DNA of 64,000 nucleotides from Rhizomicrobium sp. (GTDB lineage: Bacteria; Pseudomonadota; Alphaproteobacteria; Micropepsales; Micropepsaceae), in NCBI GenBank assembly GCA_025451875.1, contig JANWJQ010000164.1, positions 1 through 64,000 on the forward strand. The letters run 5' to 3'. Shown here piece by piece: positions 1-64,000 of the stretch (its first letter is position 1; every line of letters starts with the position of its first letter). Under the pieces are notes generated by a model. It had not been told where the DNA came from. It searched no databases and saw nothing but the letters and a program-made list of their open reading frames with translations. The translations under genes were made by a program, and so were the position numbers.

Positions 1-2
1 GA

Positions 3-242
3 CTGGCCTTTGCGCACCTTCCCCTGATTGAAGCACGGGAGCGCGCACGGCAGCTGCGCCAGCAATTGGTCCGAAACGTCGATCCACTTTCCGCACGCGA
101 TGCCGACCGCGCGAAGGGTCAACGTGAGAATGCGGCGACTTTCAAACTTCGTGGAGAACAATACCTCTCATCGCACAAAGCGTCGTAGAAAAACGCCAAA
201 CACGCCGCGCAATGGGGCTCAACGCTTGCGACCAGTGCCTAG
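3..242 (+). pseudogene. Tyrosine-type phage/island integrase remnant (N-terminal/SAM-like part), truncated by the window edge, with two in-frame TAG stops
   Basis: Frame 3 reads LAFAHLPLIEARERARQLRQQLVRNVDPLSARDADRAKGQRENAATFKLRGEQYLSSHKAS*KNAKHAAQWGSTLATSA*. The pattern (EARERARQLR..L..DPL, NAKHAAQW..TL) is typical of DUF4102-type integrases. TAG at 186-188 and 240-242. Confidence 0.8.
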
Positions 243-449
243 AGCACAGCGAACGCCATGTAGGTTGCGAACTCCACACCAATCGACCAGGCAGGACCAT
301 TCCACTTTCACGCCGAGAAGTCGTGCTGCTTCCAAGCCAATCATGGCAAGCAGAACTCTGCTATTTGGTAGAGTCAGGGTCAGCAGTTCAAGCCCTTGCT
401 TGCGATTTCAGCTCGGCTCATCTTATCCGGAGCGCCAAGGAGGAAATCG

Positions 450-1838
450 ATGCGTCCGACTCTCGTCTTGACCGCTGTGTGCCTCGCGGCCGGGCTTGCC
501 ATGCCTGTCGTCGCCAATGAGAACGCGTCTTCACCGCACCGGCTACTCAAGAACATCGCGGACGATGTAAGCCCATCGGAACTGCAGACGACCATCGAGA
601 AATTGGTGGGCTTTGGCACGCGCCATACTCTATCAGACACGACATCCTCTACACGCGGCATCGGGGCTGCACGGCAATGGGTAAAAGCCCGTTTTGCCGC
701 ACTCAGCCGAAATTGCGGTGGGTGTCTTGAAGTGACGATGCCATCGCAGACATTCACGGGGGATCGCCTGCCCGGTCCAACCGAAATCGCCGACGTTCTG
801 GCAATTCAGCGCGGCACCACCGATCCCGATCGTGTGATCGTGATATCCGGTCACATCGATTCCCGAGTTACCGACCCAATGAATGCGAAAAGCGATGCGC
901 CGGGCGCGGACGACGATGGCTCCGGTACTGCCGCTGTGATCGAAGCCGCGCGCGTGCTTTCGCGCCACAAATTCCCGGCCACGCTTGTCTATGCCGTCCT
1001 TTCTGGCGAAGAACAGGGCCTCTATGGCGGCAAACTGCTTGCGCAATATGCCCAAGCGCACAACTGGCATGTCGAAGCTGATCTCAACAACGACATTATC
1101 GGCAACACCAGCGGCGCGAACGGAACGAAAGAAGGCAGATATGTGCGTATCTTCTCCGAGGGTACGCGTTCGATCGAGACGCCCGACGAGGCGGCCAGGC
1201 GTCGCTACAACGGCGGCGAGGTGGACAGCCCGTCCCGCAATCTCGCGCGCTTCGTTAGCGAACTGGCAGGCCAGTACCTCGATGGCTTCAAGGCGCGCAT
1301 GATTTATCGCACAGACCGCTTTAGTCGCGGGGGTGACCAGGTGCCGATGCTAGCTGCCGGCTTTCCAGCAGTCCGTTTCACAGAGGCGATCGAAAACTAC
1401 AATCGCGAACACCAGGACGTCCGCGTCGAGAACGGAGTGCACTATGGCGACACACCGGACGGGATCGATTACCCCTATCTTGCAAATGTGGCGCGTCTCA
1501 ACGCCACCACGATGGCCGCGCTGGCCATGGCACCGGCGCCGCCGCCCATGGTGAAGATCGAAGGCGCAGTATCGCTCGATACGACGGTGAGCTGGTCGGC
1601 CGCTGTCGGCGCCGCCGGTTACCGGATCTGGTGGCGCGACACGACCTCTCCCCTCTGGACCGACAACAAGCAAGAGCCCGGTGATGCGACCTCACTCATG
1701 CTTAAAAACGTCAACATCGACGACTGGTTCTTCGGCGTTTCGTCCATCTCATCCGACGGTTACGAAAGTCCTGTAGAGTTTCCGGGTCCGGCTGGTTCAT
1801 TCGTGAAGCCGCAAAGCACGCCAAGCCCGTCGAAATAA
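450..1838 (+). CDS. M28-family (aminopeptidase-like) zinc peptidase, secreted
   Basis: Signal peptide MRPTLVLTAVCLAAGLAMPVVA. Motifs VIVISGHIDS, APGADDDGSGTAAVIEAARVL and YAVLSGEEQGLYGG. Start chosen inside ORF 396..1838. Confidence 0.88.
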   Translation: MRPTLVLTAVCLAAGLAMPVVANENASSPHRLLKNIADDVSPSELQTTIEKLVGFGTRHTLSDTTSSTRGIGAARQWVKARFAALSRNCGGCLEVTMPSQTFTGDRLPGPTEIADVLAIQRGTTDPDRVIVISGHIDSRVTDPMNAKSDAPGADDDGSGTAAVIEAARVLSRHKFPATLVYAVLSGEEQGLYGGKLLAQYAQAHNWHVEADLNNDIIGNTSGANGTKEGRYVRIFSEGTRSIETPDEAARRRYNGGEVDSPSRNLARFVSELAGQYLDGFKARMIYRTDRFSRGGDQVPMLAAGFPAVRFTEAIENYNREHQDVRVENGVHYGDTPDGIDYPYLANVARLNATTMAALAMAPAPPPMVKIEGAVSLDTTVSWSAAVGAAGYRIWWRDTTSPLWTDNKQEPGDATSLMLKNVNIDDWFFGVSSISSDGYESPVEFPGPAGSFVKPQSTPSPSK

Positions 1839-1949
1839 GTTCCGAGCCGATCACGCACTCTCCTGACCGGAACATTGATCCCGTCCCGATAGACTCGTAT
1901 AATTTCATTATCGAAATCCGATAACGAAGCGACGATTCTGACGGGACCT

Positions 1950-3398
1950 GTGAACATCGATCGGCGCACCCTCCTCAAGAGCGCGACCGCGCTCCCTTTG
2001 CTGTCATCGGCCGTCGGCACCGCGAACATAGCCTTCGCAACAAACGACAAGGCCGACTACACGATCAGGATCAATACCGGTCTTATGGAGGCGGCTCCCG
2101 ACCACATCGTATCGACCACGCTCTACAATGGTCAGTTCCCCGGACCTCTGCTGCGCTTCAACGAAGGCCAGCGTGTCATTGTCGATGTTCATAACGAAAC
2201 CGATACGCCGGAGCTGGTGCACTGGCATGGGCAGACAATTCCAAGCGAGGTCGATGGCTCCGCGGAGGAAGGCACACCGTATATCGAACCGCATGGAACA
2301 CGGCGCATGAGCTTCGTTCCGGGACCGTCGGGATTTCGCTTCTATCACACACATGTGTCGGCCGGCGGCGATCTCAACCGCGGCACTTACACAGGACAAG
2401 CAGGGCCCGTTTACATCGAACCCAAGGCGAACCCCGGCGCCTATGACCGCGAAGTTTTCCTCACACTGAAGGAATTTGAACCGACCTTCAGTCGTGGCGG
2501 CGATATGGCGATGGACTTTCTTGCGGGAAGTCCGATCCGAGAGCTACAGGCCATCGGGAAGAAGGCCGACGAACAATTCAAAGGACCAAAAGGCTACGAA
2601 GTCGGCTATGACCTCTTCACAATCAACGGCAAGATGCTGGGTCATGGTGAGCCCGTTCGCGTCAAACAGGGCGAGCGGGTACTTTTTCACGTGCTCAATG
2701 CCAGCGCCGGCGAAATCCGCAGCCTTGCTTTGCCGGGCCATGTCTTCAAAGTCGTTGCGCTCGACGGCAATCCCGTCCCCATGCCGGCAGAGGTCCCGGT
2801 GCTATGGCTGGGAACGGCGGAGCGCATCTCTGCAATCGTTGGAATGAACCACCCCGGTGTATGGGTGATGGGTGATCTTAGTGATGACGATCGCGGCCAC
2901 GGCATGGGCATCGTGATCGAATATGCGAACGTCAAGGGCAAGCCGCAATGGAGCAAACCAAAGCCTTACAGATGGGATTATAGCATCTTCGGAAAGCACG
3001 GAGCTCAAGCTGCGAAACCTGACGAAACGATGGAGTTCACCATCGTCAAGCACAACGGCGCACTCAACGGCTTCAATCAGTGGATGTTGAACGACAAAGC
3101 GTTTTCGATGCAGACGATGAAGCCGGTCTATCAAATACACAAAGGTCGCCGCTACCGCCTGAAATTCCGCAATGCCAGCGACGACATCCACCCGCTGCAT
3201 TTGCACCGGCACATCTTCGAGCTGGTGCGCGTCGGTGGCAAACCCATGTCGGGCGTAATGAAGGACCTCGTTATGCTGGGCGGCTTCCAGGAAGCAGAAC
3301 TCGATTTCGTGGCCAACAATCCGGGGCCCACCCTTTTCCACTGCCACCAGCAGTTGCACATGGATTTCGGCTTTATGTTTTTGTTCGACTACGTGTGA
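1950..3398 (+). CDS. Multicopper oxidase, Tat-type leader
   Basis: Leader MNIDRRTLLKSATALPLLSSA. Copper motifs HWHGQ, FYHTHVS, HPLHLHRHIFEL and HCHQQLHMDFGFM all present. Confidence 0.93.
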   Translation: MNIDRRTLLKSATALPLLSSAVGTANIAFATNDKADYTIRINTGLMEAAPDHIVSTTLYNGQFPGPLLRFNEGQRVIVDVHNETDTPELVHWHGQTIPSEVDGSAEEGTPYIEPHGTRRMSFVPGPSGFRFYHTHVSAGGDLNRGTYTGQAGPVYIEPKANPGAYDREVFLTLKEFEPTFSRGGDMAMDFLAGSPIRELQAIGKKADEQFKGPKGYEVGYDLFTINGKMLGHGEPVRVKQGERVLFHVLNASAGEIRSLALPGHVFKVVALDGNPVPMPAEVPVLWLGTAERISAIVGMNHPGVWVMGDLSDDDRGHGMGIVIEYANVKGKPQWSKPKPYRWDYSIFGKHGAQAAKPDETMEFTIVKHNGALNGFNQWMLNDKAFSMQTMKPVYQIHKGRRYRLKFRNASDDIHPLHLHRHIFELVRVGGKPMSGVMKDLVMLGGFQEAELDFVANNPGPTLFHCHQQLHMDFGFMFLFDYV

Positions 3399-3436
3399 CC
3401 GATGGCTATCACCGAGACGGAAACTGCTAGGGCCGT

Positions 3437-3655
3437 TCAGCCGGGAACGCTTTGCGAGAGGAAGCCTTTGTAATCGCTGGCGACTGCCCGTAGCAGGGTG
3501 TCTTCTCCGCGCGTTTGCGTTCGATCCAGACCTTCCGCGGAAGTGTTGTGAAACCAGACAGTCGCGGCGCAGCAGCACCCGAGGACGAGAACCGTGCTCA
3601 CGCCCAAAGCGGCAAGCAATCTTCGGGCCCCATCAACATTGACCGCAAATCTCAA
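3437..3655 (-). CDS. Possible small single-TM hypothetical protein
   Basis: 72-aa ORF with hydrophobic stretch LLAALGVSTVLVLGCCCAATVWF; no family recognised. Confidence 0.3.
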   Translation of the reverse strand: MRFAVNVDGARRLLAALGVSTVLVLGCCCAATVWFHNTSAEGLDRTQTRGEDTLLRAVASDYKGFLSQSVPG

Positions 3656-3905
3656 AGGTGCGCCGACAGGTCTATTCGCGGGTCCTTAACGATCTGCCAA
3701 AAAGCGACTTCCCAAAACTTTGAGCGGAACTTTGCCATCCGTCAGAAGCAGAGCGAAGGCGGTCGTTATCCCGAAAAGCTATCGCAGCGAGCGATGCATG
3801 TGGGCGAAAACGCTCATATATATTGAAATTTGTATATTCTTTTACACAGCTCAGTAACGAGAGTCGTGCCAGTCTGAAATTGGTTCACTGGACGCCAAAG
3901 TACCG

Positions 3906-4868
3906 ATGCTCAGGCAGAAACTCTTTGCCACGTTGATGTGGTGTGGAATGTGCGTTGCGATCGCGATGATCGTTGACTATGGCGTCACTATCCTAATCTT
4001 GCGGGCCTACCAGAGCTATACGCCGCTGATCACGCTGTGCATTGCCACACTTGTCAGTTTTCCAACAACTTACGTTCTCGTGAGCAGCAAGTTCGATTTG
4101 CGCAACGCGCGCGATGAGCTTGCTGCAGCACGCGATGCGGCCGTCAACGCCAATCTGTCGAAGACACTCTTCTTCGCCAATATGAGCCACGAGCTTCGGA
4201 CACCACTAAACGCCATCATCGGCTTTTCGCAATTGCTTGAAACAGACCTCTTCGCCGGCAAACGGGTAGAATATGCTCGCCTGGTGCATGAATCGGGGCG
4301 GCACTTGCTAGATCTGGTGAACGACCTGCTGGATATCTCCAAAATTGAAGCTGGCCGGCTGCAGCTCGACAACAGTGACGTTTTCCTCAGCGAGGTCATG
4401 TCAGAGTGCTGCAACATCGTCGAGCCGCGCCTTCGCGCAGGGCGCTTGCGGTTGGTTCGGCACATCGATTGCGATCTACCCTAGGTGAGAGGCGACCAGC
4501 GGGCGCTCAAGCAAATCGTGCTCAATCTTCTGACCAATGCCGTCAAGTTCAGCAAAGCGGGAGGAAAGATCGAGATTTTCGCCTCGCTTGTCTCCTCCGG
4601 TGAAGTCGCGTTTGGCGTCGGTGATGAAGGGATCGGTATCGCGCCTGAAGATCACGCACGAGTTTTTGAACGCTATGGGCGTGCCCGGCACGAAGTGAGG
4701 CAGGTGCGAGAGGGAACCGGTTTAGGCCTCCCGATCGTAAAGGGTTTGGCCGAGGCGCATGGCGGTCGCGTCAGCCTTGAAAGCCAGCTCGGCAGCGGAA
4801 CCCGTGTCACAGTTTGGCTTCCGGCTATTCGCGTCGGGAGCACGGGAGTGAAAGCGCTCGCTTCATGA
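3906..4868 (+). pseudogene. Sensor histidine kinase interrupted by an in-frame TAG (ORFs 3906..4484 and 4485..4868)
   Basis: Two TM segments and HisKA (FFANMSHELRTPLNAIIGFSQLL) in the first ORF. HATPase_c (GDQRALKQIVLNLLTNAVKFS, GVGDEGIGIAPEDHARVFERYGR, GTGLGLPIVKGLAEAHGG) in the second. Same frame, separated only by TAG 4482-4484. Confidence 0.88.
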
Positions 4869-5087
4869 GATACTTTTGTAGCGAAAGGAACTTGATCCAT
4901 TCAGTAGAATAGTGTCGAGCGCTCTATAACCGGAGCCGGAGATGTTAAAGGATGTTCCGTCTAGTGTCGGCCGTCGCATAAAGGAAAATGCTCTTCCACC
5001 CACACGAATGGGATATGCATTGGTCTCCAGATAACTTTCGTTTTTGATCAAGACCGCAACTGAGCGAGAGGGCCGGTTCGCGCAACG

Positions 5088-5660
5088 ATGACGGAACGGA
5101 ACGATCGGATGAAGGAGTTCAGCAAAACCAATGCGAAAAAAATCATTAGGCAGCTGAACCTTGAAGCGTCCAATCGCGCGCTTGCAGATTATTGGCTGTC
5201 TTTGTGGGAAGCTGACAAGCTTCCTGCCCGCACCAAATTGAGTCCGTCCCATCTGGGCCCTTATCTGCGCGGCATTCTTATGTTCGACGTGATACCCGAT
5301 ACGCGTGTAAGCGTTCGGCTAGCGGGTACCGGATATCGTATTGTCTTGGGCGCAGACCCAACCGGCGCAGACTGGATAGCCGCGGCACCAGAAGACCATA
5401 GGGCAACTCGGCTAACGATATTCTCAACAGTCGCCAGAGGTGCAGTACTTGTGGCTCATCGTTGCCTAACAATGTTGGACGGCGAGGTTTTCGTCAGCGA
5501 AGAAATCCTGCTTCCGTTTGCGTCGGAACCGAGCGGAACCGTTCCGATCTTGGCCCGGGTGAATTTTACAGAGAGTCAATTCATGCGGATCAAGAGTATT
5601 CCGCAGGTCACGGGCAATCCGTTGGATCACAAATTGATCTCACTTGCTGAAACCGAATGA
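5088..5660 (+). CDS. PAS-like domain protein (PAS_5-type)
   Basis: ALADYWLSLWEADKLPARTKLSPSHLGPYLRGILMFDVIPDT...RLAGTGYRIVLGADPTGADW resembles alphaproteobacterial PAS_5 proteins. Confidence 0.65.
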   Translation: MTERNDRMKEFSKTNAKKIIRQLNLEASNRALADYWLSLWEADKLPARTKLSPSHLGPYLRGILMFDVIPDTRVSVRLAGTGYRIVLGADPTGADWIAAAPEDHRATRLTIFSTVARGAVLVAHRCLTMLDGEVFVSEEILLPFASEPSGTVPILARVNFTESQFMRIKSIPQVTGNPLDHKLISLAETE

Positions 5661-5817
5661 AGCTCATCGAACAACATCTTTCTACCCCTAATTCGATAGA
5701 CATCACTGTGCTCTCCAAGTTAACTCAATGAGTATCTTGAGATCGTATCATTTGGCAGTATCTCTCCGCCGACGAGGCTTCCCAACTTGCGGTACTTTGT
5801 ACGGCTGCATTCCTCTA

Positions 5818-5960
5818 GGATGACCAAGTTGTGTTTGGTGGTACTTCGTTCGTCCTTGGAAATTGGGGCGACACATGGATGGACCAAAGAGGAGGCGGCT
5901 TAAAGATCCCAGGATTTCAGCCGATTTTTAAAGGTCTCAACTTCCTCCGGCTCCCCCGCG
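5818..5960. repeat. Left copy of an imperfect direct repeat (partner 29268..29415)
   Basis: ggatgac...tacttcg...gggcgacacatggatggaccaaagaggaggcggcttaaagatcccaggatttcagccgat aligns with the right copy. A 58-nt core aligns without gaps at roughly 70-75% identity by eye. Confidence 0.7.
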
Positions 5961-6921
5961 CGTGATAGTCGCGATACCAATCCACGAATTGTTCGAGACC
6001 GATTTCGATCGGCGTCACCGGCTCGAAGCCGAGATCGCGGCGGCTGGTGTCGATGTCCGCGACGGTGGACGGCACATCGCCGGGCTGCATCGGCTCCAGG
6101 ATCATCTCCGCCTTGCGGCCGATATGCTTCTCCAGCACGGCGACAAAATCCGTGAGCTTCTGCGGCTTGTTGTTGCCGAGATTGTAGAGCGCATGTGACG
6201 GCGTTCCGGCAGCGGGACGATTCAGCGCCTGCAGGACACCTTGCACGATGTCGTCGATATAGGTGAAGTCGCGCCACATCTCGCCGCGGTTGAAGATGCG
6301 GATAGGTTCACCTCGCGTAATCGCACGGGTGAAGGCATAATAGGCCATGTCCGGCCTCCCCCACGGGCCATAGACCGTGAAGAAACGCAGACCCGTGCAC
6401 GGAATACCGTAGAGATGCGCGTAGGTAGCGGCGATCAACTCGTCCGACCGCTTGGTCGCGGCATAGAGCGATTGCGGCGCGCTCACATCGTCTTCAATGG
6501 CGAAGGGCACTTTCTTGTTGGTGCCATAAACCGATGATGAACTCGCATAGACGAAATGCCTGAGCGATTTCAGGCGACGTGCGAATTCCAGCATCGTCAC
6601 CTGTCCCATCACATTCGCCTGCACATAAGCGAAGGGATTCTCCAACGAGTAGCGCACGCCCGCCTGCGCCGCGAGATGGACGATGCCCGTGATCTCCTGC
6701 CACATCTCCGCCAGAGGCAGCAACCCATCCGGCTGCGAGATATCCAGGCTGCGGAATGCGAAGGCATCGTGCCGCATCAGCTGGTCGAGCCGCGCGCCTT
6801 TCAGCGTGGGATCATAGTAGGCGTTGAGATTATCGATACCAACGACCTGCTCGCCGCGCGCGAGCAACGCGTTCGCGACGTGAAAGCCGATGAACCCGGC
6901 CGCACCGGTGACGAGGATCAT
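5917..6921 (-). CDS. NAD-dependent epimerase, UDP-glucuronate 4-epimerase-like
   Basis: MILVTGAAGFIGFHVANALLARGEQVVGIDNLNAYYDPTLK; SSSVYG; YAATKRSDE; TGLRFFTVYGPWGRPDMA. Confidence 0.9.
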   Translation of the reverse strand: MILVTGAAGFIGFHVANALLARGEQVVGIDNLNAYYDPTLKGARLDQLMRHDAFAFRSLDISQPDGLLPLAEMWQEITGIVHLAAQAGVRYSLENPFAYVQANVMGQVTMLEFARRLKSLRHFVYASSSSVYGTNKKVPFAIEDDVSAPQSLYAATKRSDELIAATYAHLYGIPCTGLRFFTVYGPWGRPDMAYYAFTRAITRGEPIRIFNRGEMWRDFTYIDDIVQGVLQALNRPAAGTPSHALYNLGNNKPQKLTDFVAVLEKHIGRKAEMILEPMQPGDVPSTVADIDTSRRDLGFEPVTPIEIGLEQFVDWYRDYHARGSRRKLRPLKIG

Positions 6922-8267
6922 TCCGCTGCAACCCTCGCCTGGGGAGTCACATCCACAGCCAACCCCGCCGGCCTACGGCCGATACTGACATAGGCGAAGC
7001 CATAGGATTCCATCTGCGACGGTTCGTAGATGTTGCGCAGATCCACGATAAGCTTGCGCTTCAGAAGTTCGCCCACACGCACCAGATTGAGCGCGCGAAA
7101 CTCATTCCACTCCGTAAGTAGCACCAAACCATCGGCGTTGGTCATGGTTTCATAGGCATCCGCGCAAGTCTCCACATTCATCAGCTCGCGCGCCTGATTC
7201 ATGCCCTCCGGATCGTAAGCGCGGACTCTTGCGCCCATCGCCTGTAAGGCCGGCACGATGGCGAGCGCCGGGGCCTCGCGCATGTCGTCTGTATTGGGTT
7301 TGAATGTCAGACCAAGCAACGCGACGGTCTTTCCGTGCAGTTCGCCGAAGGCTGCTGCAATTTTTTCCGCCATGGCGCGTTTGCGCGCATCGTTTACCGA
7401 GACCACTGCCTCAACGATGCGGCTGGGCGCTTGATGATCCTGCGATATCTTGAGCAGCGCTAGCGTATCCTTGGGAAAACAAGAACCTCCGAAGCCCGGC
7501 CCCGCGTGCAGGAATTTCGGGCCGATGCGCTTGTCGAGGCCGATGCCGCGCGCGACATCCTTCACATCGGCACCGACTTTCTCGCACAGGTCGGCCATCT
7601 CGTTGATGAAGGTGATCTTGGTCGCAAGCAGTGCGTTGGAAGCGTATTTGATCAGCTCCGCGCTTTCGCGGCTGGTGAACAGCATCGGCGTTTCGCTGAT
7701 GTAAAGCGGCCGATACACCTCCCGCATCACATCGCGGGCGGGTTCACCGTCGCAGCCCACGATCACGCGGTCCGGACGTTGGAAGTCTTCGATGGCCGAG
7801 CCCTCGCGCAGGAATTCCGGATTGGAAGCCACATCGAAGTCGGCATCGGGCCGCGCCGCGCGAATGAAGGCGTGCACCTCCCGGCCGGTGCCGACCGGCA
7901 CCGTGGATTTGTTCACCACCACCGTATAACCATCGAGATGGGTGGCGATCTCGCTCGCCGCTTCGAACACATAGGTGAGATCGGCGTGCCCGTCACCGCG
8001 GCGCGTCGGCGTCCCCACCGCGATGAACACCGCGTCGGCGCGGCGCACTGCGCTGCTCATGTCACAGCCGAACGACAATCGTTTGGCGCGCACATTGCTG
8101 GCGATGATCTCATCGAGGCCGGGCTCGTAAATCGGAATGATGCCAGCTTCCAGCGCGCGTACGCGACTTGCATCCTTGTCGATGCAGATCACTTCATGAC
8201 CGAATTGTGAAAAGCACGCGCCCGAAACCAAACCAACATAGCCCGCCCCGATCATCACGATGCGCAT
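6918..8267 (-). CDS. ugd: UDP-glucose 6-dehydrogenase
   Basis: MRIVMIGAGYVGLVSGACFSQFGHEV; FVAVGTPT-like segment; GPGFGGSCFPKDTLAL; LGLTFKPNTDDMREAPA. Confidence 0.95.
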   Translation of the reverse strand: MRIVMIGAGYVGLVSGACFSQFGHEVICIDKDASRVRALEAGIIPIYEPGLDEIIASNVRAKRLSFGCDMSSAVRRADAVFIAVGTPTRRGDGHADLTYVFEAASEIATHLDGYTVVVNKSTVPVGTGREVHAFIRAARPDADFDVASNPEFLREGSAIEDFQRPDRVIVGCDGEPARDVMREVYRPLYISETPMLFTSRESAELIKYASNALLATKITFINEMADLCEKVGADVKDVARGIGLDKRIGPKFLHAGPGFGGSCFPKDTLALLKISQDHQAPSRIVEAVVSVNDARKRAMAEKIAAAFGELHGKTVALLGLTFKPNTDDMREAPALAIVPALQAMGARVRAYDPEGMNQARELMNVETCADAYETMTNADGLVLLTEWNEFRALNLVRVGELLKRKLIVDLRNIYEPSQMESYGFAYVSIGRRPAGLAVDVTPQARVAAE

Positions 8268-8316
8268 TTTAAGATTCCCATTTCAGATTGTTCTGCGAAC
8301 TTAGACGAAACACGGG

Positions 8317-8353
8317 GAACCTGTTGTGATTGTGCTGTGATAAAGGCGTGACA
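8317..8353. promoter_or_regulatory. Putative shared operator, copy 1 (upstream of ugd; between ugd and the acyltransferase)
   Basis: gaacctg-N12-TGTGATAAAG-gcgtgaca; same architecture at 26122..26159, partial copy at 29177..29193. Confidence 0.45.
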
Positions 8354-8449
8354 TGTCCCTCGCCACACATGGAATTGCCTGGCATCGAAGAGTCACGATG
8401 CTAGATGTAACTTCGGAGCAAATGAAAACATAAGGCCGGTACCAGTCGC

Positions 8450-9631
8450 ATGCGCATGAAGCATCTGGACACGCTTCGGGCCTTTGCGCTGTTGCTTGTC
8501 ATGGTGGAACATTACGGTGGCAAAGCGCTCAACGATCACATCCCGATCGGAGCCGGGTCTGTCGGCGTTGGATGTTTCTTCACGCTGAGCGGTTTTCTTA
8601 TCACCGGCATATTGCTGGAGAGCTTCGATGCGCATGTCGAAAGCAAACGCGCCGTGTGGTTCGACTTCTACGCACGCCGCCTGCTGCGCCTTATGCCCGC
8701 CTTTTACGCGGTCATCCTGGCGCTCGTGATTCTGGGCATTGAACCCATTGCAGGTTCATGGCCCTGGCATGCTGCCTATCTCACCAATGTGTGGATCGCG
8801 CTCGGGCATCCCGACAATGTCTTCTGGAGTCTGTCGGTCGAAGAGCAGTTCTACCTTTTCTGGCCTTTCGTCATCGCGTTCGCGCCCCGCGGTTATCTGC
8901 TGCACGCGATCGCCGCGCTCGTCGCGTTTTCGTTCCTGTTCAAGACCGGCGTCTGGCTGGCGGGCTTCAATACGCGTGACGTCAACCGCTTGCTGTTCGG
9001 AAATCTTGTTCTCCTTGGCGCGGGTTGCGCGTTGGCCGTCGTCAGCTATCACGATAGCCGCGCCAATTGGTTCGGCTGGTATGCGGGCAGCACTGCGCAA
9101 CGGTTCAAGACGGCAGCGTGGCTCTGTCTCGGCGCGGCCGTTTTGTCGTGGTGGTTCTTTCCAAAAGACGGTGGCTTGGTCCGCTATTTCACCAACGATC
9201 TTTTCTGCGGGACCTTCTATGCCTGGGTTGTCTTGCAGGCAGCACTCGGCGTCGAAAGCTCACTCAAGCCGGTCTTCGACAGCAGCGTGCTGCAATATAT
9301 CGGCAGGATTAGTTATGGGCTTTATCTGGTCCACAACTGGATGCCGGATATCGTTCAGAAGTATTTTGGACCGATACCCAAATATGAAGCGGGCCCGATT
9401 GTGTTGGCGCTGACTTTTGCGGTCTGCATTCTATCGTGGCACTTCTTTGAAAAGCCGATCCTAGGGCTGAAGCGCTATTTCTGGAATGCACCACTCAAGC
9501 GCCCATCCGAGCCCAAGGAACCGGGAACTGGGGCTGACCGTTCTGACGAAGGGTCGGAGCCAGCGCGCGCTATTGATCGATTTATTTCAAGGGAAACAGC
9601 GCCCTACCAGGTGTTTCGAAAAGGGGATTAA
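8450..9631 (+). CDS. Acyltransferase family 3 (OafA/YrhL-like) membrane protein
   Basis: MKHLDTLRAFALLLVMVEHYGG; FFTLSGFLITGILL; FYARRLLRLMPAFY; VFWSLSVEEQFYLFWPF. Confidence 0.92.
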   Translation: MRMKHLDTLRAFALLLVMVEHYGGKALNDHIPIGAGSVGVGCFFTLSGFLITGILLESFDAHVESKRAVWFDFYARRLLRLMPAFYAVILALVILGIEPIAGSWPWHAAYLTNVWIALGHPDNVFWSLSVEEQFYLFWPFVIAFAPRGYLLHAIAALVAFSFLFKTGVWLAGFNTRDVNRLLFGNLVLLGAGCALAVVSYHDSRANWFGWYAGSTAQRFKTAAWLCLGAAVLSWWFFPKDGGLVRYFTNDLFCGTFYAWVVLQAALGVESSLKPVFDSSVLQYIGRISYGLYLVHNWMPDIVQKYFGPIPKYEAGPIVLALTFAVCILSWHFFEKPILGLKRYFWNAPLKRPSEPKEPGTGADRSDEGSEPARAIDRFISRETAPYQVFRKGD

Positions 9632-9632
9632 C

Positions 9633-10946
9633 TTGTCCAGATTTCCAATCACCTTGCTTGCGGTGACGGCGCTTTGTGCTTTGACGACACCTGCGCTGGC
9701 GCAGAATTCGGTCAGCCCCTACGCGATGGCGCAGGTGCCCAAGCAGAATCCGCAGACGGAACAGCTGGAAAGCGGCGCCCTGCTCGAAGGCATGGGCGTC
9801 ATGGACCGCACACGGCCGGAGTATAACGCGGCCGGCATCCCGGTCGGTGGCTTTCGGCTCTACCCAACGCTGGCCACGGGTTTTTCCGCGGACGACAACA
9901 TCTTTCGCGCCACGGACGCGACCAGCGATACCTTCTGGACACTCTCGCCGCGGCTGGATCTTCGTTCCGGCTGGCTGAACGATTCGCTTCAGCTCTACAC
10001 GCAGCTCGATCACTATGCCTATGACGATCACGGCACTGAAAGCCACACCAACTGGATCGTGGGCGGAGCGGGCAAATTCGGCATCGCACAGGGCAGCTAC
10101 CTCAGCGGCGATGCTTACTATTATGACACGCATGAATCGCGTATTTCACCCGATCTGTCGGAAGCAGCGCTGAGTCCCACCCGCTACCGCCGCGCCCATG
10201 CCGATACGACAGGACTCGTCACGTTCAACCGGCTCTCGCTTTCGGCGGCCTTCGATTACGACCGTTATGACTTCGACGACACCAAACTGATCGGTGGCGG
10301 CTTCATCGACAATGGCGGCCGCAATCGCAACGTCTATGAAGCCACCGGCAAGGCGTCATATGAGCTTGCGCCGAACCAGACGATCTTCGCGCAATTCATC
10401 TATGACAAGCGGGACTTCGACCGGCTTCTGGATCGCAATGGCGAAGACCGCACATCCGATGGCTATCGCATCGATGCCGGCGCCGCGATGATGGTGACGC
10501 CGCTGGTGCAAGCCACGGCCTATGTCGGCTATTTGCAACAGAACTACGTCGCGCCGCTGAAGGACGCGAGCGGTCTGGATTTCAGTGCGCAGATCGACTG
10601 GTTCGCAACGCAGCTTATTACCGCGCATCTGACCGCCTCGCGCACCATCGAGGACACTACGATCGCGGGTGCTTCCAGTGTGGATGTGCGCGCCGTTGGC
10701 GTCTCGGCCGATTATGAGCTACTGCGCAACCTGATCCTGCAGCCGCATTTCCAATATTCGGACAACAAGTTCGATGGTGTCATGCGCGACGATAAGATCA
10801 CCTCGGCCGGCCTCGAAGCCCGCTACCTGATGAATGAATATCTCAGCGCTTACGCCGACTACGACTACCAGCGCCGCGCCACTGATGCCCCGGGGCGAAG
10901 GTTCATCGACAATCTGTTCACCATCGGCCTGCGCGGCCAGTACTGA
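9633..10946 (+). CDS. Outer-membrane beta-barrel protein of exopolysaccharide loci (BBP2/VpsM-like)
   Basis: TTG start after aagggga gives LSRFPITLLAVTALCALTTPALAQ (signal peptide). Alternating beta-strand pattern with many Tyr/Asp; ends in IGLRGQY. Location in the EPS locus. Confidence 0.75.
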   Translation: MSRFPITLLAVTALCALTTPALAQNSVSPYAMAQVPKQNPQTEQLESGALLEGMGVMDRTRPEYNAAGIPVGGFRLYPTLATGFSADDNIFRATDATSDTFWTLSPRLDLRSGWLNDSLQLYTQLDHYAYDDHGTESHTNWIVGGAGKFGIAQGSYLSGDAYYYDTHESRISPDLSEAALSPTRYRRAHADTTGLVTFNRLSLSAAFDYDRYDFDDTKLIGGGFIDNGGRNRNVYEATGKASYELAPNQTIFAQFIYDKRDFDRLLDRNGEDRTSDGYRIDAGAAMMVTPLVQATAYVGYLQQNYVAPLKDASGLDFSAQIDWFATQLITAHLTASRTIEDTTIAGASSVDVRAVGVSADYELLRNLILQPHFQYSDNKFDGVMRDDKITSAGLEARYLMNEYLSAYADYDYQRRATDAPGRRFIDNLFTIGLRGQY

Positions 10947-10949
10947 CGA

Positions 10950-11726
10950 TCAGTGCAGCGGCGCGCTGCGCGAATCCCGCGCCATCGCCACAGCCGCAGT
11001 GACATTGGTGGTGGCGTAGCGCCAGCCGAGTCGCTGCGGTTCCAACGCCATGCGATAGGCCCATTCCATGCCCATCGCCTGTACGGCCTTCGGCGCGCGC
11101 GAGCGCATACCCGACAGGAAGTCGAACAATCCGCCGCAGGTGCGTATCCAGGTGAGCCCGGGGATGAGCGTCTTAAAACGGTGCGCGAGAAAAAGCTGCT
11201 CGGGATTGCCGACGCCGATCCACAACACATCCGGTTTCGTCTCTGCGATCTCGCTGGCAACCTGTTCAATCCGGCTGCGATCGAAATAGCCGTCGCGCGC
11301 GCCTGCGATTTGCAGGAATGGATAGAGTTTGCGGATACGATTGACCGCACGGGCATTCATCTGCCGCGTCGCGCCGAGAAAATAGAAACGAATCCCGTGC
11401 CGCGACGCCGCCTTTGCGCCGGCATGAAACCAGTCCGTCGTGGCGACCCGTTCCGGCAAAGGCGTTTCGGTGGCGAGCCGCGAGGCGAATACCACGGACA
11501 TACCGTCTGCGACAATGTGGTCGGTCTCCAGCAGCGCATCGTGATAGATCGGATCCTGCGTGAACAGGGAAACGACCTGCCCATTGACGGTGGTGACGAC
11601 CTTGGGCGGCGTGCCGCTCCCTTTCTTTCGCCGCCAATCGCCGATCATCAGCTCGCACCATTGGTGCGCGGTGAAGCGGCTCACGGGAATGCCGCCAATC
11701 CAGACGCAATCATCGAGATGGGCCAT
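10950..11726 (-). CDS. WecG/TagA/CpsF family glycosyltransferase
   Basis: TVNGQVVSLFTQDPIYHDALLETDHIVADGMSVVFASRL; FYFLGAT; PDVLWIGVGNPEQLFLAHRFK; CGGLFDFLSG...RAPKAVQAMGMEWAYRM. Confidence 0.9.
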   Translation of the reverse strand: MAHLDDCVWIGGIPVSRFTAHQWCELMIGDWRRKKGSGTPPKVVTTVNGQVVSLFTQDPIYHDALLETDHIVADGMSVVFASRLATETPLPERVATTDWFHAGAKAASRHGIRFYFLGATRQMNARAVNRIRKLYPFLQIAGARDGYFDRSRIEQVASEIAETKPDVLWIGVGNPEQLFLAHRFKTLIPGLTWIRTCGGLFDFLSGMRSRAPKAVQAMGMEWAYRMALEPQRLGWRYATTNVTAAVAMARDSRSAPLH

Positions 11727-11728
11727 GT

Positions 11729-13051
11729 CTATCTCCTCTCCGAAAATTGGGCGTGAAGCGCATCCTTATAGACTGTGACGGGCTGCGAGCACTCCGGCGT
11801 CACCGGACCACCAACTTCCAGATGCCGCTCGCAAAGCCATGCTTCCACGCGCAGCAAGCCTGCGATGCGCGACGGCGCGAGGGGTTGATCCGGCACATCC
11901 GCAGCGGCATTAACTTCCGGCACGTCCGCCAACCCGCCGACGTCAGATGGATTGTCGATGATCCGGCTCGTGCCGTTCACCACGCCATAGAGAATGCGCT
12001 TGTCCTGCGCATTGCGCTGGCCGGGGCGCGCGCCTGCGTAACGCAGCGTATAGGCCCGCACGTCGTCCGGCGCCGCGATCGACTCGGCAGGCATGACAGG
12101 CGGCGTGCTCGCCAGTTTGAAATTTCCGCGATTGGTCAGTGCGCCGGCCGGCGCATCGTTGTCTTTCAGGTAGATCTGCGCATCCGGCACCGCTTGCGCC
12201 ATGTCGTCGGGGATCTGCACGGCGGTCACGTTGTCCGATGTGTCGGAGCCCGCCTGCACGACATTGCCGATGACAGTCGCGCGCAGCGGCGTGGGCGCAC
12301 CGACGTCGTAGAAGTGGATCGCGTTGCGCCCTGGATTGACGATGTGGTTGTACCCCACGAAGGCGGAGGAGCCACGCGCGATGACTGGATTGCGGAACAT
12401 GTTGCTGACGAGCAGGTTGCCGGTAACCGTGACGCCCTGATTGTCCTTGTTGATCAGAAGCCCCATCGAATGATGGCCTTTGGGATGGCCCGCGTGATTG
12501 AGCGCTTCGGCGATGAGGCAATTGCGAATGGTCACGTTCCGCGTGCCACCAGCGACGTCCGCGTTCTCGTCAACCGACCAGCTCAGACTCACATTCTCCA
12601 CGCGCACATCGTGCACCGCATGCGCGCCACCGCCGATGGTTATGGAATCCCGGTTGCTATTGATCTTGGGGGTCGAGCCCGGCCCGGGCCGCACCGCGAT
12701 GTGCTGAAGGATGAGCTCGTTCGCGCGCAGAAGAAGCGTGCCATCCGCGAGCGTGATGCCTGGTGCCGGCGCGGTCTGTCCCGCGATGGTGATGTCCGGC
12801 ACGGAAATCTTCAGGTCCGACGCCAGATGGATCACGCCCGCGACATCGAACACAATCACGCGCGGTCCGGTCACGCGCGTTGCCTCCCGCAGGGAGCCGG
12901 GTCCGGAGTCGGCGAGTGTTGTCACATGAATGACCTGCGCACCGGCCACGGCGCCGCCATGCGTGATTGCGCCTGCCTTGATAGGATCGGCATGCGCAGG
13001 CGACGCCACCGCAAACACCGCGAGAGCCAGATATGTGCTACGCCTTGCCAC
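11729..13051 (-). CDS. Secreted pectate-lyase-like (right-handed beta-helix) protein
   Basis: Signal peptide MARRSTYLALAVFAVASPAHA; VTTLADSGPGSLREATR...VIVFDVAGVIHL...ITIAGQTAPAPGITL...ILQHIAVRPG, as in pectate lyase-family proteins. Confidence 0.82.
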   Translation of the reverse strand: MARRSTYLALAVFAVASPAHADPIKAGAITHGGAVAGAQVIHVTTLADSGPGSLREATRVTGPRVIVFDVAGVIHLASDLKISVPDITIAGQTAPAPGITLADGTLLLRANELILQHIAVRPGPGSTPKINSNRDSITIGGGAHAVHDVRVENVSLSWSVDENADVAGGTRNVTIRNCLIAEALNHAGHPKGHHSMGLLINKDNQGVTVTGNLLVSNMFRNPVIARGSSAFVGYNHIVNPGRNAIHFYDVGAPTPLRATVIGNVVQAGSDTSDNVTAVQIPDDMAQAVPDAQIYLKDNDAPAGALTNRGNFKLASTPPVMPAESIAAPDDVRAYTLRYAGARPGQRNAQDKRILYGVVNGTSRIIDNPSDVGGLADVPEVNAAADVPDQPLAPSRIAGLLRVEAWLCERHLEVGGPVTPECSQPVTVYKDALHAQFSERR

Positions 13052-13763
13052 GCGCTTTCTCGCTTTTCAGTTCGAGCAGACGCTCAAAGATCTTGGGATC
13101 GTTGGTGCTCGCATAGGTGGGGCCACCTTGCAGGCAATAAGGCACCGCCATGCCGAGCCGGCTCACCAGCCGCGCGGGCCAGCCATAGCGAAGATCGGAG
13201 AGCTTTAGATTGTGCTGAAAGCGTTGCGACAGGAAATTTCGATAACCCGTGTCGCTGAAGCGCCGGAAATGTGGATCGTCCCACTCGGCAGCGCCCTTGT
13301 GAAATTGCACGGTGCCGCTCTTGCTCAGCATCACGCGGGATACATGCCAGAGGCGATATTCGTTCGGCACATGGCTGAACAGGATGCCGGACTCGCCAAG
13401 CACGGAGGCTATGCGCTCCAGTGCCGCCGCCGGATTGATGAGATGCTCGAACACATCCGAGCAGATGGCGACATCTACCGGCCCAAGATCGTCGAGCGAG
13501 TCCTGCTCCAGATCGCGGCAGGCAAAGGCGATGCCGCGCTTGCGGAAAGCCTCCGCATAGCGCTGACCGATGTCCACGGCGATGCGCCGCTCCGCTTCGA
13601 TGCTTGCGAGGAAATCCGGCGCGCCTGCGCCCAGCTCAATCACGGTGTAAGGCGCAAGATTCTCGATGAAAGAGAGATAGAGCTTGCGCCATCCTCCGAT
13701 TCCCTTGGCCTCGAAACTGCGGTCGAGATAACCGGCCGCGTCGTAGAGAACCGCTTCAGCCAT
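13038..13763 (-). CDS. Class I SAM-dependent methyltransferase
   Basis: YTVIELGAGAPDFLASIEAERRIAVDIGQRYAEAFRKRG...VDVAICSDVFEHLINPAAALERI...GGILFSHVPNEY-type motifs. Confidence 0.82.
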   Translation of the reverse strand: MAEAVLYDAAGYLDRSFEAKGIGGWRKLYLSFIENLAPYTVIELGAGAPDFLASIEAERRIAVDIGQRYAEAFRKRGIAFACRDLEQDSLDDLGPVDVAICSDVFEHLINPAAALERIASVLGESGILFSHVPNEYRLWHVSRVMLSKSGTVQFHKGAAEWDDPHFRRFSDTGYRNFLSQRFQHNLKLSDLRYGWPARLVSRLGMAVPYCLQGGPTYASTNDPKIFERLLELKSEKARGKA

Positions 13764-15105
13764 AGCTTTCTCCTGTGGAGACGGGTGTAAAGGTTTCGCC
13801 CGCGCGCTTTGCCGGCACGAGCGCGCGGTCGTAGCGCATCGCCGCCCAGACGCCGATGGCCACGATGATCAGGTGATAGACGATGCTGAGACCACAGAAT
13901 GCCGACACTGCGCCCAGCGAGCCGACATGGCGACGCGCGAGGATCGGAATGATGACGACGCGCAGCGAGAAGAACGCGTCGATATAAAAACTCAGTCTCT
14001 GCACGCGCAGCACGGTGGTCAGCGTCGCCATCGGCAGCGAGGTCAGCCGTATCGCCGCCCACCATGCCAGGATCACCGAATAATCTGCCGCGTCTTCCCA
14101 ACGCGCGCCGAAGACGGACCGGAACAGCGGATGCGCGATCAGGGCGAGCAAAATCACGCCACCGATCACGGGGGCGCCCATGACGGCGGTATAGAGCAGT
14201 GCCGAGCGGGTGAGCTTCTTGCGCTCCTGCACGCGCGCTGCGAACTGGCGCATGGGCACGCGGGTGAGCGAATCTCCCAGCAGCATGCCCGGCCGCTCAA
14301 TCAGCCGTGCGGCGAAGAAGTAAAGACCTGCGGCGGTCGGGCCGTAGGAACCCAGGATCAGCGCGGCGGGCAGCATCGTCGCGCCGCGCACCAGTAACTG
14401 GCGGGGTACCTGCAACAGAAAATCACGATAGCTTCTTGCTGCAACAAAAAGCGATGCCGGTGGCGAACTAGAGAAATCGCGCAACCGGAATCCCAGCGGC
14501 AGCCTGCGGCACAACCATAGAACGCTGCCACCCATTCCCAGAACGCGCCCCAGCAACAGCCCTTCACTGCCCATGCCGATATAGGCGAGTGCGATCTGGG
14601 CGATCGCCGGAAGCACTGTCTGCGAGAATTTCGATATCGACACCGCTGCGTACTGCGCCGTACGCGAATGCGCATAAGACAGAACATTGACGAGCGTCGT
14701 CAGCGTCGTTCCTGCAAAGCAGTAATAGTAGAAATCCGCGGGCAGGAGCCGACCGAGGATGTGGGGGGAAATGTGCTGAACAAGCGCGACAAGCCCAATG
14801 ATCACAACGGGCGTAAGGAAGCTGAGGTAGAAGGCCAGCCAATAGAGCGCGGTCGCGACGCGGCGGCTGCGCGGCAGGACAACCGCGACTTCATAGCAAA
14901 GCCCACCGATCGCGCCGCCAATGGTGCTGATCGTCAGCATCAGTGAAAACACGCCGAACGCCGCAGGCGAGAAAAGTCGCGACAACAGCGGCGCGGTCAC
15001 GATGAGCGCGACCTGCGCAGCAACGCTACCCGACGTCAGAATGCCCACATGGCGGGCTTCAGGACGCCGCGACAGCTTCAACAGTCTCTGCCGGATTCCC
15101 GCCAT
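13756..15105 (-). CDS. Oligosaccharide flippase family protein (Wzx-like)
   Basis: Multi-TM protein; LTSGSVAAQVALIVTAPLLSRLFSPAAFGVFSLMLTISTIGGAIGGLCYEVAVVLPRS is the classic polysaccharide-transporter N-terminus. Confidence 0.9.
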   Translation of the reverse strand: MAGIRQRLLKLSRRPEARHVGILTSGSVAAQVALIVTAPLLSRLFSPAAFGVFSLMLTISTIGGAIGGLCYEVAVVLPRSRRVATALYWLAFYLSFLTPVVIIGLVALVQHISPHILGRLLPADFYYYCFAGTTLTTLVNVLSYAHSRTAQYAAVSISKFSQTVLPAIAQIALAYIGMGSEGLLLGRVLGMGGSVLWLCRRLPLGFRLRDFSSSPPASLFVAARSYRDFLLQVPRQLLVRGATMLPAALILGSYGPTAAGLYFFAARLIERPGMLLGDSLTRVPMRQFAARVQERKKLTRSALLYTAVMGAPVIGGVILLALIAHPLFRSVFGARWEDAADYSVILAWWAAIRLTSLPMATLTTVLRVQRLSFYIDAFFSLRVVIIPILARRHVGSLGAVSAFCGLSIVYHLIIVAIGVWAAMRYDRALVPAKRAGETFTPVSTGESYG

Positions 15106-15679
15106 AAATTACGCCCTTAGGATACGATGCATTCGGTTTGCGCCAGCCGAGAAGACGCGCCGGCACGCCGCCATAGATGCCGCAGGATTCCAGCTCACCG
15201 CGCACCACCGCGCCCGCGGCCACCACGCAGCCTTCCCCGATCACCGCTCCGTCGAGCACGCGCACCCCTGCGCCGAGCCACACATCGTTGCCGATGCGGA
15301 TGCCACGCTTGCTGAGCGGTTGGACCGCAATCGGTCCGCCATCCAGCGCCGTGCCGTGATTGGCTGGAATGATCACACAATGGGCGGCGATACGGACGTT
15401 ATCGCCGACCATCAATCCGCCGTGTCCATACAGAACGCTGTAGGGATTGATGCTGCAATTCACGCCCAGACGGATGAACCCGCCATAGGATAGAAGCATT
15501 GCGCCCGGATGGATGGTCGAACGCTCGCCGATGCGGATGGTGCCGCCCAGCTCACGGCTTACCTTTGCGCCGGGCATGATGACCGTGCCACGCCCGACCG
15601 TCACACCGGACAAAGCCGCATGAGCTAACGTGTAAAGTCTGCGTGCTCGACGCCGCGCGACTCGCCAATGGGAATCCAC
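15059..15679 (-). CDS. Left-handed beta-helix (hexapeptide) acyltransferase
   Basis: Hexapeptide repeats (VGDNVRIAAHCVIIPANHG, IRIGNDVWLGAGVRVLDGAVIGEGCVVAAGAVV, GGVPARLLGWRK). Start codon uncertain; the ORF overlaps both neighbours. Confidence 0.88.
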   Translation of the reverse strand: MDSHWRVARRRARRLYTLAHAALSGVTVGRGTVIMPGAKVSRELGGTIRIGERSTIHPGAMLLSYGGFIRLGVNCSINPYSVLYGHGGLMVGDNVRIAAHCVIIPANHGTALDGGPIAVQPLSKRGIRIGNDVWLGAGVRVLDGAVIGEGCVVAAGAVVRGELESCGIYGGVPARLLGWRKPNASYPKGVIYGGNPAETVEAVAAS

Positions 15680-16791
15680 TCTGTCATCTCCTGACCAAGG
15701 ATGATCGTCTCGAAACCGTCGATCATGCGGTTGAGGGTGAAGCGGCGGGACACAAGCGCACGAGCGCGAATGCCCAGCTCCGATGTAAAGCCATCATCAT
15801 CGCGCAACCGCAGGAATGCCGTTCGCCAGCTTTCGAAATTCTCCAGCGGCACCAGCACCGCAGCTGGCTCGCCGTTCTCCTCGCATAGCGTCTCGCGCTG
15901 CATCGGAATGTCGCTGCAGACGATGGGCAGTCCCTCGTGCATCGCCTCGAGGATCGAATTGCTCTGACCTTCGAACAGCGAGGTCTGCACGAACCCATCC
16001 GCCGCCCGGAGAAAATCCTTGATACGCGCATGCGGAAGATTGCCGAGAAAATGAATTCGGTCATCGGCACCGAGATCGCGCGCCAAAGCTTCGGTGACCA
16101 CACGCAGTCGCCCATCGCCTGCAATGGCGAGCCGCATGCGTGGCGTGGTCGCCATCACGCGCACCATCAGGTCGTAATTCTTCTGCGGCTCGAAACGCCC
16201 GCTGGCCACCAACAGCGGATAGGTTTGCGGTATGCCGAAGCTTGCGCGCGCATCGGCTTTCTCCATTGCCGAAGCGCTCCATTCGATACCGTTGTTCACC
16301 ACCGACAGCCGTTCGCGATAGGCGCGCGGATAGCCCGCGAAGGAGTCTTTGACCGCGTGCGAAACACAGACGATGGGCCCATAAGCGCCATGCGATCCCA
16401 GAAATTCATCGAGCACACGCATGGCCCGGCCAAACGTCGGGCCAGGCGAGCGTTGCGAGGCGATGCGCAGCTTTGTGCCCGCTGCCGCTGCTGCGGTCAG
16501 GCCCAATATGTTCGCGAGCGGTAGGAAACCCACCACGGCATCCGGCTGCGCCGCGCGCAGCATCTCTGTGAGGCGGAAAAACAGGACCGGAATGTCGAGC
16601 GGCGTTAGCCGCCTTTTGTCGAGGATGATGCGCACGCCCTGCTCGCCGCGATAGCAGGGTGTCTTCTGATAAAGAAACCAGACTTCGGTGTGGTGACCGC
16701 GAAGCCGCAATTGCCGCATCAGCCGCATCAACGCTTCCTGCGCGCCCGCCGCGTTCATAAACGAAACGATTCCAATAATCTTCTTTGACAT
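15625..16791 (-). CDS. Glycosyltransferase family 4
   Basis: FMNAAGAQEALMRLMRQLRLRGHHTEVWFL; FGIPQTYPLLVASGRFEPQKNYDLMVR; FVQTSLFEGQSNSILEAMHEGLPIVCSDIP. Confidence 0.92.
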   Translation of the reverse strand: MSKKIIGIVSFMNAAGAQEALMRLMRQLRLRGHHTEVWFLYQKTPCYRGEQGVRIILDKRRLTPLDIPVLFFRLTEMLRAAQPDAVVGFLPLANILGLTAAAAAGTKLRIASQRSPGPTFGRAMRVLDEFLGSHGAYGPIVCVSHAVKDSFAGYPRAYRERLSVVNNGIEWSASAMEKADARASFGIPQTYPLLVASGRFEPQKNYDLMVRVMATTPRMRLAIAGDGRLRVVTEALARDLGADDRIHFLGNLPHARIKDFLRAADGFVQTSLFEGQSNSILEAMHEGLPIVCSDIPMQRETLCEENGEPAAVLVPLENFESWRTAFLRLRDDDGFTSELGIRARALVSRRFTLNRMIDGFETIILGQEMTEWIPIGESRGVEHADFTR

Positions 16792-16803
16792 ATCGCCCTC
16801 TTC

Positions 16804-17847
16804 TCAAATCCAATGCGCTTCCTTCGCGATATCGACCGGCGCGATCGCAAGCCCCGGCACGCCCTCCAGATCGGCCGTCATCGCGCTTTCGTGCAGTGCC
16901 GCCAATCCGCCGGGGAGCTTGTGCAGCGCGTAATCGCCATCGAGGCTGTTGGTGTAGAAATCACTGAGGTCCCACGCATAGATGGCCGCACGCTCCTGCA
17001 ATTCGCCGCTGCGCGCATCGCCATCGGAAATCGCGGTACGCGCCATCTGCACGATGTCGAAGTCCAGGCAGTAAGGCTGCGCTTCCATGAAAGGGCGGCG
17101 CTGTAACAGCTGCCAGATGCGGTCGAACAGCGCATCATTCGCCACATAGGGAACACGTCCCGCTGCGTAGTTGCCCCAATGAAGATGCGCGACACCACCG
17201 ATCGCGCCCGCATCGGGATCGTGGCGGAAACGATAGAGCGCGCGAAAGCCGAGCTGGAGAAAGTGCCAGCGATAGGGCCGCAGCAATCCCGTGTCCCTGT
17301 CGATCAGCGCATCGCTGCGCGCAAGAACAGCTTTCGGCATCGGAAGGCGATTCTTCTCCGCGAGGTCCGGGCACAGCCGCCACAGCGACAACACAATGGA
17401 AGGAATGCCTCCGATCCAATGACCGATACGCCAGGCGTGATGCGCGAAATACCAGGGCCAGCGCGGCCACCCGGTTCGATCGTCCAGCAGTTCGTGCTTG
17501 CGCCATCCGCAGGCTCGCAACACTTCGCGATGACAGGGCGTTCCGTGAATCTGCAAGAGGTTTAAGACGCCCAGCACATAGGCTGTCTGGTGCACATTCA
17601 GCGGCGCACCATTGCCGATGCCGATCTTGCCGGCGAGGCTATGCCGCGACAGAAGCCGCACGAACCGCTCATTGGCGTCCGGCGTAAGTAGGTCCAAGCG
17701 CCCGATCAGCTTCAGGGCATAGAGCGCGTCGCAAACCGATACGACATCCACATCGCTGTCAGCGGCGCGATCTTCCGTCCAGAACGCGAACGCGTTCGGT
17801 GCGTGCCGTTCCATGTAAGTAATGACATTCTGCTGTAAACTGCTCAT
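16804..17847 (-). CDS. Uncharacterised protein of the EPS locus, possibly alpha/alpha-toroid-like
   Basis: 347-aa ORF between two glycosyltransferases, start overlapping the next gene's stop. Helical, Trp/His-rich; no family recognised. Confidence 0.75.
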   Translation of the reverse strand: MSSLQQNVITYMERHAPNAFAFWTEDRAADSDVDVVSVCDALYALKLIGRLDLLTPDANERFVRLLSRHSLAGKIGIGNGAPLNVHQTAYVLGVLNLLQIHGTPCHREVLRACGWRKHELLDDRTGWPRWPWYFAHHAWRIGHWIGGIPSIVLSLWRLCPDLAEKNRLPMPKAVLARSDALIDRDTGLLRPYRWHFLQLGFRALYRFRHDPDAGAIGGVAHLHWGNYAAGRVPYVANDALFDRIWQLLQRRPFMEAQPYCLDFDIVQMARTAISDGDARSGELQERAAIYAWDLSDFYTNSLDGDYALHKLPGGLAALHESAMTADLEGVPGLAIAPVDIAKEAHWI

Positions 17848-19001
17848 GCGGCTTTCCGGGATGTTCTGTTGAAGAGGCCGCGATAGACCGCAACGATACG
17901 TTGGGCGTGCAGCGCGGGCGCAAGGCCGGCCACTGTGGCGCGGCCGTTTTGCGCGAGCCGATCCGCAAGATTGCGATCGTCAAGCAGGCGGCGCGTCGCG
18001 CTTTCCCAGCCTTCGCCGTCATAGGGATCGCGAAGCAATCCGTTTTCGCCCTCGCGGATGAGCTCTTTCAGGCCACCATCGGTGGACACGACCACCGGCA
18101 CACCCAATGCCTGCGCTTCGAGAACATTTCGTGCGAGCGGCTCGTCGATGGCCGGCGCCAGAACGGCGTCGCAGGCGGTCATCCATTTTTCGATAGGCCG
18201 CACGAAGCCGGGGCGGAAAAGACGCTGTTGAAGACCGAACTTATCGATCTTCGCGTCGAGTTCTTCGTCATAAGGCTCGGCACGCGCGCCGCATGCGAGG
18301 CCATAAACCGGGCACCCGTCCGCCGTGTGCGTGATCGCCCGGAGAATGTCGGCCAACACATGGGTGCGCTTGCGTTTGATGTGATTGCCGAACACGCCGA
18401 CCAGAGCAGCCTCTGCGGGCAATCCCAGCGCTGCGCGAACGTCCGCGTAGGCATTGCACGCTTCTTCGGGCGAAATCTGAAGATCGAAGGAATTGTATTC
18501 CACCACACTTTTCGCCTGCACCCAGCCGGGAAGCTTGTCGAAGCTGTATTGGGAGACGGCGATGACGGCGCGGGCAACGCGCAGCGACGTCTTGACCGAC
18601 CAACTGTCGCGGAAATTGGAGCGCCAATGTGCGACCAGCGCCGTAGAGGTCGCAAAGCACGGCATGGACCAGCCGCGCAGCATCCCGATGTCGTTGGTAT
18701 GCACGATGTTGAGCGAAAGATGGTTGATCGCCGCGCAACATGCCGGAAAGGCTCGGATCTGTTCGATACGGAAGCGATCCGGCCGCGCATAACCGGGAAC
18801 GGCGGTGAAAGCCGGCAGATGCGTTACGGCGAGTCCCAGATCCTCTGCTTCATCCGCGACACGGCCTTCCGCGCCATGCACCAGCACATGGATGCGATGC
18901 CCGGCATCCTGAAGCGCGCGGGCGAGCACCAGGGACGACGCATTACTGCCGCCGAAGCGATCCGCCGCATAAGGAAAGCCGATGGTGAAAGGTTGCATCA
19001 T
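17844..19001 (-). CDS. Glycosyltransferase family 4
   Basis: GFPYAADRFGGSNASSLVLARALQDAGHRIHVLVHG; GVFGNHIKRKRTHVLADIL; DAVLAPAIDEPLARNVLEAQALGVPVVVSTDGGLKELI. Confidence 0.92.
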   Translation of the reverse strand: MMQPFTIGFPYAADRFGGSNASSLVLARALQDAGHRIHVLVHGAEGRVADEAEDLGLAVTHLPAFTAVPGYARPDRFRIEQIRAFPACCAAINHLSLNIVHTNDIGMLRGWSMPCFATSTALVAHWRSNFRDSWSVKTSLRVARAVIAVSQYSFDKLPGWVQAKSVVEYNSFDLQISPEEACNAYADVRAALGLPAEAALVGVFGNHIKRKRTHVLADILRAITHTADGCPVYGLACGARAEPYDEELDAKIDKFGLQQRLFRPGFVRPIEKWMTACDAVLAPAIDEPLARNVLEAQALGVPVVVSTDGGLKELIREGENGLLRDPYDGEGWESATRRLLDDRNLADRLAQNGRATVAGLAPALHAQRIVAVYRGLFNRTSRKAA

Positions 19002-19011
19002 GCGCCGATCC

Positions 19012-19866
19012 TCATGCGCTTAGCTGGACCGGTGCGGCAGTTTCGGGCTTCCGCAGCAGACCGGAATAAGCGCGCTGGCGGCGCACCACGATCAGCGGCG
19101 CTCCGACGCTTTGGCAGAACTCCGCCCAGATTTCGTTGTCGCCGACATCGTCGGAGATCAGCAGTCCGCCGGGCCGCAACGCACGCCACAGCCGCGGATA
19201 GGCCCAGCTGCGGCCTTCCTGCGTTTTGTCGGAGTCGTAATGGATGAGGTCGTAACCGTCCGACAGATGCAGTGCCTTCGGAATGCCGCGCCGGTCGGAA
19301 TGGCGAAGCAATGTCCAGCGCTCACGCATCTCGTCCGGCACCGCAGCGCCCACCCAGGAACGGCCGATCAGGAATGGATAAGGCAGATCGACGCTCACCA
19401 GCCGGCCCTGCGTACGCTCTGTGGCCTTGAGGAAGGCGAGCGACGACCACCCCAGCGCGACCCCGGTTTCCAGGATGTCGCGCGCGCCGATCCCCACCGC
19501 CGCAGAATAAGCGAGGCGCAGGTCGGAGGAGCCTGCCAGTCCCAGTTGATGAAAGGGAATCGCCAACCGGTCGATCCGCTGGCGCCCGCGCTCAAACAGC
19601 GAGGGATGCACCGCGCGCGGATCGTGGATCAGCGAGTTCACGCCGATCGCGCGCAGTGCAGTCAGCAGATCATGCGCATGCGCGCCATAAACCGCGTCCG
19701 TTTCCTCACGCGAGAAGAAGCGAAGCTTGCGCCCGGTGATCCGCCGTCCGACCCGGTCCGCGTAATAGGGCCACACGTCGGGGTCGGCGGCGTGGGAAGC
19801 CACCGCGATCATTTTGTAGGGAAGCGTTCGATAGAGACGAGCATGCATGATACGGGAGTCCGTCAA
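19012..19866 (-). CDS. Class I SAM-dependent methyltransferase
   Basis: GARDILETGVALGWSSLAFLKATERTQGRLVSVDLPYP...YDLIHYDSDKTQEGRSWAYPRLWRALRPGGLLISDDVGDN. Confidence 0.82.
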   Translation of the reverse strand: MTDSRIMHARLYRTLPYKMIAVASHAADPDVWPYYADRVGRRITGRKLRFFSREETDAVYGAHAHDLLTALRAIGVNSLIHDPRAVHPSLFERGRQRIDRLAIPFHQLGLAGSSDLRLAYSAAVGIGARDILETGVALGWSSLAFLKATERTQGRLVSVDLPYPFLIGRSWVGAAVPDEMRERWTLLRHSDRRGIPKALHLSDGYDLIHYDSDKTQEGRSWAYPRLWRALRPGGLLISDDVGDNEIWAEFCQSVGAPLIVVRRQRAYSGLLRKPETAAPVQLSA

Positions 19867-21209
19867 GTGGATTGGAAAGATGCAGTAGCGAGGGCCGGTT
19901 CAATGCGTGGCTGTGGAATTCGGAGGCGCGTGGCGATAGGCAGGCGCGCGCTTACGCAGCCATGGGTGTAAAGGCACGCAAGAACCGCGAATATCCAGGC
20001 GATGTCGGTGTGCTTGAACGCCACCGTCACGGAGAAATTGTTCAGCAGGAACACGAAGAAGAAAATGCTGAACGCCGCCCAAGCGGGTTCGCCTGGCTCG
20101 CGCAGCACGCGGCTTGCAAGACGCGTGATCGTGACGAACACAAAGACCGCGAACAACAGAACGCCCGGAACACCCAGATCCAGCCACACGTCGAGATAGC
20201 CGTTGTGGCCATGCGCCGGCAGCCGCGCCCAATCCAGAACATATTCGCGAACGCCCCCGGCCCCCGCGTCGGTCCAGAATGCGCGATAACCAGCGCCAAG
20301 AATCGGATGGCTCGCCTTGGCAACAGCGATCGCGCCGGTCCAGAGCGTGGTGCGGCCGGAGAACGTATCGTCGCGCCCAAGTTCGGTAAGGATAAAGTTG
20401 AACAGAAGCACCACGGCCGCCAGCACCGAGAGGCCAAGCGTGATGACAATGGTGAGCTTGATGCCGCTGGACAAGCGCTTGTTGCGCAGAATGGCAATGA
20501 GGAACATGAAGGCGAAGCCGCCCATCATCATCAGCCAACTCGCGCGCGACTGGGATTCGATGCTGAGGAACAGAAATATCGCGATGGTCGCCCAGCGTAT
20601 CGGCCACTCCCAGCGATAACGCGGTCGCACATAGACCGAGACGGTGACAGCAATGGCGGCGATACGTCCAAGGATCGCCTTGTGGCCGTAAACGCCCTTC
20701 CACGAGCCCGTATTGATCATCGAGTGTTCGATGGCCTGCTGCGGATCGGCGATGGTGTAGAGAATGCTTAAAGCACCGCCAACGAACAGCGCCAGCAAAA
20801 GTCGGCGCAGGAATTCCTCGGGCGAAAGGCGTTGTGCAATGTAGATGCAGAATACGCCCGTCATGACCAGCGCCGCCGCGCGGCGGAAGGTCGTGCCGGG
20901 ATCAACGCTCCACGCGATCGAGAGCACAGGCAGCGCAAACACGGCAACGAGCAGCGGATTGCTCTTGATGGTGTCGAGCGCCTGCCCTGGCCGCCGCGCA
21001 AGTATCACAAACGCCACGGCATAGACCGCCAGAGCCGACAGCAATGAGGCAGGATTGGAATCGCTCAGTGCGTCGTCGCTTGTCGTGGAACCGATCAGCA
21101 GAAGCGGCTCCAGCGACTGCGTCACCAGCAACAGCGCCATGAATATATAGGCGCTTTCCAGCCTTCCCGGCGGCGGCATGCCTTGCGCGGTGATCGTGTC
21201 CGCCCGCAT
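19863..21209 (-). CDS. O-antigen ligase/polymerase family protein (candidate Wzy)
   Basis: Multi-TM; GRDDTFSGRTTLWTGAIAVAKASHPILGAGYRAFW...HGHNGYLDVWLDLGVPGVLLFAVF is the WzyC/Wzy_C signature. Start set at MRADTITAQ. Confidence 0.92.
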   Translation of the reverse strand: MRADTITAQGMPPPGRLESAYIFMALLLVTQSLEPLLLIGSTTSDDALSDSNPASLLSALAVYAVAFVILARRPGQALDTIKSNPLLVAVFALPVLSIAWSVDPGTTFRRAAALVMTGVFCIYIAQRLSPEEFLRRLLLALFVGGALSILYTIADPQQAIEHSMINTGSWKGVYGHKAILGRIAAIAVTVSVYVRPRYRWEWPIRWATIAIFLFLSIESQSRASWLMMMGGFAFMFLIAILRNKRLSSGIKLTIVITLGLSVLAAVVLLFNFILTELGRDDTFSGRTTLWTGAIAVAKASHPILGAGYRAFWTDAGAGGVREYVLDWARLPAHGHNGYLDVWLDLGVPGVLLFAVFVFVTITRLASRVLREPGEPAWAAFSIFFFVFLLNNFSVTVAFKHTDIAWIFAVLACLYTHGCVSARLPIATRLRIPQPRIEPALATASFQST

Positions 21210-21211
21210 GA

Positions 21212-22408
21212 TCAGCCTTCCAGCACATCGAGATATTGGGCCGCCGCCGCCGCCACGCTGAAGCTTTGCGCACGCGTCTGCGAAATCTGGGTATCCGGCA
21301 GCGCCGTGAGCGTAGCGATAAGTGCGCGTCCCAAGGCCTGCGGATTTTCCGGCGTCACAAGCGTTCCGTAGCGGCCACCGCCCAGAATTTCGCGTGGACC
21401 ACTTGGGCAGTCCGTCGCGATCACGGGCGCACCACACGCCATCGCTTCCACCAGCGCGTTCGGGAAACCCTCCCAACGCGAAGAGAGGACGAACGCGCCG
21501 GCTCGCGCCATCAGCGGAAACGGATTGTCGAGAAAGCCCGGCATGTCGATGTCATAGGCAAGACCAAGCCGTTCCGACGAAGCGAGTAACGCACCGCGTT
21601 CCGGCCCTTCGCCGAGAATGACGAGGCGACAATCCACCTGCGCGCGCGTGATCGCGAATGCTTCCAGCAGAATGTCGAAACCCTTCTGACGATGCAGCCG
21701 CCCCGCCGCGAGAATGATCGGCGGTCCCTTCCGCTCGAACCAGGGATGCGTCAGCGGTGCCTGCGCGCGCACCTCCACATCGCTATCGAAAACCGGATTG
21801 TGGATAACGCGTATCTTCTTTTTTGAAAGACGTCCGAAATTCGCCAGATCCGCCGCGACGCCACCAGACACCGCCACGATTGCATCCGCGGCACGATAAA
21901 TATGCGGCACGGCGCGATAGAGCATCTTCTGCCACACACCGACCGCTTCGCGCGCCTTGGACGAGATCTGGTTGCGCTCCGAAATTACGAGTCGAAACGG
22001 CATCCGCGAGAGCCGCGTCGCCGCGACGGTCGCCAGGTTCATATGCGTAAGCGCAGACAACACGGCACGCGGGCCCGTGCGCCGGAAATGTTTGGCAAGC
22101 GCCCCGATGGATTGCGAAACGCGCGGCCGACCGAGAACCTTCAACCCGACGCCCGGCGGTATCTCATCAAGGTAGGCGCCATCGCCGCGTACGAGAATAA
22201 GTTCGACCTGGCGCCCCGCCGCGACCATACCGCGCGCCAGCCTGAGAACCGCGCGCTCCGCGCCGCCACCACGAAGATCGTGCAGAACGATCGCGATATG
22301 ACCCGCCGAAGCAGACGCCGTGCTGAACGTCTGCGCCAGGCCCGGACCGAATTGGCGGATCCGGATGTCATCGGCACCGGACTCGAAGGAAGCAGATGTG
22401 GCCGACAT
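21212..22408 (-). CDS. Glycosyltransferase family 4
   Basis: VLHDLRGGGAERAVLRLARGMVAAGRQVELILVR; ILAAGRLHRQKGFDILLEAF; FVLSSRWEGFPNALVEAMACGAPVIATDCPSGPREIL. TGATG overlap with the upstream gene. Confidence 0.95.
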   Translation of the reverse strand: MSATSASFESGADDIRIRQFGPGLAQTFSTASASAGHIAIVLHDLRGGGAERAVLRLARGMVAAGRQVELILVRGDGAYLDEIPPGVGLKVLGRPRVSQSIGALAKHFRRTGPRAVLSALTHMNLATVAATRLSRMPFRLVISERNQISSKAREAVGVWQKMLYRAVPHIYRAADAIVAVSGGVAADLANFGRLSKKKIRVIHNPVFDSDVEVRAQAPLTHPWFERKGPPIILAAGRLHRQKGFDILLEAFAITRAQVDCRLVILGEGPERGALLASSERLGLAYDIDMPGFLDNPFPLMARAGAFVLSSRWEGFPNALVEAMACGAPVIATDCPSGPREILGGGRYGTLVTPENPQALGRALIATLTALPDTQISQTRAQSFSVAAAAAQYLDVLEG

Positions 22409-23076
22409 CAGAACCCCGTGCCGTGGCCCAGCTCGCGCCGCAGCGTTTTGACGATGATCGCGATATCCAGCGCGAGGTTGTTGCTCCGGCAATAAGCGAG
22501 ATCGAGCCGCACGCGCATCCGCGCATGCAGCGGATCGACGGTTGGCCCGCGATAGCCCTGCACCTGCGCCAACCCCGTGATGCCCGGCCGTACGCGATGA
22601 CGCCGAAAATAGAACGGCACCAGATCTTCATACAGCGCGCCGCCCGCCAGCATGCCGACGGCATGCGGCCTGGGCCCCACAAGCGACATATCGCCCTTGA
22701 TGACGTTCAGAAGTTGCGGCAATTCGTCGATGTTCGTGCGCCGCAGAAAAGCGCCGAGCGGCGTGATGCGCGGATCATCCTGTTGCGTCTGGGCGATGCC
22801 GCGAGCGTCGCCCAGATGACACCACATCGTGCGGAATTTGTAGATGCGGAACGGCCGGTTGTCCCAGCCATAGCGCGTCTGGGTGAATAAGACCGGCCCT
22901 TTGCTCTCCAGCCTGATCGCAATCGCCACCAGCATCAGCAACGGCGACAACAGCAGGAGTGCCGCGCCCGCGGCAACGACATCGAATACCAGCTTCGGCG
23001 TAATGTGGAAACGCGCAGCACGAACGGGTTGATAAGATCGGGCCTGGTACCAGGAGGCTGTCAGCATTCTGTTCAT
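22408..23076 (-). CDS. Sugar transferase (exopolysaccharide polyprenyl glycosylphosphotransferase)
   Basis: [26 protein letters not shown]...[38 protein letters not shown]...[19 protein letters not shown]. Confidence 0.95.
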
Positions 23077-23124
23077 TGTTCACTCCAACTAGCGCCTCTG
23101 TGCTTTGCCCTCCCCGGCATTTCC

Positions 23125-25368
23125 TCAGCTTATGTAGTAATTGGCGTAGCTCGCGCGTTGGCCATGCGACCGCGCGGCGTATCCGAACGAGTCCATCAGC
23201 TTCATGTCGGTGTATGTCAGCGCCATGCCAGCGACCGGCACGTCGAGCGTGCGGATCAGCCGCGCGGCTTCTTGCATCGCGCTGCGCGGCGTCTCGTGCC
23301 AGCGCGTCAGCATCACGATAGAATCGGCATGGCTTGCCACCACGCGCGGTTCGGCGAGCGGCAGCAGCGGCGCGGTATCGACGAGGACGATGTCGAAGCG
23401 CTTGCGCAGTGCATCGAACACACGCCCGAGGTCGTGGCTAAAAAATATGTCACGGCCCGCCATGTCGCCATTGGCGATGGGCAGAATCATCGCGTTGGAA
23501 AGTGGGTCATGATAGAGACAGCTTTCCAACGGCGCAGAACCGTCCAGCAATTCCACCAATCCAGCGCGGATCGGCTGGCGCACATAGGACGACATCGCGC
23601 GCTTGCGCATGTCCGCATCGATGATGACGACCCGTGCGCCGGATTCCGCCGCCTGACGGCCGAGTGCAAGCGTCGTCGTCGTCTTGCCCTCGTTGGGAAG
23701 CGCAGACATCAGCGCCACGACTTTCGGTGGAGATCCTGTGCGTGACAGGAAAAGCGACGTCCGCAGATTGCGGATCGCTTCGGCGAAATCCGACATCGGC
23801 CGCTTGACCACGTAGGAAACCGGATCGGCCTTGGCGATGCGTGGCACCACCGCAATCACCGGCATGCCCACAGTGTTCTCTGCTTCTTCGGGCGAACGCA
23901 CGCCACGATCCATGAATTCCTTCAGCAAGATGGCGCCGGCGCTCGCGAAAGCGGCAAAGAGCATGGCCGCCGCCGCGGCGAGCAGCCATGATGGACGCGA
24001 CGGCTTCAGCGGTATCGTTGCTGGTGAAATGACATTCGCGTCGGCGTCCTGAATGTCCGCTTGCGCATCCGTCTGCTTGAGCCGCGTGAGGAATGACTCA
24101 TAGACACCGCGCACCGCGTCGGCATCGCGCTGCAATTCGGCAAGCCGTACGCCGGCCGCGTTGTTGAAAGCGAGTGTGTTGCGATCACGATTGACACTGG
24201 CTGCGAGCGACGCCGTACGCTGCTGCGCGGCGGATGTCATCTCTTTTTGCTGGCTGATAATGCGCGTGACTTCGGCCGATATGGCCCCATTGATCGCCGC
24301 AAGCTGGTTGTGAACCTTGATCAGATCCGGATGCTTCGGGCCGTAGCGCTTCGATAGATCTGCATATTGCTGCAACAGGGTGGCTTGTTGGCCGCGCAGT
24401 TCTCGCACCGTATCCGACATGGCGGCCTGGCCGACCGCGCCGGTACCGCCGCCACGATATTGCTGCAGATCCGCGGCGAGTTTGCCTTCTTCTTCGGCCT
24501 GCTGCGCCTGCGCCGAGGCAAGCTGGGTGTTGAGTGCGGTGATTTCCTGCTCGGTCAGCGGCGCACCGACCGCATTGAGCAGGCCATGTTTGGTCTTGTA
24601 ATCCGCGACGGCCTGTTCGGCATCGTAAACTTGACGCTTGAGGCTCTCCACATGACGCGCAATCAGGACATTGGCCTGACGCGTGGCTTTGGCCTTCATA
24701 TCCTTTTGCTGCTCGATGTACGTCTGCGCGACCGCGTTTGCGATGCGGACCGCCTTGGCGGCATCTTCCGACCAGAATCCGACAGTGATCACATATGTCA
24801 GGCCTTGGCGGGTAATGACCAGGTTCTTCTCAAACGCTTCCGTTACGCCTTCCAGCGTGCGATCCGCACTGTTCACATCCGTTGCAGGCTCCACGCCGAG
24901 ATAAACCAGGATGTCGCGAAAGCCCGTCTTCACGGCGCCCAGTGTCCAGGTGAATATGTTCTTGGGGCGCAACGCCGCGTTGAATTCCGGATCCTTCTCG
25001 AGATGCAGTTTGGCGATCACGCCGTGCGCCAGCGCGGGCGATTGCAAAACCTGCACTTCCGAATCCACCACGAAGGTATCGGACGGCAGGTTCGAAAGCA
25101 CTGCCTGCAGATCCACCACCTGCTCATGCCTTGTGTCGAGCATGATCGTCGCTGTGCTCTGATAGAGTGGCGTGAGGAAAAACGTGACGACCAGAACCGC
25201 CGCCGCCGCGGCGCTGCCCACGAACAGCGCAAGCCTGCGGTTGCGATGGATCGCCGCCAGAATGTCGATCAGGAAAATCTTGGCGTTGTCTTCACCCTGC
25301 GTATGGCTCTGCGTGGGATCGACATAGTGATCCGGCAGTCCGGCGGGGGTGCTTGGAACGAAGTTCAT
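23125..25368 (-). CDS. Polysaccharide co-polymerase / BY-type tyrosine autokinase (Wzc-like)
   Basis: Wzz-type N-terminus (VVTFFLTPLYQSTATIMLDTRHEQV), coiled coil, Walker A SALPNEGKTTTTLALG, Walker A' VVIIDADMRKR, C-terminal Tyr cluster SYANYYIS. Confidence 0.93.
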   Translation of the reverse strand: MNFVPSTPAGLPDHYVDPTQSHTQGEDNAKIFLIDILAAIHRNRRLALFVGSAAAAAVLVVTFFLTPLYQSTATIMLDTRHEQVVDLQAVLSNLPSDTFVVDSEVQVLQSPALAHGVIAKLHLEKDPEFNAALRPKNIFTWTLGAVKTGFRDILVYLGVEPATDVNSADRTLEGVTEAFEKNLVITRQGLTYVITVGFWSEDAAKAVRIANAVAQTYIEQQKDMKAKATRQANVLIARHVESLKRQVYDAEQAVADYKTKHGLLNAVGAPLTEQEITALNTQLASAQAQQAEEEGKLAADLQQYRGGGTGAVGQAAMSDTVRELRGQQATLLQQYADLSKRYGPKHPDLIKVHNQLAAINGAISAEVTRIISQQKEMTSAAQQRTASLAASVNRDRNTLAFNNAAGVRLAELQRDADAVRGVYESFLTRLKQTDAQADIQDADANVISPATIPLKPSRPSWLLAAAAAMLFAAFASAGAILLKEFMDRGVRSPEEAENTVGMPVIAVVPRIAKADPVSYVVKRPMSDFAEAIRNLRTSLFLSRTGSPPKVVALMSALPNEGKTTTTLALGRQAAESGARVVIIDADMRKRAMSSYVRQPIRAGLVELLDGSAPLESCLYHDPLSNAMILPIANGDMAGRDIFFSHDLGRVFDALRKRFDIVLVDTAPLLPLAEPRVVASHADSIVMLTRWHETPRSAMQEAARLIRTLDVPVAGMALTYTDMKLMDSFGYAARSHGQRASYANYYIS

Positions 25369-25390
25369 TGGGCATCCTTTGTGTGCGAGC

Positions 25391-25975
25391 TCAGAAGTAG
25401 CGTTCGCTGATACGGATGGTGTCCCCCGGTTGGACCGCAAGCGTTGAGGTCAGATCGTATTGTTTCTCCGATGCGTCGTGGGCATGTCGGATGTAAACGT
25501 CAGACATGTCGGCGCGATAGGTGAAGCCTTGCGCCGTCGCCACCGCGGCCATCACAGTTAGATTCGGCTCGTAGGAATAGCGCCCGGGCTTGTTGATCTC
25601 GCCCAAGATGTAGAAGGGGCGCAGATCGACGCTGGAGATGGTGACGTTGGGATTTTGCACATAACCATGCGAGAGCGTCGTCACAACGGCCTCGCGCAGT
25701 TGTGGGATCGTTTCTCCGGCTGCTGCGACCTGGCCGGCCAGCGGCAAGGTGATCTTGCCGTCGGGCGCCACGACATAGTCGCCGCTCAGATTGCTTTCAC
25801 CGAACACATCGATATGCACCTTGTCGCCATTGGCCAGGCGATAATCCTGTGCAGCGATGTCCGCCTGCCTCAACGCATCGTCCGAGCCGATGACGGGACC
25901 GTTCGAACAGGCTGCCGCCATCAGGGCGAAAGAAAAAACGACTGTGACGTATAGCGGTTTGCGAGAAATCGCCAT
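25391..25975 (-). CDS. Polysaccharide export lipoprotein (Wza-like)
   Basis: Lipobox LMAAAC; DYRLANGDKVHIDVFGESNLSGDYVVAPDGKITLPLAGQVAAAGETIPQLREAV...DLRPFYILGEINKPGRYSY. Confidence 0.93.
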   Translation of the reverse strand: MAISRKPLYVTVVFSFALMAAACSNGPVIGSDDALRQADIAAQDYRLANGDKVHIDVFGESNLSGDYVVAPDGKITLPLAGQVAAAGETIPQLREAVVTTLSHGYVQNPNVTISSVDLRPFYILGEINKPGRYSYEPNLTVMAAVATAQGFTYRADMSDVYIRHAHDASEKQYDLTSTLAVQPGDTIRISERYF

Positions 25976-26121
25976 GACAACACTCCAACAAATTTTCAAA
26001 CGGCGCTCGACGGGGCGCGCGCGCAGATTCGCGATGGTTCCTTATCGGCGTGAGCGAACACCGCGAGCGTCCCGCCATTCCGGCAGCATCTCCTTGCTGT
26101 GCTGCGCAACGGAATGCTAGC

Positions 26122-26159
26122 GAACCTGGTTCATGAATTAGTGTGATAAAGATGGGACA
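26122..26159. promoter_or_regulatory. Putative shared operator, copy 2 (upstream of wza-like gene)
   Basis: gaacctg-N13-TGTGATAAAG-atgggaca; matches 8317..8353. Confidence 0.45.
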
Positions 26160-26182
26160 ACGCCTGCGCGTTTTTGCGACGC

Positions 26183-27679
26183 TCAGCGCGCAAGCTGCAA
26201 TCGCACAACAACTTCAAGTCCGCGGTCCGGACGATTGCGTACAGCAACCGTTCCGCCAAGCGCTTCGATGTTGCGCTTGACGATCCACAAACCGAGACCT
26301 TGATGCTGATGCGTCGAGCCTGGCGTATCGCGAAAACTCGCGGCGCGATCGAAGATTTGCGGTAGAAGTTCCGGTGCAACGCCCGGTCCGCGATCCATCA
26401 CGGTGAAACATGCGTCGCCACCGTCCGGCGCAAGCCGCACTTCGATGACACCATTTTCCGGCGTAAAACTTGCTGCATTTTCGAGCAGATTCTCGATCAC
26501 CGGTTCCATCAGCTCGTCGCTGGCAAGCGCAACGACACCACTATCCACCGCCATGACAAGATGCTTTCCCTGCGCGGCGAGAATGTTCTCGTAGGCCGGC
26601 AGGCTCGTACGCAGCAAAACGGAGAGATCGGTCGGGCCGCGTGCCGGAAAGATAAGATCGGCGGCGGCGTTTTCCAGATCGCGATAGGCGTTGACCATCG
26701 CGTCCAGTCGCATCACAGCGCGCTCAATAAGCTGGATGCTACGGTGGGCAACGGTGTCCGCCGGTGACACGGCGCGTTTCAGAGGCTCCACCGATTGCGC
26801 GATGACCGCCAGCGGCGTCTTCAACGCATGGCCATTCTCTTCCGCCGCCTCGCGAATGCGGTTCTGCGAGGCGATGAGTGCGTTCACGAGCGAATCGAAA
26901 TCTTCCGTCACCCGCGTCAGTTCGGGAATGGTGTTGAGCTGGCGAAACGAAATCTGCGCATCTTCGTGCAGGCGTATCCGGCGCGCCGCGAGCCGGAATC
27001 GCTCCACGTTCCGCCACATGTGGAAGAACACCCAAACCAGAAGGATGGTGCTGAGAAGATAGATGGTTGCCGCGATCCGCAGAACCGGCGTCTTCCAGAA
27101 CGATGAGCCTACCGGCCATGAGGTGAGGCTTGCGGCATTCTCCGAGCTGATGACCACCCAGCAATTGCCATCGACGTGAACGGGCGTCATGGCGGTCAGC
27201 ACCTCCTGCGTGCCTTCCGGATTGACGAAGCGCTTACCCAGATTGGTCGTGCCATCGCAGGTTGGCGCGAGTAGCGTGAAGATGCCGGAGCGGATCAGCT
27301 GGGCGCGTTCGCGCTCGAGATATTCCTTGGGAAAGACCGGCGTGGACGCCACATAGATGAAGCCATCAGGGGGCGAACCTGCCAGCCGCATGAGCACCTT
27401 GATACGGGTATGCCTGCCGGCGGCGCGCGTCATGGCGTCCTGCAGCAGATGTGCGGGTTCCACACTGAAACGCTCGAGGCGCGGCGTCAGCAGAGCGGCC
27501 GTCACGCGGTTGGTCTGATCCACCGCGTTGGAAAGAAGCCGCTCCTGTTCCTGCTCGGCGCGGCTGAACTGCCAATACAAGATCAGCGGCACCGACAGCA
27601 GGATCAGCGCCAGAAGCGAAAGTTTGACGGAAAAGGAATGAACAAGGTTCGACAGCGCGCGCTTATTGCTCGCTTCCAT
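26183..27679 (-). CDS. Sensor histidine kinase (membrane)
   Basis: Two TM regions; HisKA-like EENGHALKTPLAVIAQSVEPLKR; HATPase PVIENLLENAASFTPENGVIEVRL, DRGPGVAPELLPQIFDRAASFR, HQGLGLWIVKRNIEALGG. Confidence 0.93.
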   Translation of the reverse strand: MEASNKRALSNLVHSFSVKLSLLALILLSVPLILYWQFSRAEQEQERLLSNAVDQTNRVTAALLTPRLERFSVEPAHLLQDAMTRAAGRHTRIKVLMRLAGSPPDGFIYVASTPVFPKEYLERERAQLIRSGIFTLLAPTCDGTTNLGKRFVNPEGTQEVLTAMTPVHVDGNCWVVISSENAASLTSWPVGSSFWKTPVLRIAATIYLLSTILLVWVFFHMWRNVERFRLAARRIRLHEDAQISFRQLNTIPELTRVTEDFDSLVNALIASQNRIREAAEENGHALKTPLAVIAQSVEPLKRAVSPADTVAHRSIQLIERAVMRLDAMVNAYRDLENAAADLIFPARGPTDLSVLLRTSLPAYENILAAQGKHLVMAVDSGVVALASDELMEPVIENLLENAASFTPENGVIEVRLAPDGGDACFTVMDRGPGVAPELLPQIFDRAASFRDTPGSTHQHQGLGLWIVKRNIEALGGTVAVRNRPDRGLEVVVRLQLAR

Positions 27680-28418
27680 CCCGCCACCTGTATCCAAAAC
27701 CGGGATAGTTATTGATGGTGGAGAATACCGGGTCCACCTCGCGAAACTTCTGCCGGATACGTTTGACGAAGGCGCGAACATTGGTGCGGAAGCCGACCTC
27801 GCCCTCGCCGGCCATGAAACCTTCGCCATGCACGATGTCGTAGATCTCGCGATAACTCACGTCGCGGCTGGCATTCTCTGCGAGATAGGCCACGATGTTG
27901 AACTCGGTGAGAGTGAGGTTCACGTTCTTCTGCTTCCACTGAGCGCGGCGGGAATCATAGCGCAACGTCAATCTACCGCTGGCGAAGATGTCCGCACTAC
28001 CCGATTGAGGTTCCACGACACTGCGGCTCTTCTCACCACTGAGAATAAGCTCGATGCGCCGCAACAGAATCGCAAAGCTGCGGGACTTTTCGATGAAATC
28101 CACCGCTCCGCCCAGCAATCCGGCCTCTTCATAGATTTGGTCGCTCAGCATGGTGAGAAAAATGATCGGGATATCGATGTTTTGCGCCCGCAGCCGCTGC
28201 ATCACCTCAATGCCGGTGATGCCGGGCATCTTCCAGTCGAGCAGCAGCAAATCTGCGTCGCTGTTCTCCGACAGATAGCCCACCGCGGCCTCTCCGCCCA
28301 AAAAAGGATTGGCATGATAGCCCGCGTTGGAAAGGTTCGTACTCACCGACTCCAGGAACAGGGCGTCATCATCGACAACCATGACGTGGCCGCGTGTGGA
28401 AGTGGGATTAGTCTGCAT
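27663..28418 (-). CDS. Response regulator, OmpR/PhoB-type winged-helix DNA-binding domain
   Basis: VMVVDDDALFLESV; LLLLDWKMPGITGIEVM; winged helix NVNLTLTEFNIVAYLAENASRDVSYREIYDIVHG...VRAFVKRIRQKFREVDP...NYPGFGYRW. Confidence 0.92.
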   Translation of the reverse strand: MQTNPTSTRGHVMVVDDDALFLESVSTNLSNAGYHANPFLGGEAAVGYLSENSDADLLLLDWKMPGITGIEVMQRLRAQNIDIPIIFLTMLSDQIYEEAGLLGGAVDFIEKSRSFAILLRRIELILSGEKSRSVVEPQSGSADIFASGRLTLRYDSRRAQWKQKNVNLTLTEFNIVAYLAENASRDVSYREIYDIVHGEGFMAGEGEVGFRTNVRAFVKRIRQKFREVDPVFSTINNYPGFGYRWRDGSEQ

Positions 28419-28941
28419 TGTTCCTCGCTGTCAGGATTTTGCGCACGCAGGTGTCGGAGCTGTCGATTGACTCGCCGCCGTCCTTCGCGCTGCCGTATTT
28501 CAAAGCGCGGAAAGATGTCGAATTCACGTTCGGGTAGAAGAAAATACTGAACGAGCATCCGGGCGCCGCATAGATCCATTTGCGCGACAGGGCACTGTTC
28601 TCCATGCGCGCGGGCGCACCCAACCGTTTCTGCACACCGTCGGGATCGAGGCCCAGAAGACTTTGTGGATCGATCGAAGCAACTGTTATCGGGGCGTCGA
28701 GATCGGCCGCGTGCATATCGCGCGGCGGTGATCTTTTCGGCTTAACCGCGACTGTGTGCTGTTGCGGGACGACACGCACGAGCGCGGAGACCCCGCCCGG
28801 CGGCGGTGCCACAGATGGTGGGCGGTTGCTCATGCCTATGCAGCCGCTGAGCGACGCCAAAGCGAACACGGCAAGAATGGTCAGATCGAGCGACCGGGCG
28901 TTGCGCTGTTTCAACGATAAACCAGATGTTCGGTTGCACAT
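28408..28941 (-). CDS. Lipoprotein with a BamE/SmpA-like C-terminal segment
   Basis: Lipobox FALASLSGC; C-terminal SLLGLDPDGVQKRLGAPARMENSALSRKWIYAAPGCSFSIFFYP. Start set at MCNRTSG. Confidence 0.65.
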   Translation of the reverse strand: MCNRTSGLSLKQRNARSLDLTILAVFALASLSGCIGMSNRPPSVAPPPGGVSALVRVVPQQHTVAVKPKRSPPRDMHAADLDAPITVASIDPQSLLGLDPDGVQKRLGAPARMENSALSRKWIYAAPGCSFSIFFYPNVNSTSFRALKYGSAKDGGESIDSSDTCVRKILTARNNAD

Positions 28942-29176
28942 GTGCGCCGCTCCACTCGGACATCGAATGCTCCCTCTCTGGAAGCGATGCATTCACCGGC
29001 TGGCTGCGTCGCGTTTTTGTTCGCACAATACTACAGGGCTAAAAAGTCCGTAATGCGTTGTTCGAGAAATGCCACAACTCAAATTTTGTTCCAAGTCTCT
29101 AGGCACCTTATTTTCCCAACAAGTGGCGGAAATGTGGGAAAACGCCGGATATTGGATTTCAACGGCAGGGAAACTC

Positions 29177-29193
29177 TGTGACAAAGATGGGAC
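29177..29193. promoter_or_regulatory. Putative shared operator, partial copy 3 (upstream of lipoprotein/RR/HK genes)
   Basis: TGTGACAAAGatgggac; one mismatch in the 10-mer plus the same atgggac as copy 2. Confidence 0.35.
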
Positions 29194-29267
29194 CAGCCCG
29201 CTGTCTGGAAAATTTGCGCCTCTGGCGGCGAACACTTTCGGTGAGAACGCCCACATGCATCGTCCCC

Positions 29268-29415
29268 GGATGACGACATTGCATCTTTAATACTTCGGTG
29301 CTTCCCCAAAAAAAGGGGACGCAAGGATGGACACAAGAAGATGCGATCCGAGAATCCCATGATTTCAACCGATATTTTTAGGGCCTAGGGTTCCTCGGCT
29401 CCGCCAGTTTCTCCA
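29268..29415. repeat. Right copy of an imperfect direct repeat (partner 5818..5960)
   Basis: ggatgac...tacttcgg...ggggacgcaaggatggacacaagaagatgcgatccgagaatcccatgatttcaaccgat; collinear with the left copy. Confidence 0.7.
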
Positions 29416-29437
29416 TCCAGCTCTTCCGGCGGCCGCC

Positions 29438-29460
29438 TTTTTATACGGCCGCTATATTTT
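29438..29460. promoter_or_regulatory. Possible KdpE-type operator / kdp promoter region
   Basis: tttttatacggccgctatatttt upstream of the kdp operon; superficially like the T/A-rich KdpE target of E. coli. Confidence 0.25.
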
Positions 29461-29531
29461 CGGTCTTCCCGCGGCTGCTCGAATTCCTACGGGCGCATGA
29501 CGACATTGGCGTTCCCGATAAGGAGAGCGCC

Positions 29532-29615
29532 ATGCTCGATCTCGCATTCATTGTTGCCGGAATCACCTTCTTCGTTGTGAGCGCGGGTTACGCGCTCATC
29601 TGTGAACGGTTGTGA
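29532..29615 (+). CDS. Small membrane protein preceding kdpF
   Basis: MLDLAFIVAGITFFVVSAGYALICERL; 27 aa, one TM, preceded by aaggaga. Similar small ORFs are common upstream of kdp operons. Confidence 0.7.
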   Translation: MLDLAFIVAGITFFVVSAGYALICERL

Positions 29616-29625
29616 GGCGCGCGCC

Positions 29626-29715
29626 ATGACACTGGATTACGCCCTCGGCGCCTTCGTGACGCTCTTCATCCTTGCCTATCTGGTTTACGCGCTGGTTCGC
29701 CCAGAGCGCTTCTAG
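29626..29715 (+). CDS. kdpF: K+-transporting ATPase subunit KdpF
   Basis: MTLDYALGAFVTLFILAYLVYALVRPERF; 29 aa, immediately upstream of kdpA. Confidence 0.9.
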   Translation: MTLDYALGAFVTLFILAYLVYALVRPERF

Positions 29716-29724
29716 GATATTCCC

Positions 29725-31452
29725 ATGACATTCAACGGCTGGATTCAGATTGCGCTCTTCTTCGTGATCGTCATCGCACTCACCAAACCCCTCGGCGGTT
29801 ATCTCGCGCGCATCTTCACGGGCGAGCGCACCTTCCTGTCACCCGTGTTGAGGTGGCTGGAACGCGGCATCTATCGCCTCAGCGGCGTCAATCCGAACGA
29901 AGAGCAGAACTGGCTTGGCTATGCGATGGCGATGCTTGCCTTCAGCATCGCAGGCTTCATCGTGCTTTATGCGATCCAGCGTCTGCAGGGTGTGTTGCCG
30001 TTCAATCCGCAGCATCTTCCCGCGGCGAGTCCTGATCTGGCGTTCAACACGTCGGTCAGCTTCATCTCGAACACCAACTGGCAGTCCTACGTTCCCGAAA
30101 CGACAATGAGCTATCTGACCCAGATGATGGGTCTGACGATGCACAATTTCGTTTCCGCTGCGACGGGCATCGCGCTCGCCGTCGCACTGGTGCGCGGCTT
30201 CTCGCGCCGTTCGGCCAAGACGGTCGGAAATTTCTGGGCCGATCTGGTGCGCTGTACGCTTTACGTGCTGCTGCCGATCTCCGTCATCGTCGGCCTGTTC
30301 TTCGTCTGGCAGGGCATGCCGCAGAACCTGCACCCATATGTCGATGCGACGACGTTGGAAGGCATCAAACAGACCATTGCGCAGGGGCCGGTGGCCTCGC
30401 AGGAAGTCATCAAGATGCTGGGCACCAATGGCGGCGGCTTCTTCAACGCCAACTCCGCGCATCCTTATGAGAATCCGAACGCGCTCACCAATCTGCTCCA
30501 GATGATCCTGATCTTCTCCCTCGGCGCGGCGCTGACCAACATGTTCGGCCGCATGGTGGGCGACGAACGCCAGGGCTGGGCGATCTTCGCCGTGATGGGC
30601 CTTCTGTTCCTGGCAGGCACCACCGCCATCTACGCAGCCGAAGCACCCGGCAATCCCGCTTTCGCGGCATTCCACATCGACCAGACCGCGAACGCGCTGC
30701 AGGCCGGTGGCAACATGGAAGGCAAGGAAGTCCGCTTCGGCATCGCCACCTCCGCGTTGTTTGCGAACGTCACGACCGACGCCTCCTGCGGCGCGGTCAA
30801 CACCATGCACGACAGCCTGATGCCGCTCGCGGGCATGATCCCGATCATCAACATCATGCTGGGCGAGATCATCTTCGGCGGCGTGGGTTCCGGCCTTTAC
30901 GGGATGCTGCTGTTCGCCGTGGTCGCGGTGTTCATCGCGGGCCTGATGGTCGGGCGCACGCCGGAATATCTGGGCAAAAAGATTGAAGCCAAGGAGGTGA
31001 AAATGGCGATGCTCGCCATCCTCATCCTCCCGCTATCGATCCTGGGCTTCACGGCGCTCGCCGCCGTCCTGAAAGACGGCCTAGCCGGTCCGCTGAATTC
31101 CGGCCCGCACGGCTATAGTGAGATCCTCTATGCCTACACGTCCGCAACCGGGAACAACGGCAGCGCGTTCGCAGGCCTCACCGCCAACACGTCGTTCTAC
31201 AATTCGACGCTCGGCATCGCGATGCTGGTAGGCCGCTTCCTGATGATCATCCCTATGCTGGCCGTGGCCGGATCATTGGCGGCCAAGAAGATCGTGCCGC
31301 CGTCCGAAGGCACGTTCCCAACCCATGGCGGATTGTTCGTCGGCCTTTTGATCGGCGTCATCCTGATCGTCGGCGGCCTTACGTATTTTCCGGCGCTCTC
31401 GCTCGGCCCAATCGTCGAGCATCTGGCGATGAATGCCGGTCAGCTGTTCTGA
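29725..31452 (+). CDS. kdpA: Potassium-transporting ATPase subunit A
   Basis: [75 protein letters not shown]. Confidence 0.98.
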
Positions 31453-31465
31453 GAAAGCAAACATC

Positions 31466-33568
31466 ATGAGCAAGACACGCAGCAGAGCGTCCATCGCGGA
31501 CAGCGCGATCCTTCTTCCCGCCATCTGGGGAGCTTTCACGAAGCTCAATCCCCGTGCGATGGCGCGCAATCCGGTGATGTTCGTGGTGGAGATCGTGGCC
31601 ACGCTGACCACGATCCTCTTCATCCGCGATCTGGTCGCCCACACGGGCGATCATCTGTTCTCGTTCCAGATCAATCTGTGGCTCTGGTTCACCGTCTTGT
31701 TTGCCAATTTCGCCGAAGCTGTCGCGGAAGGCCGCGGCAAGGCGCAGGCGGAAAGCCTGCGTAAGACCAAGATCGATCTCGATGCGAAGCTTCTGGCCGA
31801 TCAGCAGATGAAAGTGTGGCGCAAGGTTCCGGCGACGCAGTTGGAACGCGGCAATCTGGTGTTGGTGGAAGCGGGTGAGCTAATCCCGTCGGATGGCGAT
31901 ATCGTGGAGGGCGTCGCGTCGGTCGATGAATCCGCGATCACAGGTGAAAGCGCGCCGGTCATCCGTGAAAGCGGAGGTGACCGTTCGGCGGTAACCGGTG
32001 GCACGCGCGTCCTTTCCGACTGGATCGTGGTGAAGATCACTGCCACCAAGGGTAACACCTTTCTCGACCGCATGATTGCGTTGGTCGAAGGCGCGGAGCG
32101 GCAGAAGACGCCCAACGAAATCGCGCTCAACATCCTCCTCGCAGGCATGACGATCATCTTCGTCTTCGCCGTGGCGACAATCCCAAGCTTTGCACACTAC
32201 GCAGGCGGCACTTTGTCGGTGCTGGTGCTGGTCGCACTGTTTGTTACGCTCATTCCCACCACCATCGGCGCATTGCTCTCCGCGATCGGAATCGCCGGCA
32301 TGGACCGGTTGGTGCGCTTTAATGTGCTCGCCATGTCCGGCCGCGCGGTGGAAGCGGCGGGTGACGTGGATACGCTGCTGCTCGACAAGACCGGCACGAT
32401 TACGCTGGGCAATCGCCAGGCCTCCGAATTCCTTCCGCTGCCGGGTGTCAATGAACACGATCTGGCGGAAGCGGCGCAGCTTTCCTCACTCTCCGATGAA
32501 ACGCCGGAAGGCCGCTCCATCGTCGTGCTGGCGAAGGAGAAGTATGGATTGCGTGGCCGCGAAATGAGTACCACGCACGCGACGTTCGTGCCCTTTACAG
32601 CCCAGACGCGCATCAGCGGCATTGACATTGACGGCTCCTCGATTCGCAAGGGCGCGGTGGATGCGGTGCTGGGTCATGTGCGGGCCGCCAAAGGTTTCTC
32701 CGGTGCCGGCGGCGACGCTGCCGCAGCGGCTGTTGAAACACTGGGCGCGGACACCGCGCACAGCTTCCTCAACATCGCCGAACGCATCGCCAAATCCGGC
32801 GGCACGCCGCTGGCAGTGGCGCGAGATGGCAAACTGCTCGGCGTCATTCACCTGAAGGACATCGTGAAAGGCGGCATTCGCGAACGCTTCGCGAGTCTGC
32901 GCAAGATGGGCATCCGCACGGTGATGATTACCGGGGACAATCCGCTCACCGCCGCTGCCATCGCTGCCGAATCCGGCGTGGACGATTTCCTGGCGCAGGC
33001 GACGCCGGAAATGAAACTGAAGCTGATGCGCGAGGAACAGGCGAAGGGCAAGCTCGTTGCCATGTGCGGCGATGGCACCAATGACGCGCCCGCGTTGGCG
33101 CAGGCGGATGTCGGCGTCGCCATGAACACCGGCACCATGGCGGCGCGCGAAGCGGGCAACATGGTGGATCTGGACAGCGACCCTACCAAGCTCATCGAGA
33201 TCGTGGAGATCGGCAAGCAGCTTCTGATGACGCGCGGCGCGCTGACAACCTTCTCCATTGCCAACGACGTCGCCAAATATTTCGCGATCCTGCCGGCGAT
33301 GTTCGTGGCCTTCTATCCGCAGCTTCAGACGCTCAACATCATGGCCTTGCATTCGCCGCAGAGCGCGATCTTGTCGGCGATCATCTTCAACGCCCTCATC
33401 ATCGTGGCGCTGATCCCGCTGGCGCTGCAGGGCGTGAAATACCGGCCCGTCGGCGCGGCCAGCGTGCTGCGCCGAAATCTTCTGGTTTACGGCCTTGGCG
33501 GCATCCTCGTTCCGTTCGTCGGCATCAAGCTGATCGACATGTTCGTCACCGCCGTTGGCCTCGTTTAA
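31466..33568 (+). CDS. kdpB: Potassium-transporting ATPase subunit B
   Basis: P-type ATPase [62 protein letters not shown]. Confidence 0.98.
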
Positions 33569-33579
33569 GGAGAACACAC

Positions 33580-34149
33580 ATGGTTCGCCAGATCCGTCCC
33601 GCCATCATGATGATCGTGCTGCTCACGATCGTGACCGGCCTCATCTATCCGCTCGGCATGACCGGCATTTCGCAACTCCTCTTTCCGCACCAAGCGAATG
33701 GCAGCCTGATCGAGCAGAACGGCAAAGTGATCGGCTCCGAATTGATCGGGCAGAACTTCGCCAGCCCCAGATATTTCCACGGCCGTCCCTCTGCCGGGGG
33801 CAATGGCTATGACGCCGCCAATTCCTCCGGCTCCAATTTCGGCCCTACCTCGAAGAAGCTGATCGACCGCGTGAAGGCCGACACCGCGAAACTGCATGCC
33901 GAGAACCCGAACGCGCCGGTGCCCGTCGATCTGGTCACGAGCTCGGCCAGCGGTCTCGATCCCGACATCACCCCCGCTGCCGCCTATTTCCAGGTGCCGC
34001 GCGTGGCAAAGGCGCGCGGGCTTTCCGAGGCCGCCTTGCACAAGCTGGTAAACGACAACATTCAGGATCGCCTTCTGGGCATTATCGGCGAACCGCACGT
34101 GAATGTACTGAAGCTGAACATGGCGCTGGACGGCATGCAGCGCGGCTAG
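33580..34149 (+). CDS. kdpC: Potassium-transporting ATPase subunit C
   Basis: [31 protein letters not shown]...[21 protein letters not shown]...[22 protein letters not shown]. Confidence 0.97.
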
Positions 34150-34168
34150 GTCTGCGCTAATATAAGAA

Positions 34169-36865
34169 ATGACCGACGAGGCCCGCCCGTCCCCCGACGC
34201 CCTGCTCGCGCAAGCGGGAACGGAAGGGCGCGGGCGGCTGAAGATTTTTCTCGGCGCGGCGCCGGGCGTCGGAAAGACTTACGAGATGCTGTCACAGGCA
34301 CGCCGCCGCAAGATGGACGCGAACGACGTCGTCATCGGCGTTGTCGAAACCCATGGCCGCATCGAAACCGATGTGTTGACCAAAGGCTTCGACATCATTC
34401 CGAAGAAACGCATTCCCTATAAGGGCCGCGTTCTGGCGGAGATGGATCTGGACGCCATCCTGCAACGAAAGCCGAAGCTGGTTCTGGTCGATGAGCTGGC
34501 GCATACCAACGCGCCGGGCAGCCGCCATCCCAAGCGTTATCTCGATGTCGAGGAAATTCTCGACAATGGCATCGATGTCTATTCCACCCTGAACGTGCAG
34601 CATCTGGAAAGCCTGAACGATGTGGTGGCGCAGATCACCCATGTGCGCGTTCGCGAAACGGTGCCGGACTCCATCCTCGATCGCGCCGACGATGTTGAGC
34701 TGGTGGACCTGACGCCGGAAGACCTGCTGCAGCGGATGAAGGAAGGGAAAGTCTATTTCCCCGAGGCTGCCGAGCGGGCATCGCAGAATTTCTTCGTGCC
34801 GGGCAATCTCACCGCATTGCGCGAGCTGGCGCTGCGGCGCACGGCGCAACGTGTCGATGCGCAGATGGTCAATTACATGCGCGCCCACGCTATCCAGGGG
34901 CCGTGGGAGGCGGGCGAGCGTGTGCTGGTCTGCGTGGACGAGCGGCCGGGCAGTGCGGCGCTTGTGCGTTACACGCGCCGGCTTGCCGACAGGCTGCGCG
35001 CGTCATGGGCAGCCATATATATAGAGACGTCGCATTCGAGCGGGTTGAGCGACGCCGAGCGTGATCGCGTGGCGGAAGCTTTGCGCGTTGCCGAACGGCT
35101 GGGCGGCGAATCGGTGACGGTGCCGGCTGCCGGTGTCGCCGATGGCATTCTCGATTACGCCCGCGCCAACAATTTCACCCATATCGTCACGGCAAAGACG
35201 CGCCGCTCGCGCATCTCCGAATTTTGGCGCGGTTCCACAGCGCTGGAGATTATTCGCCGCGCGGGCGACATCAGCGTGCATGTCGTGCCGGAACAGGGCG
35301 ATGCCGCTCCCGCATTGTCGCCGATTGCGCGGCAACTCTCGCAGTTTCACCCCTCGCGCGATTATCGCACTTATCTCGGCGGCTTTCTGTTCGCCGCCGG
35401 CGCACTGGCCGTCAGCCTTGTGCTGCGGGAATTCCTCGGCATCAACAATGTGGCGCTGGTGTTCCTCACCGGCGTGCTGGCGAGCGCAATAACTTATGGC
35501 CTGTGGCCCGCGCTGTTCGCCAGCCTTGTGAGCGTGCTGGCGTTCAACTTCTTCTTCCTGCCGCCGCTTTATACATTACGCGTCGCTGATCCGGAGAACG
35601 TCAATGCGCTGTTCTTCTTCGCCGTCGTGGCTTTCATCGCCAGCAATCTGACGGCACGGGTGCGCGCGCAAGGCGTCGTCGCGCGCGAGCGCGCCAAGGC
35701 GACGGAAGACCTGTTTCTCTTCAGCCGCAAGCTGGCGGGTGTGTTCACGCTGGATGATCTGCTCTGGGCGGCGGCGTTCCAGTTCGCGCAAATGTTGAAG
35801 CTGCGCGTCGTCATTCTGTTGCCGGAATCGGAAAGCGTTTCGGTGCGCGCGGGTTATCCGCCGGAGGACATGCTCGATGAAGCCGACCTGGCTGCCGCCA
35901 AATGGGTGTGGGAGCACGGCACGGCGGCGGGACGCGGCGCCGACACGCTGCCGGGCGCAAAGTGGCTGTTCATGCCGATGCGTACCGGGCGCGGCACGGT
36001 GGGCGTGGTCGGCCTCGACAGTGACAAGCCGGGTGCGCTGCTGACGCCGGATCAGCGCCGGTTGTTCGACGCACTGGCCGATCAGGCCGCGCTCGCCATC
36101 GAACGTGTGAACCTCGCGCAGGATATCGATCGCAACCGCCTGAACGCGGAAACCGAACGGTTGCGCTCCGCCTTGCTCACATCCATCAGCCACGACCTGC
36201 GCACGCCGCTCGCTTCCATTCTAGGCGCCGCCAGCAGCTTGAAGACTTACGGCGCCACGCTGGACGATACCGCAAAACAGGAATTGCTCGGTTCGGTTCT
36301 GGAAGAAGCTGAGCGCCTGAACCGCTTCATCGCCAATCTGCTCGACATGACGCGGCTGGAATCCGGCGCCATCGCACCGCGGCTGGAGTTGATTGATCTT
36401 TCCGATGTGATTGGCAGTGCGCTGCATCGCGCGGCGAAAGTTCTGGCCCAGCATGACGTAAAACTGTCGCTGCCGCCGGACCTGCCGATGTTGAAGCTCG
36501 ATCCGGTGCTCTTCGAACAGGCGCTGTTCAATCTGCTCGACAACGCGGCGAAATATTCCCCCACCGGATCGCATGTGGCGGTTGCGGCGGAATTGGTCGG
36601 CAGCCATGTGCGATTGTCGGTGAGCGACAGCGGGGCCGGAATTCCGCCCGCCGACGTGGAGCGCATTTTCGACAAGTTCTATCGCGTGCAGGCGTCCGAC
36701 AACAAACGCGCCGGCACCGGTCTTGGCCTGGCAATCAGCCGCGGCTTCATCGAGTCGATGGGCGGCACCCTGTTCGCGTCGAACAGGGCGGATGGCAGCG
36801 GCGCTCTATTCATCATCACCCTGCCGGTGCCGGAAGCGGGCGAAATCGGAGAGCGTGCGGCATGA
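34169..36865 (+). CDS. kdpD: Sensor histidine kinase KdpD
   Basis: GRLKIFLGAAPGVGKTYEML; DELAHTNAPGSRHPKRYLDVEEIL; HisKA ALLTSISHDLRTPLASILGAASSL; GTGLGLAISRGFIE. Confidence 0.97.
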   Translation: MTDEARPSPDALLAQAGTEGRGRLKIFLGAAPGVGKTYEMLSQARRRKMDANDVVIGVVETHGRIETDVLTKGFDIIPKKRIPYKGRVLAEMDLDAILQRKPKLVLVDELAHTNAPGSRHPKRYLDVEEILDNGIDVYSTLNVQHLESLNDVVAQITHVRVRETVPDSILDRADDVELVDLTPEDLLQRMKEGKVYFPEAAERASQNFFVPGNLTALRELALRRTAQRVDAQMVNYMRAHAIQGPWEAGERVLVCVDERPGSAALVRYTRRLADRLRASWAAIYIETSHSSGLSDAERDRVAEALRVAERLGGESVTVPAAGVADGILDYARANNFTHIVTAKTRRSRISEFWRGSTALEIIRRAGDISVHVVPEQGDAAPALSPIARQLSQFHPSRDYRTYLGGFLFAAGALAVSLVLREFLGINNVALVFLTGVLASAITYGLWPALFASLVSVLAFNFFFLPPLYTLRVADPENVNALFFFAVVAFIASNLTARVRAQGVVARERAKATEDLFLFSRKLAGVFTLDDLLWAAAFQFAQMLKLRVVILLPESESVSVRAGYPPEDMLDEADLAAAKWVWEHGTAAGRGADTLPGAKWLFMPMRTGRGTVGVVGLDSDKPGALLTPDQRRLFDALADQAALAIERVNLAQDIDRNRLNAETERLRSALLTSISHDLRTPLASILGAASSLKTYGATLDDTAKQELLGSVLEEAERLNRFIANLLDMTRLESGAIAPRLELIDLSDVIGSALHRAAKVLAQHDVKLSLPPDLPMLKLDPVLFEQALFNLLDNAAKYSPTGSHVAVAAELVGSHVRLSVSDSGAGIPPADVERIFDKFYRVQASDNKRAGTGLGLAISRGFIESMGGTLFASNRADGSGALFIITLPVPEAGEIGERAA

Positions 36866-37557
36866 GCAATCCGCTCCGGATTCTTGTCATCGACGACGAA
36901 CCGGCCATTCGCCGCTTCCTGCGCACGAGCCTCACCGCGCAGGGCTATTCGCTGCTGGAAGCCGAAGATGGCGAGACGGGGCTGGCCATGCTTCAGCGCA
37001 ACGCCGCGGACGTGCTCGTTCTGGATCTGGGCCTGCCGGGCATCAGCGGACTGGACGTGCTGAAGAAACTTCGCGACGGCCATTCGCCTGTTCCGGTGAT
37101 CGTGCTGTCGAGCCGTGACGATGAAACGGGCAAGGTCACCGCGCTCGATATGGGCGCGGACGATTATGTCACCAAACCCTTCGGCATGGACGAGCTTCTG
37201 GCGCGCATCCGTGCCGCTGTCCGCCACAAGCTGCAACAGGAAGGTGAGAAACCCTTGTTCAAAAGCGGCGATCTCACCGTCGATCTCGTTCGCCGCATCG
37301 TAACCGTCCGCGGGCAGGAGGTGAAACTCACGCCGCGCGAATACGATCTTCTGCGCGTACTGGTGGCGCACGCCGGCAAAGTGCTCACGCACAAATTCTT
37401 GCTGCGTGAGGTGTGGGGCAGCGAAACGGACGTGCAATACTTGCGCATCTATATCCGCACCCTGCGCCAGAAGATCGAACCCAATTCCGAACGGCCATCG
37501 CTCATCCAGACCGAACAGGGCGTGGGCTACCGGTTGAAAGCCCCCGACGCCGCGTAA
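36862..37557 (+). CDS. kdpE: Response regulator KdpE
   Basis: ILVIDDEPAIRRFLRTSL; LVLDLGLPGISGLDVL; KLTPREYDLLRVLVAHAGKVLTHKFLLREVWG; overlaps kdpD. Confidence 0.96.
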   Translation: MSNPLRILVIDDEPAIRRFLRTSLTAQGYSLLEAEDGETGLAMLQRNAADVLVLDLGLPGISGLDVLKKLRDGHSPVPVIVLSSRDDETGKVTALDMGADDYVTKPFGMDELLARIRAAVRHKLQQEGEKPLFKSGDLTVDLVRRIVTVRGQEVKLTPREYDLLRVLVAHAGKVLTHKFLLREVWGSETDVQYLRIYIRTLRQKIEPNSERPSLIQTEQGVGYRLKAPDAA

Positions 37558-37666
37558 ACGCGGGTGCACTTGCGGGAAACGGCGAGCGTGCCGATAGTAA
37601 CGCGCTGGTCGGCAATGCCGGGCGCGCGTTGCCCCGCCCCTGCCCGCGTTAATCGAGGGGATTTCC

Positions 37667-38776
37667 ATGAACCGCCGCGACTTGCTTGCTTCGCTCACAA
37701 CCGGAGCAGCCGTACTTGCCTCCGCGCCCCGTTTCGCTTGGGCGCAAGAGAAAGGTGGTGGTGGCGGTCCCGGCGCGCGAAACCTGATCACCGACGTGCC
37801 AGGTTTGCAGATCGGTCATGCCGAGGATTCCAAAGTGCGCACCGGCGTCACCGTGATCCTGCCGGATGGCCGCGCGACCTGCGCCGCGGATGTACGCGGC
37901 GGCGGACCGGGCACGCGCGAGACCGATGCGCTCAATTCCTGGAATCTCGTGCATTCGGTCGACGCCGTCGTGCTGTCGGGCGGTTCGGTTTACGGGCTGG
38001 CGTCGGCGGACGGCGTCGCCACATGGCTCGGCGCGCACAATCGCGGCTTTGCGATGCTGCCCTCGCCCGGCGTGCCGGTTTCGCCCGTCATTCCCGCCGC
38101 AATCCTTTATGATCTCGCCAATCATGGCAACAAGAATTGGGGTCTCAATCCGCCCTATCGCGATCTTGGGATGAAAGCGGTTCAGAACGCGTCTTCCGAT
38201 TTCAAACTCGGCACCGCAGGCGCGGGCTATGGCGCGGAAGCGGGCGGCATCAAGGGCGGACTGGGCTCAGCATCTTATGTCACGGCCGATGGCATGACCG
38301 TTGGCGCCATTGTCGCCGTGAACAGCCTCGGCTCCACGGTTGTGCCGGGCACCAAGAATTTCTGGGCGGGCGCGCTGGAGATCGGCAACGAATTCGGCGG
38401 CCTCGGCGCCAGCGACAAACGCGTGGCGCTGGAAGATTGGGGCCTGACGAAGCCCGATCCCGGCCCGCGCAAGAACACGACCATCGCCTGCATCGCGACC
38501 GACGTGGATCTGGACATCGACCAGATGAAACGCGTCACCATGATGGCGCAGGATGGTCTTGCCCGCGCGATCCGTCCGATCCATTCGCCCTTCGATGGCG
38601 ACGTGGTGTTCGGACTTTCGACAGCGAAGCGGAAGATGACGGGCCCGATGGCCGAATTCACCGTCGCGCGTCTCGGCTCCATCGCCGCTGATGTTCTGGC
38701 GCGCGCCGTGGCCCGCGGCATCTACGAAGCAACGCTACCGCCGGGCGCGACCGGAAAAACCTGGCACGACCTCTAG
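37667..38776 (+). CDS. P1-family (S58, DmpA-like) peptidase, exported
   Basis: Twin-Arg-like leader MNRRDLLASLTTGAAVLASAPRFAWA; ITDVPGLQIGHAED...GVTVIL; VDAVVLSGGSVYGLASADGVATWL. Confidence 0.9.
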   Translation: MNRRDLLASLTTGAAVLASAPRFAWAQEKGGGGGPGARNLITDVPGLQIGHAEDSKVRTGVTVILPDGRATCAADVRGGGPGTRETDALNSWNLVHSVDAVVLSGGSVYGLASADGVATWLGAHNRGFAMLPSPGVPVSPVIPAAILYDLANHGNKNWGLNPPYRDLGMKAVQNASSDFKLGTAGAGYGAEAGGIKGGLGSASYVTADGMTVGAIVAVNSLGSTVVPGTKNFWAGALEIGNEFGGLGASDKRVALEDWGLTKPDPGPRKNTTIACIATDVDLDIDQMKRVTMMAQDGLARAIRPIHSPFDGDVVFGLSTAKRKMTGPMAEFTVARLGSIAADVLARAVARGIYEATLPPGATGKTWHDL

Positions 38777-38800
38777 CGCCGGAAGCATTGGAGACATCGC

Positions 38801-39040
38801 GTGCCGCCACTTGCCCGCTACACGATCGGGATTGCCGTGCCGTTCCTGTCGGTGATCCCGACGGTGCCGCTGCTCGGCCGCCTCGATATTTCGATCTTCG
38901 GCGTGCCGCTGGCGCTGTTGTGGCTTTTCGCCTGCATTCCGCTGACGTCTCTCTGCCTTGCGATTTGCTGGTTTGGCCATGACCGCAACCTGCCGGATGA
39001 GCATATCGACACCGATTACGGCACCGGTGGCACGCCATGA
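38801..39040 (+). CDS. DUF3311-like small membrane protein
   Basis: MPPLARYTIGIAVPFLSVIPTVPLLGRLDISIFGVPLALLWLFACIPLTSLCLAICWFGHDRN; overlaps the symporter start. Confidence 0.75.
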   Translation: MPPLARYTIGIAVPFLSVIPTVPLLGRLDISIFGVPLALLWLFACIPLTSLCLAICWFGHDRNLPDEHIDTDYGTGGTP

Positions 39041-40440
39041 CCATTGCCTTTCTCGCGATCATCCTTCTGTCGCTGCTGCTTGCGCTTTATTCGAAGCGCG
39101 GACACCTGCATCAGAAGGCGGAAGATTTCTTCGTTGCGTCCGGCCAGTTCAACACGGTTCTTTTTTTCTTCCTCGCCGTGGGCGAGACCTACAGCATCGC
39201 GACGATCTTCGGTTATCCCGGCGGCGTCTATGCCAGCGGCACCGGCTTCGTGACGTGGTTTCTGGGCTATATTCTTCTGGCCTTTGTCGTCGGCTATTTC
39301 CTCAATCCGCTGATCTGGCGGGCCGGGCGCGTTTACGGCGCGGTGACGATGCCCGATCTGTTCCGCCGCCATTTCGGAAGTCGCGCGCTGGAAATCGTGG
39401 TGACGGGTACCGCGCTCGTCGTCCTCGTCCCCCTCGGCATGCAGCAATTCCTCGGATTGCAGATCGTGCTGAAGGTGCTGGACTGGTCGATCTCACCCTT
39501 GCTGCTCACTTGCCTCGCCGGTGTTCTGGCCTTCACCTACATCGCGATTTCGGGAATTCGCGCGTCGGCTTATGTCGCGGTGCTCAAGGACATCCTGCTG
39601 ATCCTCGCGATCCTTTTGACGGCGCTCGTCGCGCTTGACCGCTGGGGCGTCGGCGCGGCGCTTCATCCCACGGCGGCCTGGACCCACGCGATGACGCCGA
39701 CGCTGAAAGGCGATGTTTTCTCGATCACCACCGTGCTCGTGCAGAGCGTCGGCTTCTGCATCGTGCCGCAGACTTGCGCCTATGTGTTTACCGCCCGCTC
39801 CGCAAATTCCGTGCGGCGCGCGCAGGTGACCATGCCGCTTTACATGCTGATGTTTCCGTTCCTCACGATTGTCGCTTATTTTGCACTCATGCATCCGGTG
39901 CACATCGGATCCCCCAACGAAGTATTCCCGGCGGTAGCGCAAGCGCTGCTGCCTGCGCCTTTCGTGGGATTGGTGATGGCGGGCGCAGCGCTTTCAGCGC
40001 TCGTCGTGCTCACCGGCATCTGCCTTGCGATCGGTTCGCTGGTGTCGCGCAATCTGGTGCCGGGATTGAGCGGCGATCAGCAGCGCCAATGGTCGCAAGT
40101 CATCATCGCCTTCTATCTTTTGCTCTCCATCGGGGGCGCTGCGACCTCTTCTCAACTTCTCGTGACGATCAATAACCTTTTCTATTTCGGCATCGCCCAA
40201 TTTCTGCCCGGCATGTTTGGAATCCTGTTCGCACGACGGATGCATCCGTCCGCAATCATCGCCGGAATCGTCGCTGGCGATCTTGTGGCGATTACTATCT
40301 ATGAATTTGCCATACCCATTGGCGGCGCGAATGCTGGATTTGTCGGACTGATTGTAAACTTGGCGATTGTTTTGGCTGCACTTCGCTTTTTCCCGGGCGA
40401 AGAACGCAAGCCGATCTCTGCGATAACGCAGCGGCAATAA
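39037..40440 (+). CDS. Sodium:solute symporter family protein
   Basis: HLHQKAEDFFVASGQFNTVLFFFLAVGETYSIATIFGYPGGVYASG; multi-TM SSS architecture. Confidence 0.9.
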   Translation: MTIAFLAIILLSLLLALYSKRGHLHQKAEDFFVASGQFNTVLFFFLAVGETYSIATIFGYPGGVYASGTGFVTWFLGYILLAFVVGYFLNPLIWRAGRVYGAVTMPDLFRRHFGSRALEIVVTGTALVVLVPLGMQQFLGLQIVLKVLDWSISPLLLTCLAGVLAFTYIAISGIRASAYVAVLKDILLILAILLTALVALDRWGVGAALHPTAAWTHAMTPTLKGDVFSITTVLVQSVGFCIVPQTCAYVFTARSANSVRRAQVTMPLYMLMFPFLTIVAYFALMHPVHIGSPNEVFPAVAQALLPAPFVGLVMAGAALSALVVLTGICLAIGSLVSRNLVPGLSGDQQRQWSQVIIAFYLLLSIGGAATSSQLLVTINNLFYFGIAQFLPGMFGILFARRMHPSAIIAGIVAGDLVAITIYEFAIPIGGANAGFVGLIVNLAIVLAALRFFPGEERKPISAITQRQ

Positions 40441-40631
40441 CGCAGCGGCGATTCCGCGGCGCGAAAATTTCCAAGAGCGCATCGATGTCGGAAATGACGT
40501 GTTGCGCGAACGCCCGCACGCGCATCAATCCGCGCCTAATATACCGCGTATCGTTGACAATTGTAACAGTGGGCGCACACTTTCGTAACAGCCGCTGGTG
40601 AGCGGTGTCGCAATTGGGGAAGTGTCATCAC

Positions 40632-42890
40632 ATGAAGCGGATTTTGTTGGCGGGTGCTTGCGCCCAGATTTTGATTGCCGCGAGCGGCATCGCGGCGCCG
40701 GCCATGGCGCAGGACAAATCATCGGGCATCGAGACGATCACCGTCACGGCGCAGAAGCGCTCGGAGTCGGCCCAGAACGTGCCGATCGCGTTGAGTGTCC
40801 TTACGTCCGAAGATTTGCTGAAACAGGGCATCACCAAGATCAACGGCCTCCAATACGCAACGCCGAGCCTTGAAGTCGTTCCGGCCTTCGGCAGCGGCCA
40901 GGCGGAATTCCGTCTGCGCGGCGTCGGCTTCGACGACTATGCGTCCAACAACTCCTCGACCGTCGGCGTCTATGTCGATGAAGTCGCCTACCCCATCCCG
41001 GCGCAAACGCAGGGCGCGATCTTCGATCTGCAGCGCACGGAAGTTCTCTACGGTCCGCAAGGCACGCTTTACGGCGTGAACACGACTGGCGGCGCGATCA
41101 ACTTCATCACCAACAAGCCGCAGGACGATTTCGGCTTCGGTCTCACCGCCGATTATGACAGCCACAACGAATTCATCGGCAACGGCTATATCACCGGCCA
41201 GCTTGCCGACGGTCTCGATGGCCGCCTCGCCTTCCTCACCGATCAGGGCGGCTCGTGGCAGAAAAACATCAACACGGGCCAGAGTTACGGCAAGAAAGAC
41301 TCCACGTCGGTCCGTGGCGAGCTGCAATGGACGATCAATGATCGCTGGAACGTGCTGTTTGAAGGCCATTACAGCTCTGACCGTTCGCAGCCCACCGGCC
41401 TTTACCTCTTCGATCCGATCCTGAGCAGCAATCCCAACAACCTCACCGGCGTCACGATCCCGGCCTTCACCGACACGAAGAAGACGGCATGGGGCGGATC
41501 GGCCACGTTCGAGACGGCGACGGGCATCACGCCGGATCAGGCGCCGTTCCATCGCACCAACGCCGACGGCGTCAACATGCAGGTCCACGGCGATCTCGGC
41601 TTTGGCACGCTGACCTCGATCACCTCTTATGAGGATCTGCATCGCCGGGAATACAACGACTGGGACGCCTCTGCCTTCGCGCTCGCCGGCACCTATTTCG
41701 ACACCACCGCTCATGTCTTCTCACAGGAACTGCGCCTGGCATCCAATGGCGACGGACCGTTCAGCTGGATGATCGGCGGATACTACTCGCACCAGGTGAT
41801 GGACGAAATCTTCGACTCCGACTTCGCGGACTCACTCGGTCTCGTCACGGACACGCGCTACACCCAGCATGTCGAATCGAAAGCCGTCTTCACGCAGGAA
41901 GAATACCAGATCAATGACAAGCTGAAGGTGATCGGCGGCCTGCGCTACAACTCGGAAAGCCGGTCGATCGGCAACTTCGTGCTCAACGGCATCTTCCTGC
42001 CCGGCGCGCCGACCATTCCGCTGACGCCGAGCGTCGGACAATCCGTCACCAACAACCGTCTCTCCGGCAAGGGCGAAATCGAATACAAGCCGGACGAGAA
42101 TGTGATGCTCTATGCGAGCGTCAGCGAAGGCATCAAGTCGGGTGGCTTCACCACCTACAACGGCTCGCAGGCCGCGCCGCCGCTGAAGCCGGAAGTGCTA
42201 TGGGCCTATGAAGCCGGTGTGAAATCCAATCTTCTGGACGACACACTGCAGTTGAACGGCTCGGTGTTCTGGTATCACTACGAGAACCAGCAGATTCAAT
42301 CGGCGGTGTGGGGCACCACCGGCCCGGTCGGTTCACTCGTCAACGCACCGAAGTCACATGTTTACGGTGGCGAGCTGTCCGCCATCTGGCAGCCCATCGA
42401 TGCGTTGAAGATCACACAATCCGTGGGTTGGAAAGACGGCAAGTTCGATCAGTTCGACAACTTCCTCGACATTCCGGCTTCCGTGGCCGCTTGCGTACCG
42501 GCAGCCATCTGCGTGCCGCCGGCCGGCAATGCGATCTACGACAACAAGAAGGGCGCGCGCATCGGCTTCCCGCCGCTCAGCTACAACGGGTCAATCGATT
42601 ACACCTGGCAACTCCCTGGCTATACGCTGGATACGGGCTTCGACTGGGTGTTCCACGATCACCTGAACCCGTTGCTGCTGGGGCCGGTCTATTATGTGAA
42701 GTCGTACTGGCTGACAGATGTGAACATCACGCTGTCGCCGAATGACGGCCCGTGGGCGGCAACGGTCTATTGCCACAACTGCACCAACACGAAATATGAC
42801 ACGACCCGCAACTTCTTCCTGCCCGGCATCGATATCGCCCAGCGCGGCGAACCGGCGACGGTGGGCGTGCGGCTCGACTACAAATACTGA
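40632..42890 (+). CDS. TonB-dependent receptor
   Basis: Signal peptide; TonB box ETITVTAQKRSESAQNVPIALSVLTSEDL; plug AIFDLQRTEVLYGPQGTLYGVNTTGGAINFIT; C-terminal VGVRLDYKY. Confidence 0.95.
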   Translation: MKRILLAGACAQILIAASGIAAPAMAQDKSSGIETITVTAQKRSESAQNVPIALSVLTSEDLLKQGITKINGLQYATPSLEVVPAFGSGQAEFRLRGVGFDDYASNNSSTVGVYVDEVAYPIPAQTQGAIFDLQRTEVLYGPQGTLYGVNTTGGAINFITNKPQDDFGFGLTADYDSHNEFIGNGYITGQLADGLDGRLAFLTDQGGSWQKNINTGQSYGKKDSTSVRGELQWTINDRWNVLFEGHYSSDRSQPTGLYLFDPILSSNPNNLTGVTIPAFTDTKKTAWGGSATFETATGITPDQAPFHRTNADGVNMQVHGDLGFGTLTSITSYEDLHRREYNDWDASAFALAGTYFDTTAHVFSQELRLASNGDGPFSWMIGGYYSHQVMDEIFDSDFADSLGLVTDTRYTQHVESKAVFTQEEYQINDKLKVIGGLRYNSESRSIGNFVLNGIFLPGAPTIPLTPSVGQSVTNNRLSGKGEIEYKPDENVMLYASVSEGIKSGGFTTYNGSQAAPPLKPEVLWAYEAGVKSNLLDDTLQLNGSVFWYHYENQQIQSAVWGTTGPVGSLVNAPKSHVYGGELSAIWQPIDALKITQSVGWKDGKFDQFDNFLDIPASVAACVPAAICVPPAGNAIYDNKKGARIGFPPLSYNGSIDYTWQLPGYTLDTGFDWVFHDHLNPLLLGPVYYVKSYWLTDVNITLSPNDGPWAATVYCHNCTNTKYDTTRNFFLPGIDIAQRGEPATVGVRLDYKY

Positions 42891-42910
42891 TAGCCTGACG
42901 AAAATCTTGG

Positions 42911-42941
42911 CGGCGGGAGCCTTCGTGCTCCCGCCGTTTTT
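42911..42941 (+). terminator. Rho-independent terminator after the TonB-dependent receptor
   Basis: Perfect 10-bp stem cggcgggagc/gctcccgccg, 6-nt loop, followed by ttttt. Confidence 0.9.
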
Positions 42942-43040
42942 CTTTGGCTTGCGAGACTGTCGCACCCGCCATTATTGACCGGGCGCACTGCTTGCGATTG
43001 CATTGATTGTGGCGCGCCGCGCAGGCAACGAAAGTTCGGA

Positions 43041-44474
43041 ATGATCGAGGAAAAGCTTTTCATCGCAGGGCGCTGGACCAACGCCGCGTCAACAATCCCG
43101 ATCGAAGATCCGTCGAGCGGCGAAAATATCGGCACGCTCGCGGCTGGCCGCGCCAGCGATGTGGACGCTGCCGTGAACGCGGCTGCAAAAGCCTACACGG
43201 GCGCATGGGGAAAGCTGACCGCCGCCGAGCGCGGACGCATTCTCATGAAGATCAGCGGCGCGGTGGCGGCGAAGGCCGATGCGCTCGCCGATCTGGAAGC
43301 GCGCGATGTCGGCAAGCCGCTGAAACAGGCGCACGCCGATGCGATGGCGCTGTCGCGCTATCTGGAATTCTATGCTGGCGCCGCGGACAAGCTGCACGGC
43401 GAAACCATCCCCTATCTCGCCGACTACACGGTTTACACCTTGCGCGAGCCGCACGGTGTCACCGCGCATATCGTGCCGTGGAATTATCCGATGCAGATCA
43501 TCGGTCGCTCCGTCGTGGGTGCGCTGGCGGCTGGCAATGCCACGGTGGTCAAACCCGCAGAGGAAGCGAGCCTTACCGCGCTTGCTTTCGCGCGCATCGC
43601 ACAGGAGTGCGGGCTTCCCGAAGGCGCGATGAATGTCGTGACCGGCATCGGAGAAGAAACCGGCGCCGCGTTGGCCGCGCATCCGGGTATCCATCATCTG
43701 TCTTTCACCGGATCGACCGGCGTCGGTGCGTTGGTGCAAGCCGCGGCCGGCCGCAATGCCGTGCCGGTGACACTGGAGCTGGGCGGAAAATCCCCGCAGA
43801 TCGTTTTTGCCGATGCCGATATCGAGCGAGCGCTCCCGTTCCTGGTGAACGCCGGAATCCAGAATGCTGGCCAGACTTGCTCCGCGGCATCGCGCCTTCT
43901 GGTCGAACGGAAAACCTATGAACCGCTGCTGGAAAAACTCGGCGAGCGTTATCGCGCGTTGCGTGTCGGCGCCGCGAAAGACGATCTCGATGTCGGCCCA
44001 CTGATTTCGGGTCCGCAGAAAACGCGCGTGGAAGGCTTCATCGCGCAAGGCCGCAAGGACGGACACCGCGTCATCGCCGAAGGAAAGATCGAACCCTCCG
44101 CACCGCGCGGCGGGCATTTCGTAGCGCCGGTTCTGTTTGCGGATGTGGCGCCGGATCACACGCTGGCGCGCGACGAGATCTTCGGCCCGGTGCAGGTCGT
44201 TATTCCCTTCGACACGGAGGAAGACGCGATCCGCATCGCCAACGGCACCGATTACGGTTTGGTCGCCGGCGTGTGGACGCGCGACGGCAGCCGCGCCATG
44301 CGCATGGCCCGGGCGATTCACACAGGGCAGATGTTCATCAACAATTATGGCGCGGGCGGCGGCGTGGAGCTGCCCTTTGGCGGCACCGGCCGCTCCGGCC
44401 ATGGCCGCGAAAAGGGTTTCGAGGCGCTTTACGCCTTCACGCGGCTAAAGACGGTCGCGGCGTTTCACGGGTAG
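43041..44474 (+). CDS. Aldehyde dehydrogenase family protein
   Basis: EKLFIAGRW; VPWNYPMQIIGRSVVGALAAGNATVVKPAEEA; FTGSTGVGALV; LELGGKSPQIVFADADI; NAGQTCSAASRLLV. Confidence 0.95.
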   Translation: MIEEKLFIAGRWTNAASTIPIEDPSSGENIGTLAAGRASDVDAAVNAAAKAYTGAWGKLTAAERGRILMKISGAVAAKADALADLEARDVGKPLKQAHADAMALSRYLEFYAGAADKLHGETIPYLADYTVYTLREPHGVTAHIVPWNYPMQIIGRSVVGALAAGNATVVKPAEEASLTALAFARIAQECGLPEGAMNVVTGIGEETGAALAAHPGIHHLSFTGSTGVGALVQAAAGRNAVPVTLELGGKSPQIVFADADIERALPFLVNAGIQNAGQTCSAASRLLVERKTYEPLLEKLGERYRALRVGAAKDDLDVGPLISGPQKTRVEGFIAQGRKDGHRVIAEGKIEPSAPRGGHFVAPVLFADVAPDHTLARDEIFGPVQVVIPFDTEEDAIRIANGTDYGLVAGVWTRDGSRAMRMARAIHTGQMFINNYGAGGGVELPFGGTGRSGHGREKGFEALYAFTRLKTVAAFHG

Positions 44475-44487
44475 GGTAGGATAAGAC

Positions 44488-45228
44488 ATGCGTTTGAATG
44501 GCAAGGTCGCGATTGTTACGGGCGGGGCGTCCGGCTTCGGCGAAGGAATCGTGCGCCGCTTCGCCGAGGAAGGCGCGCGCGTGGTCATTGCCGATCTGAA
44601 CGAAGCTGTCGCACAGGCGCTCGCCAAGGATGTGAACGGCCTCGCGGTGCGCACCGATGTCTCGCGCGGCGAGGATGTGAAGGCGCTCGCGAAAGCCGCC
44701 ACCGACAAATTCGGCACCATCGACATTCTGGTGAACAATGCCGGCATCGGCCACAAGCCGCAGCCGCTGGACACGCTGCCGGAAAGCGATTTCGACCGCA
44801 TCATCGCCGTCAACGCCAAATCGGTGTTTCACACCGCGCACGAGATCGTGCCGGGCATGAAGGCGAAGAAGCGCGGCGCCATTTTGAACATCGCATCCAC
44901 CGGTGGCGTCAGCCCGCGGCCGAACCTCACCTGGTACAATGCCTCCAAGGGCTGGATGATCACCGCCACGCGCGCCATGGCGGTGGAGTTGGCGCCGTTC
45001 GGCATTCGCGTGAATGCCATCAATCCGGTGGCCGGCGAAACGCCGCTGCTGGCCACCTTCATGGGCGAAGACACGCCCGAAATCCGCGCGAAATTCCTCG
45101 CCTCCATTCCCATCGGCCGTTTCTCGACCCCGCAGGACATCGCCGCTGCCGCCTGTTTTCTTTGCAGCGACGAAGCGTCCATGATCACGGGCGTCGCCAT
45201 GGAAGTCGATGGAGGCCGCTGCATTTGA
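44488..45228 (+). CDS. SDR-family oxidoreductase
   Basis: KVAIVTGGASGFGEGIVRRFAEEGARVVIADL; DILVNNAGIGHKPQPL; NIASTGGVSPRPNLTWYNASKGWM; AMEVDGGRCI. Confidence 0.95.
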   Translation: MRLNGKVAIVTGGASGFGEGIVRRFAEEGARVVIADLNEAVAQALAKDVNGLAVRTDVSRGEDVKALAKAATDKFGTIDILVNNAGIGHKPQPLDTLPESDFDRIIAVNAKSVFHTAHEIVPGMKAKKRGAILNIASTGGVSPRPNLTWYNASKGWMITATRAMAVELAPFGIRVNAINPVAGETPLLATFMGEDTPEIRAKFLASIPIGRFSTPQDIAAAACFLCSDEASMITGVAMEVDGGRCI

Positions 45229-45256
45229 GCGCCAATACGAATAAGGAGACGTCCCG

Positions 45257-46543
45257 ATGAACGCCGCCCCCAAGATCGTGGACTCGGTCCTGCGCGAAAT
45301 CGAAGCGCGCGAAGACCAGATCGTTGCCCTCACACAGGATCTGATCCGCTTTCCCACCGTCAATCCGCCGGGAGAAGCCTACCAGCCCTGTGCCGAATAT
45401 CTGGGCAATCGCCTCCTCAAGCGCGGCTTTCAGGTGGAATACATCCGCGCCGAAGGAACGCCGGGTGATAGCGACAAATATCCGCGCATCAATGTGGTCG
45501 CGCGCCGCGAAGGCAAGCGCAAAGGGCCGTGCGTCCACTTCAACAGCCATATCGACGTGGTGCAGACCGGCGCGGGATGGACGGTCGATCCGTTCGGCGG
45601 AGAAGTGAAAGACGGCAAGGTCTATGGCCGCGGCGCCTGCGATATGAAAGGCGGCCTCGCCGCTTCCGTCGTCGCGGTGGAAGCATTGCTGGATTCCGGC
45701 TTCGATCTTCCGGGTGCGGTCGAGATTTCCGGCACGGTCGATGAAGAATCCGGAGGCTATGGCGGCGTCGCCTATCTGGCGGAGCGCGGATGGTTCTCCC
45801 AGCCGCGCGTCGATCACGTCATCATTCCCGAGCCGCTGAATGTCGATCGCGTCTGCATCGGCCATCGCGGCGTGTGGTGGGCGGAGATCGAAACCTTGGG
45901 CCGCATCGCGCATGGCTCGATGCCCTTTCTCGGCGACAGCGCCATACGCCACATGAGCGCCGTGCTGGAGAAAATCGAGCACGAACTCTATCCCGCCCTC
46001 GCCGCGCGCCATTCGGATATGCCGGTGGTGCCCGAAGGCGCGCGCCAGTCCACCATGAACATCAACTCGCTGCATGGTGGCGAAGGCGAAGAGTTCACGG
46101 GGTTGCCGGTGCCCTGCGTCGCCGATTCCTGTCGCATGATCATCGATCGCCGCTTTCTGATCGAAGAAACGCTGGAGTCGGTGCAGGACGAAGTAAAAGC
46201 GCTGCTGGACCGCGTTGCCGCCGAACGGCCGAGCTTCAAATACAAATTACGCGAAATTTTCAGCGTGCGGCCGTCGATGGCGGATCGTGATGGCCCGGTG
46301 GCGTCGGCGACGGCAAAGGCTGTGCGTCAGATTCTCGGCAAGGAAGCGCAGATCGTCTGCTCGCCGGGCACTTACGATCAGAAGCATGTCGATCGCATCG
46401 GCAAGCTGAAGGATTGCATCGCCTATGGCCCCGGCGTGCTCGATCTGGCGCATCAGCCGGATGAATGGGTGGGCATCGCCGACATGGTCAATTCGGCCAA
46501 GGTGATGGCTGTCTCGACCATGGACCTGCTGACGCGCGGCTAA
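45257..46543 (+). CDS. M20-family peptidase/deacylase (ArgE/DapE-like)
   Basis: TQDLIRFPTVNPPGEAYQPCAEYLG; CVHFNSHIDVVQTGAGWTVDPFGGEVKDGKVYGRGACDMKGGLAASVVAVEALL; GTVDEESGGYGGVAYL. Confidence 0.95.
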   Translation: MNAAPKIVDSVLREIEAREDQIVALTQDLIRFPTVNPPGEAYQPCAEYLGNRLLKRGFQVEYIRAEGTPGDSDKYPRINVVARREGKRKGPCVHFNSHIDVVQTGAGWTVDPFGGEVKDGKVYGRGACDMKGGLAASVVAVEALLDSGFDLPGAVEISGTVDEESGGYGGVAYLAERGWFSQPRVDHVIIPEPLNVDRVCIGHRGVWWAEIETLGRIAHGSMPFLGDSAIRHMSAVLEKIEHELYPALAARHSDMPVVPEGARQSTMNINSLHGGEGEEFTGLPVPCVADSCRMIIDRRFLIEETLESVQDEVKALLDRVAAERPSFKYKLREIFSVRPSMADRDGPVASATAKAVRQILGKEAQIVCSPGTYDQKHVDRIGKLKDCIAYGPGVLDLAHQPDEWVGIADMVNSAKVMAVSTMDLLTRG

Positions 46544-49500
46544 TATTCGAACTGGTAACTGAGGCCCACGCTGCTGCCATTGTCCTGCGCGGCGCTGCCT
46601 TTGGTGGCAGTCGCATCGGTCATGGTGCTGAGGGTCGCCTGCGCTTTCAGCTTGCGCGTGAGGTCCACCTGCACCTGAACCTGCGTGCCGCCGGACAGAC
46701 TCTGCTTGGCGCCGACATAGACGTTGCGCGCCACATATTTTCCCGCTTCGACCGTCGTCTGCTGATCGCTGCCCGCCGCGCCGCCACTGGTGCTGCCAAC
46801 GGAAAGACGGTCGAGACGCAGCATCTTGCGCAGCGATCCCAGCGGATTGAAGCCGGAGCCGATGCCGCCGAGCGACGCGACGGCCTGTGCGATCTGCGCC
46901 AACTGCAATGGCGTGAGCTGTTTCACACTCTGCTGGAACAGTAGATGCGCCAGCACTTCGTCCTGCGGCAGTTGCGGCGAACTGGAGAGCGAAATCTTCG
47001 GCGCGGAGGCATAACCACTCACCGTCAATGTTGCCGTCACACCGCCGGATGTCGTCTGCGCCACGAAATTGAGCGTTGGGTCGAGGCGGTTGCGCACGCC
47101 GGTGCCGTCAAAGCGTATCTCGCCGCTGGTGAAATCCAGCACCTGCCCCGCCATGCTGAACGTGCCGCGATTCATCTTGAACCCACCGGTGGCGTAAGGC
47201 GTGGCGCTGGTGCCGGTCAGATGGATGCGCCCGCCCAGATCGGCATCGATGCCGTGACCGCGCACGAAGATCTGCCCGCGCGTCGTCACCGTGACATCGA
47301 GCGCGACGGAACTTGCGGGCGCCGGTGGCGGCGGCGGCTTCTGGCCGCGCCGGCGCACATCCAGAACCGCGACTTCCGGCGGGAACCGATCCGGCAGATT
47401 GATCTCGCCATGGGTGACGGAAATATTGCCCGAGAGATTCATCACCCCTCTCAGCTTGCCCGAAAGCTTCGCATCGCCCGAGAACGTCACCGTCATCAAA
47501 TCGCTGACAATGGGCCTGGCGTTCTGTGCCTTGATGCTGATGTCGATGGGAATGCCCGGCGCGCCGAGATCGATGGTGCCGCTGCCCGTGACCGTTCCGG
47601 GCCCGGCGGTGCCGGAAAGCTGCGTGATATGCAGCACATCGCCATCGGCCCGCACTGTGGCATTGATCGCGCTGATCCGTGCGCCACGCGCGAAATCATG
47701 CATGTCGCCGTTGCTCAGCCTGGCGCTGCCGCTTGCGCGTGGCGCGGCAACGGTGCCGCCGATGTTCATATCGACCGCCAGCGCGCCACTGGCCTGTCGC
47801 CCGTCCACCGCGAGGATGGGATTGAATATGGAAAGATCCGCGTTGCCGGCAAGATGAAGATTGAGCTTGCCCGCCTGCAGTGGCGCTTCGCCGGTGAGTG
47901 TCAGATGCACCGAAGCGCCAGCCGTCAGCGACGCGTTCACCGTGCCCGTCTTGCCGTGCAGGACGCCATGCAGATCGATATTGGCTGGCGCCACGGCATT
48001 TGCCGAGTAATCACTGATCCGCAGGCCGTGCCCTTGCAGCGTGAACGCGCCTTGTGGCGCATCCAGCGTGCCGGTCAGTTTCGCGGTGCCAGAAAGCGTG
48101 CCCTCCGCCGCCAGATCCGGCAGGAAGGCCTGAAGCGTATCGGCACGAATGCCTTGCGCGGACAGCGAAACCGCGAGCTCGGGCGTGAGGCTTCCGGACA
48201 ATTGCACGTCGCCACCGCCCACATCGGCGGAAAGATGATCCACCGAAATGCCCTTCGCGAAGTCGATCTGCGCCGGCGCCCGTAATACGATGGTCTGTTT
48301 GCGCCATTCGCCGTTGAATTTCTGCAACGCGATCTTCTGCTTGGGCACATCCAGCACGGCGCTGGCCGTGACCTGCGCCGGATCTCCGGCTGCGTCATGC
48401 AACACCGATTTCAGCGCGACGGCGAGCTTGTCGAGTGGCCCGCGCAGCTGTGCCTCCGTGTCGGCGGAGATGCCGCCGGTTTCCGCTTCGCGTGTCGTGA
48501 GCGCCAGCGCGAAGGACGGTTTTGCGAATGGATCGTCGACGGTGCCGCGCAGTGTGGCCGATGCGACCTTCAACCCGGAAACGGAAAGGTTCGACGCTTG
48601 CGCCTGAATGGCCACGGTGGACCGCGCGCCATGCGCTTCCAGCTCGACGGCCGCGCTCGAGCTTCCGGCGATCTTCGTGCCGATGAAAGTGGCCATGTCG
48701 GCGATGTTCTTGAGATCGATCTTCGCGTTGCCGGTGACCGGCCCGGCTTGCGGAAGCGTAACGGCGGCGTGCGCGTCGAGCGATTTCCATTGCGCCGCAA
48801 GTTTCGCGTTTTTCGCCTTCCCGCCCGCCGCTGTCGTCATATCGGCGTCGATGGAAATCGGTGCGTTGTCGAGGCTGCCTTGCACCCGCAACTGCGCGGA
48901 TACCGGATTGGGAAGGCCCTGCGCCTGCAACACCAATCCGACATGCTGGCGCATGAAGCCCCGGCTTGCCATATCCGCGCCGCCGGTCGCATGAAGCTGC
49001 GCCGTTTCCAGCGGGCCAGCCACTGTGCCGGAAAGCGTGGCACTGCCGTTCAGCGTGCTCGCAAGACGCGAAAGATCGGGCAGGCCGATCAAAGCGCTGT
49101 AGTTCAGGCTTTTGCTTTTGAAGCTTCCCGCTGCCTGCAATTTCACGCCCGCGCCTTGCAACGAAACTTTCGAGTCCATGATGTCGCTGCCGTCGAGCGC
49201 GGCCTGAAGCGACAGCACCGCGTTGTGCCCCAGCACGCGCGCGATCAGCGATGGGCCTTCGGCATTCATGCGACCGTTCAGTTCGAGCGTCGTTTTCTTC
49301 GCGTCCTGCGTCAGACCGACATCGAAGATCGCCGAGCCGCGAACATCTTCACCTTGTAGAGCTGCAAAGGGCGCCAAAGCAGGAACGGTGATTTTGGCGG
49401 CAAGCTTCGTTGTGCCGCGCGTGTCCGCGACGCCGTTGACCGTAACCAGCGGATGGGTGACGGAGAAACGCACAGGCCGCGTCGCCTTGGTGAGATCCGC

Positions 49501-50553
49501 GTGCGTCTTGATCAGAACCGGCGCCGACGCAAACAGGCTCGGATGATCGCCCGCGATGCGAATACCAGTCGCGACACCGACAAGATCCACCCTGCCATTG
49601 TCGCCTGTGACGTCCGCTTCAAGCTGCGGGATGGCATTGCCCGATACCGTTACGTTCTGCGCCTGCAATTTCGCTGTGACTTGCGGGGCATCGAACGCGC
49701 CCTGCACATGGCCCTGCAACGCCATGGATGACCAGGCCAGATCGGCGCTCGGCTGCATCGCCGGCGCATGGGCGGAGAAGTCGATATCGGCGTTGCGATC
49801 CGCCAGCGAGATCGTTCCATGGCCCGCGGCACGCAACGCGCCCGCCGAAAGCTGTACAGCGATCGTGTTCGCGCCGCGATCGCCCGCCGCACGGGCCTCA
49901 AGATTGATTGGCTTGAGACCCGGCAAACCGATCAATGCCGCCAATATGCCGTTTGCACCTTCCGCGATGGAGACCGTGCCGTTGGCCACATCGTTGGCAA
50001 TGCCACCCTGCACCACATAGCGGTCACCATTATCGAGCCGCGAGACGGTGAGATCGGCACGCGCCTGATGCACAGAGAGGTAGTGCAGAGAGCCTTGCCC
50101 CTTGAGCAGCGCCGCGTGTCCCATCACCCCGGCCGCGATTTCTATGCGCGGAATGGAAAGCGCTTCGACGTCTATTTTCGGCGTTGTGCCTTCCGAACTT
50201 TCTTTCGCTTGCGGCAGGCGCCGCATCATCGCCCGCGCCGCGGTAACGCGATGGATGAGAATATGATTGTCGGCCGCCGGCAGCGCGGACCATGCGAGCG
50301 ATAGATCCTCGATCCGCAGCCACACGCCTTTCGCATCGCTGATCTCCACCACATCCGCGTGGATATCATTGGGCAGATCGCCACTCAGACCCTGGACGGC
50401 GACGGTGCCGCCCGACAACTCTTCGATGAGAAAAGCGATTGTCGCATGTCCCGGCGGTGTGCGCAGAAGCCCGATGAACAGCAGCGCGAACACCGCCAGC
50501 CCGATAAGGCCCCAGCGGGTAAAGGATTGCACAAGGGAGAGCCGGTCACGCAT
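46540..50553 (-). CDS. tamB: Translocation/assembly module protein TamB
   Basis: Large AsmA-like repetitive protein. C-terminal DUF490 motifs (GGFKMNRGTFSMAGQVLDFTSGEIRFDGTGVRNRLDPTLNFVAQT...VSGYASAPKISLSSSPQLPQDEVLAHLLFQQ) and C-terminal VGLSYQFEY. Adjacent to tamA. Confidence 0.93.
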   Translation of the reverse strand: MRDRLSLVQSFTRWGLIGLAVFALLFIGLLRTPPGHATIAFLIEELSGGTVAVQGLSGDLPNDIHADVVEISDAKGVWLRIEDLSLAWSALPAADNHILIHRVTAARAMMRRLPQAKESSEGTTPKIDVEALSIPRIEIAAGVMGHAALLKGQGSLHYLSVHQARADLTVSRLDNGDRYVVQGGIANDVANGTVSIAEGANGILAALIGLPGLKPINLEARAAGDRGANTIAVQLSAGALRAAGHGTISLADRNADIDFSAHAPAMQPSADLAWSSMALQGHVQGAFDAPQVTAKLQAQNVTVSGNAIPQLEADVTGDNGRVDLVGVATGIRIAGDHPSLFASAPVLIKTHADLTKATRPVRFSVTHPLVTVNGVADTRGTTKLAAKITVPALAPFAALQGEDVRGSAIFDVGLTQDAKKTTLELNGRMNAEGPSLIARVLGHNAVLSLQAALDGSDIMDSKVSLQGAGVKLQAAGSFKSKSLNYSALIGLPDLSRLASTLNGSATLSGTVAGPLETAQLHATGGADMASRGFMRQHVGLVLQAQGLPNPVSAQLRVQGSLDNAPISIDADMTTAAGGKAKNAKLAAQWKSLDAHAAVTLPQAGPVTGNAKIDLKNIADMATFIGTKIAGSSSAAVELEAHGARSTVAIQAQASNLSVSGLKVASATLRGTVDDPFAKPSFALALTTREAETGGISADTEAQLRGPLDKLAVALKSVLHDAAGDPAQVTASAVLDVPKQKIALQKFNGEWRKQTIVLRAPAQIDFAKGISVDHLSADVGGGDVQLSGSLTPELAVSLSAQGIRADTLQAFLPDLAAEGTLSGTAKLTGTLDAPQGAFTLQGHGLRISDYSANAVAPANIDLHGVLHGKTGTVNASLTAGASVHLTLTGEAPLQAGKLNLHLAGNADLSIFNPILAVDGRQASGALAVDMNIGGTVAAPRASGSARLSNGDMHDFARGARISAINATVRADGDVLHITQLSGTAGPGTVTGSGTIDLGAPGIPIDISIKAQNARPIVSDLMTVTFSGDAKLSGKLRGVMNLSGNISVTHGEINLPDRFPPEVAVLDVRRRGQKPPPPPAPASSVALDVTVTTRGQIFVRGHGIDADLGGRIHLTGTSATPYATGGFKMNRGTFSMAGQVLDFTSGEIRFDGTGVRNRLDPTLNFVAQTTSGGVTATLTVSGYASAPKISLSSSPQLPQDEVLAHLLFQQSVKQLTPLQLAQIAQAVASLGGIGSGFNPLGSLRKMLRLDRLSVGSTSGGAAGSDQQTTVEAGKYVARNVYVGAKQSLSGGTQVQVQVDLTRKLKAQATLSTMTDATATKGSAAQDNGSSVGLSYQFEY

Positions 50554-52391
50554 CAGAACGCCTGCCCCAAACCGATATAGACTTCGAAGGCGTCGCCGCC
50601 ATGCACGCGCGTGAGCGGCACCGCAACGTCGAGGCGCACCGCGCCCAACGCCGTATAGTATCGCGCGCCAATACCCGCGCCTACGCGCACGTCTCCGGTG
50701 AAGAGCGCGCCGCTGGCGCTGGCCTGCCCCGCATCCACGAACGCTGCGCCGCCCCAATCCTCACCGATGCGCTGACGGAATTCGATGGTGCCTGCATCCA
50801 CCGATTTCGCGCCCACCGGATTGCCGTCTGGGAACAATGGCCCGATGGATTGATAAGCGAAACCGCGCACCGTGGCGCTGCCGCCGGCATAGAGGCGCTG
50901 ATCCGGCGGCAGCTCCATATTGGAGCCGCCCAGAATGCTGCCCGCCAGGCCGCGCAATGCCAGCACCGAGCGGCCGTCCCCGCTGAAATCGAAATAGGTG
51001 GAGGCGGACGCCTGCAGCGCGAAGAAAGTGAGGTCGCTATAGCCGAAAGATTTCGTGGGCGTCACCGCCAGCGACGCGCGCCAGCCATTTGTCGGATCGC
51101 GCAGCACATCAGCGATGCCGGTGCTGTCATAGCTCACCGTCAACGGCAGGCTGATCAGTTGATACAGACGGGCCATGCCTTCCTGCGAAACCTCATCATG
51201 CGCCAGCGACAATCCGACACCGCCGGTCCACATCTGCGAAAACTTGCGGCGCAGAAATCCGGCAATCGTTTCGGCTTTCTGGTTGTAGGCATCCAGATCC
51301 TGCTTAATGGCCGAAACATCGAATTCCAGCGTCTGATCGGGCCGCAGGAAGAGCGGCTTGAGGAATTGCGCGGAGAAAGTGTAGCCGAGGCCCGTGGTCG
51401 AGTTGCCAAGCCCCGTTCCCGCGGCGGTGAGGTTCAATTGCTCCGCATTGCCGAACAGATTGCGATGCGACCATGTCGTCGAAAGGCTGATGCCCAGATC
51501 GGTGGAATAGCTGGCGGTGATGGCGACCGCATGGCGCTTGCGCTCCTGCACGTCGAAGACCAGCGGAACGCGTCCGTCCGCGTCCAGATGGTCGGCCGCA
51601 TGCACGGAGACGCCGGAGAAAACGCCCTGCGCCGCCAGCGCCTGGCGCGCCTCCTCGATCTTGCTGGGCTTGTAGCGGTCGCCGGTTTTGATCTTCAACG
51701 CGCGGCGTGCAAAGCTTTCATGAACGTCGGCCAGCCCCTTGAAGGTGATCGCGCCGATCTCGACCTGCGCGCCCGCATCGACCTTGAACGACACGTTCAG
51801 TTCATGTTTCGCGTCATCGGCATAGGCGACGGGCGCATCCACTTTGGCGAGCGCGAAGCCGTCTTCCTGCAGCGCATTCAGAAGCCGCGTCTGTGCATCG
51901 AGCACATTGCCCGCGACCGCCGGATCGCCGCTCTTGATGCCGAGCGACGCGCGGTCGGCATCTGGCAACGCGCCTTCGATCTCAACCTTGCCCAGACGAA
52001 AGAGCGGTCCCGTGTCGATGGAGACATCGACGCCGACGCTCGTTCCCGCCGGCACGGTATCCAGATAGGCGGCGAGGCCGGGATCGGCCAGCGCATGGCC
52101 GCCGATGGTGATGCCCACCCTGTTGAGATAATAGCCGAAACTGTCGAGCGCGGTTTGCAGCCGCGGAATATCGCTGCGCGCCCGCCCGATCAGCGCGAAA
52201 GGCGGCACCGGCACCTTGCCATGCAAGGTTACGAGCTGCGCGCTCTGCGCGAGCGTCGCGTCTATATTGTCGGAACCTGTCTTGGCGATGGTGACGGTGT
52301 AAGGCTGCGGGTCGGCGGCGCGCGCGGGTGCGGCGGCCATGAAGGCCGCGGACAGCAACAACCCGATATGCCGCAACCGGCGAAAATTCAT
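50553..52391 (-). CDS. tamA: Autotransporter assembly complex outer-membrane protein TamA
   Basis: Signal peptide; POTRA-like repeats; LYAGGSATVRGFAYQSIGP (VRGF motif); C-terminal beta-barrel ending FEVYIGLGQAF. Start set at MNFRRLRHIG. Confidence 0.92.
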   Translation of the reverse strand: MNFRRLRHIGLLLSAAFMAAAPARAADPQPYTVTIAKTGSDNIDATLAQSAQLVTLHGKVPVPPFALIGRARSDIPRLQTALDSFGYYLNRVGITIGGHALADPGLAAYLDTVPAGTSVGVDVSIDTGPLFRLGKVEIEGALPDADRASLGIKSGDPAVAGNVLDAQTRLLNALQEDGFALAKVDAPVAYADDAKHELNVSFKVDAGAQVEIGAITFKGLADVHESFARRALKIKTGDRYKPSKIEEARQALAAQGVFSGVSVHAADHLDADGRVPLVFDVQERKRHAVAITASYSTDLGISLSTTWSHRNLFGNAEQLNLTAAGTGLGNSTTGLGYTFSAQFLKPLFLRPDQTLEFDVSAIKQDLDAYNQKAETIAGFLRRKFSQMWTGGVGLSLAHDEVSQEGMARLYQLISLPLTVSYDSTGIADVLRDPTNGWRASLAVTPTKSFGYSDLTFFALQASASTYFDFSGDGRSVLALRGLAGSILGGSNMELPPDQRLYAGGSATVRGFAYQSIGPLFPDGNPVGAKSVDAGTIEFRQRIGEDWGGAAFVDAGQASASGALFTGDVRVGAGIGARYYTALGAVRLDVAVPLTRVHGGDAFEVYIGLGQAF

Positions 52392-52651
52392 TCCTGTTCC
52401 GTATCTGGCCGCAGCGCCTTGCGAAACACTCTGTCCCGTTTCAGATGCCATTCGCGGCTCATCGCGTCATGCCGCGTGGGATGGCGCTCCGCATAAAGGA
52501 AAATCCAGGCGCGGCCGCGCGTGGATTTCGCGCCTTTGCCGGAATTGTGCAGCCGCAGGCGCTTGTCGAGATCCGTCGTCCACCCGGTATAGGTCCGCCA
52601 GCTTCGCCCGGCCTCGCATCCCAGAACGTAGACGTAGAACGCTTTTTTCAT
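52388..52651 (-). CDS. GIY-YIG nuclease family protein
   Basis: KKAFYVYVLGCEAGRSWRTYTGWTTDLDKRLRLHNSGKGAKSTRGRAWIFLYAERHPTRHDAMSREWHLKR. Confidence 0.93.
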   Translation of the reverse strand: MKKAFYVYVLGCEAGRSWRTYTGWTTDLDKRLRLHNSGKGAKSTRGRAWIFLYAERHPTRHDAMSREWHLKRDRVFRKALRPDTEQE

Positions 52652-52733
52652 CGGCCCGGCGATTCACGAAATTGTTCGCGGAAAGAAATAGGGTCTCGCG
52701 CGTTTTGCTCCGTCGATAGAGGAGGCTGAAGCC

Positions 52734-53096
52734 ATGGCCCTGCTCCTGACCCCGCAAATCATTGAAGGGGCTTATGAATTCCTACGCGCCACGCCGCCCT
52801 TCCGCAACTGGAAGCTGCCCCATGCCGATGAGGTCACCTTCGTGGTGTCCCGTCACAAAATGCATGTCGGCTATCACCGGGGATCGCGGCGCAAAATATA
52901 TTCCCATGAGATCGGCATCTCGTCGGCCTGCGTCGGCCATACAAACACGCTGCTGCGCACCATGGCGCATGAGATGATCCACCAGCATCAACAGCGCCAG
53001 CGGACCGATACGCCCAACACCGAACACAATGCAGAGTTCCTGCGGCTGGCGCGCATCGTTTGCCGCCATCATGGATGGGATGAAAAAGAGTTCTGA
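52734..53096 (+). CDS. SprT-like zinc metalloprotease domain protein
   Basis: TLLRTMAHEMIHQHQQRQRTDTPNTEHNAEFLRLARIVCRHHGWD (HExxH-type MAHEMIHQH). Confidence 0.85.
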   Translation: MALLLTPQIIEGAYEFLRATPPFRNWKLPHADEVTFVVSRHKMHVGYHRGSRRKIYSHEIGISSACVGHTNTLLRTMAHEMIHQHQQRQRTDTPNTEHNAEFLRLARIVCRHHGWDEKEF

Positions 53097-53099
53097 AAT

Positions 53100-53495
53100 T
53101 CAGCCCGGCACCGCGCCCAGCATGGCTTTTGCCGCGTGCGAAAGCTGAATCACGTTGAAGGGCTTTTGCAACGTCTTGATGGCGCGTTCGCGAACGAAGT
53201 CGGGCGGCGATTCAGTGTTGTATCCCGTCATGAACAGTACCTTCAGATCCGGACGCAACGCGAGCGCGCCTTCCGCCAGTTCGTAACCGCCAAGCCTCGG
53301 CATCTTGATGTCCGAGATCAGAAGCTCGATCTCGGGATGGCCACGCAGGATTTCCAACGCGCTCACGCCGTCACCCGCTTCGTAAACGGTGAAGCCGTCA
53401 TCCTTCAGCGTTTCCACGGCGACGATACGCAACATCGCTTCGTCTTCCGCGATGAGCACCGTGTGGTTTTCGGTTTGCGCTGAACCCATACTCAC
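53100..53495 (-). CDS. Single-domain response regulator
   Basis: VLIAEDEAMLRIVAVETLKDDGFTVYEAGDG; LLISDIKMPRLGGYELAE; VLFMTGYN; LQKPF. Confidence 0.92.
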   Translation of the reverse strand: MSMGSAQTENHTVLIAEDEAMLRIVAVETLKDDGFTVYEAGDGVSALEILRGHPEIELLISDIKMPRLGGYELAEGALALRPDLKVLFMTGYNTESPPDFVRERAIKTLQKPFNVIQLSHAAKAMLGAVPG

Positions 53496-54856
53496 TGGCC
53501 TTCGTCGTTGATCGCGCGCGGCAGCAGAATCGTGATGATCGTACCCGAACCCGGCGCGCTTTCGATGCCAAGATAGCCGCCCGATTGTCGCACAAAGCCG
53601 AAGGCCGTGCTCAATCCAAGACCGGTTCCCTGCCCCAGCGGCTTGGTGGTGAAGAAGGGGTCTATCGCCTGGCGGCGCGTCTCTTCATCCATGCCGGCGC
53701 CATCGTCGCGCACGCGCAGCTCCACATAATCGCCGGTGGCGAAGCCATCGCCATCGAGCGGCGGCGTCATCTGCGCGATATCACGGGTCTCGATGGCAAG
53801 CCTTCCGCCACTCGGCATTGCATCGCGCGCATTGATCGCCAGATTGAGAATGACGTTCTCCATCTGGTTCACATCGCAGAGCACCAGCCACTTCGCGTCG
53901 AGCGCGAGCGCGGTCTCCACATGCGCGCCGACGGACTGGCGGATGAGCTCGCTCATGCCCGCGATCAATGCGCTCAGGCTTACCGCTTTGGGCGTTAGCG
54001 GCTGGCGGCGCGCAAAAGCCAGAAGGCGCTGCGTGAGGCCGGCCGCGCGGCGCAGCCCTTCCTCCGCGGATTCGATATAGCGCGCCAGCGGCTTGGCGTC
54101 CTCACCCAGCCGGCGCTGCAGGAGCTGGAGATTGCCCATCGCGATCATCAGCAGATTGTTGAAATCATGCGCGATGCCGCCGGACAATTGCCCAATGGCT
54201 TCCATCTTCTGGCTCTGGCGCAGCGCTTCCTCGGTTTTGTGCCGCTCTTCCATTTCGCGCTGAAGCTGCGCGTTCAGTTGGGCCAGATTGTCCGCGCGCA
54301 ATTTCAACTCTGTATTGGCCCGCGCCAGCGCACGTTGGGAAACACTCAGCACCACCATAACGAGCGCGCCCATGACGACGAGCAAACCGATGCCGAGATA
54401 GCGCGCGATGCGGCGCTGCACCGTCTCTGCGGTCGCCCAGACATAGACGGTGCCGATCTTCACATTTTTCTGCGCGATCGGGACCGAGATTGCGAGCAGA
54501 CCCAGCTTCGAAAGCTGCGATACATCGCTGAGATTATCCGGCAGCGCGCCGACGCGCGAGGTCTGGGCCGTCAACTTTCCGGCCTGATTGTAAACCCCGA
54601 CCGCCTGCAGCTCCGGATTCACCTTCATCGCATCGACATATTCCTGCGCCGATTTGCGGTCGTCGAAAATCACCGCCGCAGTTTCGTTGGCCGCAAGGAT
54701 AGAGGCCTGTTCGGTGAAATCCTTCACCTGCTGGGTGCGATAGATGTTTTCCTCATAGAGCGCGATCGCGACGCCGGAGAAGATCAGGAAAGCGGCCGCG
54801 ATCAGCGCCAGCAGAACCGGAATTCGCCATTGCGCGGCGCTGTGCGGATTGTTCAT
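53492..54856 (-). CDS. Membrane histidine kinase with CHASE8-like periplasmic domain
   Basis: [46 protein letters not shown]-box [27 protein letters not shown]; HATPase [21 protein letters not shown]. Confidence 0.92.
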
Positions 54857-55419
54857 GGCGCGGCCTTCCGCGGCTTAACAGTGCGGGCCAGATCCAGAAG
54901 CTTGGAGCTGATCGAAAGCCCACCCTTGGCGGCGGCCGCATCGTCAATGTCGAAGCGCACATGGTTCTGCTCGACGACGAAGGCGACGATGCCCGGCGCC
55001 GGCGCGCCGGAATCGGTCACCGTCAGCACAGGCTTTCCGTCGAAGGCGCGCAGCATATCGCTTTCGGCTTGCGGATCGGCGGCATCCACGAACGCGACCT
55101 GGCAGGATGCATCGCCCGGCGCTGCGTTGCGCCGCACCGAAACCGGATGCTCGCCGATCCGCTGATCGGCCACCGCCTTGTCAAGCGCCGCGCCAAAAGG
55201 ATCGCGGCCGAGGATGCAGATCGCGATGGGACCGTTCGGCGTGGGAAACACAGAGGCCGGCCAATCGACGAATGGCAGCATCTTGTAGAGATAGGCGCCC
55301 TTCACCGCATATTCGACCGAATTTTCGCCCGCGAAAGATGGAGCAGCGGCAGTCACGGCGAACGCCGTTGCCGCAATCCATGCGCGCGATTTGCCCACGC
55401 CCATGTCTAGAATTTCCAC
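54853..55419 (-). CDS. YfiR-family periplasmic protein
   Basis: EYAVKGAYLYKMLPFVDWPASVFPTPNGPIAICILGRDPFGAALDKAV...PVLTVTD; signal peptide. Confidence 0.88.
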   Translation of the reverse strand: MEILDMGVGKSRAWIAATAFAVTAAAPSFAGENSVEYAVKGAYLYKMLPFVDWPASVFPTPNGPIAICILGRDPFGAALDKAVADQRIGEHPVSVRRNAAPGDASCQVAFVDAADPQAESDMLRAFDGKPVLTVTDSGAPAPGIVAFVVEQNHVRFDIDDAAAAKGGLSISSKLLDLARTVKPRKAAP

Positions 55420-57332
55420 CGCGTATCGACGAAGAAGCTGCGCTTGATCTCATCGCCCGGCGCGAATTCCAGATGATGGTCGTGCAACAGGTTGAAGCCG
55501 GAGAGCGACAGCTCGATCTTCTCGGTGATCATCCAGCCCAGCCGTGCATTCAGTTCGACATAAGACGGCACATGCGGATCGGGAAGCCGGCCGACATAGC
55601 GGAAGTCCGCATCGAAGGTGACGCTGTCACTGAGGTTCATGGAGGAGCGCAGCGACGCCTGATGGTGCGGATCGTTACCCTGTTGCGACAACCCCAAAAG
55701 CCCGCTCGCGCCGGGTTTGAATTTGAAGCTCTCGCTCTGAATGTTCGCACCCGCCGACAGCTTCCACCAATCGGCCGCTTCATAGGTGGCCCAACCCTCA
55801 ATGCCGTACACCCGGCCTTTCATGCCATTGCCCCAATGAAGCGGCAGAAACCCGGATACCTGGTCGAGTTCGATGCTTTTAAGGTCGTCATATTCATCGT
55901 CGAACGCCGACAGCGAAAGCGAAGCGTTCTGCGATAACTGCCCGCGATAACCCAGTTCGTAAGCCGTCAATTTTTCCGGAAGGAAATCGGGATTGCCGTT
56001 GAGAAAACGCGTCGGCCCCAGATCTTCGCCCACATGGGTGTCGAACGGCGTCGGCGAACGGACGGCATAGGAAATCGCGGCCCACAGCATATTGCTGTCA
56101 TCCAGCCGCCAGGATGCGCGTGCGTTCGGCATGGGCGTAATGCCCGAATAGGGATCGTTCTCGAATTTCAGGCCGAGCTTCAGGTCGAAATTATCCGACA
56201 GTGCCATCTGATCCTGGATGAATATGTCCGAGAGATTCAGACTGCCCCGGTTCGGAATGAAGAGAAGGGAGGTCGCCGGGCCTATCTGGTTGGTAATGGA
56301 ATAATGGCTCAGGCGCTGGCCGGCACCTACCACGATGTTGTTCCAGCGTCCCAGCGAGAAATTGTATTGGGCGTCGATATTGTAGGTATCGACCGTGAAG
56401 CCGGCGCTACCGCCGGTCGTGGTGCGTTCGACATTGTCGTAATAGGCCAGCACCTGCAGCGAACTTCCGTCCGCGAAATCATGGCTCCAGTTCGCCGACA
56501 GATTGCCGCCGGAGATCAGTCCGTCGGCAGCCGCGCCATTGTTCTCGCGTCCATCATAGACATCGCCCTGCACCGTCAGCGTGTCGTCGCCCGGCGTCCA
56601 GTCCAGGCGAAAGCCGCCTTGCGGCTTGTACCAGCCGTCATGCGCGGAGGTGTCGAAAGACTTGTCGCGGAAGGTTTTGATATAGGCGCGATAGGTGAGA
56701 TCGTCGCTCAGTACGCCGCCATATTGCAGGCTGGCGCTTGCATATTGATTGCCCGCGCCGAATTCCAGCACACCGCCCTGCGTGTCGGAGGATTTGCGCG
56801 TGACGATGTTGATGACGCCGTTGACGGCGTTCGCGCCCCACAAGGTCGCGCCCGGCCCGCTGATGACTTCGATGCGCTCGACATTTTCGGGCAGCACATC
56901 CTGCATGTCCCAATACATGCCGGAGAAGAGCGGATTATAGACGCTGCGGCCGTCGATCAGCACGAGCAGCTTGTCGGAGAAATTCTGCGCGGCGGAATTT
57001 CCGCTGAAGCCGCGCGCGGTGATGATGTAATTGGCGGGGCTGGTTTGCGCGACCTGAAGGTTGGGCGCCAGGCGCAGCATTTCCGGAATGCTGGTCGCGC
57101 CGGAACGCACGATATCGTCATGCGTGATCACATAGATCGCGGCGGGCGCGGCGCTCAGCTTCTGGGCGCGCTTGGAGACGGAGGTGATCTCCACATTGCC
57201 CAGCTGCTCGATGGAAAGCTTGCTGAAATCCGCGGCGGCAATCTGCTGCTGCGCCTGCGCAGGCGCCAAACAGCCTCCTCCGAGAGCGGCGGTAAGAATG
57301 GCCGCCAGCCCGTAGCCCCTCGTCCTTGGCAT
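55407..57332 (-). CDS. TonB-dependent receptor of the YfiR/kinase module
   Basis: LSIEQLGNVEITSVSKRAQKLSAAPAAIYVITHDDIVRSGATSIPEMLRLAPNLQV; DGRSVYNPLFSGMYWDMQDVLPENVERIEVISGPGATLWGANAVNGVINIVTR; C-terminal VDTRWKF. Confidence 0.94.
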   Translation of the reverse strand: MPRTRGYGLAAILTAALGGGCLAPAQAQQQIAAADFSKLSIEQLGNVEITSVSKRAQKLSAAPAAIYVITHDDIVRSGATSIPEMLRLAPNLQVAQTSPANYIITARGFSGNSAAQNFSDKLLVLIDGRSVYNPLFSGMYWDMQDVLPENVERIEVISGPGATLWGANAVNGVINIVTRKSSDTQGGVLEFGAGNQYASASLQYGGVLSDDLTYRAYIKTFRDKSFDTSAHDGWYKPQGGFRLDWTPGDDTLTVQGDVYDGRENNGAAADGLISGGNLSANWSHDFADGSSLQVLAYYDNVERTTTGGSAGFTVDTYNIDAQYNFSLGRWNNIVVGAGQRLSHYSITNQIGPATSLLFIPNRGSLNLSDIFIQDQMALSDNFDLKLGLKFENDPYSGITPMPNARASWRLDDSNMLWAAISYAVRSPTPFDTHVGEDLGPTRFLNGNPDFLPEKLTAYELGYRGQLSQNASLSLSAFDDEYDDLKSIELDQVSGFLPLHWGNGMKGRVYGIEGWATYEAADWWKLSAGANIQSESFKFKPGASGLLGLSQQGNDPHHQASLRSSMNLSDSVTFDADFRYVGRLPDPHVPSYVELNARLGWMITEKIELSLSGFNLLHDHHLEFAPGDEIKRSFFVDTRWKF

Positions 57333-57371
57333 CGTGTCCCCTGCTCAGCCCACAACCATCGGCAGGGGCAG

Positions 57372-57396
57372 AACGCGGGGGGTAGTCAAAAGTTCC
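57372..57396 (-). promoter_or_regulatory. Predicted EcfG-type promoter of the TonB receptor/YfiR/kinase operon
   Basis: Minus strand GGAAC-TTTTGACTACCCCCCG-CGTT: exact -35 and -10 core with N16 spacing, ~40 nt upstream of the start at 57332. Confidence 0.72.
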
Positions 57397-57456
57397 ATGT
57401 CTTTTGCGCGATTTCAGCGGCCTTTTCTGCCCCCCAGAACCGGGTGAGAATGGTGC

Positions 57457-58389
57457 GTGGCGTCCTCATTTCTTTCTTCCGGCCAGATCGCATCGCTCCA
57501 AGACCGGGGTAGCGCGGCCCTGCGCCTGGCTCGCCAATACTGGATAGCCCTCGCTGTCGTCCTGACCAGCGCCCTCATTGGTGGAGGTCTTCTGATATTT
57601 CATGGACGCGCCGCGCCGCCACCGGTCGCAACCGTACAGAAAAAGCAGGTGCACGTTGCTGCGCACAAGCCGCCGGCGCCGCCCGGGAAAGCCGCGGCCA
57701 AGCCGCTCCCAAAGCCATCGGCATTCGACCTCGAAGAGCAGATGAGTTTCAGCCAGCTCATGAACCGGTGGAATCCCGCCATCGCGGAAGCGGCGAAGAA
57801 ATACGGCGTGCCGCAACCGTGGATCCGCGCGGTGATGCAGATCGAAAGCGGCGGGCGCACCATGCTGGGCGAGAACCAGCCGATCAAATCGAACATGGGC
57901 GCGATGGGCCTCATGCAGCTCATGCCCGAAACCTATAACGACATGCGTGTCCAAAACAGATTGGGCAAAGACCCTTACGATCCGCACGACAACATCATGG
58001 CAGGCACGGCCTATCTGCGCTTCCTGCGCGCGCGTTATGGCTATCCGCAAATGTTCGCCGCCTACAATGACGGGCCGGGCAATCTGGAAGCGCGCATGAT
58101 GGGCCGCGGATTGCTGCCGCAGGAAACGCAGAACTACATGGTCAACATCACCAACGCGATGGCGCATGGCGGCGCGGGCGGGCGTGGCGCGGTGGTGAAA
58201 TTCACCCGGCCGAACGGTGAACCTGCCATGATCAATACCGCCGCGGTCGTCTCCGTGCGCGCCTCCTTTCCCGGCGAATATGCGCCGGGCGTGCAATCGG
58301 TGATCACTGTCGGCCGCTTGCGGCAAGGCGTGCGCGAGAGTGCGGCGCAAGCCAAATCCATCATCCGCGCGCATGGCGGCGGCATCTGA
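57457..58389 (+). CDS. Lytic transglycosylase (SLT domain), membrane-anchored
   Basis: N-terminal TM; YGVPQPWIRAVMQIESGGRTML...SNMGAMGLMQLMPETYNDMR...DPHDNIMAGTAYLRFLRARYG...AAYNDGPGN. Confidence 0.93.
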   Translation: MASSFLSSGQIASLQDRGSAALRLARQYWIALAVVLTSALIGGGLLIFHGRAAPPPVATVQKKQVHVAAHKPPAPPGKAAAKPLPKPSAFDLEEQMSFSQLMNRWNPAIAEAAKKYGVPQPWIRAVMQIESGGRTMLGENQPIKSNMGAMGLMQLMPETYNDMRVQNRLGKDPYDPHDNIMAGTAYLRFLRARYGYPQMFAAYNDGPGNLEARMMGRGLLPQETQNYMVNITNAMAHGGAGGRGAVVKFTRPNGEPAMINTAAVVSVRASFPGEYAPGVQSVITVGRLRQGVRESAAQAKSIIRAHGGGI

Positions 58390-58631
58390 GTTTGTGCGAA
58401 TTTCATGACAGCAAACCGCCGAACTGCCGGTTCCGGCCAGGAAATGCCACGATGGCGCAATGTTTCTTCCCGGTTGCAAGCCTTCGCTAACCACTCGTGA
58501 TACTGGACATGGCAGGCTGAACGTCGGAAGTTATGCCCGTTGAGCTGGGGCGCAGTTTGCGCCATTGCGGGAAATGTTTCGCCTTCCATGCGCGTGAATT
58601 GGCGCCACGGCCCTTTAAAGGATAGGGCTGC

Positions 58632-59684
58632 GTGAGTTCGAAGGGCTTTTCGGAAGACCACCCTGCCAGGGTGGCCGTTTCATCCGTGACCGATCCGCTG
58701 AATGCGGAACTGGCGCGCCGCGTCCTTCAGGCCGCGCCCACCATCATCTATGTCTATGACCTCCAAGACGCGCGCAGCGTTTTCCAGAACCGCCGCTTCG
58801 CCGAACTTCTCGGCCATGCCGAAACGCCGGCCGACGAATGGCGCGGTTTCATGCATCCCGAAGATGAGAAGCGTTTTGCGCAGCATCGCGCCCGGCTGAA
58901 GACGATCGCGCCCGGCGAGACGCTGTTCTGGGAATTTCGCATGCGCGATGCGGGCGGCCAATGGCGGTGGTTTCTCGGGCGGGATGTCCTGCTTTCGCAG
59001 GATGATGCCGGCAAGCCTCTGCTCATTGTCGGCAACGCGGCGGACATCACCGAGCAGAAGGATGCCGAGGAGCATATGGAAATCCTCGCCGGCGAGATGC
59101 GCCATCGCGCCAAGAACCTCATCTCGCTTGTCGAAGGGATCGGACGCTTGTCCCGTCCCAAAAATCGCTCCGACATCGACGCCTTCATCGATGTTTATAT
59201 GGGCCGCCTGAAGGCGCTTCTGCACACCGGCGATATTGTTTTGTCGTCCAATCAGCGCATGGCGTATCTGTCGGCCGTGGTGGAAACCGCATTAAAGCCT
59301 TTTCAAAACGACGATTCACCGGAACGCATCGCCCTGCGGGGACCGGCGGTGATCGTGTCGGAAAAAACAGCGGGCGGCCTCGCATTGGCCCTCCACGAAC
59401 TGGCGACCAACGCCGTGAAATATGGCGCTCTGTCGGTGCCCGCCGGAAAAGTCTCGCTGCAATGGACCTTGACGCCGCACGAAACCGGCGAGCGGTTCGC
59501 CATGGAATGGCAGGAAAGCGATGGCCCGCCGGTCGCGCCGCCGCAAGCCGAAGGCTTCGGCGGCAAAGTGATCCGCCACAGCATCGCGCATGAACCCGCC
59601 GGGCGGATCGCGCTCGAATATTTGCCGGACGGCCTGCGTTGCAGTTTCACTTTTGAGATTCCGTTCGGAAACCCGAATTCCTGA
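58632..59684 (+). CDS. PAS-domain HWE-family histidine kinase
   Basis: PAS LQDARSVFQNRRFAELLGH...; H-box EILAGEMRHRAKNLISLVEGIGRLS; N-box LALALHELATNAVKYGALS; WxE-like FAMEWQESDGPPV. GTG start. Confidence 0.9.
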   Translation: MSSKGFSEDHPARVAVSSVTDPLNAELARRVLQAAPTIIYVYDLQDARSVFQNRRFAELLGHAETPADEWRGFMHPEDEKRFAQHRARLKTIAPGETLFWEFRMRDAGGQWRWFLGRDVLLSQDDAGKPLLIVGNAADITEQKDAEEHMEILAGEMRHRAKNLISLVEGIGRLSRPKNRSDIDAFIDVYMGRLKALLHTGDIVLSSNQRMAYLSAVVETALKPFQNDDSPERIALRGPAVIVSEKTAGGLALALHELATNAVKYGALSVPAGKVSLQWTLTPHETGERFAMEWQESDGPPVAPPQAEGFGGKVIRHSIAHEPAGRIALEYLPDGLRCSFTFEIPFGNPNS

Positions 59685-59688
59685 CCGG

Positions 59689-61458
59689 CTAGTGCAGAGT
59701 CTCGCCGGTGCCGGCGCCTTTGGACGCGAAGGCCGGATCGTTTGACGGCATGTCGCGCGATACGCGAATGGCGGGGCCTTGCGTGCCCGAATGCACCGGC
59801 AGGCGCAGCGACAGACGCGATTTTCCTTCCGCCGTTTTCTCGATCCAGAATTCGCCTTTGAGCTGTTCGGCCAATGCGGCGAGAATCCTCTGCGGGGATG
59901 GCCGCCCCTTGGCGAGCGCCGCGGAAGCGAACACGCCGTCCTCGATCCACAGCAGAAGATGATCGGGGCCGTCGCCGCCGAAATGCAGATCGACATGGCG
60001 GATGGCTTCATCCTTCTGCGGCACGAAGAGTTCGAACGACAAGGCTTCCACCGCGAAGAAGGACACCGGCGTCGCCATGTCCGGTGGCAATAGCCATTCT
60101 TCGGCGTCGATGGTGAGCCGGTAGCGAATGTTGCTTTCGACGGCGACGGTCCGCATCTGCTCGCCAAGCTCGATGAACAGGCGGCGCATATCGAGGATCG
60201 GCGTTGTGTCGTTCATCTCCATGAGGCGCTGGATCAGTGTCAACGCACCCACACGCGCCAGTATCTGCGAAAACGCCAGGCGGCTCCCCGCATCGGCGAT
60301 GTTCTGCGAATAAAGGCTGATCAGGCTGGCGACGATCTGCAGATTGTTCTTGATGCGGTGATGGATTTCGCGCGCCATCGCCGATTTCTGCGCCAGCGCA
60401 AAATTGAGCGTGCGGTCGCGGTCGCGGATGGATGTCGCCATATTCTTCATTTCGTCGCCGAGAACCCGGAACTCGTCGGGTGCTTCCTCAAGCTCGGTCA
60501 ATTCCAGGGCGAAATGGTTTTGCCCATAGGCTGCGGAAACGCGCTTCAGATAGGTCGTCCAGCGGATGACGAAACGCTCGGTGCCGAGCCACATCGCAAT
60601 GGACGCCAGGATCACCATCAGAAGCGGCAGCAGGATATTTCCCAACAGATATGCCTGCGAAACGCCGAAAGGCAGCGGCTCTTCCATCGCGAACGCAATC
60701 AGCCGCCGGCTGTTTTCGATCCGCTCCGCCGTCCAGCGCCAGCGCACATGGTCGCCGGTGTCTGCATAGAAGGTGTGCTGCTTGTGATCGACGCCGGCTT
60801 TCGCCACCGCCTTGTTCAAACCGTCGGGAACAGCCCGGTTGGATGCGATGATGGTGCCGCCGCGATCCACAATCAGCATCAGCCCGTAGGGCGGCAATCT
60901 TCCGTAGGGGCTTGTCTGGCTCACCCAGCGCAGATCGAGCGCCGCGCTCAATGCGCCCTTGAAGGCGCCGGACGCATCGTGAAGCGGCAATGTGTAGGGA
61001 AGCACGGGGCGCTCGGCCGCCGCGCTGGCAAGCACCGGCGGCACACCGGCGGCTTTTCGCGGCTGAATCCGCTTCCACCAGGGAAGTTTGGAATAATCAG
61101 GCACATCGAACGCACCTGTGGATGAGCATACCGGCTTTCCCTGCGCGTTCACGAAGGTCAGGTTGAGTATGTTGGGCAGGCCGATGACGGCAGTCTTCAG
61201 CATTCTGCCGCAGGCGACGGGATCGGCATCCAGTTCGGAACGCGCGGACAAGCCCTGCAGCAGATGCGCGGTGCCGGAGAAGATGTTCAGTTCGTTATGG
61301 GTCGCGTAGATCGCAGTCTGCCGCAGCACGTCGTCGATCGCCGCCTGGCGCGCGCGCACATGCATGACGCCCTGGGCGATGCTGGCGATGGCGAGCGGCG
61401 CGAGCGCCAACACGACGATCAACATCAGCTGCGCGCGAAGTGACTTCGCCTTCAACAC
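59689..61458 (-). CDS. HisKA_2-type kinase-like protein with Cache-like periplasmic domain and degenerate ATPase region (possible PhyP-like PhyR phosphatase)
   Basis: H-box AMAREIHHRIKNNLQIVASLISLYSQNI retained. The expected ELxxNAxKHA N-box reads FFAVEALSFELFVPQ, and the DDGxG region reads EDGVFA. Adjacent to ecfG. Confidence 0.75.
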   Translation of the reverse strand: MLKAKSLRAQLMLIVVLALAPLAIASIAQGVMHVRARQAAIDDVLRQTAIYATHNELNIFSGTAHLLQGLSARSELDADPVACGRMLKTAVIGLPNILNLTFVNAQGKPVCSSTGAFDVPDYSKLPWWKRIQPRKAAGVPPVLASAAAERPVLPYTLPLHDASGAFKGALSAALDLRWVSQTSPYGRLPPYGLMLIVDRGGTIIASNRAVPDGLNKAVAKAGVDHKQHTFYADTGDHVRWRWTAERIENSRRLIAFAMEEPLPFGVSQAYLLGNILLPLLMVILASIAMWLGTERFVIRWTTYLKRVSAAYGQNHFALELTELEEAPDEFRVLGDEMKNMATSIRDRDRTLNFALAQKSAMAREIHHRIKNNLQIVASLISLYSQNIADAGSRLAFSQILARVGALTLIQRLMEMNDTTPILDMRRLFIELGEQMRTVAVESNIRYRLTIDAEEWLLPPDMATPVSFFAVEALSFELFVPQKDEAIRHVDLHFGGDGPDHLLLWIEDGVFASAALAKGRPSPQRILAALAEQLKGEFWIEKTAEGKSRLSLRLPVHSGTQGPAIRVSRDMPSNDPAFASKGAGTGETLH

Positions 61459-61488
61459 ACGCCAGTGCCCCCCGCATGGCGGCGGCCA

Positions 61489-62121
61489 TTAGCCGGGAGC
61501 CTTCTCCGTGACCGACCGTCCGAATTTGAAAAATGCATCGGTGGGATCTTCTGGATGCTCCGACCGCGCCGGTAATACGCCATCTTTTCCTTCGACAAGG
61601 CTTTCCAGCCGCTTGCGCGCACGCGACACGCGGCTCTTGATCGTTCCGACCGCGCAACCGCAAATCGCGGCGGCTTCATCGTAACTGAACTCCCCAGCGG
61701 TCAAAATCAGCGCTTCCTTCTGTTCGAACGGAAGCATGTTGAACGCGCGCATGAGATCCGACAGGTCGAGCGAGGCATGCTGCTCGGGCTCCATCGCATC
61801 GGAATGAATCGATTCCGCTGCCGCGTAGTTGGTGACCGTCTTGGCGCGGCGATGGTTCGAATAGAACTCATTGCGCAGAATGACAAAAAGCCAGGCTTTC
61901 AGATTCGTGCCCGGGCGGAATTTGTCGCGCGCCTGAAGCGCCTTGGCGAGCGTTTCCTGCGCTAGGTCGTCGGCCAGATCGCGCTTGCCGCACAAGGAAC
62001 GCGCGAAGGCACGCAGCACCGGAACCATTTCAACCAGACCGGCGCGGAATGTCTTTTCCTCTTCCTTCGTCATCGGACGAGGAGCGTCTTGGTGTTCGTG
62101 GGCTTCCAGAGGCCGGTTCAT
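61489..62121 (-). CDS. ecfG: General stress response ECF sigma factor EcfG
   Basis: LCGKRDLADDLAQETLAKALQARDKFRPGTNLKAWLFVILRNEFYSNHRRAKT; AFNMLPFEQKEALILTAGEFSYDEAAAICGCAVGTIKSRVSRARKRL; next to nepR. Confidence 0.94.
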   Translation of the reverse strand: MNRPLEAHEHQDAPRPMTKEEEKTFRAGLVEMVPVLRAFARSLCGKRDLADDLAQETLAKALQARDKFRPGTNLKAWLFVILRNEFYSNHRRAKTVTNYAAAESIHSDAMEPEQHASLDLSDLMRAFNMLPFEQKEALILTAGEFSYDEAAAICGCAVGTIKSRVSRARKRLESLVEGKDGVLPARSEHPEDPTDAFFKFGRSVTEKAPG

Positions 62122-62333
62122 GCATCCGACTCCTTTTTGCCGTCAATTTTCTGAAGCAGCGCCATGAACTCGTCCGGGACGGGTTCGGAGGCGACCGTGT
62201 CGAAGAACTTGCGAAGACCCTGCGTGATAGCCTTCTGCTGCGCCCTGTGGGTCTGCGGCTTGGGCGTTCGGGTGCCTGCGCGGGCGACGCCTTCGGCGCT
62301 CACGACACCGTCCTCGCGGATTTTGTCGGCCAT
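62118..62333 (-). CDS. nepR: Anti-sigma factor NepR
   Basis: ITQGLRKFFDTVASEPVPDEFMALLQKID is the NepR core; overlaps ecfG and is divergent from phyR. Confidence 0.92.
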   Translation of the reverse strand: MADKIREDGVVSAEGVARAGTRTPKPQTHRAQQKAITQGLRKFFDTVASEPVPDEFMALLQKIDGKKESDA

Positions 62334-62416
62334 ATCATACTCCGAAACATAAACATGTGTAGTATCAATCGGTTGGAGGTTGGCCGTTGGCGACGCCTCG
62401 GTTCCTGCGCTACAAT

Positions 62417-62441
62417 AACCCAAGGGCCGGATTTTTGTTCC
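62417..62441 (-). promoter_or_regulatory. Candidate EcfG-type promoter toward nepR-ecfG
   Basis: Minus strand GGAAC-N16-GGTT (CGTT consensus with one mismatch). Confidence 0.4.
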
Positions 62442-62447
62442 ATCACG

Positions 62448-62473
62448 GGAACTTTGTTTTTGCCCGCCGCGTT
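62448..62473 (+). promoter_or_regulatory. Predicted EcfG-type promoter of phyR
   Basis: GGAAC-tttgtttttgcccgccg-CGTT: exact core with N17 spacing, ~50 nt upstream of the phyR start. Confidence 0.75.
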
Positions 62474-62521
62474 ATGCCCTCACTAGCGACATCGCTTGGA
62501 TCAAAAATAAGGGCCGCGCCT

Positions 62522-63307
62522 ATGAGTATGACCGCCACCCTCGGACCGCATCTTCCCTATTTGCGCCGGTATGCCAGAGCCTTGACGGGCTCACAGACCA
62601 GCGGGGACGCTTATGTGCGCGCCTCACTTGAGGCGCTCTTGGAAGGAAACGCCGAACTGGCGAAGGATGTTCCCCCGCGCATTGCCCTCTACCGGCTGTT
62701 TCATGTGCTGTGGTCGTCTTCCGGAAAATATGAATCTGCCGCATCGGGCGAAAAGCGCGGCGGCGTCGAAGGGCGGCTGCAATCTTTGTTGCCCACCAAT
62801 CGCGAAGCCCTGCTGCTGACCGCCGTGGAAGGCTTCAGCATGCCGGAAGTCGCCAAGATCCTGGACTGGAGCGAAGGCGATGTGGAGCAGGCGATCAACG
62901 CCGCGCTCAAATCCATCGACCGCGATCTGGAATCGCGCGTTCTCATCATCGAGGACGAATCCATCATCGCGCTCGATATCGAGAACCTCGTCACCGAGAT
63001 GGGCCACAAGGTCACCGGCATCGCCACCACGCGCGACGACGCTATCCGCATGGCGAAGGAGCAGAAGCCCGACGTCATCCTCACCGACATCCAGCTCGCC
63101 GATGGCAGCTCTGGCATCGATGCGGCGGTCGCGATCCTGAAGGATTTCGACATCCCGGTGATCTTCATCACCGCCTATCCGGAACGCCTGCTCACCGGCG
63201 AACGTCCGGAGCCAACCTATCTCATCACCAAGCCGTTCAGCCGCGACACCGTGCGCGCGACGCTCGGCCAGGCGCTGTTCTTCCATCGCTCGATGGCGCC
63301 GGCATAA
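62522..63307 (+). CDS. phyR: Response regulator PhyR (sigma-like domain plus receiver)
   Basis: EcfG-like N-terminus (LLPTNREALLLTAVEGFSMPEVAKILDWSEGDVEQAINAALKSI), then receiver VLIIEDESIIALDIENLV...VILTDIQLADGSSGIDAA...VIFITAYPERLLTGERPEPTYLITKPFS. Confidence 0.95.
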   Translation: MSMTATLGPHLPYLRRYARALTGSQTSGDAYVRASLEALLEGNAELAKDVPPRIALYRLFHVLWSSSGKYESAASGEKRGGVEGRLQSLLPTNREALLLTAVEGFSMPEVAKILDWSEGDVEQAINAALKSIDRDLESRVLIIEDESIIALDIENLVTEMGHKVTGIATTRDDAIRMAKEQKPDVILTDIQLADGSSGIDAAVAILKDFDIPVIFITAYPERLLTGERPEPTYLITKPFSRDTVRATLGQALFFHRSMAPA

Positions 63308-63326
63308 TCACATCCACATCGAAACG

Positions 63327-63357
63327 AAAAGGGCGGCATGCAAATGCCGCCCTTTTT
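63327..63357. terminator. Bidirectional-type rho-independent terminator between phyR and the AI-2E-like gene
   Basis: aaaagggcggcatgcaaatgccgcccttttt: perfect gggcggcat/atgccgccc stem flanked by A and T tracts. Confidence 0.92.
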
Positions 63358-63378
63358 CCTTGTTCGAAGCGAAAGAGA

Positions 63379-64000
63379 TCAGCGGCGGCGGCGTGCGCCG
63401 CCCAATCCGCCCTGCTCCGTCGCCAGCAGCATGCCGAAGGGCCGCATCGATGGCACATGCATCGCCACCGTATGCAACAGGATCAGCGCGGGAATGGCGG
63501 TGATGGCGGCGTAGGCGCCCCACATCCACACCAGCGTCGCCACCACGATGAAGATCGCCACTGGGCTCACCACGATGCGGCGGGACAAAAGCCAGGGCTG
63601 CACGAAATAGGCTTCCACCGTATCGATCGACAGAAGAATAATCGGCGGCAACAGCATCTGCAGGACCGCGTGGCCGGTGATAACGCCATAGATCGCCGCC
63701 GAGATGATGATCGCCGTCGGCCCGATGATCGGCACGAAATTCAGCAATCCATACGCCACGCCCCACAGCAATCCGTGCGGGATGCCCGCGATCCGGAAGG
63801 CGATGGCCGTAACCAAGGTCAGCCCGAGATTGATCATCGCCAGGGTGAAGAGATAACCGGAAACGCGCGACTTCACGTCCCGGCAGATGCGCGCCATGCG
63901 CAGGCGCCCGGCCATCGAGCGCGGCAGAAGAATGAGCTGGGTGGTATAATGCCGCCGCGTCGAAAGCAGAAAGATCGTCAGCACGGTGACATAGACGATC
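63379..64000 (-). CDS. AI-2E family transporter, 5' part beyond the window
   Basis: IPHGLLWGVAYGLLNFVPIIGPTAIIISAAIYGVITGHAVLQMLLPPIILLSIDTVEAYFVQPWLLSRRIVVSPVAIFIVVATLVWMWG. Confidence 0.85.
   Translation of the reverse strand, partial: IVYVTVLTIFLLSTRRHYTTQLILLPRSMAGRLRMARICRDVKSRVSGYLFTLAMINLGLTLVTAIAFRIAGIPHGLLWGVAYGLLNFVPIIGPTAIIISAAIYGVITGHAVLQMLLPPIILLSIDTVEAYFVQPWLLSRRIVVSPVAIFIVVATLVWMWGAYAAITAIPALILLHTVAMHVPSMRPFGMLLATEQGGLGGARRRR

Follow-up and report, generated by a model that had tools for sequence, protein, structure and literature searches.

A predicted EcfG-type promoter recurs upstream of a TonB receptor, YfiR-like protein and histidine kinase operon of Rhizomicrobium and other Alphaproteobacteria

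In the YfiBNR (TpbB) system of Pseudomonas aeruginosa, an outer-membrane component, the lipoprotein YfiB, is combined with the periplasmic protein YfiR and an inner-membrane protein that has a CHASE8/PAS-type periplasmic domain and a diguanylate cyclase (GGDEF) as output. F162 and L183 of YfiR are part of the proposed YfiN-binding surface, whose counterpart in YfiN is AAVVF (PMC3375315), and C71-C110 is the redox-sensitive pair of YfiR (PMC4655355). That some Yfi systems have kinases as outputs and do without YfiB was already reported by Malone et al. (2012; PMC3375315), and our search for papers on DUF4154 or YfiR-like proteins retrieved nothing beyond the YfiR structure work. In the general stress response, the EcfG (ECF15) regulons of Sphingomonas and Sphingopyxis include GGAAC-N16-CGTT promoters, as in S. 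granuli (PMC7083833), and PhyR can receive input from REC-only proteins in other Alphaproteobacteria (PMC5964349, PMC5898713).

The window analyzed here, a stretch of 64,000 nucleotides from Rhizomicrobium sp. (contig JANWJQ010000164.1), contains a four-gene operon that brings these two themes together (Table 1). The original prediction had read its genes as a TonB receptor, a YfiR-family protein, a kinase with a periplasmic domain and a single-domain regulator, and Pfam and NCBIfam found the corresponding domains in all four. The adjacent TOL_0244 receptor and TOL_0243 YfiR-like genes each score above the curated cut-off (687 bits vs 645 for NF053590; 133.7 bits vs 125 for NF053591, with 130.8 bits for PF13689). 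The kinase matches the histidine kinase structure 5idj (E 2e-42) and also CckA (5idm), and is under the HK_near_YfiR_like cut-off (NF053592, 87.6 vs 194 bits). The genes had also been described as overlapping, which holds for the yfiR/kinase and kinase/receiver junctions (4 nt each), whereas the receptor stop and the yfiR ATG are 2 nt apart; junctions this tight imply co-expression. Downstream of the operon are TamA/BamA-like and TamB-like genes (46540-52451, minus strand) and, beside them, a SprT-like gene (52734-53096, plus strand), all named by eye from their translations.

Table 1. Positions of the operon, its predicted promoter and the stress core in the window.
Feature	Position	Strand	Basis or remark
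Four-gene signalling operon	53100-57332	-	
REC-only protein, probable detached receiver of the kinase	53100..53495	-	PF00072; best NCBIfam match is the CckA receiver end
Membrane histidine kinase, CHASE8-HisKA-HATPase_c, CckA-like catalytic core, periplasmic AAVIF	53492..54856	-	Pfam, NCBIfam, PDB
YfiR/HmsC-like periplasmic protein, DUF4154, TOL_0243 family	54853..55404	-	PF13689, NF053591
TonB-dependent receptor, plug and barrel, without STN domain, TOL_0244 family	55407..57332	-	NF053590; Pfam Plug, TonB_dep_Rec
EcfG-type promoter GGAAC-N16-CGTT (predicted)	57372..57396	-	Exact match, conserved in relatives
ecfG, ECF sigma factor	61489..62121	-	Sigma70_r2/r4 and PhyR_sigma2 domains; directly behind nepR
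nepR, approximate start	62118..62300	-	PF18557, 42 bits vs cut-off 25.7
EcfG-type promoter of phyR, GGAAC-N17-CGTT	62448..62473	+	
phyR	62522..63307	+	NF006623, 352 bits vs cut-off 240

The promoter motif predicted about 40 nt upstream of the first gene is indeed present as an exact match, whose end lies 40 nt from the receptor ATG, and our search of the operon's strand for a sigma-70-like site found none. One such match is weak by itself, since the whole genome holds 106 matches with spacers of 15-18, fewer than the 155 of the reversed-motif control. Raw motif counts were therefore rejected as evidence; in the window there are 8 matches vs a shuffled mean of 1.9. The extended motif GGAACTTT-N13/14-CGTT occurs at four sites in the source genome, and its reversed control at none; these sites precede the operon, phyR, a ferritin-like gene and a large unassigned ORF, and in relatives the extended motif precedes genes for Ysc84, MgtC and sensor kinases.

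Conservation of the motif was assessed in 13 same-genus relatives with a receptor above the family cut-off. Eleven of them carry the exact motif, with a spacer of 16 or 17, ahead of the receptor gene, and the other two each show a single -10 mismatch (GGAAC-N16-TGTT in G004, GGAAC-N16-GGTT in G011). As these receptors are only 40-90% identical to that of the window and the flanking DNA has diverged, the conserved motif is a footprint. Other TonB receptors, taken as a control, never carry the motif (0/15). Judged from this conservation across relatives, the presence of the motif upstream of the operon is far beyond chance.

A wider set of 80 named loci, searched within 250 nt upstream, shows the exact motif in 12/24 Alphaproteobacteria and in 0/53 others (Fisher 7e-8), with a background expectation of about 0.11 and no reversed motif in the same loci. 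The 24 include four of the genus members from the preceding paragraph, and three of these four have the motif. The motif-bearing Alphaproteobacteria include Caulobacteraceae, Phenylobacterium, Sphingobium nicotianae, Tsuneonella and Hyphomonadaceae. Since EcfG is described as confined to Alphaproteobacteria (PMC3892343), just such a distribution would be expected of an EcfG promoter. The link between the putative promoter and the module is recurrent, not universal, given that 14 further loci from a class-wide alphaproteobacterial sample all lack the motif, even though nine genomes of that sample encode PhyR-type domains above cut-off. Mapped on the receptor tree, the promoter states require at least seven changes, so that the promoter was gained or lost repeatedly.

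We consider it probable that the operon serves as an output of the general stress response and that its products form a YfiBNR-like trans-envelope relay with a phosphotransfer output. The first part is well supported by the promoter, and the original prediction of "a general stress response output, or a feedback input" is upheld in its first half by the exact motif in 11/13 genus members and its recurrence in Alphaproteobacteria; its second half fares poorly against a HisKA/CckA-like kinase and a receiver without FATGUY. In the cell, the operon would presumably depend on EcfG or its paralogue.

The strongest competing explanation, which we nevertheless find rather improbable, is that the receptor alone belongs to the stress regulon: EcfG would induce it for scavenging under stress, and the YfiR-like protein, kinase and receiver would be downstream passengers with a role of their own. 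Three relatives (G004, G008, G036) have a receptor without a kinase beside it, and in two of these, G036 and G008, the promoter is kept at the solitary receptor, as this explanation would have it; it also agrees with the finding that the coding strand within the operon contains no further EcfG site. Against it stand the gene junctions, which imply co-expression, the occurrence of receptor, YfiR and CHASE8 kinase together in most loci and in several phyla, and the treatment of the three as linked families by NCBIfam.

In one relative, the receptor gene has been exchanged. The kinase and receptor trees disagree, and G042 and G012 have kinases and receivers that are 82% and 83% identical, respectively, between syntenic DNA on both flanks, while their receptors share only 41% identity. 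We therefore conclude from the sequences that in G042 a different receptor gene took over the position of the old one, while the kinase core and the promoter, which is present in both genomes, were kept. A plug/barrel domain swap was considered for the G042 receptor and rejected: it is nearer the G011 type over its whole length, and its plug too is closer to that type (76% vs 61%), which indicates whole-gene exchange. Sister species that combine this kinase core and promoter with different receptors thus offer a natural experiment.

The source genome encodes EcfG, NepR and PhyR, and the genes predicted to lie about 5 kb away were located at 61.5-63.3 kb, about 4-5 kb from the operon; together with a PhyK-like kinase, this core spans 59.7-63.3 kb. 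Beyond the source genome, phyR is near the module only in G034 and G038, and G011 has a second phyR beside it. Proximity to phyR was thus rejected as general evidence, and the closeness seen here is mostly incidental, because most relatives keep the promoter with phyR unlinked. A second EcfG-like sigma factor of the source genome (L114, G000:C153:26665-27162) is 49% identical to the EcfG of the window, and either of the two could be the acting sigma factor.

Some genus members carry two PhyR genes, namely G011 (L042), G013 (L073/L079) and G035 (L071/L080); in G011 one phyR adjoins the receptor module in divergent orientation. Two HWE/HisKA2-type kinases are encoded at 58632-61458, between the operon and ecfG: a PAS-HWE kinase and the PhyK-like one, which scores far under the PhyK cut-off. 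The kinase at 58632 is a further candidate for a stress input.

The receiver bears on whether the module could instead act back on the stress response. Most other Alphaproteobacteria encode kinase and receiver as one hybrid protein, and the modules with a separate receiver, those of the window's genus, one alphaproteobacterial MAG and the gammaproteobacterium Frateuria, form a supported clade; the receiver thus has the look of a domain detached from a hybrid kinase. Its sequence lacks the FATGUY motif, showing FMTGYN in the window and LMTGYA and the like in relatives. Going by kinship, a phosphotransferase such as ChpT would be our guess for its target. In Frateuria terrea (L118), the split-receiver module is nested among alphaproteobacterial ones and lacks the EcfG motif; it was probably acquired by horizontal transfer.

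These features make it unlikely that the module is a feedback input that modulates the general stress response by phosphorylating the PhyR pathway or removing phosphate from it. Such a loop would fit an operon that the presumed stress sigma factor switches on, the closeness to phyR in the source genome, G038 and G034, the adjoining second phyR in G011 and the role of REC-only proteins elsewhere in the class. It is at odds with a kinase of the HisKA/CckA-like rather than the HWE/HisKA2 type, with the FMTGYN receiver and with the lack of linkage to phyR in most relatives. Slightly less likely still is that another ECF sigma factor with a GGAAC -35 element reads the motif and that the operon lies outside the general stress response, since, although the genome does encode further ECF sigma factors, the same exact motif occupies the phyR/nepR intergenic region in 15/26 phyR loci and is kept in G042, whose stress core is missing only in appearance. 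Indeed, G042 was rejected as a counter-example without EcfG, as its phyR-nepR-ecfG locus falls in a contig gap, contig C84 ending with the 3' end of phyR and C62 resuming past ecfG.

As for the relay within the preferred reading of a stress output, the YfiR-like protein can be aligned to the YfiR of P. aeruginosa (PDB 4xjy, E 0.0014; residue numbering derived from the full-length chain 4zhu). The equivalents of C71, C110, F162 and L183 are invariant in 11 orthologues, and position 160 has Val for Ile in the window protein and Val or Ile in 11/11 orthologues. The structural pair Cys145-Cys152 is absent, leaving the C71/C110 pair only. On the kinase side, the CHASE8 domain of the window protein contains AAVIF, and an AAVVF-like segment is found in 9/11 genus kinases, with AALSF in the other two; among wider homologues, only 32/71 have such a segment under a loose pattern. 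The conserved YfiR interface residues and the AAVIF of the kinase make control of the CHASE8 kinase by YfiR likely.

We therefore propose a scheme for the module. EcfG, or its paralogue, would transcribe the operon from GGAAC-N16-CGTT. The outer-membrane receptor would sense or import a ligand, and the periplasmic YfiR-like protein would carry the state of the receptor to the CHASE8 domain of the inner-membrane kinase, a signal path from receptor through YfiR to kinase in which the receptor, as its operon linkage suggests, may take the place of YfiB as outer-membrane partner. The kinase would phosphorylate the detached receiver, its putative partner, which would hand the phosphate on or act on a protein. 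If true, the scheme would connect signalling through an outer-membrane receptor with the general stress response of Alphaproteobacteria, and we found no such connection in the literature searched. Cultured relatives carrying the promoter, for example Sphingobium nicotianae and Tsuneonella rigui, make the prediction directly testable.

Compared with known systems, the module resembles the FATGUY single-domain regulators SdrG and MrrA in having a REC-only protein in a stress-linked setting, but its receiver lacks that motif (PMC5964349) and appears to derive from a hybrid-kinase receiver. It shares its promoter with the EcfG regulons of Sphingomonas and Sphingopyxis, although the main text of the searched papers on these regulons mentions neither TonB receptors nor a TonB-YfiR-kinase operon. 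The receptor and YfiR-like protein belong to the families TOL_0244 and TOL_0243 that accompany "HK near YfiR-like" (NF053590, NF053591, NF053592), whereas the kinase scores below the last of these and the EcfG-type promoter is outside the family definition. Finally, the module keeps the YfiBNR layout across the envelope, including the F162, L183, C71 and C110 positions of YfiR and the AAVVF-like segment, but differs in its YfiR disulfide complement, in having a TonB barrel where YfiBNR has a lipoprotein, and in signalling through a histidine kinase and receiver in place of a diguanylate cyclase.
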